A model generated the notes under the pieces. That model was not told where the DNA came from. It ran no database searches and saw nothing but the letters and a program-made list of their open reading frames with translations. A stretch of DNA of 44,860 bases, taken from the NCBI RefSeq assembly GCF_021531315.1, contig NZ_JAFBIQ010000018.1, positions 1-44,860 on the forward strand, read 5' to 3'. This DNA comes from Oscillibacter valericigenes (lineage in GTDB: Bacteria > Bacillota > Clostridia > Oscillospirales > Oscillospiraceae). This document shows, piece by piece, positions 1-44,860 of the stretch. Position numbers and translations under genes: made by a program. Numbering within the stretch: position 1 is the stretch's first letter; the number at the start of each line of letters is the position of its first letter.

Positions 1-271
1 TCTGAGAGCTGACAATATCGAGGCATTTTCCAAGGAAAGGAACGACGAATATGTTGGCAGAGCTGAGGAATACGAAGCAGCGAAGTCGGCATTGCTTGAA
101 GGATTGGGACTTGAGCATTTGTTTGACCATAGCCATGAACTGACTCCGAAAGAAAAAGCAATATGGATGCTGTTCGATAGGGTTTATGTAGCAGAGCTTC
201 TGGCAAGGGATGCTTTTGCCAAGGGTGCTTATATGCTCGGCGCTGAGGATAGAGAGATCATGCTGAAATAA
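1..271 (+). CDS. C-terminal part of an unrecognised small acidic protein (5' truncated by window edge)
   Basis: An open frame enters at base 2 and stops with TAA at 269-271, giving about 89 residues that end in YMLGAEDREIMLK. The segment is charged, looks all-helical, and shows no membrane segment or catalytic motif. The short C-terminal pattern faintly recalls small helical proteins of the DUF6809 type found on Clostridia mobile elements, but I do not assign it. It is the last gene before a hairpin and the tRNA-Arg scar, so it probably belongs to the integrated element to the left. Confidence 0.55.
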   Translation, partial: LRADNIEAFSKERNDEYVGRAEEYEAAKSALLEGLGLEHLFDHSHELTPKEKAIWMLFDRVYVAELLARDAFAKGAYMLGAEDREIMLK

Positions 272-275
272 AAAA

Positions 276-295
276 AGACCTGCTTCGGCGGGTCT
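276..295. terminator. Hairpin terminator after the left partial gene
   Basis: AGACCTGC / GCGGGTCT stem (one T.G pair) around a TTCG tetraloop, 4 bases after the stop codon. The A-run lies upstream, so the U-tract is better in the leftward direction; rightward it may still act as an end hairpin. Confidence 0.6.
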
Positions 296-668
296 AAATT
301 ACATAGAATCATTGAGTCTGAAAAAACCTTTGAATTTCTTAATAATACTGGTTGAAAAATTCATTTTGAAATGATATATTAAACAGACTAAAATCTGTGT
401 CTAAGGACACCTGCGCTCCCGCACGAGAATGAATAGGATTTCCTATCATTTCGCATCACGAGAAGTTACATAGTGACATTTACTTGCACTTGCAACGTCC
501 ACCAAAAATCGAAAGCCTTGCTAATTTCGAGCCAATCGGACGGTGTAAAATCCCTCTGAATTAGCTATCACAGCGTAGTATCAGATGGGATTTGAAATGC
601 TGAAAAACCTTGTATTTCCAAGCATTTTTAAGCATTAGATGTCACTTCCCGATGTCGTATCGGGTCTA
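296..668. other. Non-coding end of an integrated element next to the tRNA-Arg scar
   Basis: No convincing gene. It contains an imperfect inverted repeat around 428-450 (AATGAATAGGA / TCCTATCATT), a direct repeat CACGAGAA at 422-429 and 457-464, a tandem AAGCATT near 620-635, and a CCCGAT/ATCGGG inverted repeat at 648-664 immediately before the tRNA fragment. Such repeats are common at integrase arm and core sites, but that role here is inference. Confidence 0.4.
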
Positions 669-713
669 CTCCTAAGCGGAAGGCCAGCGGTTCGAATCCG
701 CTCAGGCGTGCCA
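669..713 (+). tRNA. 3' half of tRNA-Arg(CCU): attachment-site scar, not a whole tRNA
   Basis: From the anticodon loop CTCCTAA (669-675) onward the sequence is a perfect tRNA 3' half: GCGGA stem strand, variable loop, T-arm AGCGG-TTCGAAT-CCGCT, acceptor strand CAGGCGT, discriminator G and CCA. The bases 5' of the loop (GTCTA) cannot pair with GCGGA, which needs TCCGC, and no D-arm or 5' acceptor strand precedes it. The gene has therefore been cut in the anticodon loop, the classical crossover point for tyrosine integrases. An element to the left appears integrated here; the other att half is outside the window. Confidence 0.75.
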
Positions 714-736
714 AAAAACACATCCCCGCAGGCCGA

Positions 737-763
737 AAGCCCCTCTTCCGAAAGGAGGGGCCT
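737..763. terminator. Hairpin after the tRNA-Arg fragment
   Basis: GCCCCTC / GAGGGGC perfect stem around a TTCCGAAAG loop, about 25 bases after the CCA end. It plausibly terminates the tRNA-Arg transcript on the original chromosome; no strong T-run follows. Confidence 0.4.
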
Positions 764-810
764 TGCCCTCACGCCGCTTTCGCGCAAGGAAACCGAATAG
801 AAAAAGAAAA

Positions 811-840
811 AAGCCCTGCGATCTTGCGATCGCAGGGCTT
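811..840 (-). terminator. Terminator of the tRNA-Met/tRNA-Glu operon
   Basis: Perfect 13-bp stem AAGCCCTGCGATC / GATCGCAGGGCTT with a TTGC loop. Read leftward it follows the CCA of tRNA-Glu directly and is followed by a run rich in T (complement of GAAAAAGAAAA), so it is a standard intrinsic terminator for the minus strand. Confidence 0.8.
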
Positions 841-914
841 GGTGACCCGTACGGGATTCGAACCCATGTTACAGCCGTGAAAGGGCCGTGTCTTAACCAC
901 TTGACCAACGGGCC
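840..914 (-). tRNA. tRNA-Glu(TTC)
   Basis: The reverse complement folds as a full cloverleaf: GGCCCGT acceptor, GGTCAAGTGGTTAAGAC D-arm region, anticodon loop CTTTCAC (anticodon TTC), T-loop TTCGAAT, and an encoded CCA. It is second in a leftward two-tRNA operon. Confidence 0.95.
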
Positions 915-921
915 ATATAGC

Positions 922-947
922 GCACGGGATGCTTTCGCATCCCGTGC
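922..947. terminator. Hairpin in the tRNA-Met/tRNA-Glu spacer
   Basis: Perfect 11-bp stem GCACGGGATGC / GCATCCCGTGC with a TTTC loop and TTTTT on the plus-strand side. In the direction of tRNA transcription (minus) no T-run follows, so it may serve as a processing stem between the tRNAs or stop rightward read-through. Confidence 0.5.
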
Positions 948-951
948 TTTT

Positions 952-1028
952 TGGTAGCGGCACCTGGATTCGAACCGGGGACACTTCGGGTATGAACCGA
1001 ATGCTCTGGCCAACTGAGCTATGCCGCC
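952..1028 (-). tRNA. tRNA-Met(CAT)
   Basis: The reverse complement is a full cloverleaf, GGCGGCA acceptor, D-arm with AGCTCAGTTGGCCAGAGC, anticodon loop TTCATAC (CAT), T-loop TTCGAAT, encoded CCA. The paired first acceptor base and arm structure suggest elongator rather than initiator Met. Confidence 0.93.
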
Positions 1029-1054
1029 ATTTTCCGTCCGACAGGACAAGGGAC

Positions 1055-1084
1055 AGTATAACAGGCGAAATATCCCTTTGTCAA
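1055..1084 (-). promoter_or_regulatory. Promoter of the tRNA operon
   Basis: On the minus strand TTGACA (1079-1084), an 18-bp spacer and TATACT (1055-1060) lie about 27 bases before tRNA-Met, a near-consensus sigma70-type promoter. Confidence 0.75.
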
Positions 1085-1126
1085 TACTTTTCTTGCAAAA
1101 AATCAAAAAATGCGGCTTGTAATATT

Positions 1127-1190
1127 AAGTGCGAAAGGACACGAAACACCCGAACACGGGTGAATCGGTTCTTCCGCACTTCTTTTTTTA
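1127..1190 (+). ncRNA. Nested hairpin ending in a T-run, just before the prophage early operon
   Basis: Outer stem AAGTGCG (1127-1133) / CGCACTT (1175-1181) encloses a perfect inner hairpin CACCCG-AACA-CGGGTG (147-162 of the 1.1 kb block) and is followed by TTTTTTT. It could be an intrinsic terminator, a short regulatory RNA or a leader element of the operon that starts at 1233. The layered structure is clear; the function is not. Confidence 0.45.
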
Positions 1191-1232
1191 TATCACAGTA
1201 CGCCACAAGAAGCAATAGAAACGGGGTGAAAA

Positions 1233-1496
1233 ATGGTGCGGCAGTACAGATATATAAACTTTCAGGACCGCAAGCGGATTTCCGCCCGATACCTGAACAA
1301 CGACCGGGTGGCCGACATTGCGGCAGACCTTGGCGTTACTCCGGCGGCGGTGTACCGGGAGTTAAAGCGCGGCGAAACGGGAGAACTCGACCGCAACCAG
1401 CGGAGAGCATACAACCCCGTTCTTGCCCAGCAGAGACTTCAAGAGAGTTTCAAGCGGCGCGGGAAGCCCGCGGCAGACATTCAAGGAGGGTTATAA
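1233..1496 (+). CDS. Small HTH protein resembling an IS30-type DNA-binding head
   Basis: 87 residues. Residues about 14-47 (KRISARYLNN..VADIAADLGVTPAAVYRELKRG) match the helix-turn-helix that begins IS30 transposases; the basic C-terminus carries no catalytic domain. ATG preceded by ACGGGGTG. It is the first gene of the early operon, so a regulator or a DNA-binding accessory role is reasonable; no classical CI-type repressor was found, so it might share in control. I cannot name a target. Confidence 0.7.
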   Translation: MVRQYRYINFQDRKRISARYLNNDRVADIAADLGVTPAAVYRELKRGETGELDRNQRRAYNPVLAQQRLQESFKRRGKPAADIQGGL

Positions 1497-1497
1497 A

Positions 1498-1713
1498 GTG
1501 AACGTGTTTGAACAGATCACCAAAAGCCCGGAAGTGCTGGGCGAATTCTTGCGGGGCCTGCCTGTCATTGAAGCGCCGTGGGACCGGGAGTTTCAAGAAC
1601 GGTTTTGCGCCGATTGCCTTTACCTGAATTGCGACGGTTGCCCGCATGAGGAATACCGAAACAATCCGCTTTGGTGGCTGACCCTTGAAGCGGAAGAGAG
1701 GGCGGCAGAATGA
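1498..1713 (+). CDS. Cysteine-rich small protein, unknown
   Basis: 71 residues from a GTG start with GGAGGG 8 bases upstream; stop overlaps the next start (ATGA). Residues about 38-50 contain CADCLYLNCDGC, four cysteines suited to a metal site. No family recognised. Its position between the HTH protein and the glycosylase is the only context. Confidence 0.65.
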   Translation: MNVFEQITKSPEVLGEFLRGLPVIEAPWDREFQERFCADCLYLNCDGCPHEEYRNNPLWWLTLEAEERAAE

Positions 1714-2570
1714 GCGCGGCGGTTCTCCGGGTTTCCCATTTCGATTTAGACAAAATCGCCGCCAGCGGTCAATGCTTCCGATGGGAAAAACTCTATACCC
1801 GGAAATACAGAATCCCGGCGGGCGACGCTTGCGCCTACGTTACGCAGACGGGCGACACCCTGACCGTTGACGATCAGAACGTTTTGACCTCTTCCGTCGA
1901 GTTTTGGGCGAACTACTTTGCCGTATATGACGACTACGCCGGAATGTGGCGGGAGATCAACCGATACGCGGCGGAGGATGGCCCGGAAGCCTATTTGACC
2001 CGCGCCGCCCGCGCTTCCGACGGGGTTGTGATTCTGAACCAGCCTATATGGGAAACGATAGTTTCTTTCATGGTATCGCAGAACAACAATATTCCCCGCA
2101 TTCGGCGAAGCATTCAGGCGATTTGCGCGGAGTGCGGCACGCTTCATACATCGACATACGACTATTGGTACGGATTCCCGACCCCGGACGCGCTGGCCTG
2201 CGCTGACCTTTCAAACGCCGGGCTGGGCTACCGCGAACCGTACATAAAGGACCTTGCCGCGGCGGTTGCCGCCGGGCGGTTCGACCTGAACTTTCTTCAA
2301 ACGGCGGACTATGAAACCGCCCGCGCATACCTGAAAAGCGTTCGAGGTATCGGCGACAAGGTGGCGAATTGCATTTGCCTTTTTGCCTTGGGCCATAAAG
2401 CCGCATTCCCGGTTGACACGTGGATTCGCCGCGCGGTTGATCGTGAATTTGGCGGAGAATTCCCCGCCGCCCGATATGCCGGGTATGCGGGCCTGATTCA
2501 ACAATTCATGTTCTACTACGAAAAGAACGGCGACGTTCCGGCAGTAAGAAAGGCGGCGGAAAATGCTTGA
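1710..2570 (+). CDS. 8-oxoguanine DNA glycosylase of the OGG1 type (HhH-GPD)
   Basis: 286 residues, the usual length of bacterial OGG1-like proteins. The helix-hairpin-helix GIGDKVANCI carries the expected Schiff-base lysine K217, and PVDTWI carries the catalytic aspartate D236; an N-terminal OGG-type region (FDLDKIAASGQCFRWEK) precedes them. The family removes oxidised guanine and cleaves the strand through its lyase. It overlaps both neighbours by 4-8 bases, so it is translated as part of the phage early operon. A phage copy may protect its own DNA or work on modified bases; that is inference. Confidence 0.88.
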   Translation: MSAAVLRVSHFDLDKIAASGQCFRWEKLYTRKYRIPAGDACAYVTQTGDTLTVDDQNVLTSSVEFWANYFAVYDDYAGMWREINRYAAEDGPEAYLTRAARASDGVVILNQPIWETIVSFMVSQNNNIPRIRRSIQAICAECGTLHTSTYDYWYGFPTPDALACADLSNAGLGYREPYIKDLAAAVAAGRFDLNFLQTADYETARAYLKSVRGIGDKVANCICLFALGHKAAFPVDTWIRRAVDREFGGEFPAARYAGYAGLIQQFMFYYEKNGDVPAVRKAAENA

Positions 2571-3009
2571 AATCGTACCCATGACGCTAAAAGAAGCAAA
2601 CGCGTTTGTAGAGCAAAACCACCGTCACCACGGGCCGACCGTCGGACACAAGTTTTCAATCGGAGTTTCGGACGGCGAAAAGATTGTAGGGGTTGCCATT
2701 GTGGGCCGTCCTGTTGCCCGGCATTTAGACGACGGGTGGACGCTGGAGGTCAACAGACTTTGCACGGACGGGACGCGCAATGCCTGTTCAATGCTTTATG
2801 CCGCCGCATGGAGAGCCGCCCGCGCTATGGGCTATAAGCGGGTTGTCACCTACATTCTCGAATCGGAGAACGGCGCAAGCTTGCGCGCCGCCGGGTGGAA
2901 ATGCGTAGGACAAGCGGGGGGCCTGCGGTGGACAGGAAAACGCCGCCCGGAAGTGGACCTTTACCCCGCACAAATGAAAATTAGGTTTGAACGGGAGGAA
3001 TCGACATGA
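2563..3009 (+). CDS. GNAT-like acetyltransferase-fold protein (XF1762 type)
   Basis: 148 residues. The order VGVAIVGRPVARHLDD.WTLEVNRLCTDGTRNACSMLYAAAWRAARAMGYKRVVTYIL resembles the acyl-CoA-binding core of GNAT proteins of the phage XF1762 type, with the LEVNRLCTDG signature. Substrate unknown. The start overlaps the glycosylase stop by 8 bases, indicating coupling. Confidence 0.75.
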   Translation: MLEIVPMTLKEANAFVEQNHRHHGPTVGHKFSIGVSDGEKIVGVAIVGRPVARHLDDGWTLEVNRLCTDGTRNACSMLYAAAWRAARAMGYKRVVTYILESENGASLRAAGWKCVGQAGGLRWTGKRRPEVDLYPAQMKIRFEREEST

Positions 3010-3395
3010 CGCAGAAAAAGCAATACCCCGGCGGCGTGAAACTGACCTTGAAAAAGGCCCGCGCGGTTGCGATTCAGGAATTCGGGACCGCAAAGGGGCT
3101 GGCGAAAGAAGAACCCGCCCCGTTCGGTTATTTCACAATGGAAATCGGGAATCTGTACGTCAGAATTCACCCGGACACCTACGGCGAAACAGGGTGCATT
3201 GTGGTTTCCGCTGAAATGGCCCACGGAACCGGGCAAAGCCTGAAATTCCTTGACCCCGAAACCCTGCAAGACAATTTCGACGCGCTGGAGAAGCGCCGCC
3301 GGGAGGACGACCGCGAAGCCCTGAACGATTGGGTCAACAGCAACGGCCCGGAATTCTGCCACAAGCAGATTGACCGCGCGTGGGAAAGAGGGTGA
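3006..3395 (+). CDS. Early phage protein, unknown
   Basis: 129 residues, mixed alpha/beta, charged C-terminal helix (EKRRREDDREALNDWV). No motif I recognise. ATG overlaps the upstream stop as ATGA with GGAGG in front, so the start is firm. Confidence 0.65.
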   Translation: MTQKKQYPGGVKLTLKKARAVAIQEFGTAKGLAKEEPAPFGYFTMEIGNLYVRIHPDTYGETGCIVVSAEMAHGTGQSLKFLDPETLQDNFDALEKRRREDDREALNDWVNSNGPEFCHKQIDRAWERG

Positions 3396-3399
3396 CGGC

Positions 3400-3585
3400 G
3401 TGAAAATCCGAATCACCCACGACACAAAAATTCCCCTTGTGGACGCGGGCAGAACCTTTGACGTTCGCGGCGTTTCGGAATCCGGCGACGGCGAAAAGGT
3501 CTATTTCATCCACCACGCCGGAAGCTGTATCGGCATTCGCGCCAGCGATTGCGAAGAGATCGGAACGGAGGGGGTGACAACGTGA
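3400..3585 (+). CDS. Small beta-rich early protein, unknown
   Basis: 61 residues from GTG, with GAGGGTG upstream. The pattern KIRITHDTKIPLVDAGRTFDVRGV..GEKVYFIHHAGSCIGIRASDCEEI suggests a small SH3-like barrel. Similar short barrels recur in Clostridia prophage early operons; no function is known to me. Confidence 0.6.
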   Translation: MKIRITHDTKIPLVDAGRTFDVRGVSESGDGEKVYFIHHAGSCIGIRASDCEEIGTEGVTT

Positions 3586-3752
3586 AGCGTCAATTCTGCT
3601 TGCCCTGCTTCCTCGAACTGCAAAAGGATGGAAAGCACGATATAAAGCGCGTCGGCGGCGGGGTCAATATGAAGATCACGTGCTGGCGGTGCAAACGCCG
3701 CCGCTACGGGGCCGAATATGAGATTTCCCGGAAGAAAGGCGGTGCGCAATGA
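3582..3752 (+). CDS. Small zinc-ribbon-like protein
   Basis: 56 residues from a GTG that overlaps the preceding stop (GTGA), below the size that simple ORF finding usually keeps. Two cysteine pairs, CLPC near residues 6-9 and CWRC near 38-41, fit a four-cysteine zinc ribbon. Partner unknown. Confidence 0.6.
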   Translation: MKRQFCLPCFLELQKDGKHDIKRVGGGVNMKITCWRCKRRRYGAEYEISRKKGGAQ

Positions 3753-3964
3753 CCCACGCAGAAATAAAAGCCGCATTCATGGACGAATGCCCGGTTATGT
3801 TCAACGGCGTTCGGTATAGGCGCGTTTCCGCCCTGATTTACCGCAAGAACCCGACGGGAACGGGGCTGGTTATGCAGGCCGAATTGCTGGACCAAAATTA
3901 CCGCGCCGTTGTGATTGTATCGCCGGAACGAATCGAACCCGCAAAGGAGGACAAGCCCGCATGA
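3749..3964 (+). CDS. Small early protein, unknown
   Basis: 71 residues, ATGA overlap upstream. The pattern PVMFNGVRYRRVSALIYRK..GLVMQAELLDQNYRAVVIVSPERI fits a short beta-sheet protein of the kind often encoded in phage early operons; function not known. Confidence 0.6.
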   Translation: MTHAEIKAAFMDECPVMFNGVRYRRVSALIYRKNPTGTGLVMQAELLDQNYRAVVIVSPERIEPAKEDKPA

Positions 3965-4368
3965 CACCAAAATATGAGTTTGTCGCCGTCGATTTTGACG
4001 GAACGCTTTGCACCGACGCTTTCCCGGAAGTTGGAAAGCCGAAAACGCTTGTGATCGAATATGTGAAATTGCTGGCGGCGGAGGGGGCAAAGATTATCCT
4101 TTACACCAGCCGGGAGAATGGAACGCGGCCCCTGCTTGATGAAGCGGTGGCGTTCTGCAATGCGCAGGGAATCCCGCTGTATGCGGTCAACGAGAATCCG
4201 GGAAACCCGTATGCGGCCCGGTTTGGGCTGAAACCGTCGGACGGGCGCAAGGTGTACGCCGATCTTTACATAGACGACAAGGCCCAAAGCCCGGACGACA
4301 TCGAGGACGTGATGGCTATTTTAGGGCCTGAATTAAAACGGAGATCGGAAAGGAGGGAAACACCATGA
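3961..4368 (+). CDS. HAD-superfamily hydrolase-like protein (BT0820 type)
   Basis: 135 residues. Motif I DFDGTL (residues 11-16), motif II ILYTSRENG around 47-55, and a late acidic motif YADLYIDDKA match compact HAD phosphatases of the BT0820 group. The absence of a cap domain fits this short subfamily. Likely removes a phosphate from a nucleotide or nucleic-acid end; substrate not inferable. In the early operon with overlapping ends. Confidence 0.8.
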   Translation: MTPKYEFVAVDFDGTLCTDAFPEVGKPKTLVIEYVKLLAAEGAKIILYTSRENGTRPLLDEAVAFCNAQGIPLYAVNENPGNPYAARFGLKPSDGRKVYADLYIDDKAQSPDDIEDVMAILGPELKRRSERRETP

Positions 4369-4679
4369 CGCAGAAGATTATAACAATCACCGTCGGAGCG
4401 GGACAAGCCCGCCCGCGGCGGCGGCGGACCCGGCGGCGCTTCCGGGTGAACCTCTGGACCGTTGCGAAGTATGCGGCCCTGACGGTTGCCGGAATCCTGC
4501 TTTTTCGAGCGGGCGCGGCCTACGCTTTCAGGTGCCGCGGATATGCGGCGGTGGGCGGCGAAATATTCGCCCTCTTCCTCCCGGCTATCTATTACGCGGT
4601 TTCAACGACCGCCCGCGACGTGATCGAAGATTTGAAAAACGGCTTCAAGCCGAATTTTAAGGAGGACGAAGAACAATGA
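4365..4679 (+). CDS. Small membrane protein
   Basis: 104 residues: a very basic N-terminal stretch (about 16-28, mostly Arg), then a hydrophobic segment about 32-53 and a second one around 65-80, and a charged tail. Inner-membrane topology likely. It directly precedes, and overlaps by 4 bases, the DGR-target gene. Confidence 0.6.
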   Translation: MTQKIITITVGAGQARPRRRRTRRRFRVNLWTVAKYAALTVAGILLFRAGAAYAFRCRGYAAVGGEIFALFLPAIYYAVSTTARDVIEDLKNGFKPNFKEDEEQ

Positions 4680-5404
4680 AAAAGCTTAGCACCTTGCAGG
4701 CCGGAACGCATTTCATGTACGGCGGCGTTGAATGGGTCAAGCTGGGAAAAGTGGTTTCCGGCGGCGTGCTTGCCCTGTCTGTAACCTGTATTTCTGAACA
4801 GGCATTTGACGCGGAGAACTGCAACGACTGGCGCAAGTCGTCTTTGCGCCGTGAACTGAACGGCCCGTTCCTTGACGCGCTGGTTTCGGAGGGCGCGGAC
4901 CGCGCCGCGTTCATGGATTGGGAAAGCGACCTGACCGCCGACGACGGCATGACCGACTACGGGACCGCAACCGATAAAATCGCCCTGCTTTCCGACGGCC
5001 TTTACCGTCAATTCCGCGCCATCATTCCCCTTTTGGATGATTGGTTTTGGACCCTTACGCCGTGGTCCTGCAAAGAGGAATACAAAGCCTACGTCCGCAT
5101 CGTCGATTCCTCCGGCGCGTTGGACGGCAACAGCGCGTACTACGGCCACAACGGCGTTCGCCCGCTTTGCTATCTGAACTCTGAAATCTTGGTATCTATC
5201 CCCGAAGAGGACAAGGAAGCGGAGCGCAACACCTACGACGAAGCGGTAAGCGCCGCCCGCGACGATATTTTGAATATGCTGAACGCGTACCCCGTCGAGG
5301 TTTGGGGCGACGCGCTGGGCGCGGCGGTTGCTTCCCTGTTCCGGGCAAAGCTGGACGCGGCAGAGATCAGCGAGGAAGAGAAAGCAAAGGCGGCGGAGGG
5401 CTGA
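4676..5404 (+). CDS. DUF6273-type protein carrying a remote DGR variable repeat (second target)
   Basis: 242 residues. The C-type-lectin-like DUF6273 pattern is visible: WRKSSLRRELN early, a DDWFWTLTPWS strand, then VRIVDSSGALDGNSAYYGHNGVRPLCYL and EILVS. Residues 138-164 are encoded by bases that copy the template repeat at 23.6 kb except at template adenines, so this gene is a DGR target. A further 70-residue acidic helical tail follows the variable stretch, which is unusual because variable repeats normally sit at the extreme C-terminus. There is no signal peptide, and the gene is in the early, not the tail, operon. It may bind a variable ligand inside the cell or be added to particles late; both are open. 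Confidence 0.85.
   Translation: MKKLSTLQAGTHFMYGGVEWVKLGKVVSGGVLALSVTCISEQAFDAENCNDWRKSSLRRELNGPFLDALVSEGADRAAFMDWESDLTADDGMTDYGTATDKIALLSDGLYRQFRAIIPLLDDWFWTLTPWSCKEEYKAYVRIVDSSGALDGNSAYYGHNGVRPLCYLNSEILVSIPEEDKEAERNTYDEAVSAARDDILNMLNAYPVEVWGDALGAAVASLFRAKLDAAEISEEEKAKAAEG
5088..5166 (+). repeat. DGR variable repeat VR2 (remote copy)
   Basis: 79 bases aligned to template bases 23581-23659. Ten differences, all at positions where the template has A (for example AAT to GAT, AAC to GGC, AAC to CAC). No template C, G or T is changed. It ends in the GC-rich GGCGTTCGCCCGCT block followed by T where the template has C, as expected at an initiation-of-mutagenic-homing site. Confidence 0.92.
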
Positions 5405-5505
5405 CACCCTCCCCGCCGCGTAAAAACTGCATAAGAAAAACCGCCCCGGACTTGCTTTGCAGAGCAAGCCGAAGCGGATTCCGCCGATGAAAATACATCA
5501 ACTAT

Positions 5506-5523
5506 CAACCTAACGTTAGTATA
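5506..5523. promoter_or_regulatory. Operator copy 1 (one good half-site)
   Basis: Right half TAACGTTAGTATA matches the 18-bp palindrome found at 31.0 and 32.2 kb; the left half is degenerate. It overlaps the -10 of a leftward promoter. Confidence 0.55.
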
Positions 5524-5546
5524 GCACAAAGCGGCGGAAAAGTCAA
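5518..5546 (-). promoter_or_regulatory. Leftward promoter with operator on its -10, antisense to the early operon
   Basis: On the minus strand TTGACT (5541-5546), 17-bp spacer, TATACT (5518-5523). Transcription from it would run into the 3' end of the DGR-target gene in antisense. No minus-strand gene of good quality follows. Confidence 0.5.
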
Positions 5547-5713
5547 TAATCAGCGCCGTTTTTAAGCGGCGTGGCGGGCTTGTAATGGGTATTAAGATTC
5601 CGGCGAAGCCTTGTCACGCAGACACAAAAGAACCGGGGGATTTTCAAGGGCGGTCCCGCTCCACCCTCTCTTCTCTTTTCTTCTCTTTGCGCCGCCGAGG
5701 GTAAAAGGGGGTT

Positions 5714-5766
5714 GCAAAGGGGGAAGAGGGAGGGGGCGCAGGATAGGAACCCTCTTCCCCCTTTGC
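5714..5766. repeat. 17-bp perfect inverted repeat beside the rep gene (candidate origin)
   Basis: Left arm 5714-5730 (GCAAAGGGGGAAGAGGG), 19-base spacer, right arm 5750-5766 its exact complement. Not followed by a T-run, so not an ordinary terminator. Lies 75 bases before an HUH initiator, whose family nicks at hairpins; a replication origin is the most sensible inference. Confidence 0.5.
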
Positions 5767-5840
5767 ACCTATCGACATAGCACACGCTGGAACAGCAGAA
5801 CACGCCCGCTTCATCATCCACAGAAAGAGGGTGAAGCATA

Positions 5841-6665
5841 GTGCGAAGCTTTATGCGAGAAAAAAAGATTTATTGCGGGAGCAATTACCGGGAGGTTGAT
5901 ATATTTTCCTACACCGACGGACAGAAAACAGCGGCAGGCCGCGGGAAGCGTTCAAAAAAGGTCAAGGAATCAGAGCCAAAGCAAAGGAACCTGAACGACA
6001 AGAACGCGCGCCGCTATTTCATCCAGCTTGGGAACCTGAATTTCGGGGACGACCCGGACGCGTTGCACGTGACGGCTACATACAGCGCGAAATATCTTCC
6101 GCAATCCATAGAGGACGCGGAGCGGGAAGCGACAAACTATTTGCGCCGGGTCCAGTACGCGAGGAAGAAAGCGGGGTTGCCGCCCCTGAAATATATTCTT
6201 GTCACCGCCTGCACCACGAAGAAGAACAGCGACAAGCCCGTTCGCATTCATCACCATATCGTTATGAACGGCGGGCTTGAACGTGACACCGTGGAAGAGT
6301 TGTGGCGCAAGCGGAAGCGAAAGGGCCAGAAACAGGGCGACCGAATCGGATTTTGCAACGCTGACCGCCTGCAAGCCGATGAAAACGGAATTGCCGCCCT
6401 CTGCAACTACCTTGTGAAGCAATCCGGCGGGAAAAAGCGGTGGACTTCCTCGCACAACCTGAAAAAGCCATACAGCCGCACGAACGACGGCAAATATAAT
6501 CATCGGCAAATTGAGAAATGGGCGCGGGAGCGTCCGGGCCGGGAGTTTTGGGAAAAGAAATACCCCGGATGGACCCTGACCGACGATGATTACGGCATTA
6601 CCTACGAATACAACGACTACACCGGGTGGGCAATCTACCTGAAATTACGACGAAAAAAAGAATAG
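5841..6665 (+). CDS. HUH-type rolling-circle replication initiator
   Basis: 274 residues, GTG start with AGAGGGTG at the right distance. The metal-binding cluster HHH is at 137-139 (IHHHIVMNG), and the catalytic tyrosine is Y190 in CNYLVKQ, giving the HUH then Y order of rolling-circle Rep proteins. Basic residues crowd both ends. Such proteins nick one strand at the origin and stay linked to the 5' end through the tyrosine; P2 uses an analogous A protein. The 17-bp inverted repeat just upstream is the obvious candidate target. Confidence 0.85.
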   Translation: MRSFMREKKIYCGSNYREVDIFSYTDGQKTAAGRGKRSKKVKESEPKQRNLNDKNARRYFIQLGNLNFGDDPDALHVTATYSAKYLPQSIEDAEREATNYLRRVQYARKKAGLPPLKYILVTACTTKKNSDKPVRIHHHIVMNGGLERDTVEELWRKRKRKGQKQGDRIGFCNADRLQADENGIAALCNYLVKQSGGKKRWTSSHNLKKPYSRTNDGKYNHRQIEKWARERPGREFWEKKYPGWTLTDDDYGITYEYNDYTGWAIYLKLRRKKE

Positions 6666-6681
6666 AAAGGGGGCGGCGGTC

Positions 6682-7047
6682 ATGGGAACGCCTTTCCGTA
6701 AATGCCCGGATTGCGGCGCGCATTTGGACGCGAACGAAACTTGCGATTGCAGAAAGCCGAAACAGGAAGAACGCCCGGCGGCGGTCCAGCCCATGAAGTT
6801 AGTTGCCATTTGCCGGGAGGTTGACCGGGACACCGGGCGAATCGCGGTTTATCCGCTGAACGTGAAGATCGACGGGAACGTGATTACGCAATTACAGTTT
6901 CGGGCGAAACTCAACCCGGAATTGCGATATTTTACCCTAACGTCGGGACGCTGGGAGCGGTACGGCGACGCGATCACGGGCATTTTGAAGCGCCGGACGG
7001 TTTCGCGGGCAGACGTGGACCGAATCGGCGGCATTGTGGAATTGTGA
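6682..7047 (+). CDS. Zinc-ribbon protein, unknown
   Basis: 121 residues. N-terminal CPDCGAHLDANETCDC (about residues 8-23) is a four-cysteine site; the rest is beta-rich (VAICREVDRDTGRIAVYPLNVKIDGNVITQLQFRAKL). ATG after GAAAGGGGG. Sits between the replication initiator and the radical SAM gene. No function recognised. Confidence 0.65.
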   Translation: MGTPFRKCPDCGAHLDANETCDCRKPKQEERPAAVQPMKLVAICREVDRDTGRIAVYPLNVKIDGNVITQLQFRAKLNPELRYFTLTSGRWERYGDAITGILKRRTVSRADVDRIGGIVEL

Positions 7048-7059
7048 GGGGGTGAACCC

Positions 7060-7992
7060 GTGCGCGTGGGGTTACATGACGCGGAGCAAGAATATTTGAA
7101 ACACAAGACTTTCCCGAATTATGCCTTGATGAAGATTTCGGCATACCACAAGGCCCGCGGCGATTCCGTCGAATGGTGGTCCCCTATTTTCGGCGATACA
7201 TACGACCTGATTTATTCAAGCAAAATATTTGACTTCACCCCGGAAAATGAATACTTGCCGCCGACAGCGATTCGCGGCGGAACCGGGTATGCAGATATTC
7301 CGATCAATCAGCAGTTGCCGCCGGAAATTGACGCGGCTTTCCCCGATTACAGCATTTACCCGGAATGCGATTACGCCATTGGGTACATAACGCGGGGTTG
7401 CCCGAATCATTGCCCGTGGTGCGTGGTCCCGGCGAAAGAGGGCGCTATAAAGCCTTACAGAGCATGGGAACAGCTTGTACGCCCGGACAGCAAAAAGCTG
7501 GTTCTTATGGACAATAACATTCTTGCTTCCGAATACGGGATTGAACAGCTTGAAAGCATGATCGGGAGCGGGTACGCGATAGACCTAAATCAAGGCATGG
7601 ACGCGCGGCTGGTTGACGACCGTATAGCGTGCATTTTGGCTCGGCTGAAATGGATTCGATTTATCCGCTTTTCGTGCGATCAGACCGCGCAAATTGAACC
7701 GATTATGCGAACGGCGGAGTTGCTGGAGAAGCACGGAAAAAAGCCCTATAACCTGTTTATTTATTTGCTTGTCACAAAGGACGTGGAAAACGCCGCGTAT
7801 CGCGTCGAGCAGTTGAAAAAACTGAAAGGCGTTAGCATTTACGCCCAGCCGGAACGAAATGAGCGGAAAGGCATTATCCCGAACGATCTTCAAAAAGAAT
7901 TCGCCCAGCGGTACGTTTACGGGCGTTCCTATCTGAAAGAAAGCTGGCCCGAATATCTCGAACGGCACAAAGAAAAGAGGTTGCACACATGA
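7060..7992 (+). CDS. Phage radical SAM protein
   Basis: 310 residues, GTG start with GAGGGGGTG. CX3CX2C at C114, C118, C121 (RGCPNHCPWCVV) binds the 4Fe-4S cluster that cleaves S-adenosylmethionine; GMDARLVDD and later strands fit the partial TIM barrel. An N-terminal 100-residue part (RVGLHDAEQEYLKHKTFPNYALMKISAYH) looks like a degenerate cobalamin-binding-like fold as in B12-type radical SAM enzymes. Substrate unknown; neighbours (HD, RecU, DNA methylase) suggest nucleotide or nucleic-acid chemistry, which is inference. Confidence 0.85.
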   Translation: MRVGLHDAEQEYLKHKTFPNYALMKISAYHKARGDSVEWWSPIFGDTYDLIYSSKIFDFTPENEYLPPTAIRGGTGYADIPINQQLPPEIDAAFPDYSIYPECDYAIGYITRGCPNHCPWCVVPAKEGAIKPYRAWEQLVRPDSKKLVLMDNNILASEYGIEQLESMIGSGYAIDLNQGMDARLVDDRIACILARLKWIRFIRFSCDQTAQIEPIMRTAELLEKHGKKPYNLFIYLLVTKDVENAAYRVEQLKKLKGVSIYAQPERNERKGIIPNDLQKEFAQRYVYGRSYLKESWPEYLERHKEKRLHT

Positions 7993-8594
7993 CAAACGAA
8001 GAACGGTTGAAATTCAACACGGCGAACGCGGAACGGTTCAAAACTATTTACCGGGTGAAGATCAAGCGCCCCGGTGCGGAAGAACTGCTGGCGTGGCTTG
8101 AAAGCACGGACTTTTTCACCGCCCCGGCAAGCACGAAATATCACGGAGCATACCCCGGCGGGCTTGTCGATCACAGCTTGCGGGTGTACGGCGAAATGAT
8201 GAATTTGGGAGAAATCGGGCGTTTGGACTATTACGCAGAACTGACAGGCACCAGCCTTTCGGAACTGGAAGAATCGGCGGCAATTTGCGGCCTACTCCAT
8301 GACGTTTGCAAAGCCGACTTTTACGAGCCGAAAAGCGGCGGCGGGTATCAGGTGAAAGACCGCTTCCCGTTCGGTCATGGTGAAAAATCCGTGTTCCTGA
8401 TCGAGCGGCACATGAGATTGACGGACGCGGAAGCCCTCGCAATCCGCTGGCACATGGGAGCGTTTGACGACGCGGCCCGCGGCGGAAGCCGGACGCTTTC
8501 GGCGGCAAGGGCCTTTTCTCCCCTTGTTTATGAACTGTCCGCGGCGGATATGCGGGCGACGCATGATGAACAATGGAGGGAGCGGGACGAATGA
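7989..8594 (+). CDS. HD-domain phosphohydrolase
   Basis: 201 residues. HD signature: H62 in VDHSLRV, H104-D105 in LLHDVCK, then H138-region FGHGEKS and a later RWHMGAFD. This is the metal-binding set of HD phosphohydrolases, which act on nucleotides or cyclic nucleotides. Overlaps the radical SAM stop (ATGA), so the two are coupled. Confidence 0.85.
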   Translation: MTNEERLKFNTANAERFKTIYRVKIKRPGAEELLAWLESTDFFTAPASTKYHGAYPGGLVDHSLRVYGEMMNLGEIGRLDYYAELTGTSLSELEESAAICGLLHDVCKADFYEPKSGGGYQVKDRFPFGHGEKSVFLIERHMRLTDAEALAIRWHMGAFDDAARGGSRTLSAARAFSPLVYELSAADMRATHDEQWRERDE

Positions 8595-9139
8595 ACGAGC
8601 GGGAGCGGCTTTTGCAGAAAATCAAGCGCGTTCAGACTTTGGCCCTGCACGGCGTAAGCGGTGAAAAGGAATCCGCCGCCGCTATGCTTGATAAGCTGAT
8701 GAAGCAATACGGAATCAGCGAATCGGATATTGCGGAAGAACACCGGGAAATCGCGTGGTTCAGGTTCAAAACCCCGCTTGAAGAAAAGCTTTTGTTTCAA
8801 GTCATATATTCCGTGGTGGGAGATCGGGGCGTTTATGAGCGAAAGAACCGCAACACGAAGAAGAAGTACAAAATGCAGGGTGTGGAATGCACCCCGGCGG
8901 AGCGGCTGGAGATCGAATTAAGTTACGAATTCTTCAAAGCGGCTATGGAAACCGAAATTGAACGGTTCTTTCGCGCCTTTGTAAACAAAAATCACATATT
9001 CCCGTCGCCCGACAAGGTAAAACAGCAGGATTCAACGGCGGACCCTCCCCCGGCGGCTGAACTCTTCAAAATGCAGATGATGGAGGGGATGGACGAACAC
9101 GCCCGCCGGGCGGCGCTTGAAAGCGGGGCGGCAGAATGA
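8591..9139 (+). CDS. DUF2786-type phage protein
   Basis: 182 residues. The N-terminal 50 residues (RLLQKIKRVQTLALHG..EKESAAAMLDKLMKQYGIS.SDI) match the short DUF2786 helical repeat found in many phages; the middle region (FKTPLEEKLLFQVIYSVVGD..YEFFKAAMETEIERFFRAFV) is typical of the same proteins. Function not established. ATGA overlap; GGAGGG upstream. Confidence 0.75.
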   Translation: MNERERLLQKIKRVQTLALHGVSGEKESAAAMLDKLMKQYGISESDIAEEHREIAWFRFKTPLEEKLLFQVIYSVVGDRGVYERKNRNTKKKYKMQGVECTPAERLEIELSYEFFKAAMETEIERFFRAFVNKNHIFPSPDKVKQQDSTADPPPAAELFKMQMMEGMDEHARRAALESGAAE

Positions 9140-9732
9140 CCGAACAGGAAAGAGTATTGCTGGCCCGGCGGTATCAAAACAAGATCAACAACGCGCAGGG
9201 GCATTCTTTCGAGGACTACATAAAAGCCGCGTGCGCGCTCTACAAGGACCGGGGCCGGGCTTCCGTGGACAAGACCCCGGAACCGTTCAGAGTGCTGGAG
9301 AAGAGCCGCGACGGGATTTTCAAGGGACGGTTTACGGCCCGCGCCCAGCCGGACTTTCAAGGGACGCTTGCGGGCGGGCGCTCCATCGTCTTTGAAGCGA
9401 AGTACACCACCACGGACCGCCTGAAACGGGACGTTCTGACATCTGAACAGCAGGACGCGCTGGAAGATCACAGGCAGAAAGGCGCGGTTGCCGCCGTGTG
9501 CGCCGGAATCGGGAACGACTTTTTCTTTGTTCCTTGGGCCGTGTGGCGGGACATGAAAGAGCATTTCGGGCGAAAGTACGTCACCGCGGCGGACCTCGAA
9601 CAATGGCGGGTCCGATTTAACGGCGCGGTCCTCTTCCTCGACTATACCCACGAAAGGAGCGGGAGCAATGAGCAAGGGAAAACAGCACACGCAGAAATTG
9701 ACGGTCCGGGTCACACCGCAAACGGCCTATAA
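9136..9732 (+). CDS. recU: RecU-type Holliday junction resolvase
   Basis: 198 residues. The nuclease core shows RGRASVDKTPEPFRV, ARAQPDFQGTL (catalytic Asp region) and IVFEAKYTTTDRLK (E-x-K motif), followed by LTSEQQDALEDHRQKGAVAAV, the RecU pattern. It resolves four-way junctions in phage recombination or replication. The C-terminal 35 residues are phage-specific and run over the start of the next small gene. Confidence 0.85.
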   Translation: MTEQERVLLARRYQNKINNAQGHSFEDYIKAACALYKDRGRASVDKTPEPFRVLEKSRDGIFKGRFTARAQPDFQGTLAGGRSIVFEAKYTTTDRLKRDVLTSEQQDALEDHRQKGAVAAVCAGIGNDFFFVPWAVWRDMKEHFGRKYVTAADLEQWRVRFNGAVLFLDYTHERSGSNEQGKTAHAEIDGPGHTANGL

Positions 9733-9838
9733 CCTCGAACGGCTTATGCACATGAGCGGGCAGAAAACGCCGGGCCGTGTCGTTGACAAGCTGGTTCGGG
9801 AGAAAATGCTGGCTTTGCGGGGCCGCGGCGGAGAATAA
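9668..9838 (+). CDS. Small ribbon-helix-helix-like protein
   Basis: 56 residues, encoded within the last 65 bases of recU in another frame and beyond. Sequence KLTVRVTPQTAYNLERLMHMSG..PGRVVDKLVREKML has one strand and two helices as in CopG/Arc DNA-binding proteins. GGAGCG precedes the ATG. Not above 60 residues, so easily missed. Probably a regulator; target unknown. Confidence 0.65.
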   Translation: MSKGKQHTQKLTVRVTPQTAYNLERLMHMSGQKTPGRVVDKLVREKMLALRGRGGE

Positions 9839-9841
9839 CCC

Positions 9842-10519
9842 GTGTTCGACCTGAACCGCATTTATAACGCTGATTGCATGGAAGCAATGAAAGAAATCCC
9901 GGACAATTTCTTTCAACTTGCGATATGCGACCCGCCTTACGGAATCGGACACGACGGGCAACGGCAGAGGGTCCACAACAACCCGAAGCACAACCGCAAA
10001 TATCACGCCCGGAAAGGCTGGGACAAGGAACCCCCGCCGCCCGAATACTTCCGCGAACTCGAACGGGTATCGGTAAATCAAATCATTTGGGGTGGAAACT
10101 ATTTCGTCCCCTCCCTGACAAAAGGCGCACGGGGCTGGATTGTTTGGGACAAAGGGCAACACGGCCTTTCAATGAGCGATTGCGAACTTGCCTATTCGTC
10201 GTTTGATTGCCCGACGCGGGTTGTTGTTATCAATCGCGCGGTTCTGCAAAGCGAGGGACCGACGATACACCCGACGCAAAAGCCCGTTCGCCTGTACGAA
10301 TGGATTTTGAAGAACTACGCCCGGCCCGGTGATCGAATATTAGACACCCACGCCGGGAGCGGGTCAAGCTGTATCGCCTGTTACAACATGGGTTTTGAAT
10401 TCCTCGCATTTGAAGCGGACCCGGACTATTGCGCGGCGGCGGTGGAACGTCTGGACCGGGAACGGGCGCAAATCCGCCTTTGCGATTACCTGAAAGAGAA
10501 TCAAGAAACTTTATTTTGA
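9842..10519 (+). CDS. DNA (N6-adenine or N4-cytosine) methyltransferase, beta-class order
   Basis: 225 residues, GTG start. Motif IV DPPYGIG is near residue 28-34 and precedes HPTQKP and the cofactor motif ILDTHAGSGSS near 162-172, the beta-class order. Solitary, without a restriction partner, so a phage self-protection or regulatory methylase is likely. Target sequence cannot be read from the protein. Confidence 0.88.
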   Translation: MFDLNRIYNADCMEAMKEIPDNFFQLAICDPPYGIGHDGQRQRVHNNPKHNRKYHARKGWDKEPPPPEYFRELERVSVNQIIWGGNYFVPSLTKGARGWIVWDKGQHGLSMSDCELAYSSFDCPTRVVVINRAVLQSEGPTIHPTQKPVRLYEWILKNYARPGDRILDTHAGSGSSCIACYNMGFEFLAFEADPDYCAAAVERLDRERAQIRLCDYLKENQETLF

Positions 10520-10533
10520 ACGGAGGAAAGAAC

Positions 10534-10653
10534 ATGAAGTACGAATGCGGAAAGCCCGAATGGGCCGAAAACGAAGATTGTCCCATTGAAACGGGCGAAC
10601 TCGAAGATTGTGAGGGTTGCTATTACGCCAGAGAAACGGAGGAAGCCAAATGA
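10534..10653 (+). CDS. Small Cys-rich protein
   Basis: 39 residues from ATG with CGGAGG upstream: MKYECGKPEW..CPIETGELEDCEGCYYARE. Four cysteines; stop overlaps the next start. No family recognised. Confidence 0.5.
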   Translation: MKYECGKPEWAENEDCPIETGELEDCEGCYYARETEEAK

Positions 10654-10949
10654 ACGCGGGGATTCTGATTACTACCGTCTTTTGGGTGGTCTACACCCTC
10701 CGAAAGCATTTCAGCCCGAAAGTCGCGGCGGGTATCAAAGCCGAAACGTACAATGTGAACGTCGGCAAAAACCCGCATACGGTAAAATTCCACGTTCGGC
10801 GGCTGAACCTCTGGACCGCGGCAAAATGGGCCTTGCGCGTCGCAGGATGGGCCGAAAACCTGCTTTCGGTTCTTATGATCGTTTGGCTGGTTTATCTGTT
10901 CGGCGCAATCATAACGGGAACCGTCGTCGTTTTGGGCTACCCGGTGTAA
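10650..10949 (+). CDS. Small membrane protein
   Basis: 99 residues. Hydrophobic segment at about 3-17 and another at about 71-95 (LLSVLMIVWLVYLFGAIITGTVVV), with a basic middle (KFHVRRLNLWTAAKW) similar to that in the membrane protein at 4.4 kb (RFRVNLWTVAKY). The shared RxxNLWT.AK motif suggests the two are related. Function unknown. Confidence 0.55.
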   Translation: MNAGILITTVFWVVYTLRKHFSPKVAAGIKAETYNVNVGKNPHTVKFHVRRLNLWTAAKWALRVAGWAENLLSVLMIVWLVYLFGAIITGTVVVLGYPV

Positions 10950-10963
10950 AGGGGGCGGCGGCG

Positions 10964-11191
10964 GTGAAACTCCAAAAGTGCGAACGTTGCGGGAAGCCCA
11001 CCGCGGAGGGGTTGCCGTTCTGCCCGGCCTGCATGGAAGAATCCGGCGCGGCGGCGGAAGCTGTCACCGCGGCGGAGGAATTACGGGACATTGCGCGGGT
11101 CCTTTCGATCACGGCGGACACGGACGCAAACATTCAAGAAGCAATGCAAGGAATCTTGAACATTGCTGAAAGACTGGAAAGGAGATTTTAA
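10964..11191 (+). CDS. Zinc-finger helical protein
   Basis: 75 residues from GTG. CERCGK..PFCPACM (about 6-24) is a four-cysteine finger; the rest is an amphipathic helix pair. Unknown partner. Confidence 0.55.
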   Translation: MKLQKCERCGKPTAEGLPFCPACMEESGAAAEAVTAAEELRDIARVLSITADTDANIQEAMQGILNIAERLERRF

Positions 11192-11193
11192 CG

Positions 11194-11430
11194 ATGGAGT
11201 TTATCGAATTCGTGTTTTCAAGCTTTTGGATTTGGCTGGGGTTCGTCGTCCTGATCGTCGCGGCGGGCGAAGCTGTTTCCGGCATTGTGGCGGAGATCAG
11301 GCAGAAACGCAAGATTTCTGTTTACCGCACGGGCGACGTTGTGCGGGTGGAAGTCGAGAACGCAGGCCGCGGGGATATTTCGGCGGCGGTCAAGGCCGCG
11401 AACGAGCGGGCGGCGGAGGTTGAGGAATGA
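11194..11430 (+). CDS. Single-pass membrane protein
   Basis: 78 residues. One transmembrane helix at about 6-28 (FVFSSFWIWLGFVVLIVAAG), then a basic patch and a soluble tail with a short beta segment (ISVYRTGDVVRVEVEN). Unknown. Confidence 0.55.
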   Translation: MEFIEFVFSSFWIWLGFVVLIVAAGEAVSGIVAEIRQKRKISVYRTGDVVRVEVENAGRGDISAAVKAANERAAEVEE

Positions 11431-11849
11431 AAGCATATACCGTTCACCAGCCTTACGCATGGGCAACGGTTATCGGGTTAAAGCATTATGAAACCCGAAC
11501 CCGGCGGACAAATATTCGGGGCCGCGTCGCTGTCCATGCGGCAAAGAAAATCGACAAGGGCGACCGCGTTTATATGGACATTCTTTCGGCGGCGGGTGCG
11601 GAAGAACTCGCGTATCACGCTTGCAGGAAATCACACCCGGAGGAATACGGCGCGGTAGTCGGCACGGTTGAAATCGTCGATTGCGTCCCCGTAGAAAAGA
11701 TCATGGACAAGTTGACACCGCTTGAAATGGCGCTGGGCGACTATTCGCCGGGGCGGTTCGCATGGGTGCTTGAAAACCCGGTCATGTTCAATTTGCCGAT
11801 TCCAGCCCGCGGTCAACAAGGCTGGTGGAATTGGGAGGAACCAAAATGA
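11427..11849 (+). CDS. ASCH-domain protein
   Basis: 140 residues. MKAYTVHQPYAWATVIGLKHYETR at the start, RGRVAVHAAKK and GAVVGTVEIVDCVPVE are the ASCH/PUA-like barrel signature, including the conserved E-T-R and H-A. ASCH domains bind RNA or modified nucleotides, and some hydrolyse acylated nucleosides. ATGA overlaps on both ends. Confidence 0.85.
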   Translation: MKAYTVHQPYAWATVIGLKHYETRTRRTNIRGRVAVHAAKKIDKGDRVYMDILSAAGAEELAYHACRKSHPEEYGAVVGTVEIVDCVPVEKIMDKLTPLEMALGDYSPGRFAWVLENPVMFNLPIPARGQQGWWNWEEPK

Positions 11850-12688
11850 AATGCCGGGAATGCGAATACGCTTCCGTTCACACATACCCGCGCCGCGGGA
11901 ATGGGTATAGCGCCCATATCGGGCAATTTTTACAGGAAGCGTCATTTTGCAAACACCCGGATTGCAAACCGCCGGGGCCGTTGCTGTTCTACGGAAAAAC
12001 AGCGCCGCAATATGCGGACGTTCCCGCATGGAAGAAAGCTAATAACATCAACAGCAAAACGCAGATCGTCTGCTGGCCTTTGGTCAAGCTGGGCGACCGC
12101 GTTTTTCATTTGTCCACGCAGGCCGCGGGGCGCATGGGCGCGACCGATTCGGACAATGGCGGTTGCCCGGCGGAAAGCCCGTCGAACAAGTCTTTGCAGA
12201 TCGACAGCGCCGTTCTTGCCGACGGTACGGTTATTCTGCTGGATCTCCAGCAGGCAAACTATCTGAACAGCAACGGCATTGTAACCGCGCTGAACTTCAT
12301 CGGCGGTTATGTCCTTTGGGGCAATGAAACGGCCTGCTTCCCCGCTGATACGGACGTGAAGAATTACTTCATCTGCATTTCCCGTATGTTCGGCTGGGTT
12401 GCGAACACCCTTGTTCTCAGCTATTGGAGCAAGGTTGACAAGAAAATGACGCGCCGCCTGATCGACAGCATTGTTGATTCCGTGAATATCTGGCTGAACG
12501 GCCTTACCAACGAAGAAAAGTTGCTGGGCGGACGCGTCGAATTCAAGGAGGAAGAAAACAGCACGACCGCGCTTATGGCGGGCAAGGCAGTTTTCCATAT
12601 CTACATGACCCCGCCCAGCCCCGCAAAGGAACTGGAATTCGTGCTGGAGTACGACGCGGAATACGTGTCCGCGGCGCTGGCGGCGTAA
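11846..12688 (+). CDS. In-frame fusion: early zinc-site protein N-terminus joined to C-terminal half of tail sheath
   Basis: 280 residues of two unrelated parts. Residues 1-62 (C3, C6, C35, C40; KTAPQYADVPAW) belong to a small phage early protein. From about residue 66 (NNINSKTQIVCWPLVKLGDRVFHLSTQAAG) the sequence is the C-terminal half of a myophage tail sheath: LNFIGGYVLWGNETA, ISRMFGWVANTL, RRLIDSIVDSVNIWLNGLT. A normal sheath is about 450-500 residues, so its N-terminal half is missing, as are all genes usually between the two (terminase, portal, protease, capsid, connectors). The join is near 12029-12041. Start is ATGA-coupled to the ASCH gene. The product is unlikely to form a working sheath. 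Confidence 0.8.
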   Translation: MKCRECEYASVHTYPRRGNGYSAHIGQFLQEASFCKHPDCKPPGPLLFYGKTAPQYADVPAWKKANNINSKTQIVCWPLVKLGDRVFHLSTQAAGRMGATDSDNGGCPAESPSNKSLQIDSAVLADGTVILLDLQQANYLNSNGIVTALNFIGGYVLWGNETACFPADTDVKNYFICISRMFGWVANTLVLSYWSKVDKKMTRRLIDSIVDSVNIWLNGLTNEEKLLGGRVEFKEEENSTTALMAGKAVFHIYMTPPSPAKELEFVLEYDAEYVSAALAA

Positions 12689-12702
12689 GGAGGTAAGCAG
12701 AC

Positions 12703-13221
12703 ATGAAAGTTGATAACGGTACTGTAAACTTTGCCGTCTACGAGGACGCGACGGAGTTTTACGGAATGGCGGAAGTGACGCTTCCCGAAATTTCGCAGAT
12801 TACGGAAGAGGTCAAGGGCGCGGGCATTTCCGGCGCATTCAACGGCGCATTCGTGGGCCACATCGAAGCAATGACCCTGACGCTGAATTTCCGTTCTGTC
12901 ACGGCGGACGCGATCAAGCTTGCGGAACCCCGCAATCACCAGCTTGATCTCCGCGCCGCCCAGCAGTATTGGGACAATTCCGCAGGCAAATTCGTTCAGC
13001 AGGCCGTAAAGCACGTTCTCATGGTTACGCCGACGAAGTTTGCCCCCGGCAAGCTGGCCCCCGCCGCTTCCGCGGAAGCTTCCGGCGAATACGCGGCAAC
13101 CTATTTCGCAACCTACATCGACGGCGTGAAGAAGCTGGAAATTGATATTCTCAATTTCGTTTACTTTGTGAACGGCGTTGATTATCTGGCCGACGTGCGC
13201 AAGGCGTTGGGCAAGGCGTAA
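12703..13221 (+). CDS. Contractile tail tube protein (P2 FII family)
   Basis: 172 residues, the standard size. MKVDNGTVNFAVYEDATEFYGMAEVTLPEI opens like P2 FII proteins; IEAMTLTLNFRSVT and the C-terminal VKKLEIDILNFVYFVNGVDYLADVRKALG complete the tube fold. AAGGAGG is 9 bases upstream. It forms the inner tube around which the sheath contracts. A terminator hairpin follows, consistent with high expression relative to downstream genes. Confidence 0.92.
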   Translation: MKVDNGTVNFAVYEDATEFYGMAEVTLPEISQITEEVKGAGISGAFNGAFVGHIEAMTLTLNFRSVTADAIKLAEPRNHQLDLRAAQQYWDNSAGKFVQQAVKHVLMVTPTKFAPGKLAPAASAEASGEYAATYFATYIDGVKKLEIDILNFVYFVNGVDYLADVRKALGKA

Positions 13222-13222
13222 G

Positions 13223-13256
13223 GCCCGGCAGGGTTTCCCCCTGCTGGGCTTTCTTA
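13223..13256 (+). terminator. Terminator/attenuator after the tail tube gene
   Basis: GCCCGGCAGGG / CCCTGCTGGGC stem (one G.T pair), TTTCC loop, then TTTCTT. Within the tail operon, so partial termination is likely. Confidence 0.8.
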
Positions 13257-13308
13257 TGCCCTTTTTATGTATCTGTAATCATTCAAAAAATAATCGGAGG
13301 AATTAAAA

Positions 13309-13719
13309 ATGAGCGAGAACAAGAAATTTGACCGTCAGAACGACGCAGAGCGGCCCGCAGGCGACGCGGAAACCGTCGAGCGGGTAAACACCGCGCAGGC
13401 CGCAGAACAGCCCACAGAGGGCAACACGGGCGTTTATACGCACGTTTTCAAAAAGCCTTTCGAGTATGCGGGCGTTACTTATACCTCCCTGACATTCGAC
13501 TTTGAGCGTTTGACGGGCCGGGACATGGTTTCTATCGAAACCGAAATGCAGATGAACAACGAATACGCCCTTGCGCCCGAAATTTCCCGGAGTTTTCAAG
13601 CGAAGATGGCGGCAAAGGCCGCGGGAATCGGTAGCGACGTTATGGACGCTTTGCCGATTAAGGATTTCAACCGTATTACCAACGCGGCGCGGGGTTTTTT
13701 AATCGACACGGGCTATTAA
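13309..13719 (+). CDS. Tail assembly chaperone, short form (P2 gpE type)
   Basis: 136 residues. Acidic variable N-terminus, then HVFKKPFEYAGVTYTSLTFDFERLTGRDMVSIETEM, the pattern of phage tail assembly proteins of the gpE group, and NRITNAARGFLIDTGY at the end. GGAGG 8 bases upstream. The last codons run over T TTT TTA (13695-13701), which allows a -1 shift to the long form. Lies between tube and tape measure as in P2. Confidence 0.85.
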   Translation: MSENKKFDRQNDAERPAGDAETVERVNTAQAAEQPTEGNTGVYTHVFKKPFEYAGVTYTSLTFDFERLTGRDMVSIETEMQMNNEYALAPEISRSFQAKMAAKAAGIGSDVMDALPIKDFNRITNAARGFLIDTGY

Positions 13720-13871
13720 GCGGCCCGGCCCGCTGGTGGCGGCGTGAGTGCTTCAAACTCGCGCAGGCGACTTTTACGCCCGTCAATTTCTGGCTTGATA
13801 TGAACATGACGGAAATTACGGCGTGGATTCAGGACATAAACGCCGCCACAAAGGAGCGGAAAGAGCAATAA
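13695..13871 (+). CDS. Frameshift extension (gpE' region) of the tail assembly chaperone
   Basis: The heptamer T TTT TTA at 13695-13701 is a canonical -1 slippery site in the zero frame of the upstream gene. The -1 frame stays open to TAA at 13869-13871 and encodes about 57 residues ending FWLDMNMTEITAWIQDINAATKERKEQ, plausible for an E' extension. The short gene has no own start or ribosome site. Two chaperone forms in a fixed ratio are needed for tape-measure loading in long-tailed phages. Confidence 0.8.
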   Translation, partial: FFNRHGLLSGPARWWRRECFKLAQATFTPVNFWLDMNMTEITAWIQDINAATKERKEQ

Positions 13872-13904
13872 AGAGGGGCGGATCGTTTGCGGCCCTCCCC
13901 TCTT
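13871..13904. terminator. Bidirectional terminator between E' and the BRCT gene
   Basis: AAGAGGGG / CCCCTCTT stem, with a CGG.GG inner loop structure, placed between two convergent genes and overlapping the E' stop. A-run on one side and T-rich on the other. Confidence 0.65.
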
Positions 13905-13914
13905 TGTGGTTCGC

Positions 13915-14484
13915 TTATTCATCCAACATGGAATAGAAATCGTCCTCTGAAATGATTTTGACGTTACGGCCTTTTTTCTGCAATTCGGCGGCTTTTTGAA
14001 CTTTGCGGGAAGCAACACCCCCGTTCATATCGGACCATTCTTGAACGCCTAAAATAAGAAAATCCATCGTATTTACGGGACTATCAGCCGTAAGGCCCCC
14101 GCGCTTTCGGATTTCAAAGAGCGCTTCCGCCCGTTCCATGCGGGACAAATCCCCGGTAATGACGAACATCTTGTTTCGGAACGGGCTTTTCTGAATGGCA
14201 TTCAGACGGGCCGCGGCCTGTTCGGGCAAATCTCCGGCGCGTTTCGCGCGTTTGTAAGCGGCAAGCGCACAGCGTCCGGAGCCGATACCCCAAAAGAAAT
14301 TCCCCAGCGTCAAAAAAATGTCCAAATCGGACAGATTCAGAGCGTGAAAGGAATCCGCAAGGGCGGCAACTTCAAGATCAAGTTGCCCGTCGCTGGAATT
14401 CGCGTTGAACATAGACGCGAAAGTTGGAGCGGGTTTATATATTTCCGGCCCAACCTCTTTCCAGTACGAAACTTCATTGAACAT
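13915..14484 (-). CDS. BRCT-domain protein, moron inserted in the tail operon
   Basis: 189 residues from the ATG at 14484, with GGAGGT 7 bases before it. N-terminal half is helical, of unknown type; residues about 104-189 (KMFVITGDLSRMERAEALFEIRKRGG...DFLILGVQEWS..SRKVQKAAEL..NVKIISEDDFYSML) are a BRCT domain of the DNA-ligase/RFC1 sort. It lies opposite to all tail genes, with its own promoter and a terminator: a classical lysogenic moron. BRCT domains bind DNA ends or phosphoproteins; the target here is unknown. Confidence 0.85.
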   Translation of the reverse strand: MFNEVSYWKEVGPEIYKPAPTFASMFNANSSDGQLDLEVAALADSFHALNLSDLDIFLTLGNFFWGIGSGRCALAAYKRAKRAGDLPEQAAARLNAIQKSPFRNKMFVITGDLSRMERAEALFEIRKRGGLTADSPVNTMDFLILGVQEWSDMNGGVASRKVQKAAELQKKGRNVKIISEDDFYSMLDE

Positions 14485-14551
14485 AGCATGACCTCCATTC
14501 ATTTGTGATTGTGTTAATGTTCTGAAAAATTCTTGTTTTTAGCACAACTCA

Positions 14552-14580
14552 ATTAAAGTATAAAAAATGCGAAAAGTCAA
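14552..14580 (-). promoter_or_regulatory. Promoter of the BRCT moron
   Basis: Minus strand TTGACT (14575-14580), 17-bp spacer, TTTAAT (14552-14557), in an AT-rich patch about 70 bases before the start codon. Confidence 0.6.
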
Positions 14581-14599
14581 GGGAGGGAGGTAATGCGGC

Positions 14600-17500
14600 T
14601 TGGCAGGACGCAAAGAATACGAACTTCTTTTCAAACTGCAAGCGGCTTTGGGCGGCAATTTCAACGCGGTATTCAATAGCGCGCTGAACACCACAAAGCA
14701 AATGCAGACCAGCCTTTCAAAGATAAACTCCATCACCGGGAAAATCGACGCTTATAAAAAGCAGGAAACCGCCCTTGAATCCAACCGCAAGAAGCTGGCG
14801 AACCTGACCGCGGAGCATGAAAAACTCCAAAAGGAGATCAGCGAAACAGAGGGGCCGACAGACGACTTGCGGGAAAAGCTTGCAAAGAACGAAAAGCAGA
14901 TTGCGGCAACTACCGCCAAAATCGAAACGCAGGAAAAGCGGCTGAAATCGCTGGGTTCTGAACTCACAGACGCGGGCGTGAATACCTCGAATTTGAGCGC
15001 GGAGAACGAACGGCTGGCCAAAACCTACGACAAGGTAAAGCAAAGTCAAGAGGAATTGGCAAAGATTAACGCCGCAATCAGCAAAAACAACGAAGCGATT
15101 TCAAAGACGAAAACACAACTTGCCGGGGTTATTGGCACAGCGGCGGCTTTGGGCGCGGCAATCTATGCCGGACCAGTCAAGAAATCCGCAGAGTTTGAAG
15201 CGCAGATGTCCACCGTCAAGGCGATTTCGGGCGCAACAACGCAGGAAATGGCACAGCTTACGGATGTTGCGAAACGCATGGGCGCTACAACAAAATTTAC
15301 CGCCACGGAAGCTGGAAAAGCCCTTGAATACATGGCTATGGCGGGATGGAAAACCGATCAAATGCTGGGCGGATTGCCGGGCATTATGAACCTTGCCGCC
15401 GCTTCCGGCGAAGATTTAGGCATGGTTTCGGACATCGTGACGGACGGATTAACCGCTTTTGGAATGAAAGCGGGTGAAGCGGGCCATTTTGCGGACGTAT
15501 TGGCGGCGGCCGCCGCAAACTCCAATACGAATATTGAAATGATTGGTGCGTCGTTCAAAAACGTGGCACCGATAGCGGGCGCGGCAGGATATAAAATTGA
15601 AGATATGGCGCTGTCAATCGGCCTTATGGCAAATTCAAGTGTAAAGGCAGAGGAAGCAGGCACCGCAATGAAAAACGCGATTGCAAGTCTGGCGGCACCG
15701 ACGGACAAGCAGTTAAAGTACATGAAAAAGTATGGAATCAGCATGACGAACGCGGACGGAAGCATGAAAACGTTTGATGAAGTCATGGTGAGTTTGCGGG
15801 AAAATTTGCGGGGCTTATCGCGGGATGAACAGTTAGCGGCAACCAGCGTCATGTTTGGAAAGCGCAGTTTCACGGGACTATCAGCGATTATCAATGCGAC
15901 TGACGAAGATTTTCAAAAGCTATCTAATTCCGTCAACAACGCCGCAGGCGCGGCAGAGCGCATGGCGGCAATCAAGATGGACAATTTGGAGGGCGATACA
16001 ATTCTTTTGAAATCCGCATTTGACGCATTGCAAATCGGGTTAGGCGACGCGCTAACGCCCACATTAAGAGAAACCACACAGAGAATCACGGAACTTGTCA
16101 CGAAACTAACAGGATTCATCAACGAAAACCCGGAATTGGTCCGGCAGATCGTGAAAGTAACCGCCGGGCTTTTGGCATTTAAGGCGGCGACCCTAACGGC
16201 AAAGCTGGGATTCCTTGAACTGAAAGGCGGAGTGCTGACGATTCAAAAGGTGCTTGCCCTCTTCAAAGGGAAAACCGCGCTTGCAAGTGTGGAAGCAATG
16301 AGTTTTTCCAGCAAGGTCAAAGGCATTGCAAAGAGTATAACCGGGTATTTCGGAGGAATCGGAAGCGCGGCGGGCGGCGTAGGCCGCGCGTTCGGGCAGA
16401 TGTTCAGCGGAACAAAAATCGGGAATCTGTTTGCAAAGGCAGGCGGCGCGGCGGGCGGCGTATTCTCGAAGCTGTTTTCGGGAATCGGCGGCGTTGCGAC
16501 GCGGACATTTACCGGGGTGGCCGGGAAGATTACGGGAATATTCGGCAAGGCCGGAACCGCAATCGCGGCGGGACCCCTTGGGAAAATCGGAAGCGTGATC
16601 GGAAGCGGAATTGGAAAGGTAACATCCCTTTTCGGCCCGCTGAAAAAGCTGGGCGGCGCTATTTTGGGGCCGTTCGGCGGCATTCTTGGGAAGATTCTTC
16701 CCGTCGTCGGCGTAATTACGCTGATTATTTCGGCGGTGCAAATCCTCCGTGACAATCTCGACAAGGTGCGCGAGGTTGTCGGACGGGTATTCGGAGAAGC
16801 CGGGCTGGTTGTCTTTGACAAGGTGGTTGCGGCGGTAACGAATATCGGAAACACTATCAAGAACATTTTTACGGACGGCAATTTAGGCGGCGCACGTGAC
16901 TTCCTGATAAACCTTTTCGGAGAGGAAGCGACGGGCGTTATTGATGGGGCGATCACAGTTATTCAAACCCTATGGAATATCCTTTCGGGGTTCATTGAGT
17001 TTGTGAACACCTACATTCGCCCGATTGTCGAACAGCTATTTACATTCATTGTTGAAACGGTGCTTCCGCAAATCGCGCAGGCGTTCGCGGAGTGGGCACC
17101 GACAATCGCGGAAGTGCTACAAGGAATCTGGACCGTTGTTCAGACCATTGCAACGGCGATCATGCAGGTAATTCAATTCCTTATGCCGACGATTCAAAAC
17201 ATTATCAGCGTAGGACTTGAAACCATCCGGGGCGTTGTCTCCGGCGTGCTGACCGCAATTAAAGGCGTTGTGGACATATTCGCGGGAATCTTTACCGGGG
17301 ATTGGTCCCGTGTATGGGAGGGCGTGAAAAGCATATTCAGCGGCGTTTGGGAATCGCTGAAAAGCATTGCAAGCGGCGTATTGAATGGCATTATCGGCCT
17401 TATCAACGGGGTTATTTCCGGCTTGAACAAGCTGAAAATTCCCGATTGGGTCCCCGGAATCGGCGGAAAGGGAATCAATATCCCGCTGATTCCCACGTTT

Positions 17501-17908
17501 GCAAAAGGCACAAAGAACACGCCCGACACGTTCATTGCAGGCGAAGCGGGCGCGGAACTTGTGACGAATGCCCGGAACCGTACCGTCTTTAACGCGGCGG
17601 AAACGGGGAGCATTTTCCGCAATCTCGCAAACACAGTAAACACCATTCGAGCGGGGGTGGGTATTCCCTCCCTGCAACTCGCCTATGCAGGGGCCACGGC
17701 CCCCAGTGTTGCGGCCCCGTCGGTTGCGGCGGGTGCGCGTCAATCGTCAATCGTGGTTCACAGCGCGCCCGTTTTCCATGTGGGGAGCGAAGCACAGGCA
17801 GAGGACATTGAAGAACTGTTGCGGAAGCATGACGAAGAATTGCTGGACAAGATCGACGAAAAGCAACGGCAACAGGAGGACGACGAAAGGCGGCGGCAGT
17901 ATGACTAA
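14600..17908 (+). CDS. Tail tape measure protein (TP901 type)
   Basis: 1102 residues from a TTG with GGGAGGGAGG 9 bases upstream; the ATG at 14593 is in another frame. Long coiled coil about 20-190, then the TP901 core (AAIYAGPVKKSAEFEAQMSTVKAISGATTQEM..TEAGKALEYMAMAG), followed by hydrophobic Ala/Gly-rich and I/V/L-rich stretches about 500-800, and a charged C-terminus. It sets tail length and goes into the cell with the DNA. Its length predicts a tail of average myophage size. Confidence 0.92.
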   Translation: MAGRKEYELLFKLQAALGGNFNAVFNSALNTTKQMQTSLSKINSITGKIDAYKKQETALESNRKKLANLTAEHEKLQKEISETEGPTDDLREKLAKNEKQIAATTAKIETQEKRLKSLGSELTDAGVNTSNLSAENERLAKTYDKVKQSQEELAKINAAISKNNEAISKTKTQLAGVIGTAAALGAAIYAGPVKKSAEFEAQMSTVKAISGATTQEMAQLTDVAKRMGATTKFTATEAGKALEYMAMAGWKTDQMLGGLPGIMNLAAASGEDLGMVSDIVTDGLTAFGMKAGEAGHFADVLAAAAANSNTNIEMIGASFKNVAPIAGAAGYKIEDMALSIGLMANSSVKAEEAGTAMKNAIASLAAPTDKQLKYMKKYGISMTNADGSMKTFDEVMVSLRENLRGLSRDEQLAATSVMFGKRSFTGLSAIINATDEDFQKLSNSVNNAAGAAERMAAIKMDNLEGDTILLKSAFDALQIGLGDALTPTLRETTQRITELVTKLTGFINENPELVRQIVKVTAGLLAFKAATLTAKLGFLELKGGVLTIQKVLALFKGKTALASVEAMSFSSKVKGIAKSITGYFGGIGSAAGGVGRAFGQMFSGTKIGNLFAKAGGAAGGVFSKLFSGIGGVATRTFTGVAGKITGIFGKAGTAIAAGPLGKIGSVIGSGIGKVTSLFGPLKKLGGAILGPFGGILGKILPVVGVITLIISAVQILRDNLDKVREVVGRVFGEAGLVVFDKVVAAVTNIGNTIKNIFTDGNLGGARDFLINLFGEEATGVIDGAITVIQTLWNILSGFIEFVNTYIRPIVEQLFTFIVETVLPQIAQAFAEWAPTIAEVLQGIWTVVQTIATAIMQVIQFLMPTIQNIISVGLETIRGVVSGVLTAIKGVVDIFAGIFTGDWSRVWEGVKSIFSGVWESLKSIASGVLNGIIGLINGVISGLNKLKIPDWVPGIGGKGINIPLIPTFAKGTKNTPDTFIAGEAGAELVTNARNRTVFNAAETGSIFRNLANTVNTIRAGVGIPSLQLAYAGATAPSVAAPSVAAGARQSSIVVHSAPVFHVGSEAQAEDIEELLRKHDEELLDKIDEKQRQQEDDERRRQYD

Positions 17909-18110
17909 ATACACCACGATTGCCGGGGATATGTGGGACGGAATCGCCTATAAAACGTTAGGCGACGAAGCTTACACCGACAAGATCATCAAGCAAAATC
18001 CGAAATACCGCCGTCTTTTTGTTTTCCCCGCGGGTATCGTGCTGGACATTCCCGACCCTGACACGCGGGTTTCGGCGGAGTTGCCGCCGTGGAAGAGGGG
18101 GACGGCATGA
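17901..18110 (+). CDS. Tail protein X (LysM-like, P2 gpX)
   Basis: 69 residues from ATG at 17901, overlapping the tape measure stop. TKYTTIAGDMWDGIAYKTLGDEAYTDKIIKQNP and VFPAGIVLDIPD are the gpX/LysM-like fold. Needed at the tail tip or baseplate centre. Confidence 0.9.
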   Translation: MTKYTTIAGDMWDGIAYKTLGDEAYTDKIIKQNPKYRRLFVFPAGIVLDIPDPDTRVSAELPPWKRGTA

Positions 18111-19141
18111 ACGCGCGGAGAACCATTGTGCGCCTGATTTTTGAGGGCGTGGACATTTCGGCAGACATCAATAAACATCTTCTTTCGCTGACCTATACGG
18201 ACAACGAAGAAGATAAAACGGATGATTTGCAACTATCCCTTGACGACCGGGAGGGCGTGTGGCTGGGAAACTGGCTTAACACGCCCTCCGCGTCAAAGGG
18301 CGCGGAAATTTCCGCGGTGATCGTTCAAAAGAATTGGGATTCAACAGGGAAAGACCGGGTTCTTGATTGCGGCGTTTTCGAGGTTGACACCGTGAACGGG
18401 AGCGGCCCACCCGCGAAAGCGACCATCAAGGCCGGGTCAATCCCCTATTCTTCCACCATTCGGACGCAGAAAAAAACAAAGGCGTGGGAAAAAATCACCC
18501 TTTCAGCCCTTGCAAATGAGATTGCAGGAACGAACGGGCTTACCTGTATGTTTGAATCAGCGTTTGACCCGTTTTACACGCGGAAAGAGCAAATGCAGGA
18601 ATCGGACATCACGTTTTTACAGCGCCTTTGCAAAAACGCGGGAATCTCCCTGAAAGTCACCGCAAAAATGATCGTTCTGTTTGACGCGGCGGCTTATGAG
18701 CAGAAAGACGCGGTACGGACGATCAAACGCGGCGCGGCGGACGTTTCCCGGTGGTCCTTTTCCACCAGCTTGCACGACGTATCATACAGCAGTTGCCACG
18801 TTTCCTATACGGACCCGACGACGGCGACGACCATTGAATATACTTACACGCCGCGGGACGCGGACCAAAGCGGGCAGGTGCTGGAGATCAACGAAAAGGT
18901 TTCGAGCCGCGAAGAAGCCCGGCAACTCGCAATGAAGCGTTTACGGCAGAAGAACAAAGAGGAATTCAAAGCGTCGTTCAGCCTTGCCGGGGACGCGCGG
19001 CTGGCCGCGGGAATCACAGTGCTGGTTTCCGGGTACGGCGCGTTTGACGGGAAATACATCATCGAAACGGCGACGCATTCCGTATCGCGGAGCGGGTACA
19101 AAACAGACATTACGTTGCGCCGGGCGCTGGAGGGCTACTGA
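18107..19141 (+). CDS. Baseplate hub protein (P2 gpD family)
   Basis: 344 residues. ATGA overlap with X and GAGGGGG upstream; the longer upstream frame is not needed. RRTIVRLIFEGVDISADINKHLLSLTYTDN..DDLQLSLDD..W, then SDITFLQRLCKNAGISLKVTAKMIVLFD are signatures of the late-control/gpD hub. It forms the trimeric hub that carries the spike. Confidence 0.9.
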   Translation: MNARRTIVRLIFEGVDISADINKHLLSLTYTDNEEDKTDDLQLSLDDREGVWLGNWLNTPSASKGAEISAVIVQKNWDSTGKDRVLDCGVFEVDTVNGSGPPAKATIKAGSIPYSSTIRTQKKTKAWEKITLSALANEIAGTNGLTCMFESAFDPFYTRKEQMQESDITFLQRLCKNAGISLKVTAKMIVLFDAAAYEQKDAVRTIKRGAADVSRWSFSTSLHDVSYSSCHVSYTDPTTATTIEYTYTPRDADQSGQVLEINEKVSSREEARQLAMKRLRQKNKEEFKASFSLAGDARLAAGITVLVSGYGAFDGKYIIETATHSVSRSGYKTDITLRRALEGY

Positions 19142-19473
19142 TGAACGATCTTACAATTTTGAAAAATATTGTGCGAACGGGCTGGGTTTCGTCTGTCAAT
19201 ACGGCGGCGCGCACGGCCCGCGTCACATTCAAAGATAAGGGGAAAACGATTGTTTCCGGCGAACTAAAAGTGATAAAAAGCCCGCCTTTTATCCCAGCAA
19301 AAGGCGTAACACAGCAGACGGAAGAAAAGGGCGGTGGAAGCGGCGACGCGGCGTTTGAAACCCACGCGCACAACGTCACAATCAGCCCGTGGCTACCGTC
19401 GCCGGGTGATTACGTGCTTTGCATTTATATTCCGACGGACGACGGCGACGGGTTCGTGATTGGAGGGATATAG
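19141..19473 (+). CDS. Baseplate spike assembly protein (gpV-like, short)
   Basis: 110 residues. An OB-fold beginning (NIVRTGWVSSVNTAARTARVTFKDKGKTIVSGELKVI), then HAHNVTISPWLPSPGDYVLCIYIPTDDGDGFVIGGI. It has the OB part of gpV but is shorter and lacks an extended beta-helix needle. Stop and start overlap with D. Confidence 0.82.
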   Translation: MNDLTILKNIVRTGWVSSVNTAARTARVTFKDKGKTIVSGELKVIKSPPFIPAKGVTQQTEEKGGGSGDAAFETHAHNVTISPWLPSPGDYVLCIYIPTDDGDGFVIGGI

Positions 19474-19474
19474 A

Positions 19475-19876
19475 GTGGCAACAATCGGAAGCTGGGGCGA
19501 CTTCACCTTTTACGTTTCCCGGCAGGCGGTGAAAACCTTTGACGGCCTGAAATGGGACAGCGCGGCGAAGTATTCGACCCATGAACGGCACTTGAAAGAG
19601 CCGCTTTTGGAGTTTACAGGAACGGACGTTGAAAGCATGACTTTTACCATGTTCTTTTCCGTGTACTTGGGGGTAAACCCGATCAAAGAGGTATCGAAAC
19701 TGCTTCAAGCTATGCGCCGCGGAGAGGTTCACCGCCTTGTGATCGGGCCGAAAGCCTACGGAACAAACAAATGGGTTATTACAAAGCTTTCAAATTCCTT
19801 GGAGCGGTACGACAACCGGGGAAACCTGCTTGTCGCGTCCGTGAACGTCACTATGCAATCATACGCGAGTAGATAG
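19475..19876 (+). CDS. Tail completion/baseplate protein U (P2 gpU family)
   Basis: 133 residues from GTG with GGAGGG 7 bases before. IGSWGDFTFYVSRQAVKTFDGLKWDSAAKYSTHERHL..LEFTGTDVESMTFTMFFS..GVNPIKEVSKLLQAMRRGEVHRLVIG is typical gpU. It caps the tail. Confidence 0.9.
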   Translation: MATIGSWGDFTFYVSRQAVKTFDGLKWDSAAKYSTHERHLKEPLLEFTGTDVESMTFTMFFSVYLGVNPIKEVSKLLQAMRRGEVHRLVIGPKAYGTNKWVITKLSNSLERYDNRGNLLVASVNVTMQSYASR

Positions 19877-19887
19877 GAGGGCGAACA

Positions 19888-20214
19888 ATGGCGTATATCG
19901 TGAAAGCCTACACGCCCGGAAAAATCAACCTTGCGCCACAAAGCACCGTTGAAGAGGTATTGCAAAACGTCGCAATCATCGTGTCAACACCGAAATTTTC
20001 GGTCCCCCTTGAACGGGGGCTGGGGCTTGCACAGCGGTTTATTGACAAGCCGATTCCGGCGGCACAATCTATCCTGATTTCGGAGGTTTTGGACGCGGTG
20101 GAGGAATACGAACCGCGGGCGCAGGTTGAAAACGTAACTTTTGAATTGGGCGATCAACCGGGGGTTTTGATTCCTGTTTTGGAGGTGAGCATAATTGACG
20201 ACGACAACGGTTAG
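19888..20214 (+). CDS. Baseplate wedge protein (gpW/gp25 family)
   Basis: 108 residues. The gp25 core is visible: EEVLQNVAIIVSTPKFSVPLERGLGLAQRFIDKPI and SEVLDAVEEYEPRAQVENVTFE. Forms wedge connections to the sheath. GGAGGG before ATG. Confidence 0.9.
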   Translation: MAYIVKAYTPGKINLAPQSTVEEVLQNVAIIVSTPKFSVPLERGLGLAQRFIDKPIPAAQSILISEVLDAVEEYEPRAQVENVTFELGDQPGVLIPVLEVSIIDDDNG

Positions 20215-21325
20215 GAACTACCCTGATATTTCCTTTGTGGAAACCGACACGGAAGCCATTAAAAACGCCCTGATTCGTTCGTATGAAATCTTCACGGGGC
20301 GCACGCTTTACCCGGCAGACCCGGCCCGCCTGTTCGTTCTTTGGGTGGCCGACATCATCGTTCAAGAGCGGGTCAACATCGACTTTTCGGCAAAACAGAA
20401 CGTCCCACGGTATGCAGAGGGTGAATATTTGGATTCCCTCGCGGAACTGTTCAAAGACGCTTACAGGCTGGAGCCGGAAAAGGCAAAGACGACGTTAAAA
20501 TTCACGCTTTCAATCAAGCTGGAGGTTGCGACCGTCATTCCGGCGGGAACACGGGTGACAGCCGACGGCGAAATTGTATTTGCGACGCTGGAAAGCCTGA
20601 CTATCCCGGCGGGCGAATTGTCCGGGGAGGTCAAAGCGGAATGCCTGACGGCAGGAGAGAGCGGAAACGGCTTTGTTCCGGGGCAGATCAACCAGCCGAT
20701 TGACATTTTCCCGTATTATCAGAGCGTGGAAAACACCACGGAAAGCGCGGGCGGCGCGGACGAAGAGAGCGACGCGGCGTTTTATGAACGTATGCGGGAG
20801 AGCGTCGAAACCTTTTCGACCGCCGGGCCGCTGGGCGGCTATGTGTACTTTGCAAAAACGGCGTCGCCCCTGATTGTGGACGTGAAAGCAACATCGCCCA
20901 CACCGGGCGTTGTAGACGTGCGGGTTCTGCTTCAAGATGGAGAATTGCCGGGAGAAGAGATTTTGAACAAGGTTTCCGAAATCCTTTCGGCGGCAAAGGT
21001 CCGCCCGCTGACCGACAACGTGCAGGTCAAGGCCCCGGAAGCTGTATCGTATGACATCGACTTTACATACTACACCACATCGGGCGGCGCTTTGAGCGAC
21101 AGCGCGGCGGCGGCGAACGTTGCCGCGGCGGTTGCGGCCTACAAAGAGTGGCAGGCCGGGAAGATGGGCCGGGACATTGACCCGTCGGAACTGATTTACA
21201 GAATCAAGCAAACGGGCGTAAAGCGCGTCGAAGTACGAAGCCCCGTATTTACCGTCGTTGCCGACAATGCCGTTGCGCAATGCGGAGAAACCGCCATTGT
21301 AAACGGGGGTGCGGAGAGTGAATAA
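20195..21325 (+). CDS. Baseplate protein J (P2 gpJ/gp6 family)
   Basis: 376 residues from TTG with GGAGGTG upstream, overlapping the W stop by 20 bases. NYPDISFVETDTEAIKNALIRSYEIFTGRTLYPADPARLFVLWVADIIVQERVNIDFSAKQNVPRYAEGEYLD and later AESDEES-like/EERVR region (EESDAAFYERMRESVETFSTAGPLGGYVYFAK) are diagnostic. Confidence 0.93.
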   Translation: MTTTTVRNYPDISFVETDTEAIKNALIRSYEIFTGRTLYPADPARLFVLWVADIIVQERVNIDFSAKQNVPRYAEGEYLDSLAELFKDAYRLEPEKAKTTLKFTLSIKLEVATVIPAGTRVTADGEIVFATLESLTIPAGELSGEVKAECLTAGESGNGFVPGQINQPIDIFPYYQSVENTTESAGGADEESDAAFYERMRESVETFSTAGPLGGYVYFAKTASPLIVDVKATSPTPGVVDVRVLLQDGELPGEEILNKVSEILSAAKVRPLTDNVQVKAPEAVSYDIDFTYYTTSGGALSDSAAAANVAAAVAAYKEWQAGKMGRDIDPSELIYRIKQTGVKRVEVRSPVFTVVADNAVAQCGETAIVNGGAESE

Positions 21326-22001
21326 CAACGACCTGTTTTCCGTTGACTTCACCCGCTCACTCCCCCCGGCGTTGAAAAATGACCCGAATATGCTTGCGCT
21401 GGCGCAGGTTATCGCGGAGCAATTACAAATCAACGCAAAGGACATCGAAAAGAACATCATATACGCCCGTATTGATGAACTGGACGAACAAACCCTTGAT
21501 ATTCTGGCCTACGACCTCCACGTTGATTGGTACGACTATTCTTACCCTATCGACGTAAAGCGCCGGACCATTCGGGACAGCGTAAAGGTTCACCGACAGT
21601 TGGGGACGAAATACGCCGTCGAAACCGCGCTGGGGGCCGTATTCCCTGGAACGACCGTCAAGGAATGGTTCGAGTACGGCGGCGACCCCTATATGTTCAA
21701 AGTTATCATCGGCGCGACCGAATCGGGCGTTTCGGCGGAGCGGCAAGCGGCGGTTTTGGAGCGGGTGCAGTTTTATAAAAATCTCCGTTCCCACCTTGAA
21801 GCGATCAGCTATCAGATTGAAAAACGAACGACTGTGCAGGTTGCCGCCGTGCATTCCGTCGGAACCCGGCTGGAGGTTTACCCATATCTTGCGCACGGTA
21901 TGGAATCGAGCGGCGGCGTGTTCTATGCGGGCTTTACGAAGTACGGGCGTAAGCTTGAAATTTTCCCGAACGAAGCGTTCGGCGATCATTGGGAGGTATA
22001 A
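21318..22001 (+). CDS. Tail protein I (P2 gpI family)
   Basis: 227 residues from GTG at 21318 with GGGGGTG about 6 bases before; a start at 21309 is also open. NNNDLFSVDFTRSLPPALKNDPNMLALAQVIAEQL and LDEQTLDILAYDLHVDWYDYSYPIDVKRRTIRDSV are diagnostic of gpI. It joins the fibre to the baseplate. Confidence 0.9.
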   Translation: MNNNDLFSVDFTRSLPPALKNDPNMLALAQVIAEQLQINAKDIEKNIIYARIDELDEQTLDILAYDLHVDWYDYSYPIDVKRRTIRDSVKVHRQLGTKYAVETALGAVFPGTTVKEWFEYGGDPYMFKVIIGATESGVSAERQAAVLERVQFYKNLRSHLEAISYQIEKRTTVQVAAVHSVGTRLEVYPYLAHGMESSGGVFYAGFTKYGRKLEIFPNEAFGDHWEV

Positions 22002-22004
22002 AAG

Positions 22005-22886
22005 ATGGCGGAAACTGAAAGAACATACGGGACCATTGTTACCGACGTAGGAACAAACCTTATCACGGCGGCGGTCATGGACGGAACGAAAGTCAACATC
22101 ACCACGCTGGCCGTCGGCGACGGCGGCGGGGCGTACTATCAGCCCACCCCGAATATGACGGCCTTAAAGAACACGTGCTGGAGCGGCCCGGTCAAGAGCG
22201 TTTCGGTCAATGAGGATTCCCCGAACATGATTGACGTTGTGGCAATCGTGCCGTCGTCCGTCGGCGGTTTCACCATCCGCGAAATGAGCGCGGAGGACGA
22301 CGCGGGGAACATGATTGCAATTTGCAACACCCCGGACACCGAAAAAGTCGTGATTGCCAGCGGCGCGGCGGGAGAAATCGAACTGACAATGCACATTGAG
22401 ATTTCAAACACCGGGGCGATCACCTTTATTGTTGACCCCGCCGTGATCTCCGCAACGAAAAAGGACCTTGAAGAGCATAACGCGTCGGCAAAGGCCCACC
22501 AAACCCTGATTGAGAAAAAGGCCGACATAATCGACCTGAACGCCCACGCTAACAACTCCGAAATTCACGTGAACCCCTCCACGATGGCGAACTATGACAC
22601 CGCTATTGCCGGGCTGATTCAGCACACGGAGGACACCACCGTTCACGTGACGGTGGAAGAGCGGGCCGCGTGGAATGGGGCCACGGCTACGGCGGCGCAG
22701 GCGGCGGCAGACGCGGCGGAAGCCTTGAACAAGGTTGCCGCCCTCGAAAGCCGCGTTGCCCGCGTGGAAGATGGCCTTTTCAACAACATCACCGGGAACC
22801 CGTATCTTGTGTCCTTTGATTCCCTCGACGGAATCGTTCTGACAAAGGGCGTATGGAACGCGGAGCGAAACAGAATCGAATGTTGA
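22005..22886 (+). CDS. Tail-collar fibre protein
   Basis: 293 residues. MAETERTYGTIVTDVGTNLITAAVMDGTKVNITTLAVGDGGGAYYQPTPNMTAL is the phage tail-collar fibre N-terminal domain (DUF3751 type). The middle repeats (HQTLIEKKADIIDLNAHANNSEIHVNP, HTEDTTVHVTVEERAAWNGA) resemble triple-stranded fibre modules. A coiled-coil part follows; the end is short and lacks an obvious receptor domain. Its position just before the DGR suggests it carries the diversified protein as a tip; that is inference. Confidence 0.85.
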   Translation: MAETERTYGTIVTDVGTNLITAAVMDGTKVNITTLAVGDGGGAYYQPTPNMTALKNTCWSGPVKSVSVNEDSPNMIDVVAIVPSSVGGFTIREMSAEDDAGNMIAICNTPDTEKVVIASGAAGEIELTMHIEISNTGAITFIVDPAVISATKKDLEEHNASAKAHQTLIEKKADIIDLNAHANNSEIHVNPSTMANYDTAIAGLIQHTEDTTVHVTVEERAAWNGATATAAQAAADAAEALNKVAALESRVARVEDGLFNNITGNPYLVSFDSLDGIVLTKGVWNAERNRIEC

Positions 22887-23110
22887 CGGAATATGCGTGT
22901 ACCCGGCGGGAATTGTCCTGCATTATCGGGAATCTTTTTACAGAGATCGAACCGCCTTGCGAACGGTGCGGTGCCGCTGATGAATTGACGATCAGCGGCA
23001 CCACCTACACCGGGAGCCGGGCGGTTCTGACTATTACCGAATACGGATTCAAATTCGAGGGCGACCCGTCAGAGGTTGCGAGAATCCGGGAAAGGCGGTG
23101 CCTACAATGA
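22880..23110 (+). CDS. Small Cys-containing protein before avd
   Basis: 76 residues from an ATG that overlaps the fibre stop (ATGTTGA). PPCERCGAADELTISGTTYTGSRAVLTITEYGF has a CxxC and a beta hairpin. Coupled to avd through ATGA. Could be a tail-tip or DGR accessory; unrecognised. Confidence 0.55.
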   Translation: MLTEYACTRRELSCIIGNLFTEIEPPCERCGAADELTISGTTYTGSRAVLTITEYGFKFEGDPSEVARIRERRCLQ

Positions 23111-23535
23111 ACCAGCCGCCCGCAGAGGGTAAGCAAAACGAATTTATCATCATCACCAAAGCAAAGGATTTAGCCTTTCATACATACATGATGGCGACCG
23201 AAAGGCGATTTCCAAAGAAACACCGCAAATTAGCGGTTGACCTTATGGACTTTGCGCGCGAAATCGTGATTCACATTCAGGACGCGAACGACCTTGATAT
23301 TTCCGACGCAGGGGAATTCAAGGAACGGCGTTACGAACAAAAGAAAGCCCTTTCGCGCTGTAAAGACGTTCTTTTCCTGATCGAGTTAGCCGAAAGGCGC
23401 AATCTTATTTCAAAAGAGCAATGCACCGCATGGGCGCAATACGCTATTGAAGTAAAGCGCATGACGGCAAGCTGGAGAAAGAAAGACCGGGAGCGATTCG
23501 CAGAAATGCAAAGAGGAAACACGCCGCGGCGGTAA
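23107..23535 (+). CDS. avd: DGR accessory protein Avd (four-helix bundle)
   Basis: 142 residues from ATG, ATGA-coupled upstream. NEFIIITKAKDLAFHTYMMATERRFPKKHRKLAVDLMDFAREIVIHIQDAND..RRYEQKKALSRCKDVLFLIELAERRNLISKEQCTAWAQYAIEVKRMTASW has the basic four-helix-bundle pattern of bAvd proteins. Avd binds the reverse transcriptase and the template RNA and is needed for mutagenic retrohoming. It lies directly before the template repeat, as in the BPP-1 DGR. Confidence 0.92.
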   Translation: MNQPPAEGKQNEFIIITKAKDLAFHTYMMATERRFPKKHRKLAVDLMDFAREIVIHIQDANDLDISDAGEFKERRYEQKKALSRCKDVLFLIELAERRNLISKEQCTAWAQYAIEVKRMTASWRKKDRERFAEMQRGNTPRR

Positions 23536-23549
23536 CGCCCGGCGTTTTT
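23534..23549 (+). terminator. Short hairpin with T-run at the avd stop
   Basis: AACGC-CCG-GCGTT stem followed by TTTTC, overlapping the avd stop. Too weak for certain termination; may instead shape the 5' part of the template RNA. Confidence 0.4.
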
Positions 23550-23911
23550 CTTGGGGTGCGCTTTGTAGCGTCCAACTCGTACAACGTCCGCAACGTCAAT
23601 TCCTCCGGCGCGTTGAACAACAACAACGCGTACAACGGCAACAACGGCGTTCGCCCGCTCTGATGGAACACCGCGATTGAGTACGCCGAAAGGCGGAAAA
23701 CAGAGGACCATCATCAAAGGAAAGCGTATCCCTCCGCCGTGGTGACAGCACGACGGTAAATACAAGATTGGTGAAGCAAGGCCCACGGGAACCAGCTTCC
23801 GTCCCGCCGCGGACGCGTGGCGGGGTCCGATGATGAAGCATTGCAACCGCAGGCGGCGACGCTTGCGGCCCCTACAAGGCGGATTCTATACACGGCAAGG
23901 AGTTTTTTATA
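23536..23911 (+). ncRNA. DGR template RNA region: TR plus structured spacer up to the RT
   Basis: 376 bases without a gene. After the TR come a CGCC-GAAA-GGCG hairpin (23684-23695), a 9-bp CCCGCCGCG/CGTGGCGGG hairpin with a GACG loop (23803-23824), and a 9-bp CCGCAGGCG/CGCTTGCGG hairpin with a GCGA loop (23847-23868). In the BPP-1 system the spacer between TR and RT is required for cDNA priming with Avd-RT; this spacer is a strong candidate for the same role. Confidence 0.75.
23568..23659 (+). repeat. DGR template repeat (TR)
   Basis: 92 bases between avd and the RT. 24 adenines, nearly all in AAC/AAT codons when read in the phase of the targets, a design that lets A-changes give many residues without stops. 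It matches VR1 over 92 bases and VR2 over 79 bases with all mismatches at adenines. Ends in GGCGTTCGCCCGCT then C-TGA, where both VRs have T-TG: an IMH* versus IMH difference that fixes the donor role. Confidence 0.95.
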
Positions 23912-25033
23912 ATGCAAACCGCAGATTTCGAGCGGGTCTATGATTTCGGCAACCTATACGCCGGATTCCTAAAGGCCCGCCGGGGCAAACGGGGCAAAGC
24001 CAGCGTCGCAAAGTTTGAAGCAAACTTGCTGGAAGCCCTTTGCCTGCTATCGGAAATGCTGAAAAACAAGACTTACCGCCCGTCTGATTATTTCGTGTTC
24101 CGTGTCTACGAACCGAAAGAAAGAATCGTTATGACAAACGCATTCAAAGACAAGGTGGTTCAGCATTCCTTATGCGACAACATACTTGAACCCGCGTTCT
24201 CCCGTTCGTTTATTCGGGACAACTACGCTTCACAACCGGGCCGCGGGACCCATGACGGCCTATACAGGCTGGAAGAATTCATGCGGTCATACTTCTTTGA
24301 ACGCAAAGCAAAGGCAGACGCGGAACGGAAAGCCGCCGGGTTGCCGCCCGTCCCAACGCAGGACGGCGGGTACGCCGACGGCTGGGTTCTCAAATGTGAC
24401 ATTTCTAAATATTTTTACTCAATTCAGCACGAACCATTAAAACAAATGGTCCGGCATTACTTCCGGGACCCCGATCTTTTGTGGCTGATCGACCTTATCA
24501 TTGACAGCACAGAAAATCCGGGAATCCCTATCGGCAACCAAACTTCACAATGGTTCGCCGTTATGTATCTTTCGGGGTTAGATCATTTTGTCAAAGAAAA
24601 GCTGGGCATTCGCTTTTACGGGCGGTACATGGACGACTTTTACTTGATACATGAGGACAAGGCGTATTTGCAGTATTGCTGGCGGGAAATCGAAAAATTC
24701 CTTGCCCCGCTGGGCCTGACCCTGAACAACAAAACAAACATTTTCCCGTTGCGGAACGGTATTGACTTCTTGGGATTCCATACGTATTTGACCGATTCCG
24801 GGAAAGTGATTCGCAAAGTTAGGAGGGTAAGCAAATGTAAGGAGCAAAAGAAACTACGGAAACAGCGGGTTTTACTGGATAAAGGCAAGATCACAATGGA
24901 GAAAATACGGCAATCATACGGAAGCTGGCGGAGCCACGCCGAAAAGGGTAATTGCTATCACCTTATCCGGGAAACCGACGCGCTGTTTGAGGAATTATTT
25001 TCAGACTATCTAACAAAGGAGCGTGTAGCATAA
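23912..25033 (+). CDS. DGR reverse transcriptase
   Basis: 373 residues, AAGGAG upstream. Catalytic aspartates D163 (KCDISKYFYSI) and YMDD at 239-242; the DGR-specific motif 4 IGNQTSQ at 207-213 replaces the QG of group II intron enzymes. The short N-terminus and the lack of maturase, X/thumb-endonuclease domains fit DGR RTs. It copies the TR RNA with adenine-specific errors, and the cDNA replaces variable repeats. Stop overlaps the next start (TAATG), so RT and its target are coupled. Confidence 0.95.
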   Translation: MQTADFERVYDFGNLYAGFLKARRGKRGKASVAKFEANLLEALCLLSEMLKNKTYRPSDYFVFRVYEPKERIVMTNAFKDKVVQHSLCDNILEPAFSRSFIRDNYASQPGRGTHDGLYRLEEFMRSYFFERKAKADAERKAAGLPPVPTQDGGYADGWVLKCDISKYFYSIQHEPLKQMVRHYFRDPDLLWLIDLIIDSTENPGIPIGNQTSQWFAVMYLSGLDHFVKEKLGIRFYGRYMDDFYLIHEDKAYLQYCWREIEKFLAPLGLTLNNKTNIFPLRNGIDFLGFHTYLTDSGKVIRKVRRVSKCKEQKKLRKQRVLLDKGKITMEKIRQSYGSWRSHAEKGNCYHLIRETDALFEELFSDYLTKERVA

Positions 25034-26751
25034 TGGCACAGGCATTAAGCGCGCTGGCCGTCGGCGCACTCGTCAAGGACACGGGGACCCTCTACAACGG
25101 CAAGCCCATTGTTTGGAAAATTGCCGACAAAGGCCACACGGGTTATCCCTCCGGGTCCGTGACGCTGATTACGGAAAAAATTATTTCGCTGAAATGCTTT
25201 GACGCTATCGAATCCGGCAACAGCGACAGCAACCGTAAATCCTACGGCAACAACCGATATATTTATTCCAACCTCCGGCAATGGCTGAACAGCGCCGCGT
25301 CAGCGGGCGCGTGGTACAGCGCACAGCACAGCGCGGACGCGGCCCCCACAAATGCCAACGTTTGGAGCAACTACAACGAATACGACGCGGAAGCGGGCTT
25401 CCTTGCCGGATTCTCTACGAACTTCATTGCCGCCCTGCTTTCCACAACGCACACCGTCGGCAAAGCTTCCGTGGACGGCGGCGGCACCGAATCTTGCGTT
25501 GACAAGATTTTCCTTGCCACCTGTACGGAAGTTGGCTTGTCGGGCGACGTGACCGCGGGAAGCAAGCTGGCCTTGTTCAGCGACAACAATTCCCGTCTTG
25601 CGTACCCCACGGCGGAAGCTGTCAGCAAGAGCGAATACACATCATCCAGTTTGTCGGCAACGCAAGCTTGGTGGTGGTGGCTTGCCGACGCTTACGCGTC
25701 CAACTCGTGCAACGTCCGCAACGTCTATTCCTCCGGCGCGTTGGACCTCAACGACGCGTACAGCGGCTACCGCGGCGTTCGCCCGCTTTGTAATTTGTCC
25801 TCTTCAATCTTGGTATCTGATACCGCAGATTCGGATGGTGCATACACCATCATTTGGAACCGCGCCCCCTCTGCCCCTGCAAGTATCGACGTTCCGACCA
25901 GCGTTCGCGGCGGCGAAAGCCTGACCGTGACTTGGGGAGCCGCCACGGATGAAGATGGCAACCTTTCCGGCTACACCCTCGAAAGGCAGTACGACGGGGG
26001 TTCGTGGGCGCAGGTTTACAAGGGAATCAACAGGACGTACACCGACGCGATCACAAAGGGCTGGACAAGCGTTGCGTACAGGGTCAAGGCTTACGACAGC
26101 GCGGGCGCAGAATCGGCGTACACCACCAGCGCGACCCGAACCGTAATCAACAACACCGCCCCCACCATCGACGGCGCAGATTCGGACCTCGGCACAAAGA
26201 CCGGGGCGTTTGCGCAAGCCTACGTTGTGACCGACCCGGACAGCGGGCAGACGGTAACGGTTGTCGAGAAGATCGACGGCACGGAAAAACGAAGCTTCAC
26301 CGCAACCAGCGGGCAAAGCTATTCGTTCAACGTCACCGCGGCGGAATGGGTGAAGCTGTTGAATGGGTCCCACACCCTGACGATCACCGCGACGGACGAT
26401 TACGGCGGCACCGCCACCCGGACCTATACGTTCACGAAGAACGAAACCGAAATTGAATTGACCCTTGCGACCCCGCTTGCCGCCGACGACATGATTACAA
26501 AAGCAATTATGAGCGTCACCCGGCAGATTCCGGCGGGGGCAACGTTCACCGTTGAAGTGTGCAACAACGGCAACGACGCTTCCCCCACATGGGAGGACGT
26601 GACGCAGGCCGTCACCAGCGGGAGCAAATTTTTCCTTTCCAACACCACAAAGACGGCTGACGCGTGGGGCTATAACTTCCGAATCAAGGTGAAGCGCAAC
26701 GACGCGACGGGCGATTGCTTTATTTCTTCCGTGGGAGGTAATTTTGAATGA
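25033..26751 (+). CDS. DGR target: DUF6273 (C-type-lectin-like) protein with C-terminal FN3/Ig-like arms
   Basis: 572 residues. Residues about 1-262 form a DUF6273 fold (RYIYSNLRQWLN, AWWWWLADAYASNS, GVRPLCNLSSSILVS). Variable residues 222-252 are encoded by VR1. Then an FN3 domain (about 277-370, SGYTLERQYDGGSWAQVYKG..VAYRVKAYDSAGAES), an Ig-like/cadherin-like domain (about 372-470) and a beta-rich end. The variable stretch is thus internal, with 310 residues after it. Probably exposed at the tail end as a receptor-binding protein. Confidence 0.93.
   Translation: MAQALSALAVGALVKDTGTLYNGKPIVWKIADKGHTGYPSGSVTLITEKIISLKCFDAIESGNSDSNRKSYGNNRYIYSNLRQWLNSAASAGAWYSAQHSADAAPTNANVWSNYNEYDAEAGFLAGFSTNFIAALLSTTHTVGKASVDGGGTESCVDKIFLATCTEVGLSGDVTAGSKLALFSDNNSRLAYPTAEAVSKSEYTSSSLSATQAWWWWLADAYASNSCNVRNVYSSGALDLNDAYSGYRGVRPLCNLSSSILVSDTADSDGAYTIIWNRAPSAPASIDVPTSVRGGESLTVTWGAATDEDGNLSGYTLERQYDGGSWAQVYKGINRTYTDAITKGWTSVAYRVKAYDSAGAESAYTTSATRTVINNTAPTIDGADSDLGTKTGAFAQAYVVTDPDSGQTVTVVEKIDGTEKRSFTATSGQSYSFNVTAAEWVKLLNGSHTLTITATDDYGGTATRTYTFTKNETEIELTLATPLAADDMITKAIMSVTRQIPAGATFTVEVCNNGNDASPTWEDVTQAVTSGSKFFLSNTTKTADAWGYNFRIKVKRNDATGDCFISSVGGNFE
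25696..25787 (+). repeat. DGR variable repeat VR1 (adjacent copy)
   Basis: 92 bases aligned to the TR with 10 differences, all at template adenines (TAC to TGC, AAT to TAT, AAC to GAC, CTC, AGC, TAC and CGC). The two ends and all C, G and T are identical. T follows the GCCCGCT block where the TR has C. Confidence 0.95.
25812..25824 (+). promoter_or_regulatory. Post-VR1 hairpin (candidate retrohoming cruciform)
   Basis: GGTATCTGATACC, a perfect inverted repeat of 5-6 bp lying 25 bases after VR1. Short cruciforms after a VR raise homing efficiency in BPP-1. VR2 is followed by the same AATCTTGGTATCT but lacks the second arm. Confidence 0.5.
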
Positions 26752-27236
26752 GCGTACAGCACAGAGAAGATAGCATTCGTAATATGCGGCTGGAGCGGCT
26801 GGGAATTCAGCCGCCCGCCGACTGGAACGACGTTGAACAGGTCCGGGCGGTAAAGAAACAGGAGATCGGCGCGGAGTGTTCCGCGGCGATCTATGCCGGA
26901 ATTGACGTGAACGGTTCGCATTACAGTTTGACCGAACACGATCAAACGGAGTTGCTGGCACAAGCGCAGGTGGTAAAAGAGGGCGCGGCGGCGGTCCCGT
27001 ACCACGCCGACGGCGAACTTTGCCGAATGTACCCGGCGGAGGAATTCACCGTGCTGGCGCAGGCCGCGACCGCACACGTTTTTTACCATCGGACATACTG
27101 CAACCACGTGAACGCTTGGATTAAGCGGGCCGGGCTTGACGAACTCCCGGCGATCACCTACGGCGCAGAACTTCCCGCCGACCTTGCGGCAAGCATGGCG
27201 GCGATCATCGAAGCGGCGGGCGGTGGTGAAGCATGA
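26748..27236 (+). CDS. DUF4376-type tail-associated protein
   Basis: 162 residues. HYSLTEHDQTELLAQAQVVKEGAAAVPYHADGELCRMYPAEEFTVLAQAATAHVFYHRTYCNHVNAWI matches the DUF4376 pattern seen next to tail fibres and chaperones. ATGA overlap with the DGR target. May help fold or attach the variable protein. Confidence 0.8.
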   Translation: MSVQHREDSIRNMRLERLGIQPPADWNDVEQVRAVKKQEIGAECSAAIYAGIDVNGSHYSLTEHDQTELLAQAQVVKEGAAAVPYHADGELCRMYPAEEFTVLAQAATAHVFYHRTYCNHVNAWIKRAGLDELPAITYGAELPADLAASMAAIIEAAGGGEA

Positions 27237-27706
27237 AACGGATTTTGACGCTTTGGGCCGCGCTGGGAATGGTATATGTCGCCCTCGAAGTGCTGTTCCG
27301 CGGCAGGTCCCACCCCTCTATGCTGATCGTCGGCGGCTTGTGCGGGGTCCTTGTGGGGGCGATCAATCAAATTCCCCGGTTCTACCGCGCCCCGGTTGTC
27401 CTGCAAGCGGTAATCGGCGCGCTGATCGTCCTTGTCGTGGAATTTGTGAGCGGGTGCGTGCTGAACCTATGGCTGGGCCTGAACGTTTGGGATTACAGCA
27501 ATCAGCCCGGCAACGTGCTGGGGCAGATTTGCCCGGCGTTCGGCCTGCTTTGGTTCTTTATTATGCCCCTTGCGATATGGGCGGAGGACACCGCCCGCTG
27601 GCTGATTTGGGCTTATGATTCCACCGTGTATGGGAGGGGCGGCAAACCTCCCGATACCCCGTATTCGCTGAAAAGCGTTTACGGGGATTTCTTTCATGGG
27701 AGGTAA
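27233..27706 (+). CDS. CmpB-like membrane protein in the lysis region
   Basis: 157 residues with four likely membrane segments (about 4-22, 25-41, 52-78, 100-120). LEVLFRGRSHPSMLIVGGLCGVLVGAINQ and GLNVWDYSNQPGNVLGQICPAFGLLWFF match the putative ABC-transporter-permease family (CmpB type). No ATPase partner is here. In Clostridia phages this protein recurs close to lysis genes; holin-like use is possible but unproven. Confidence 0.75.
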   Translation: MKRILTLWAALGMVYVALEVLFRGRSHPSMLIVGGLCGVLVGAINQIPRFYRAPVVLQAVIGALIVLVVEFVSGCVLNLWLGLNVWDYSNQPGNVLGQICPAFGLLWFFIMPLAIWAEDTARWLIWAYDSTVYGRGGKPPDTPYSLKSVYGDFFHGR

Positions 27707-27712
27707 CAGGGA

Positions 27713-28024
27713 ATGCAAGATTTCATCACCATTATCGGGATTTTAAGCCCGATTTGTGCAATCGTGTTCGGCTATGCCACCTTTACGCGGAATAAGAAGA
27801 GCGACACCACCGCGGACGCGAAGCAGGACGCGACCGTTCTTACAGAAATAGGCTATATCAAAGGCGGAATCGACGACATCAAACCCGAACAGCGGGAGCA
27901 GAGAAAGACGAACACCGACTTTATTTCCCGGCTTACGGCGGTTGAACAATCCGCGAAGCAGGCACACAAGCGCATTGATCGGCTGGAGAACATCACGGAC
28001 CACACGGACCACCCGGACGAATAA
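27713..28024 (+). CDS. Membrane-anchored coiled-coil protein
   Basis: 103 residues: one N-terminal membrane helix (about 5-24) and a soluble helical coiled coil (VEQSAKQAHKRIDRLENI). Phages place such proteins (haemolysin XhlA-like or spanin-like) before the endolysin. Unassigned. Confidence 0.7.
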   Translation: MQDFITIIGILSPICAIVFGYATFTRNKKSDTTADAKQDATVLTEIGYIKGGIDDIKPEQREQRKTNTDFISRLTAVEQSAKQAHKRIDRLENITDHTDHPDE

Positions 28025-28039
28025 GAAAGGCGGCGCGGC

Positions 28040-28408
28040 ATGGGCTATCTATTAAGCGCCGCCGCCGGGCTGATCGGCGGGCTTGCCGCCGTTTTGCTGT
28101 TCGGGGGCCGGAAGCCCCGCCGCCGTAAAGAGAATAAAGAGAAAAACCGCCCGAAGATCGAGTGTTCAAAGCTTGTTCTTTGGGCGGTTCTCTTAACCTA
28201 TTTCGGCGGGTTCGTCGTGGGCGTTCGGGCTGTTGTCATTGACCCGTCGCAACTTGGGGTGTTTCTAACCTACGTCGGCGCGCCCACGGCAACGGTGATC
28301 GGCTTTTATTCGTGGAAAGCAAAATGCGAAAACGTTGTGAAGATCAAAAAGGCGAACCCGGAAGCAACGGAGGGAATGCCCGTTGACCTGAACAACATTC
28401 AGCCATAA
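28040..28408 (+). CDS. Two- or three-pass membrane protein of the lysis cassette
   Basis: 122 residues: hydrophobic segments about 4-22, 48-68 and 75-93 split by a basic loop (RKPRRRKENKEKNRPK). Holin-like candidate; family not recognised. Confidence 0.65.
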   Translation: MGYLLSAAAGLIGGLAAVLLFGGRKPRRRKENKEKNRPKIECSKLVLWAVLLTYFGGFVVGVRAVVIDPSQLGVFLTYVGAPTATVIGFYSWKAKCENVVKIKKANPEATEGMPVDLNNIQP

Positions 28409-28422
28409 GCGGAGGTCAAACA

Positions 28423-30039
28423 ATGGCAATCACAAAAGAACAGAAAGATTTCATCGAGCGGGTGGGCAACCTTGCCGCCGCCGATATGCAGAAAAGCGGC
28501 GTTCTCGCGTCCCTTACGATTGCGCAAGCAATCCTTGAAAGCGGATGGGGAAAATCCGGCTTGACCGTCAAAGCAAACGCCCTTTTCGGCATTAAGGCCG
28601 GGGCAAGCTGGAAAGGAAAGGTTTACAGCGCACAGACACAGGAATGTTACGACGGCGCGACCTTTACCACCGTAACCGCCCTGTTTCGGGCCTACGATAG
28701 CTGGGCGGATAGCGTCGCCGATCATTCGGCGTTGCTGACCGGGGCCACACGCTACAAAGCCGTTATCGGGGAGCGGGACTATAAGACCGCGTGCCGGGCT
28801 ATCAAGGCCGCGGGCTATGCCACGGACCCGAATTACGCGGACAAGCTGATTCAGATTATCGAATCTTACGGCCTGACCGCCTACGACGGCGCAGGACAGG
28901 CCGGAACGTCCGGCGGGTCAAATATCACCACCGGGGCGCAAAGCCCCGCAGACGCGAAAGGAGCGGGCAAAATGAAAGCGTCTGAATTCATCAAGAAGTT
29001 GCAGAACATCGTGGACAATTACAAAACCCTGTATGTCATGGGCTGTTTCGGCGCACCCTTGACCGGGGCGAACGTGTCCCGGTATTGCACGAACCACAGT
29101 TACAACAAGCAGGCCGCACGAACGGCAATGATTAAGGCCGCGGCAAATCAGAACCCGCCTGTTTTCGGGTTCGATTGCGTTTGCCTTATCAAAGGCGTTC
29201 TTTGGGGATGGAACGGCGACGCGTCCAAAACCTACGGCGGCGCGGGCTATGCCGTCAACGGCGTTCCCGACATTGGGGCCGATTCCATGATTCAGGTATG
29301 CAAGGACGTTTCAACCGATTTCGGGAAGATCGTTCCCGGCGAAGCGGTGTGGCTGTCCGGGCATATCGGCGTATATATCGGCGGCGGAAAGGTGATTGAA
29401 TGCACCCCCGCTTTCAAGAACTGCGTGCAGGTTACGGCGTGCCTGAATATCGGCGCAATCTCCGGCATGAACGGGCGCAGATGGACGAAGCACGGCAAAT
29501 TACCGTATATCACCTACGACACCGCCGAAACGTCCCAGCAGGGCGCGCAGAGCGGCGCAGGACAGGCCGGAACGTCCGGGGGGTCCTCCGATACCTCCAG
29601 CGCGCTTGCGTTCGCCGTGGGCGACGTGGTGCGCTTCACGGGCAGTAAACACTACACCAGCGCGAACGCCGCCAGCGGCCCCGCCTGCAAGCCGGGAACG
29701 GCAAAGGTTACGGCGGTATCAAAGGGAGCGAAGCACCCGTACCACCTTATCAAGCAGAGCGGCGGCGGGTCCACCGTTTACGGATGGGTTGACGCGGCGG
29801 ACGTGCAGGCCGTCAGCGCCACGCCCGGCGGGAGCGGGACCACAACAGCCCCGAAAATGCGCGTCGGCGCGCGGGTGAAGTATTCCGGCCCCCTGTACCG
29901 GGACAGCAACGGAAACGGGCAGGGAAAGACCGTGAACGGCACGTACACGGTCAAATATTACTATCCGGGCCGCAAATGCGGCGTACACATTGACGGGCTG
30001 GGCTGGGTCCCTGAATCCGCCTGTTCCGTCGTGGGCTGA
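28423..30039 (+). CDS. Endolysin: glucosaminidase + NlpC/P60-like peptidase + SH3-type binding repeats
   Basis: 538 residues. 1-155: GH73 lysozyme-like domain (SLTIAQAILESGWGKS, acidic E in ILESGWG; FRAYDSWADSVADHSALL). 186-360: cysteine peptidase domain of NlpC/P60 type, C252 in GFDCVCL and H314 in SGHIGVYIGGG. 396-470 and 480-538: two SH3-like modules (VGDVVRFTGSKHYTSAN; VGARVKYSGPLYRDSN). GAGQAGTSGG linkers occur twice. It cleaves glycan and peptide parts of the wall. Confidence 0.92.
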   Translation: MAITKEQKDFIERVGNLAAADMQKSGVLASLTIAQAILESGWGKSGLTVKANALFGIKAGASWKGKVYSAQTQECYDGATFTTVTALFRAYDSWADSVADHSALLTGATRYKAVIGERDYKTACRAIKAAGYATDPNYADKLIQIIESYGLTAYDGAGQAGTSGGSNITTGAQSPADAKGAGKMKASEFIKKLQNIVDNYKTLYVMGCFGAPLTGANVSRYCTNHSYNKQAARTAMIKAAANQNPPVFGFDCVCLIKGVLWGWNGDASKTYGGAGYAVNGVPDIGADSMIQVCKDVSTDFGKIVPGEAVWLSGHIGVYIGGGKVIECTPAFKNCVQVTACLNIGAISGMNGRRWTKHGKLPYITYDTAETSQQGAQSGAGQAGTSGGSSDTSSALAFAVGDVVRFTGSKHYTSANAASGPACKPGTAKVTAVSKGAKHPYHLIKQSGGGSTVYGWVDAADVQAVSATPGGSGTTTAPKMRVGARVKYSGPLYRDSNGNGQGKTVNGTYTVKYYYPGRKCGVHIDGLGWVPESACSVVG

Positions 30040-30053
30040 AAGGAGAAAAAGAC

Positions 30054-30464
30054 ATGAACATTCTTGCGTTTCTTGCGGCGAATTGGGACAGCGTGCTGGT
30101 TGTCCTCGCGTTCCTTGTGGTGATCGTCGTTCTTATCAAGCGCGGCGAAACGAAGATTCTTGAAAAAATCCTGTTCAACCTCGTAACGCAGGCCGAAAAG
30201 CAATTCGGCGGCGGCACGGGTTCGTTGAAGTTTGCCGCCGTTGCAGACTGGATTTATCAGAGAATCCCCGCGGTGCTGAAACTGCTTTTCACCGAGAAGG
30301 ACATTGCGAACATGATTGAAGCCGCGCTGGAGGAAGCAAAAAAGGCGTGGGGCGCGAACGACAATTTGAAAGGCTACATCGAAGCGCCGACCGTGGAAAA
30401 CCTGCTGGCCGTCGGCGTGGAAGCAACGCTGGCGGAGGGCACAGCCGAACCCGCGAAAAATTAA
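30054..30464 (+). CDS. Holin (LLH-type)
   Basis: 136 residues: one N-terminal membrane helix (about 12-30, VLVVLAFLVVIVVLI) then an amphipathic helical part (ILFNLVTQAEKQFGGGTGSLKFAAVADWIYQRIPAVLKLLFTEKDIANMIEAALEEAK), matching phage holins of the LLH family. Directly after the endolysin and before a terminator. Confidence 0.85.
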   Translation: MNILAFLAANWDSVLVVLAFLVVIVVLIKRGETKILEKILFNLVTQAEKQFGGGTGSLKFAAVADWIYQRIPAVLKLLFTEKDIANMIEAALEEAKKAWGANDNLKGYIEAPTVENLLAVGVEATLAEGTAEPAKN

Positions 30465-30490
30465 AAACCGTCCGATTCGGACAAAAACAC

Positions 30491-30522
30491 AAGCCCGCCG
30501 GGGTCCTCCCGGCGGGCTTTTT
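30491..30522 (+). terminator. Terminator of the late operon
   Basis: Perfect 12-bp stem AAGCCCGCCGGG / CCCGGCGGGCTT, GTCCT loop, then TTTTT; 27 bases after the holin. Confidence 0.92.
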
Positions 30523-30531
30523 CTGTTGCGG

Positions 30532-30720
30532 TCATTTCTTTACGGCGGCAAAAATCATAGTATCTTTCCCGATATGCTTTCCAAAAACGGAATATTCGGG
30601 GTTGTTATAGTACGTGGGTTCAACAAATCCATATTTTACCGCAGTTTCAAGACTTCTAAATACCTTTTCAATCATTACAGAGCAGAAACGCGGGGTATAA
30701 ACATATTCACCTTTCTTCAT
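30532..30720 (-). CDS. Small phage protein, unknown
   Basis: 62 residues from ATG with AAAGGG upstream; longer frames extend into non-coding DNA. KGEYVYTPRFCSVMIEKVFRSLETAVKYGFVEPTYYNNPEYSVFGKHIGKDTMIFAAVKK is a compact alpha/beta protein. Opposite strand to the late genes, so a lysogenic gene. Confidence 0.65.
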   Translation of the reverse strand: MKKGEYVYTPRFCSVMIEKVFRSLETAVKYGFVEPTYYNNPEYSVFGKHIGKDTMIFAAVKK

Positions 30721-30892
30721 CGTGATTACCCTTTCCCTTTCGGTTAAAATAAATGACAGCGGAAACAATAAGTTTGACCGCGGCGGCGGCAATTAGGAAT
30801 ATTGCGAGTTTCGCAAGCATAATTGACAGATCAGAAGAAAAAGTGTATTCTATGGGTGGGCGGTGAACCCGCCCATAGAATACGGGGTTAGC

Positions 30893-31012
30893 TTACGTGT
30901 GCTTGTCGATCAGCAGTAGCGCAAGCCCTACCAAAAAGTCTACGATTGCGGAAACAATGATGGTGCGAACATCAATCCGCGATTTCGTAGGCTTTTTCTT
31001 TTTCTTCTTCAC
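30893..31012 (-). CDS. Lysine-rich single-pass membrane peptide
   Basis: 39 residues from GTG, AGGGGGTG before it. The first half is basic (KKKKKKPTKSR), followed by one membrane helix (TIIVSAIVDFLVGLALLLI). It has the shape of small toxic or lysogenic conversion peptides, and is read from the operator-controlled promoter at 31037-31065. The function is not known. Confidence 0.55.
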   Translation of the reverse strand: MKKKKKKPTKSRIDVRTIIVSAIVDFLVGLALLLIDKHT

Positions 31013-31036
31013 CGTTTCACCCCCTTTCTGTCTCTT

Positions 31037-31065
31037 ATTATATACTAACGTTAGTATATAGTCAA
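31037..31065 (-). promoter_or_regulatory. Promoter with operator copy 2 filling its spacer
   Basis: Minus strand TTGACT (31060-31065), 17-bp spacer, TATAAT (31037-31042). The palindrome TATACTAACGTTAGTATA (31041-31058) fills the spacer and overlaps the -10, so a bound protein would block RNA polymerase. Confidence 0.85.
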
Positions 31066-31128
31066 GAGGAAAAAGCAAAGTTTTTCAAGAAATTTTGCGC
31101 CGCCGTGGGAGGTTCGGCGGCGCGTCGG

Positions 31129-31455
31129 TCAATCGGTGCGTTCAATCAAGTGCATTACACGAAAAACGAAGTCGCGTGCGGAATCGTCGCCGACCTGATC
31201 GGCGTAGCGAGACAATGCGCCGCACAAGCGGGCTTTATACGCGTCAACCTCTGTCGGAATCTTCACCCCGTAGCGCCTTTCGTAACAATCGCGGCAGAGG
31301 TACGGCGCGCTGGCCGTGATTGCGCCGTTGCTTTCGTCGGTGTACTGATATGCGCGGCAGCTACAAAGGGGCTTCCCGCAGGATTCACAATGCCCGGAGA
31401 ATTTGCGGGGCCGCGTCCGCGCTACCCGCGCCGCCCGGTGCGGTCTATCTGACAT
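31129..31455 (-). CDS. Zinc-finger protein, unknown
   Basis: 108 residues; the ATG at 31455 has GGAGG at a correct 7-base distance, unlike the ATG two codons upstream. CESCGKPLCSC and CRDCYERRYG give two cysteine pairs. Ends in an amphipathic helix. Function unknown. Confidence 0.65.
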   Translation of the reverse strand: MSDRPHRAARVARTRPRKFSGHCESCGKPLCSCRAYQYTDESNGAITASAPYLCRDCYERRYGVKIPTEVDAYKARLCGALSRYADQVGDDSARDFVFRVMHLIERTD

Positions 31456-31513
31456 CTTCATTCCTCCGTTCTTTTTTTGGGGGGGGGCGGCGGGGAGCCG
31501 CCGCCCCGGTAAA

Positions 31514-32080
31514 TCATCCAGTTACGAACACACCCAGCGGGGAGCCGTTCGCAGACCGCCAGCCGCGGCGGTGAATATCGGACAGGCGGACCCGTTCGGG
31601 GACCGCCGGGCGGTCCTCCCAACGAATCACGGCATACACGCAAGAGAGAAAGAAACGGGTTGCCGGGGAAGATTCAAAGCCGATCACGGTTCCGGCCTGA
31701 ACGGGATAGCAAGCGCCGCACACGCATTCGACGCGCTGGCCGACCATAACAACAACCGCGCTTTCGTCGGTGGGCTGGTCAACGTCAAAACTGATCGAGC
31801 GGGCCGCGTCCTCCGCGGGAGCGGGTGCGGAATCTTCCGCGGCGGCTTCCTCTTCCGGCTGAACCTTACATTCAGCGCGGAAAACGGGGGCCATAGAATA
31901 GCGGTCAGGAATGATATATTCGCCGCGTTCGTCGCTGAACAGCTTTGCCCGGCGGGTTTTGCCGTTCCGCTCAAAAGTCACGGTTTTTTCGGTGCGCTTG
32001 ATGATCTTGATAGTGAACACGCAATCGTAATTGCAAACGCTGTGATCGAAATATTCCTTGCCGATTTCAAACTTTTTCAT
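31514..32080 (-). CDS. Prophage protein of the operator-controlled region, unknown
   Basis: 188 residues from ATG with GGGAGGT upstream. N-terminal part (KKFEIGKEYFDHSVCNYDCVFTIKIIKRTEKTVTFERNGKTRRAKLF) resembles small phage beta-barrels; the middle is acidic/Ala-rich; the end is basic. Served by the operator promoter at 32227-32255 with a 146-base leader. No function recognised. Confidence 0.65.
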   Translation of the reverse strand: MKKFEIGKEYFDHSVCNYDCVFTIKIIKRTEKTVTFERNGKTRRAKLFSDERGEYIIPDRYSMAPVFRAECKVQPEEEAAAEDSAPAPAEDAARSISFDVDQPTDESAVVVMVGQRVECVCGACYPVQAGTVIGFESSPATRFFLSCVYAVIRWEDRPAVPERVRLSDIHRRGWRSANGSPLGVFVTG

Positions 32081-32226
32081 TTGATTACCTCCCATATATT
32101 AAACCGAAGTTGAAGTGTTGTCGTTTACCGTGTCGGCCCCCTTTTCGTGTCAGCCCGTAAGGTTGGCCGTTGCCGAACTTTACGCCCCGGCAACCGGGCG
32201 GCTTTGCTTCCCTCTTTCTGATTATT
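32081..32226. other. Leader of the 31.5-32.1 kb gene
   Basis: No gene. GC-rich stretches with several short complementary segments (such as GCCCCGGCAACCGGG) that could fold in the leader mRNA; no known riboswitch recognised. Confidence 0.35.
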
Positions 32227-32255
32227 ATTATATACTAACGTTAGTATATCGTCAA
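32227..32255 (-). promoter_or_regulatory. Promoter with operator copy 3
   Basis: Minus strand TTGACG (32250-32255), 17-bp spacer, TATAAT (32227-32232). The palindrome at 32231-32248 is identical to copy 2 and placed the same way. Confidence 0.85.
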
Positions 32256-32272
32256 TCGGCAAAGTGAACAAA

Positions 32273-32333
32273 TATACTTGCGTTAGTATATGCAATATTT
32301 ATACTTGCGTTAGTATAAATGCCGTGGTAAAAT
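32273..32333 (+). promoter_or_regulatory. Rightward promoter of the RHH gene with operator copies 4 and 5
   Basis: Two copies of TATACTTGCGTTAGTATA at 32273-32290 and 32300-32317, 27 bp apart. The second supplies the -35 TTGCGT (32305-32310); 17 bases later comes -10 TAAAAT (32328-32333), 26 bases before the RHH start. This is the arrangement of an autoregulated gene. Confidence 0.8.
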
Positions 32334-32358
32334 AAAGGGCAGAAAAGGAGGGGTTCAA

Positions 32359-32559
32359 ATGCCCGGAAAATATGAAACGCCCCGCGGAAAGACCGCGACG
32401 GACGCAAAAAGGCGGTATAATGAAAACAATTATGATCGCCTTTACCCGTCCGTGAAGAAAGGTAAAAAGGCAAAGTATCAGGCCGCGGCGGAAGCGGCGG
32501 GAATGTCCTTGAATGAATGGATTGAAACGACGCTTGATACGGCGGCGGGCGCTCAATAA
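32359..32559 (+). CDS. Arc-like ribbon-helix-helix protein, candidate repressor of the palindrome regulon
   Basis: 66 residues, AGGAGG upstream. YDRLYPSVKKGKKAKYQAAAEAAGMSLNEWIETTLD has a short strand, a basic helix and a NEW motif as in Arc/CopG proteins. Two operator copies lie in its promoter, and the divergent gene carries a third, so it is probably the repressor. It could act as lysogeny regulator in the absence of a CI-type protein; binding is inferred. Confidence 0.75.
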   Translation: MPGKYETPRGKTATDAKRRYNENNYDRLYPSVKKGKKAKYQAAAEAAGMSLNEWIETTLDTAAGAQ

Positions 32560-32644
32560 GCAAAAAAGCGGCGGGCCTTTCTCCGGCGTTTCATAGGGAC
32601 AATTTGTGAACCTACCCAAATAAGTTAATATTTGTTCCTGTGGA

Positions 32645-32676
32645 GGGAGGCTGTGTTTTAGCACAGCCTCCCTTTT
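32645..32676 (+). terminator. Terminator at the prophage/mobilizable element border
   Basis: Perfect 11-bp stem GGGAGGCTGTG / CACAGCCTCCC, TTTTAG loop, then TTTT. It stands between the RHH gene and the convergent recombinase gene. Confidence 0.75.
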
Positions 32677-32680
32677 CTGT

Positions 32681-34360
32681 TCATGCGACCTCAACGGGTA
32701 CCTGCTCAGCCACAGCCTCGGCCATGCTCTGAGGCAGTTCATCCACCAGACCGATGTCACGGTAGTAGATGCGTACCTCCTGCGGTGCTGTGCGGGAGTA
32801 TTTCTCCGCACGCTCTCCGACCTCTACCCGCTTGATGAAGATGCGCAGGATCTCAGAGGTCAGCTCCGGAATCTCACTGTACCGTTTGGCGTTCTCGATG
32901 AACCGGGCGATGTCGGAGCTGGAGTCTTTCAGTTCCTGAAGCCGTGCTTCCATAGAAGGAAGCTGCTCCTGGATATCTTTCTGTTCGGTGGTGTACTCCC
33001 GAGACAGGATGCGGTACTGCTCGTCCGGGATACGGCCAAGGACGCTGTCCTCGTAGAGTCGCTTGAACAGCTTCGAAAGCTCGGTCTGGCGCTTCTGCAT
33101 GGTGTCGATCTTCTTCTGGAGCACCGTGATTTCCTGCTGCGCCTCCTTGCCCTGCTTCTTGCGGATGTGTTCTGCGAATCGTAATTCGTTCTGACGGGCG
33201 AAATGTGTGACACGGCGGATGTCATCCAGAAGGATGGCATTGAGCTCCTGCTCCCGAATGTAGTGAGCTGTGCAGGCGTCCTTACCTTTCTTCTTATAGA
33301 CGGAACACATGAAGTTGTTCTTTACCGCATCCATGGTATGCGCCCGGTGCAGTACCAGCGTGCCACCGCAGTCCATGCAGTAAATCAATCCAGAGAAGAT
33401 ATTCTGCTCCTCCATTTTTGCCGGACGCCGCTTGTGTTTGCGAATCTCCTGTACGATCTCCCAAGTCTGCTGCGTAATAAGTGCTTCATGGGTGTTCTCG
33501 AAGCGGAGCTGCTCAGATTCCGGACGCTCGATACGCTTCTTGTTCTTGAAGGACAGCGTGGTGGACTTCAGGTTGATAGTGTGGCCCAGATAAGTCTCAT
33601 CTTCCAGAATTCCGGCAATCGTTTTGCTGGACCAATTATAGGGTTCGGTAATATTGGTGTTGGTCAGCTCTACGCTATTCTTCTGGTAGTAGTGATAACC
33701 GGGCGTGGGGATCTTGTCCTTCTTGAGCTGCTTTGCAATCTGGGAAGGTCCTTTTCCGGAAAGACAGAGGTCGAAGATATACCGTACCACCGGAGCTGTT
33801 TCCGGGTCAGGTACCATGTGTCGCTTGGGGTCTGCCGGGTCTTTCATATACCCATAGCGTGGACGGGAGGAAACTCTGGCGCCAGTTTCGGCTTTGAGCC
33901 GAACTACGGAGCGGCCTTTCTTGCTGCAGTCCTTGGCATAGAATTCATTCATGAGATTCCGGAAGGGTGTGAAGTCGTTGGTAGACTCGTACAGGCTGTC
34001 CACGCCATCATTGACGGCGATGAAGCGTACACCGTAGCTGGGGAAGATGAGTTCGGTGTACTGACCCACCTGAAGGTACTCACGGCCCAGCCGGGACATG
34101 TCCTTCACGATGAGGGTTTCCACCTGACCGTTTTCCATCATCTCCATGACCTGCTGCCAGCCGGGGCGGTTGAAGTTAGTCCCGGAGTAGCCATCGTCAT
34201 ACAGGAATAGGGTATTGGTGAAGCCTTTCTCAGCAGCGTATTTCTCCAGCAGAAGTTTCTGATTCTGGATGCTGTTGGAGTCATCCGTCTTGTTTGCTTT
34301 CTGTGTATCCTCCTGACTCAGCCGGCCATAGAGGATGGTGTATTTTTCGTTGCTTGCCAT
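32681..34360 (-). CDS. Large serine recombinase (TnpX-like)
   Basis: 559 residues from ATG at 34360 with AAAGGAG; the frame extends further but with non-protein-like sequence. Catalytic domain about 1-150 with S15 in YGRLSQ and RPGWQQVMEMMENGQVETLIVKDMSRLGR; recombinase domain about 170-290; zinc-ribbon region (CMDCGG..C) and coiled coil (residues about 370-460). Such enzymes excise and insert transposon-like elements without a host factor. It lies at the edge of the 32.6-40.4 kb element and is its probable mover. Confidence 0.92.
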   Translation of the reverse strand: MASNEKYTILYGRLSQEDTQKANKTDDSNSIQNQKLLLEKYAAEKGFTNTLFLYDDGYSGTNFNRPGWQQVMEMMENGQVETLIVKDMSRLGREYLQVGQYTELIFPSYGVRFIAVNDGVDSLYESTNDFTPFRNLMNEFYAKDCSKKGRSVVRLKAETGARVSSRPRYGYMKDPADPKRHMVPDPETAPVVRYIFDLCLSGKGPSQIAKQLKKDKIPTPGYHYYQKNSVELTNTNITEPYNWSSKTIAGILEDETYLGHTINLKSTTLSFKNKKRIERPESEQLRFENTHEALITQQTWEIVQEIRKHKRRPAKMEEQNIFSGLIYCMDCGGTLVLHRAHTMDAVKNNFMCSVYKKKGKDACTAHYIREQELNAILLDDIRRVTHFARQNELRFAEHIRKKQGKEAQQEITVLQKKIDTMQKRQTELSKLFKRLYEDSVLGRIPDEQYRILSREYTTEQKDIQEQLPSMEARLQELKDSSSDIARFIENAKRYSEIPELTSEILRIFIKRVEVGERAEKYSRTAPQEVRIYYRDIGLVDELPQSMAEAVAEQVPVEVA

Positions 34361-34430
34361 TGTTACTCCTTTCCGGGCAAGCCGATACGGTATCAACAAA
34401 CATACCGCATCTCCTGCCCAAAGTCTATTC

Positions 34431-34709
34431 TTAAATCGAGCCTTTTTCCAAATCGCTGTCGATGATTTGGAGCATTTGCTCCGTAGGTGTTCTCGCTTTC
34501 TCAGCGTTGGAGAGGATGGAACGAATGAGGAATCTTCTCTCACCCACGATCATTTCACGGTGCAGTTCCAACCCTTTGTCCGTATACCAATACGAAGTGT
34601 CACGGAAAATGGGCGTGACCGTATTCTCATCACGGCGGGCAACAACGCGCTCAGGGATATAGCCGCCAAGGATTCCAGTATCTCGATAGATCTCGTATTC
34701 GCTTTTCAT
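34431..34709 (-). CDS. Small element protein, unknown
   Basis: 92 residues from ATG with AAAGGA. EYEIYRDTGILGGYIPERVVARRDENTVTPIFRDTSYWYTDKGLELHREMIVGERRFLIRSILSNAEKARTPTEQMLQIIDSDLEKG shows an alpha/beta part then a helix. It neighbours the recombinase in the same direction. No family named with confidence. Confidence 0.6.
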   Translation of the reverse strand: MKSEYEIYRDTGILGGYIPERVVARRDENTVTPIFRDTSYWYTDKGLELHREMIVGERRFLIRSILSNAEKARTPTEQMLQIIDSDLEKGSI

Positions 34710-34758
34710 AAAGATCCTTTCCCCCAAAATCAATTTGGGCAATAAAAATAGCAGACCG

Positions 34759-36225
34759 TTACATGGTCTGCTGCTGTGCTTGTTCTGCCTGCTGATCTTC
34801 GGACCACTGCTGTTCTGTAGCTGGTTGCTCATCCTGCGTGAGCACCATGGCTACGCCAGCCACCAGTCCGATGACCGCGCCGATATTTTTGGATTCCTGT
34901 TCTGCCTGGATACGGCGGTAACGTTCCTCGGCATCTTCGTTACCATCTTCCAATAACGCTCCGGTTGCCGCCAGACCATACAGTCCAGCGTAGAGCGGCT
35001 TCATAGAAACAGGTTGCGGATATTGCTGACCACTGTCGCTGTGCCATACCCCATCCCCAGCAGCGCGCCCACGATGAGCAGCACCAGCACGATCCATTTG
35101 GCCACTACGATCAGGTCGAAGTCCGGAAGCCAGTCCAGCCATTTGCAGGTACGCTTTTCTTTCTTCTTCCCAGCCTGTTCCAGCAGAGTGGTCATCTCCG
35201 TCAACGATTTCTGGATCTCCGCCATGCTGTTCTGTACTGCTGTCAGATCCGTGTGGGATCTCAGGTTCGGAAGATACTCCCGCATCCCACGCACTTCCCA
35301 CCCGATGGATTCTGTTTTCTGTGTCAGCATCGTCAGAGCCTCCGGCAGCGGACACTGAATGACGATGGGTGTGATCGGTGAACTCGACTCCTGCGCTGTC
35401 GGCTGCGGTGAAGGCTCGGGCCGGTTCAGGGCCATGAGCTCGTCCATAGATAATTTCTTCTCTGATCCTGAATTCATATTCCATGTTCTCCTTCAAGTAT
35501 TTGTCACCGAACAGCAGGCGGTCACGGCACTGCCAACCGCTGGGTGTAGTGTAGGTGATATTCTTTCGGGACTTTTCCCAGCGAACCTTGTAGCCCTCGC
35601 TCTCCATCAGAGCAATAAATTCCTCGCGGTTGGAAGCGTGGCGCATACAGTCGTTGATGATATTCATGAGCTGCAGCTTCTTGCTCTGACCGCGGGCCGC
35701 CGTGTGATACTCTCCGATGGTCATAGCCTTTGTTTTCTGCTTTCGTTTCCTGGGTTGAAACACAGGGAGAGAAAACTCCGCACAGACCTGATCGTTGCGC
35801 TGCCGCAGTTCCTGCAGCTGTTCTTTGGCGATGTGCAGTTTCCGTCCGGTATCGAAGTTGACCGAGTTGATGATGAAGTGGGAATGGATGTGGTCACGGT
35901 CTGTGTGGGTGCAGACCAGAACTTCGTATCCCTCATAGTACTCCGCCAGCTTCAGCGCAGCCGTGTGAGCGGTGACCGGGTCGACTGCTTCGCCTTTCGG
36001 GAAGCTCTGTACCATGTGGTAGAACAGCACACCGTCCGTTTTGTGGTAAAGCCGCTTGGTGGTCATGAAATCCGCATAGACAGATTCCGGCTGACAGTTG
36101 ATGCCTGTGACCAACCGCCGCCCCTCGAACTCGGTCTTTTTATCCCGCATGGTATACCGCATCACGGCCCCCATGCATCCGCCGCTCTGTCCCCGCTTGT
36201 AGTTGGTGAAGCTGATGATCGCCAT
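34759..36225 (-). CDS. MobA-type relaxase
   Basis: 488 residues from ATG at 36225 (GGTGGTG upstream). Relaxase domain: ISFTNYKRGQSGGCMGAVMRYTMRDK, catalytic tyrosine region about 20-60, HTDRDHIHSHFIINSVNFDTGRKLH (metal-binding HIHSHF). The later part has a disordered linker and one membrane-like segment near the C-terminus (IGAVIGLVAGVAMVL). Nicks the element's transfer origin for mobilization by a helper. Encodes another gene within its 3' half. Confidence 0.9.
   Translation of the reverse strand: MAIISFTNYKRGQSGGCMGAVMRYTMRDKKTEFEGRRLVTGINCQPESVYADFMTTKRLYHKTDGVLFYHMVQSFPKGEAVDPVTAHTAALKLAEYYEGYEVLVCTHTDRDHIHSHFIINSVNFDTGRKLHIAKEQLQELRQRNDQVCAEFSLPVFQPRKRKQKTKAMTIGEYHTAARGQSKKLQLMNIINDCMRHASNREEFIALMESEGYKVRWEKSRKNITYTTPSGWQCRDRLLFGDKYLKENMEYEFRIREEIIYGRAHGPEPARAFTAADSAGVEFTDHTHRHSVSAAGGSDDADTENRIHRVGSAWDAGVSSEPEIPHGSDSSTEQHGGDPEIVDGDDHSAGTGWEEERKAYLQMAGLASGLRPDRSGQMDRAGAAHRGRAAGDGVWHSDSGQQYPQPVSMKPLYAGLYGLAATGALLEDGNEDAEERYRRIQAEQESKNIGAVIGLVAGVAMVLTQDEQPATEQQWSEDQQAEQAQQQTM
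35001..35477 (-). CDS. Membrane protein nested in the relaxase gene (MobB-like arrangement)
   Basis: 158 residues in another frame of the relaxase gene, ATG with AAGGAGA 9 bases before. Proline-rich N-terminus, coiled coil (LTAVQNSMAEIQKSLTEMTTLLEQAGKKKEK) and one C-terminal membrane helix (LIVVAKWIVLVLLIVGALLGMGYG). Over the same DNA the relaxase encodes only low-complexity linker, which supports this as the real constraint. The overlap recalls mobB inside mobA of ColE1-type plasmids. Confidence 0.7.
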   Translation of the reverse strand: MNSGSEKKLSMDELMALNRPEPSPQPTAQESSSPITPIVIQCPLPEALTMLTQKTESIGWEVRGMREYLPNLRSHTDLTAVQNSMAEIQKSLTEMTTLLEQAGKKKEKRTCKWLDWLPDFDLIVVAKWIVLVLLIVGALLGMGYGTATVVSNIRNLFL

Positions 36226-36227
36226 AG

Positions 36228-36539
36228 TCACCACCGCTTTCGTTCCAGGATCATTCGGACGGCGTCGCAGAGTTCAGAGAACGCTCGACATACGCTTTCC
36301 AAATCGATCACAGCCACTCGCCCCATGTGCGCCAGGGTGACGAGCTGGTTCAGATTTCTGCCGATGGACTTCAGCTCCTTCAGCACTTCTTTCAGGTCGT
36401 CGATGACCACCACCTGCTTTCCCAGGCAGCAGGCAGTTACATAGTCGCTCATAGACATTCCGGATTTTGCTGCCAGTGCTTTGATTTTCGTGCGGTTTTC
36501 AGAAGTCATCCGAGTGCTGAATTTAATATCTTTTTTCAT
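36228..36539 (-). CDS. MobC accessory mobilization protein
   Basis: 103 residues from ATG with GGGAGG. KFSTRMTSENRTKIKALAAKSGMSMSDYVTACCLGK is the RHH part; LKEVLKELKSIGRNLNQLVTLAHMGR is the MobC signature. It opens DNA at the transfer origin for MobA. Coupled to the relaxase (2 bases apart). Confidence 0.9.
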   Translation of the reverse strand: MKKDIKFSTRMTSENRTKIKALAAKSGMSMSDYVTACCLGKQVVVIDDLKEVLKELKSIGRNLNQLVTLAHMGRVAVIDLESVCRAFSELCDAVRMILERKRW

Positions 36540-36729
36540 GTCGTTTCCTCCCAATCGTAGATGAAGTGGGTCCGGGCTTCTGCCCGGAATTCATGCGGGA
36601 GTCGGGCAGCGGCGTTGCCGTAGACCAGACAAACGCGATGCTGGCCACCTCCAAGGAGGTGATTCTTCCCTCTGCCGTAACCCTCCGCAAAAACGGGCCA
36701 CAAACGGGCTTTCGTACTGCTGTGGGCGT
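36540..36729. other. Candidate transfer-origin region upstream of mobC
   Basis: 190 bases without a gene. It has a perfect TCCGGGC-TTCT-GCCCGGA hairpin (36571-36588). In Tn4451-type and other MobC elements oriT lies next to mobC; assignment here is inferred. Confidence 0.35.
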
Positions 36730-37806
36730 TTACTCCACCTCGCCGGGAAAGACCCGCAAATCGCCTCCTGTGGCCTCAGCAGGGTCGCAAGTGCCGCTTT
36801 CTCCGGCACCGGGAATATCGACACTATCGGCACGGCGCAGCTCGATGAGCCGCTTGCCATTGCTCCTTCTGACAGAGGCGGAAATACCAGTTTTTCTTAG
36901 AGCGTCAACGCTTTGCAGAACCAGTCGGGATACTTTCTTCGGTGTGATCTTCTCGACACCGGCAGGGTCGATTTGTTGTGAGAGTTCGGTGGGAGTGCCG
37001 ATAAAATCTGTTCTCTGTTTCATAAATTCAGAGAGAAGAAATGTGACGCGGCTCTCCAACTTCATCGGCCGCGCCTCCTTGCTGTCGCTGACTACCTCCC
37101 AGATATTTTCCTCGCTGCGTTTCAGTTCGATCTCCCGATACTCGATGTCCCGCCCGATGCAGTGCAGCACAGCCTGTCCGCTGCCGCGCTTGCTCTCCAC
37201 CAGTGTGAAGCTGGAATCCACCGCGCCGCTGATAGCAGTCGTACCGGAGATGCGGCTGAATACATCATCGGCAGGTTCCTTTCGCAGATGATGGATCAGC
37301 AGGATAGCGATGCCGTGGGTATCCGCAATTCGTTTCAGAGCAGAGAGGTCGCGGTAGTCGTTGGCGTAGGTGTTGTCGTAGTTGGTGCCGCGGATCATCT
37401 GCAGCGTGTCGATGATAACCAGCACAGTGTTGGGATGTTCGGTGAGGAAGGTGCAGAGCTGCTCCTCCAGACCCTTGCCCAGGATGTCACTCTGGGTAGT
37501 GAAGTGGACATTTCCGGGAGCGTCCTCCGTGATCTCAAACAGTCGGTTTTGAATACGGAGAGTGGAGTCCTCCAGGCAGAGGTAGAGGGTGGTACCCTGT
37601 TTGACGGTCATCCCCCAGACGGATTCTCCCTTTGCCACCATGACGGACAGCCACAGCGCCAGCCAGGACTTGCCTACCTTTGGTGAGCCAGCGAGGATGT
37701 GCAGTCCCTGGGACAGCAGCGTATCCACCACGAAGTTCAGCGGCGTAAGTGGAAGGCTCATCAGGCTCTCTCCGTCAATGGTTTGCAGTCGTTTGCTTTT
37801 GTTCAT
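36730..37806 (-). CDS. RepA-like AAA ATPase
   Basis: 358 residues from ATG at 37806 with AAGGAG. Walker A GSPKVGKS at 40-47, Walker B NTVLVIIDTLQMIRG, then ILLIHHLRK and the end HTH-like segment (TPTELSQQIDPAGVEKITPKKVSRLVLQ). This matches RSF1010 RepA/DnaB-like helicases of mobile elements. Suggests that the element replicates after excision. Confidence 0.88.
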   Translation of the reverse strand: MNKSKRLQTIDGESLMSLPLTPLNFVVDTLLSQGLHILAGSPKVGKSWLALWLSVMVAKGESVWGMTVKQGTTLYLCLEDSTLRIQNRLFEITEDAPGNVHFTTQSDILGKGLEEQLCTFLTEHPNTVLVIIDTLQMIRGTNYDNTYANDYRDLSALKRIADTHGIAILLIHHLRKEPADDVFSRISGTTAISGAVDSSFTLVESKRGSGQAVLHCIGRDIEYREIELKRSEENIWEVVSDSKEARPMKLESRVTFLLSEFMKQRTDFIGTPTELSQQIDPAGVEKITPKKVSRLVLQSVDALRKTGISASVRRSNGKRLIELRRADSVDIPGAGESGTCDPAEATGGDLRVFPGEVE

Positions 37807-37874
37807 TGGATCGTCTCCTTGTAAAAAAGATAAGGACAGAGACCACGCGGCCACCGTAGCTCTTGTCCTTTCAC

Positions 37875-37902
37875 TTGATTATTCTGTGGATTTTGATATA
37901 AT
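37875..37902 (+). promoter_or_regulatory. Promoter of the DUF6076-like gene
   Basis: TTGATT (37875-37880), 16-bp spacer, TATAAT (37897-37902), about 52 bases before the start, in the divergent gap after the ATPase gene. Confidence 0.7.
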
Positions 37903-37954
37903 GAGATTGTCGCAAGACAGCATTAGAGAAGATATGGGACAGGAGGACGAAAAA

Positions 37955-39064
37955 ATGCCGCTGGGAATACAGCAGAACAACAGCTTCGTTCAAACCACGC
38001 TCGATATCTGGAATGACAAAGTCTTTTATCAGGAGCAGGAATTTCCCGCCGGACACTTCGCTGCGTCCATTCTAAATATTTCAGATGATGAATTGCGGGA
38101 GCTCATCCAGAGCGGTGGTGCGCCTACTTTTCTCCTCCCTGTGGTGGTACAAGGTAGTGAACAGGAGGCCGCTCAGGTTTTTCCTCTGCTTCGTGAACGT
38201 ATCATGTATCTGGCGGAACTGATTTGGCGGTATCCACCTTTCTGTTACAACGACCATGGGCAAGAACTGGCACAAATCAATTTCCTATTTGATGAAAGTG
38301 CCCTCCCCAAAATACGAGTCCCGCATTCAGAGTTTCAGCAAGAATTCCTGATGTTCTGCGCGGCCATCACGCGAATCCCTGTCGCCATTTTACATTTTGT
38401 TACAGCAGGCAAATTTTTTGAGCTGGATTACTTACGGCGGTTGAAAAAACGGAATGAGACTTTCTTTGCCATCGCCTCACACGACTGTTTCAACAGTGAG
38501 CAATTCTGGAAAGAAATGCAGGAGCTGCAGAGCTGGGACATGGAACAGTTTTCTGTTCATCCAGAACTGACATCCAGTTATGTGTTTGCCCGCAGTCCGA
38601 AGAACGAAAAAGAAATGGTGTTTGTTAACCGGGTGTCCTTCCTGCGGCTCGTGGATTTCTATACCTTTGACCTGATGAATGGACTGCATCACGGCCATGC
38701 TCCCAGCCAATGCCGGGGCTGCGGGAAATACTTCTTGACCACCAACGGTCATATGCCGAAATACTGTGACGGCATCGCACCCCAGGACAGCCGCATGACC
38801 TGCCGGCAGTACGGAGCTATGATGCGGCAGAAGGAACAGAACAAACAGCATCCCATCTACCGCCTGTTCTCGACCCGCACCAATACCATACGCAAACATC
38901 ACCAGAGAGGAAAAATCTCCGATGAGCTGCGCCGGGAGGCGCTGTATGTAGCGGAGTGTTATCGGGACAAGGCTCTGATGGACAATGATTATGCCGCCAA
39001 CGGCTATGAGAAGGACATGGAACAGGAACATGTCTATGCGGAAGCCAGAAAACGCTTGAAGTAA
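37955..39064 (+). CDS. DUF6076-like protein
   Basis: 369 residues, ATG with CAGGAGG 8 bases upstream; the frame is open much further upstream but opposite to the ATPase gene. SQCRGCGKYFLTTNGHMPKYCDGIAPQDSRMTCRQYGAMMRQKEQNKQHPIYRLFSTRTNTIRKHHQRGKIS carries the conserved zinc-site of proteins found with DUF6076. The role is not known. Confidence 0.75.
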   Translation: MPLGIQQNNSFVQTTLDIWNDKVFYQEQEFPAGHFAASILNISDDELRELIQSGGAPTFLLPVVVQGSEQEAAQVFPLLRERIMYLAELIWRYPPFCYNDHGQELAQINFLFDESALPKIRVPHSEFQQEFLMFCAAITRIPVAILHFVTAGKFFELDYLRRLKKRNETFFAIASHDCFNSEQFWKEMQELQSWDMEQFSVHPELTSSYVFARSPKNEKEMVFVNRVSFLRLVDFYTFDLMNGLHHGHAPSQCRGCGKYFLTTNGHMPKYCDGIAPQDSRMTCRQYGAMMRQKEQNKQHPIYRLFSTRTNTIRKHHQRGKISDELRREALYVAECYRDKALMDNDYAANGYEKDMEQEHVYAEARKRLK

Positions 39065-39080
39065 GAAAGGGGGCGGTCCC

Positions 39081-40040
39081 ATGTCAAAGAATATGTATAA
39101 CATTGCCGGGGACTGCCCCAGCAATGAAGATCTGGTTCTGCGGATACAGGCCGGAGATAGAAAGGCTGCGGATCTGCTTATCTCACAGAACGAAGGGTAC
39201 CTTACAGAACTGGCTTTGAAGAATACTGAGTGGTGTGAGATAGAAGATTTGAAACAGGAGGGTGCCATGGCGCTTCTGGAGGCGGCGAAGCAGTTTGATC
39301 TTTCCTATGGGACGAAGCTGCTGACCTACGCAACGCCAGCCATGGAATCGGCCATGATGGATTATGGCACCCACGGGGCGCTGACGATCAGCATCCCGCC
39401 CAGCCGGTACCACCAGCTTCGCAGGGTAGCCTATGTCTGTGCCGAGGCGCAGGACGAATCCGAGCCTGCGCTCATTGATGCTGTCTGCAAACAATTAGAG
39501 GTATCCCCAAAGGTGGCGGCGGAGCTGCTGAAGGAATATCGAACCGTGTTCAACATCTGGCTGCTGGGAGACCGGGTGAATTACATCAGCTACGGTGGAG
39601 ATCCGGCCAAGGACTATGACCGCTATATGCGCCGGGTGCTTCTGCTCCAGCTGATGGAAGATGTGCTGAAGCCCAGGGAACGAAATCTGGTGCGTTACTA
39701 TCTCGGCATTGGCCAGCCGGACGAGGAAGGGATGACCTTTCAGGAACTGGCCATTCGACTTAATTACAATGGTCCCAGTGGTGCGGAGAAAGCATATAAG
39801 AGCGCGCTTCGCAAATTGAAGAAGGAACTCTACTCCGGTTCCTATGGACAGTGGCGCTCCATGCAGAAAGCCATTAACAAGGCCAGAGCGGAAGCGGAGG
39901 CTGACCATGGCTACTATGTGCCGCCACAGACTACATGGATTGATGAGAAGGATCTGGCGGAGCAGTTTATCTGTGAGGTCGTTACGCTGGCGCGTGTCCA
40001 TAAGATATTCAGTGACGCATTGGAGAACAAAGAAAAATAG
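39081..40040 (+). CDS. Sigma-70-like factor encoded by the mobile element
   Basis: 319 residues, AAAGGGGG upstream. Region 2: IEDLKQEGAMALLEAAKQFDLSYGTKLLTYATPAMESAMMDY; regions 3-4: LEVSPKVAAELLKE, KPRERNLVRYYLGIG..EEGMTFQELAIRLNYNGPSGAEKAYKSALRKLKKEL. It resembles sigma-70 family proteins used on Clostridia ICE/IME. May direct transcription of element genes; own promoter targets not seen. Confidence 0.85.
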   Translation: MSKNMYNIAGDCPSNEDLVLRIQAGDRKAADLLISQNEGYLTELALKNTEWCEIEDLKQEGAMALLEAAKQFDLSYGTKLLTYATPAMESAMMDYGTHGALTISIPPSRYHQLRRVAYVCAEAQDESEPALIDAVCKQLEVSPKVAAELLKEYRTVFNIWLLGDRVNYISYGGDPAKDYDRYMRRVLLLQLMEDVLKPRERNLVRYYLGIGQPDEEGMTFQELAIRLNYNGPSGAEKAYKSALRKLKKELYSGSYGQWRSMQKAINKARAEAEADHGYYVPPQTTWIDEKDLAEQFICEVVTLARVHKIFSDALENKEK

Positions 40041-40079
40041 CAGTATGGTACCGGACATCAGCCTGATACCGTACTGCTA
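40038..40079. terminator. Bidirectional terminator after the sigma gene
   Basis: TAGCAGTATGGTA / TACCGTACTGCTA stem (one T.G pair), between convergent genes; starts at the sigma stop. Confidence 0.85.
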
Positions 40080-40084
40080 TTCGC

Positions 40085-40405
40085 TTATTTTGGATCTCTC
40101 TTCCCAGACATAGAAAGAGCGCCCAATCTCTTCGCCGTACAGCGAGAGACTGAGCGCTCTTTTTCATATTGATTCAGCTCCATGGAGAGTTGCCATGCCA
40201 GCTCAAATCCAGAGATAAAGCTGTCAATGGATGTGTCCTCCACGATGCGGTCTTTGGCATCGATGATCTGCAGCACCAGCCGCCGTTCCGGTTTCTCCAA
40301 CGCTTCAATGAGGGCTTGGTGGCATTCCTCGATTTCCTGCTTCTGCGCCGGGAGCTCCGGTGGGGTGTAGAAGCAGTCATACAGGTCTTTGAGCAGCTTG
40401 TTCAT
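40085..40405 (-). CDS. DUF6809-like helical protein
   Basis: 106 residues from ATG with AGGAGGT 7 bases before it. NKLLKDLYDCFYTPPELPAQKQEIEECHQALIEALEKPERRLVLQIIDAKDRIVEDTSIDSFISGFELAWQLSMEL is the DUF6809 pattern. The cargo protein is common on Clostridia IMEs; its role is unknown. Confidence 0.8.
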   Translation of the reverse strand: MNKLLKDLYDCFYTPPELPAQKQEIEECHQALIEALEKPERRLVLQIIDAKDRIVEDTSIDSFISGFELAWQLSMELNQYEKERSVSRCTAKRLGALSMSGKRDPK

Positions 40406-40488
40406 ATGTTGCACCTCCTGGTAGCAACACACAATAGCACAGAAGAAATGAAATAGCCAGCTCCAAAATTTCCTTTGGTTCGGAAAGG

Positions 40489-41664
40489 TCAATACATAGA
40501 AAGAAGTTCTTCCAATGTAATCTCAATTCCAACCTGCTGGAGCAGATCCTTTCTTTGGTCGTAAAGCTTTTTCACGATCTCTGCAGCATCTTTGCCGTAG
40601 TGGATACGGTTGTGACAAGTGCTGCACAAAGAAATAACATTTTCTTCAATATCGAGAGACACATCAAAGCTGTCCGAAAATGCGAGTGGGACCAGATGAT
40701 GCGGCTCAGTATAGGGTTTGTTATTGCTTCTGCGAACAAATGTCCCATGACTGGCATCAACTTCACAAGCATGATTTGCATGTACAAGTGCGTTTACTGC
40801 AACCGCTCGATCTCTGGGATAGGCCTTTTGCTTGTCCTTGCTTACAGGGGACCGCTTGGCTTTAGGTTTTCCAGAATAAGCAAACGTATCCGGATACTCT
40901 TCTTCAGCTATTTCATAATTGTAACAAACAAAATCTTCAATTGCTTCATTCTGTTGGCGGTCAACTCCGGGTGCAACGACAGCATTTTTTTGGCGAATCT
41001 GGCCAGTGTTTGTGATATCACCAATTTGTCTGGCGATTGCAGGCAGTATTTTCACCGCATTTCTGCGTTGTGCCTCTGAGCAATGAATTTGATCGATCCA
41101 GTCTGGCAAATCTGCAATGTGCAAAATCCTCTGAAGTTCTTCATCGGAATCAGTCTCTGCCTCTAATGCAAGTGCCAGTCTATCTCTGCTTAAGTTAGGT
41201 CGCGCTTTTACTAAATTTAACAACACCTGATAGGGATGAGAGACGCTATTTATGGATGTATTCGTAGTTGGAAGCGCAATATCCCGCATAGCATTGCGCC
41301 ACAGATGCTGTACAACAGGGTCTTTGACATCGCCGCCTGCGTCCAGTATGTTTTGCCCCATTTTTGTGATTCCGTGAGCATCAACGAAATGAGCGAGTTC
41401 AAAGAAACGCCGAATGTCTCTTGCCGCAGTACGGGCCCCTTGATTTTGCGGTGTTTTCTGCTTTTCCGACTCTATTCTGGCAGCAATAGCGGAAGGAGAG
41501 TCGTCCCTTTGATTCCTGAATTTGTACACAAGTGCGGAGGCCATAGCGTATCCAAGAACTTCATCGTCAGATGTGTCAGCCCCTGCAATTAGCAAATCTT
41601 GGTATACTCTCAGCGCTGCAATTAATTTGGGGATATCATTAATTTGGTGCGGAAAATTTTTCAT
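40489..41664 (-). CDS. HNH endonuclease, likely restriction enzyme
   Basis: 391 residues. The C-terminal 110 residues hold the HNH core: HACEVDASHGTFV, PHHLVPLAFSD, ENVISLCSTCHNRIHYG. The N-terminal 270 residues are helical and unlike intron homing enzymes. It diverges from a two-methyltransferase operon, the layout of type II restriction systems, so the two probably form one system. Recognition site not inferable. Confidence 0.82.
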   Translation of the reverse strand: MKNFPHQINDIPKLIAALRVYQDLLIAGADTSDDEVLGYAMASALVYKFRNQRDDSPSAIAARIESEKQKTPQNQGARTAARDIRRFFELAHFVDAHGITKMGQNILDAGGDVKDPVVQHLWRNAMRDIALPTTNTSINSVSHPYQVLLNLVKARPNLSRDRLALALEAETDSDEELQRILHIADLPDWIDQIHCSEAQRRNAVKILPAIARQIGDITNTGQIRQKNAVVAPGVDRQQNEAIEDFVCYNYEIAEEEYPDTFAYSGKPKAKRSPVSKDKQKAYPRDRAVAVNALVHANHACEVDASHGTFVRRSNNKPYTEPHHLVPLAFSDSFDVSLDIEENVISLCSTCHNRIHYGKDAAEIVKKLYDQRKDLLQQVGIEITLEELLSMY

Positions 41665-41697
41665 AAACTCACTCCCAATTTAGCAAAATTCATTTTT

Positions 41698-41726
41698 ATT
41701 TTAACGTGTTTCCCCAAAAATCACAA
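41698..41726 (-). promoter_or_regulatory. Promoter of the HNH gene
   Basis: Minus strand TTGTGA (41721-41726), 17-bp spacer, TAAAAT (41698-41703), about 34 bases before the start codon. Confidence 0.6.
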
Positions 41727-41756
41727 TATGGCGCGGGGAAAAGTCAAAATTAAATA

Positions 41757-41797
41757 GTGTTGACAAGTGTTGACAATATTTGAAACCCGATTATAAT
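41757..41797 (+). promoter_or_regulatory. Promoter of the methyltransferase operon with tandem 10-bp repeat
   Basis: GTGTTGACAA occurs twice, head to tail (41757-41766, 41767-41776), one helical turn apart. The second supplies -35 TTGACA (41770-41775); 16 bp later is TATAAT (41792-41797). The HTH domain of the encoded methylase is a candidate to bind it. Confidence 0.65.
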
Positions 41798-41815
41798 GTA
41801 TTTGGAGGTGGTCCA

Positions 41816-42925
41816 ATGAATTCGACAGAATGTCTTACGAGCAAGCAAGCCGCTGAAATGCTGGGCATTAGTATATCTACATTGTATCGCATGACTGAAT
41901 CCGGTATCCTCAGTCCCTTCCGCACGCCAGGTGGACAGCGGCGATACAATAAAGAGTTACTTGAAAAGTATATAGAAGATAGCAAAAATATAATTGCACC
42001 ACAAAATCCTCACCTGCAAAAACAAGCCGCAGAGGTCGTTCCTCAAGAATACGCTGAAGAACGAAAGCCTGTTGATCCAAGAAACAAACTTAACGATCTT
42101 CCGGGAAAAGAGTGGATTCAAGAAACAAAAAGCTATATGTTCCAAAAAGGATTGGGGGCAAATCATCCAGAAGCTCGGATCGAACGTCAACATCCGGCAC
42201 CATTTTCTTTTCAGGATATTGGCCGACTAATTAGCTTCTTTACCAAGGCGGGGCAAACTGTTTTGGATCCATTTGGTGGTGTAGGATCAACGATAAAGGC
42301 TTGTGCTTTGCAAGGGCGAAAAGGTGTTCAAATAGAACTTAGTGAAAAATGGCACTCTCTTGCAATTCAGCGCATATCTACAGAAATTACACCTGAAGAA
42401 GTACCAAATCATCGGTTTATCTTAGGTGATAGCATTCAGGAACTGCCCCGTTTTGATTCAGAAAGTGTTGATTTTGTTGTGACAAGTCCTCCGTATTGGT
42501 CAATACTGAACAAGAAACTTGATCATAAAACAAAAACACGTGCAGAGCAATCACTTGCTACACATTATTCGGATAGCGAAAAAGATTTAGGAAATATTTG
42601 TGATTACGAAGAGTTCCTTTCAATATTGGTTAAAAATGTGTTTTGTGAATGCGGACGTATCCTAAAGCGCGATAAATATATCTGCATAGTCGTTTCGGAT
42701 TTTCGAAACAATTCCGAATTTGTTAGTTTTCATAGTGATTTAATAAGTCGCTTGAATCATCATGAACTGACTGATGGTTTTGAATTTCAATTACAAGGCA
42801 CAAAAGTCTTGCTGCAAAACCATAAGAGTCTCTTGCCTTATGGGTATCCGTTTACATATGTGGAGAATATTCACCATCAATACATTCTTATTTTCAGAAA
42901 AGTAAAACAGAAACAGGGAAAATAA
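41816..42925 (+). CDS. DNA methyltransferase with N-terminal MerR/excisionase-type HTH
   Basis: 369 residues from ATG with TTGGAGGTGG. Residues about 4-55 (CLTSKQAAEMLGISISTLYRMTESGILSPFRTPGGQRRYNKELL) are a DNA-binding HTH of MerR/Xis type. Then motif I VLDPFGGVGSTIKACALQG and motif IV VTSPPYWS (SPPY, typical for N4-cytosine types). Fusions of this type let a methylase repress its own operon, as in SsoII-like systems. Paired with the divergent HNH gene. Confidence 0.85.
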   Translation: MNSTECLTSKQAAEMLGISISTLYRMTESGILSPFRTPGGQRRYNKELLEKYIEDSKNIIAPQNPHLQKQAAEVVPQEYAEERKPVDPRNKLNDLPGKEWIQETKSYMFQKGLGANHPEARIERQHPAPFSFQDIGRLISFFTKAGQTVLDPFGGVGSTIKACALQGRKGVQIELSEKWHSLAIQRISTEITPEEVPNHRFILGDSIQELPRFDSESVDFVVTSPPYWSILNKKLDHKTKTRAEQSLATHYSDSEKDLGNICDYEEFLSILVKNVFCECGRILKRDKYICIVVSDFRNNSEFVSFHSDLISRLNHHELTDGFEFQLQGTKVLLQNHKSLLPYGYPFTYVENIHHQYILIFRKVKQKQGK

Positions 42926-42926
42926 A

Positions 42927-43751
42927 ATGCAATGGAACAAAGTCTATCATGGCGACTGTGACAAGATACTCCCCCAGCTTGAAAACGAAGGAATTGTTTT
43001 CGATTTAATTCTTACAGATCCGCCTTATAACCTGAATAAAGATTTTGGTAACGCAACTGATCAACTAAGCTTGGAAGAGTTTCTATCAACAACCAGAGTT
43101 CGTTTATCCATTTGCCGCAATCTTTTGAGCAATAACGGGAGCATTATCTGGTTTGGAATTCATCATTATATTGGTTATATCCAGGTGATGATGTATGAAT
43201 TGGGTTTGTACTATCGCCGAATGAATATTTGGCATTATGAAAATGGTTTTTCACGCTCAAAGAAATCACCAGCAACACAATATGAGCCGTTTTTGTGGTT
43301 TTCGAAATCGAACGCACATTGGGTCTATAACGCTGACGATGTTCGCGTCCCCTATAAGAGTAGTAGCAGGCTCAAAACCCCGGTGTATTATTCCGGGAAA
43401 GATGGGGCTCGCAAAGCTTGGCAACCAAATCCAAACGGTTCTCTAAGAGGCGACATATGGTCTTTTCCCACGCTGGCAGGCAAACGGTTTGCTAAAGAAA
43501 AAACAGATCACCCGACACAAAAACCAGAAGCCTTAATTACGGAATTGATAAAAGCATATTGCCCCAAAAATGCAGAAGGGAAATATGAGGGAACAATTCT
43601 TGATCCATTTCACGGTTCAGGGACTTTAGGCGTTTGTTGTGAAAAACTCAATAGACAAGGACACAACATTAAGTGGATTGGAATTGAGTTGGAAGAAAAA
43701 TGGTGTAATATAGCAAATCAAAGGTTGTCATCTGTCTTAAATCCTGATTGA
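42927..43751 (+). CDS. Second DNA methyltransferase, beta-class order
   Basis: 274 residues. Motif IV LILTDPPYNLNKDFG (about 30-40), a target region, then HPTQKPEALITELIKAYCP and motif I TILDPFHGSGTLGV: beta class (likely N6-adenine). One base separates it from the first methylase, so it is the same operon. Two methylases with one HNH nuclease suggest an asymmetric or two-strand-specific site. Confidence 0.88.
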   Translation: MQWNKVYHGDCDKILPQLENEGIVFDLILTDPPYNLNKDFGNATDQLSLEEFLSTTRVRLSICRNLLSNNGSIIWFGIHHYIGYIQVMMYELGLYYRRMNIWHYENGFSRSKKSPATQYEPFLWFSKSNAHWVYNADDVRVPYKSSSRLKTPVYYSGKDGARKAWQPNPNGSLRGDIWSFPTLAGKRFAKEKTDHPTQKPEALITELIKAYCPKNAEGKYEGTILDPFHGSGTLGVCCEKLNRQGHNIKWIGIELEEKWCNIANQRLSSVLNPD

Positions 43752-43794
43752 AACTTATGTTAAACAGGTATTGCAATTATCCGATTTGCACAAA

Positions 43795-43834
43795 CAAAGC
43801 CACACAAGAGTTGCAAACTCTTGTGTGGCTTTTG
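43795..43834 (+). terminator. Terminator of the methyltransferase operon
   Basis: Perfect 17-bp stem AAAGCCACACAAGAGTT / AACTCTTGTGTGGCTTT around GCA, then T. 44 bases after the stop. Confidence 0.9.
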
Positions 43835-44122
43835 TTCCGTACCGGTAGTGCCCCTCGGTTCACTTCATGTCCCTATGGGACGGAGCACTTGCGCCCGCCG
43901 CTTTGCTTTCCTGTTATTCGGCTTTATCGTAAGTATAACCGCCGCTTTCGTTCAGCGTAATTGTTCCGTAGCTTTCCAAAATGGAGCCGTCCGCGTCCTG
44001 CTTTGTTGGCGTCGGGAGTTCCCAACCATATTTTGTCGGGAATAACGAACCATTTTTTGCCGGAAAACTGGGAGCCAATCAATGAATTTTTAGATTGCCA
44101 ACAACCCAGATTAGCAAATTGT
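43835..44122. other. Gene-poor junction with a coding remnant
   Basis: On the minus strand a frame ending at TAA 43914-43916 reads ..LFPTKYGWELPTPTKQDADG..ESYGTITLNESGGYTYDKAE with a stop upstream near 44080 and no good start. It looks like the C-terminal remnant of a lost gene. Nothing else recognised. Confidence 0.35.
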
Positions 44123-44860
44123 TTATTCCTGTGTTGTCATCGGCTCAACAGCCTTAACCTTGCCGGTCTGCACTGAGACCGTCTCCAGTTTCTTTCCGCG
44201 GAAACTCTCGCCACGCAGCTTAAACACGGTGGCATCGTCAAAGATGCGGTCCAGCGCACAGAGCAGCGTAGTATCTTCGTCGAAATCCTCGCGCCAGAGC
44301 GCTGGATTCTTGTTGCTGGTGAATACCATGTTGAAGTTGCCTTCTTTGTTGTAGCGCCGGTCAATCAGGTCAAAGAACAACCGCGTATTCTCCTTGTCAA
44401 ACGCGCAGTGTCCAATCTCGTCAATAATCAGGCAGGATGGCCGCACAAGTCCGCTGAGGCAGGAGTCCGTTTTTCCGGTGCGTCTGGCGGCCGTGAAACG
44501 GTCACGCAGTTCGGATGCTTTAATAAAATAGGTCTTCATCCCGTGCTGGCAGCAGGCGTAACCAAATGCCTGCGCCAAATGGGTTTTCCCAGTGCCTGCC
44601 GGCCCAATAAAGGCGAGATTTCGGTGGGAGTAGATGGAGGCCAGAGATGGCAGAGCTTTCAGCCGTTCCACATCCCTTCCCTTGAGCAGAGAAAAGTCAA
44701 AGTTTTCAAAGGTCTTTGGCACTTTTGTGGGAAGACGGCTCATTTTGAGTAGTGTTTGGATGGTTGTCTGCTGTTTCTTCTCACTGAGATAGGAAAGGAC
44801 GGACAGCACTGCGTCAATTGCATTTTCTGAGAGTGCCTGGTCTTCAGCAAAGTTCGCAAA
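44123..44860 (-). CDS. istB: IS21 helper ATPase IstB (5' end beyond window)
   Basis: The frame stays open to the last base, so it is partial; about 245 residues are seen. Walker A GPAGTGKTHLAQ, Walker B SCLIIDEIGHCAFD, and a sensor-type segment FTSNKNPALWREDF are diagnostic of IstB/DnaC-like ATPases, the AAA+ target selector of IS21 transposition. The IstA transposase should lie upstream, beyond the right edge. The frame reads ..NFAEDQALSENAIDAVLS at the window end. Confidence 0.9.
   Translation of the reverse strand, partial: FANFAEDQALSENAIDAVLSVLSYLSEKKQQTTIQTLLKMSRLPTKVPKTFENFDFSLLKGRDVERLKALPSLASIYSHRNLAFIGPAGTGKTHLAQAFGYACCQHGMKTYFIKASELRDRFTAARRTGKTDSCLSGLVRPSCLIIDEIGHCAFDKENTRLFFDLIDRRYNKEGNFNMVFTSNKNPALWREDFDEDTTLLCALDRIFDDATVFKLRGESFRGKKLETVSVQTGKVKAVEPMTTQE

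Follow-up and report, generated by a model that had tools for sequence, protein, structure and literature searches.

Phage DGRs are mostly taken as tropism switches. A prophage carried on a 44,860-nucleotide stretch of DNA from Oscillibacter valericigenes (G000:C32; hereafter the window) raises the question of what such a system does when one of its two targets lies among replication genes, away from the tail cluster. We investigated this question through the DGR cassette of the window, the pairing of template and variable repeats in relatives, and the variation, genomic position and domain fusions of the second target.

The assignment of the DGR in the window, including its second variable repeat, is secure. 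Profile searches showed that the template repeat (TR; 23568..23662; all features given here are on the plus strand unless stated) is flanked by genes for an Avd accessory protein (23098..23535) and a reverse transcriptase (RT; 23912..25033). Avd was clear in PHROGs (phrog_3206, E 2.1e-21) and weak in Pfam (bAvd, E 0.082) and NCBIfam (DivGenRetAVD, 19.7 bits, cutoff 80). The RT matched RVT_1 (E 8e-13) and phrog_1423 (E 1.3e-134), and YMDD was read in its translation. The first target, tgt1 (25033..26751), encodes a tentaclin-like protein of 572 aa with an N-terminal DUF6273 match (E 5e-33), a match to phrog_10993 (E 3e-245) and an Ig-like region where the Pfam Ig matches were weak and below cutoff. 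It contains VR1 (25696..25790). The second target, tgt2 (4676..5404), encodes a 242-aa protein that matched Pfam DUF6273 at aa 123-168 (E 4.7e-8) and phrog_9958 over aa 2-183, most of the protein (E 4.7e-63); as a small DUF6273-only protein with the variable repeat in its C-terminal half, it belongs to the phrog_9958/tgt2 family. VR2 spans 5088..5167, its last base being the C/T change on the IMH side. Both VR1 and VR2 align with the TR in ungapped register, with changes at TR adenines in each, and a single Avd/TR/RT cassette in the tail-lysis region matches variable repeats in the neighbouring tentaclin-like gene and in a remote tgt2.

The preliminary description had claimed that one template diversifies both genes, and the repeats agreed with it. 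Comparison of TR 23581-23659 with 5088-5166 gave 10 differences, all at TR adenines, and the next difference was the proposed T/C switch, a C->T change at 5167 shared with VR1 at 25788; this single change marks the IMH side of both repeats, the IMH itself being putative. In the segment chosen by the scanner (5089-5166), all 9 of 9 mismatches fell at A, with 21 A in 78 TR bases (hypergeometric P 1.6e-6), and the equal-penalty segment of 79 bases contained 8 mismatches at A and 1 at C. A repeat finder independently grouped 5091, 23584 and 25712 into one family. The possibility that VR2 is a copy of VR1 was not supported; the TR explains each of them, and VR1 and VR2 agree only at chance level.

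We next examined relatives, which were gathered from viral contigs (57 loci), species genomes (19 loci) and phage records (10). Among 199 genomes near that of the window, 11 had a match, including the window's own, and some of these matches were weak or to tentaclin. The pairing was examined in 29 remote tgt2 copies with a TR region to compare, window included, and a matching TR was found for 27 of them. Because the main scanner favours A mismatches and picked the diagonal, mismatches were recounted on that diagonal with equal penalties, which placed 255 of 269 at TR adenines in the 27 pairs, where A makes up 584 of 2164 TR bases. The accepted pairs scored 38-81.5, and codon-shuffled controls scored 12-18 among the rows listed. 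A chance match between VR2 and TR was rejected by the concentration of mismatches at adenines. The paired loci include phages nd4, nd12, Toutatis and Lelie, with 15/16 mismatches at A in VR2 of Lelie and 13/13 in gp24 of Toutatis. Locus L119 had 12/12 mismatches at A against its TR; a 7/14 match of the same locus was to VR1. In four cases (G087C2, G087C8, G012C89 and L128) the TR and tgt2 were on different contigs of one genome. Close relatives occur among the 27 loci, which hence do not represent 27 independent origins; their variable repeats still differ.

No TR was found for ten remote loci, L075 and L122 within the 29 and L110, L112, L124, L131, L002, L012, L025 and L032 outside them. Records G219, G221 and G199, which hold L110, L112 and L002, gave no RT match, nor did genomes G228 and G233, which hold the tgt2 homologues L124 and L131. 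In L012 tgt2 is truncated, and at L121:10001-10728 the tgt2 frame shifts inside the variable repeat. L025 (G000:C33:35046-35582) is a second, nd12-like DUF3310-tgt2 gene in the window's host genome, and it lacks a cognate in the assembly, since the sole RT match there is that of the window. For 47 further loci, outside the 29 and the group described below, no TR (0/47) was found on the stretch compared, which is to be expected for a TR at a distance of more than roughly 10 kb; three of these loci (L115, L125 and L126) duplicate ones already counted in the 29. The more distantly related L101-L109 and L111, for the most part tandem pairs next to the RT, were treated separately. In L101-L106, L108 and L111, two tandem DUF6273 genes near an RT form a two-target arrangement that is local, in contrast to the remote one, and several of them show VR-TR matches in both genes among the rows listed.

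To examine variation, we compared close relatives, using natural differences between assemblies, not reads, so that the timing of homing is not readable from these numbers. VR2 had diverged more than the remainder of the gene in all 42 of 42 within-clade pairs from five clades, and three of the 42 had no difference outside VR2. L113 and L117, from two different bacterial strains, differed at 0/686 positions outside VR2 and 14/88 inside; the corresponding values were 0/686 and 10/88 for L005 and L009, 0/800 and 9/73 for L090 and L097, and 8/650 and 10/76 for the window and L002. Fixation of VR2 in all relatives, which the preliminary description had named as grounds for abandoning its proposal, was therefore not observed; VR2 diverges while the flanks stay near-identical. 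Outside the variable repeat, dN/dS was 0.11-0.57 in 13 pairs, showing that this part of tgt2 is under purifying selection. Together with the divergence of VR2, these values indicate that selection keeps tgt2 while its variable repeat is rewritten. VR1 and VR2 did not differ in the residues they accept (chi-square p 0.70), and their agreement within a phage was 32/225, with 32.0 expected (25 phages). The shared residue spectra and the chance-level agreement give no sign of selection specific to tgt2 and are neutral on its function.

These data bear on the idea that VR2 is a bystander, in that a copy of the tentaclin DUF6273 moved into the early block and continues to be mutated through a retained homing signal. 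The tgt2 genes in the two genomes that gave no RT match, G228 and G233, would fit such an origin. Selection outside the variable repeat (dN/dS below 1) speaks against it, as do the non-A bases of VR2, which track each clade's own TR, and the maintenance of the family down to 28-45% protein identity to the window. We consider a bystander very improbable.

We then examined the genomic position of tgt2. Replication genes do adjoin the remote target in the window, as the preliminary description had noted; a replication initiation protein is encoded downstream at 5841..6665 (phrog_3584, E 1.3e-80; Pfam REP_ORF2-G2P, 26.8 bits, cutoff 27.8). The search for homologues next to rep genes that it had suggested was run, and relatives were found with phrog_3584 downstream and with variable repeats. 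DNA-modification genes also lie near tgt2 in the window, namely a DNA glycosylase (1710..2570; OGG_N/HhH-GPD), an XF1762-family or Mom-like protein (2563..3009; Pfam Mom, 29.6 bits, cutoff 27.1; NCBIfam XF1762, 225 bits, cutoff 50) and a DNA methylase (9842..10519; N6_N4_Mtase, E 1.4e-16). In the four clades looked at closely, those of the window, nd4, nd12 and Toutatis, tgt2 is located among replication and DNA-modification genes. Its distance to the RT is about 19 kb in the window, 33 kb in L113, L117, L121, L114 and L067, 35 kb in L119 and L127, 19-21 kb in L116, L089, L093 and L129, 38 kb in Toutatis, about 7 kb in L003, and 11 kb and 13 kb in nd4 and nd12, the last two as linear records read. 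In L003, a 10.3-kb contig, tgt2 (1837) and a tentaclin-type match (9489) are about 7.6 kb apart, closer than in its relatives.

Neighbours were tallied for 37 loci, hand-picked out of 52 to cut duplicates, with up to 4 plus-strand ORFs from a simple caller on each side, which gave 143 upstream and 140 downstream proteins; the tally covers tgt2 loci only, with no matched tgt2-free blocks. Downstream ORFs matched phrog_3584 replication initiation (21), phrog_67 methyltransferase (6) and Pfam RNase_T (5), and more rarely RecT (2), YqaJ (2), Mom (2) and SSB (1). Upstream ORFs matched Dam (3), C5 methylase (2), D12 (2), Lar (2) and LPD15 (3), the last of which we take to be linked to polyvalent conflict proteins, as well as pyrophosphatase-like and HAD-like families and HTH proteins. 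Capsid, portal, terminase and tail families were absent from the 25 commonest families in each of the four lists (100/277). SLT/endolysin matches did occur among the neighbours, and a cell-wall-hydrolase match lies a few genes downstream in nd4-like loci (its score falls short of the cutoff in nd4 and exceeds it in L070 and L127), which is a mild point against a purely intracellular block. The annotated order in Toutatis is integrase, repressor-like gene, early genes, tgt2 (gp24, 11505), Rep, antiterminator Q (16711), and packaging (from 24798) and tail genes. Gene content and order thus suggest that tgt2 is an early gene. Early phage blocks often hold methylases, and some virion genes sit outside the structural block, so location is no proof.

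Baykov 2023 (PMC10743442), who described this family as "tgt2" of nd4 and nd12, proposed an Mtd-like receptor-binding role, by which the particle would bear tgt2 as its second receptor-binding or decoration protein, with a gene apart from the tail cluster, and both targets would tune adsorption. Particle proteomics was looked for in two papers and found in neither. In keeping with this proposal, tgt2 and tentaclin share the DUF6273 variable surface and the accepted residues, and the variable part of tgt2 weakly matches phrog_10993, annotated 'Hoc-like' (E 1.2e-6). The position of the gene argues against it, since the four clades (window, nd4, nd12 and Toutatis) and the neighbour tallies all place tgt2 in the replication and modification block, outside the tail module. 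No Ig match was found in tgt2, either. Both targets occur in 39 of 54 nd4-like genomes according to PMC10743442, and the single-target genomes retain tentaclin, which indicates that tgt2 is dispensable in nd4-like phages and also weighs against a particle role.

In-frame fusions provided a further point against an Mtd-like protein. Among 20 rows, 16 of them nd12-like, DUF3310 precedes tgt2 in frame in 6 and Lar in 2, and these eight loci keep the tgt2 start codon within the frame. DUF3310 is presumably linked to T7 gp1.7. The five fusion proteins scanned (L062, L084 and L097 with DUF3310; G087C8 = L126, and L083 with Lar) passed the Pfam curated cutoffs, the other three DUF3310 rows being assigned by near-identical sequence; the NCBIfam Lar model gave 33.7 bits on L126, below its cutoff of 39.6. 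The fusions are confined to the nd12-like clade, and some of the rows are near-duplicates. In L069 and L082, Lar is a separate gene directly upstream of tgt2. The literature searched yielded no description of a DGR target fused to Lar; the Lar-like protein that PMC11318856 describes in one prophage is not linked, in its account of that prophage, to a DGR target. With position, fusions and dispensability against it, we regard the Mtd-like role as unlikely.

Structure prediction was carried out on tgt2. AF2 with 43 sequences gave a mean pLDDT of 90.8 and a pTM of 0.72, and in the model a compact N-terminal domain precedes a pair of long helices at the C-terminus. No strongly hydrophobic stretch was seen in the protein, whose largest 19-residue mean hydropathy is 1.57; phage virion proteins, too, usually lack a signal peptide, so this feature does not separate a virion protein from a cytoplasmic one. 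A Foldseek search with the model found one solved structure at E <= 0.001, the IgA peptidase 9qa6, whose N-terminal domain is named DUF6273 in PMC12402451. Matches to solved C-type lectins appeared solely at E near 1, and the C-type lectin fold therefore rests on PMC10743442, not on Foldseek.

Directly upstream of tgt2 in the window is a gene for a 104-aa protein (4365..4679) with two hydrophobic stretches by eye, which overlaps the tgt2 start by 4 bases, and a conserved protein of ~100 aa with two such stretches occupies this place in 10 of the 13 window-clade loci listed. This neighbour favours a reading of tgt2 as a lysogen's superinfection-exclusion or prophage-defence sensor, perhaps acting with the two-TM protein, and DGR-diversified sensors have been proposed in bacterial defence (PMC10907252). 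The putative bacterial antigen sensors of PMC10907252 resemble such a tgt2 in being cytoplasmic DGR targets proposed for conflict; they belong to cellular DGRs with NACHT or effector partners, none of which were found here. In nd4 the upstream neighbour is a zinc-finger-like ORF, and part of the nd12 clade has DUF3310 or Lar in this place, which shows that the two-TM protein is not a fixed partner, and an effector domain was not found, nor did PADLOC return a match. We consider the sensor quite unlikely, and its odds overlap those of the broader reading of which it forms a part.

That broader reading is that tgt2 is an early, non-virion variable binder acting in the cytoplasm or at the inner membrane, most likely in counter-defence and next in superinfection exclusion; judging from gene context and sequence, we give it a probability of about 0.6. 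A particle role is disfavoured by the position beside replication genes, the Lar and DUF3310 fusions, the lack of an Ig anchor and the dispensability in nd4-like phages. The protein would be made early in the infected or lysogenic cell and would serve as a scaffold whose hypervariable face binds host or competing-phage proteins as these change, and a phage whose VR2 variant happens to bind would gain at the next infection. Counter-defence is put first on account of the Lar, methylase and Mom-like genes near tgt2, which were recorded at tgt2 loci only, with no comparison set. In its most specific form, which we propose tentatively and hold at less than even odds, tgt2 would be a cytoplasmic, DGR-diversified counter-defence binder, an antibody-like inhibitor whose face is re-randomised for descendants against changing host-defence or rival-phage proteins, sometimes fused to Lar and spread through phages of gut Clostridia. 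If an early intracellular binder is the correct reading, targeted hypermutation by the template of a surface protein also serves intracellular conflict.

Several known systems resemble the window. Phages nd4 and nd12 share the family, the tentaclin and tgt2 pair on one TR, and a VR2 shorter than VR1; PMC10743442 notes a DUF3310-like N-terminal part of nd12_tgt2, and its text on these targets does not discuss the position among replication genes or the Lar fusions. Faecalibacterium phages Lelie and CP11 likewise carry a large and a small DUF6273 target (Gulyaeva 2024, PMC11792537). Lelie is reported to be inducible, and its host is recorded as Faecalibacterium sp. L2-61. Both CP11 variable repeats vary across 37 cognate genomes in that account, and no read variation was seen at either repeat of Lelie, so that homing in Lelie was not caught in progress. 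PMC11792537 assigns no function to the small target. Cornuault 2018 (PMC5883640), in describing Toutatis, gives its target no function.

The preliminary description had also regarded a DGR acting on a probably non-virion early protein as a new use of the system. This did not hold, since distal or non-structural DGR targets near counter-defence genes are already described in PMC8008677 and PMC12629997, and a second target of the tgt2 type is not new, either, the family being described in PMC10743442 and PMC11792537. Roux 2021 (PMC8144416) sets structural against non-structural DGR targets. Benler 2021 (PMC8008677) reported a Quimbyviridae target outside the structural module, beside methyltransferases and a MutY-like nuclease in a defence-related island, and proposed a role in phage-host conflict. 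The window is similar in that a DNA glycosylase and a methylase are encoded no more than about 5 kb from tgt2; the Quimbyviridae differ in being Bacteroides phages with the target on the opposite strand and an RT split over three frames, the targets being compared by description. Dahlman 2025 (PMC12629997) found a distal second VR near counter-defence genes or methyltransferases in four gut prophage species, in an account that does not name the target families. As far as searched, the additions made here are the position of tgt2 across clades, for which the literature searched yielded no earlier account, the Lar fusions and the counts of VR2-only divergence. The position by replication genes, the Lar/DUF3310 fusions and the inducible, tgt2-carrying Lelie make the role of tgt2 a directly testable question.

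Other features of the window were also observed. An operator-like palindrome around CTAACGTTAGTATA had 9 matches at <=2 mismatches, with 0.06 expected, and copies lie at 5510-5523, 31041-31058 and 32231-32248. A sigma-70-like promoter match in leftward orientation (5546-5518), aimed into tgt2, overlaps the copy that follows this gene. In the ORF at 11825-12688, residues 62-287 match the C-terminal half of a tail sheath and are preceded by an unrelated N-terminus. Around 11427-12688, the flanking genes are 16.6 kb (G202) and 14.6 kb (G200) apart in relatives, so that the window lacks a stretch of this length, in which head and packaging genes would be expected in relatives; the gap would reflect either a deleted prophage or a misassembly. 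To the right of the prophage, at 32681-36234, recombinase-like and relaxase-like genes were recognised on the minus strand from their translations as read.
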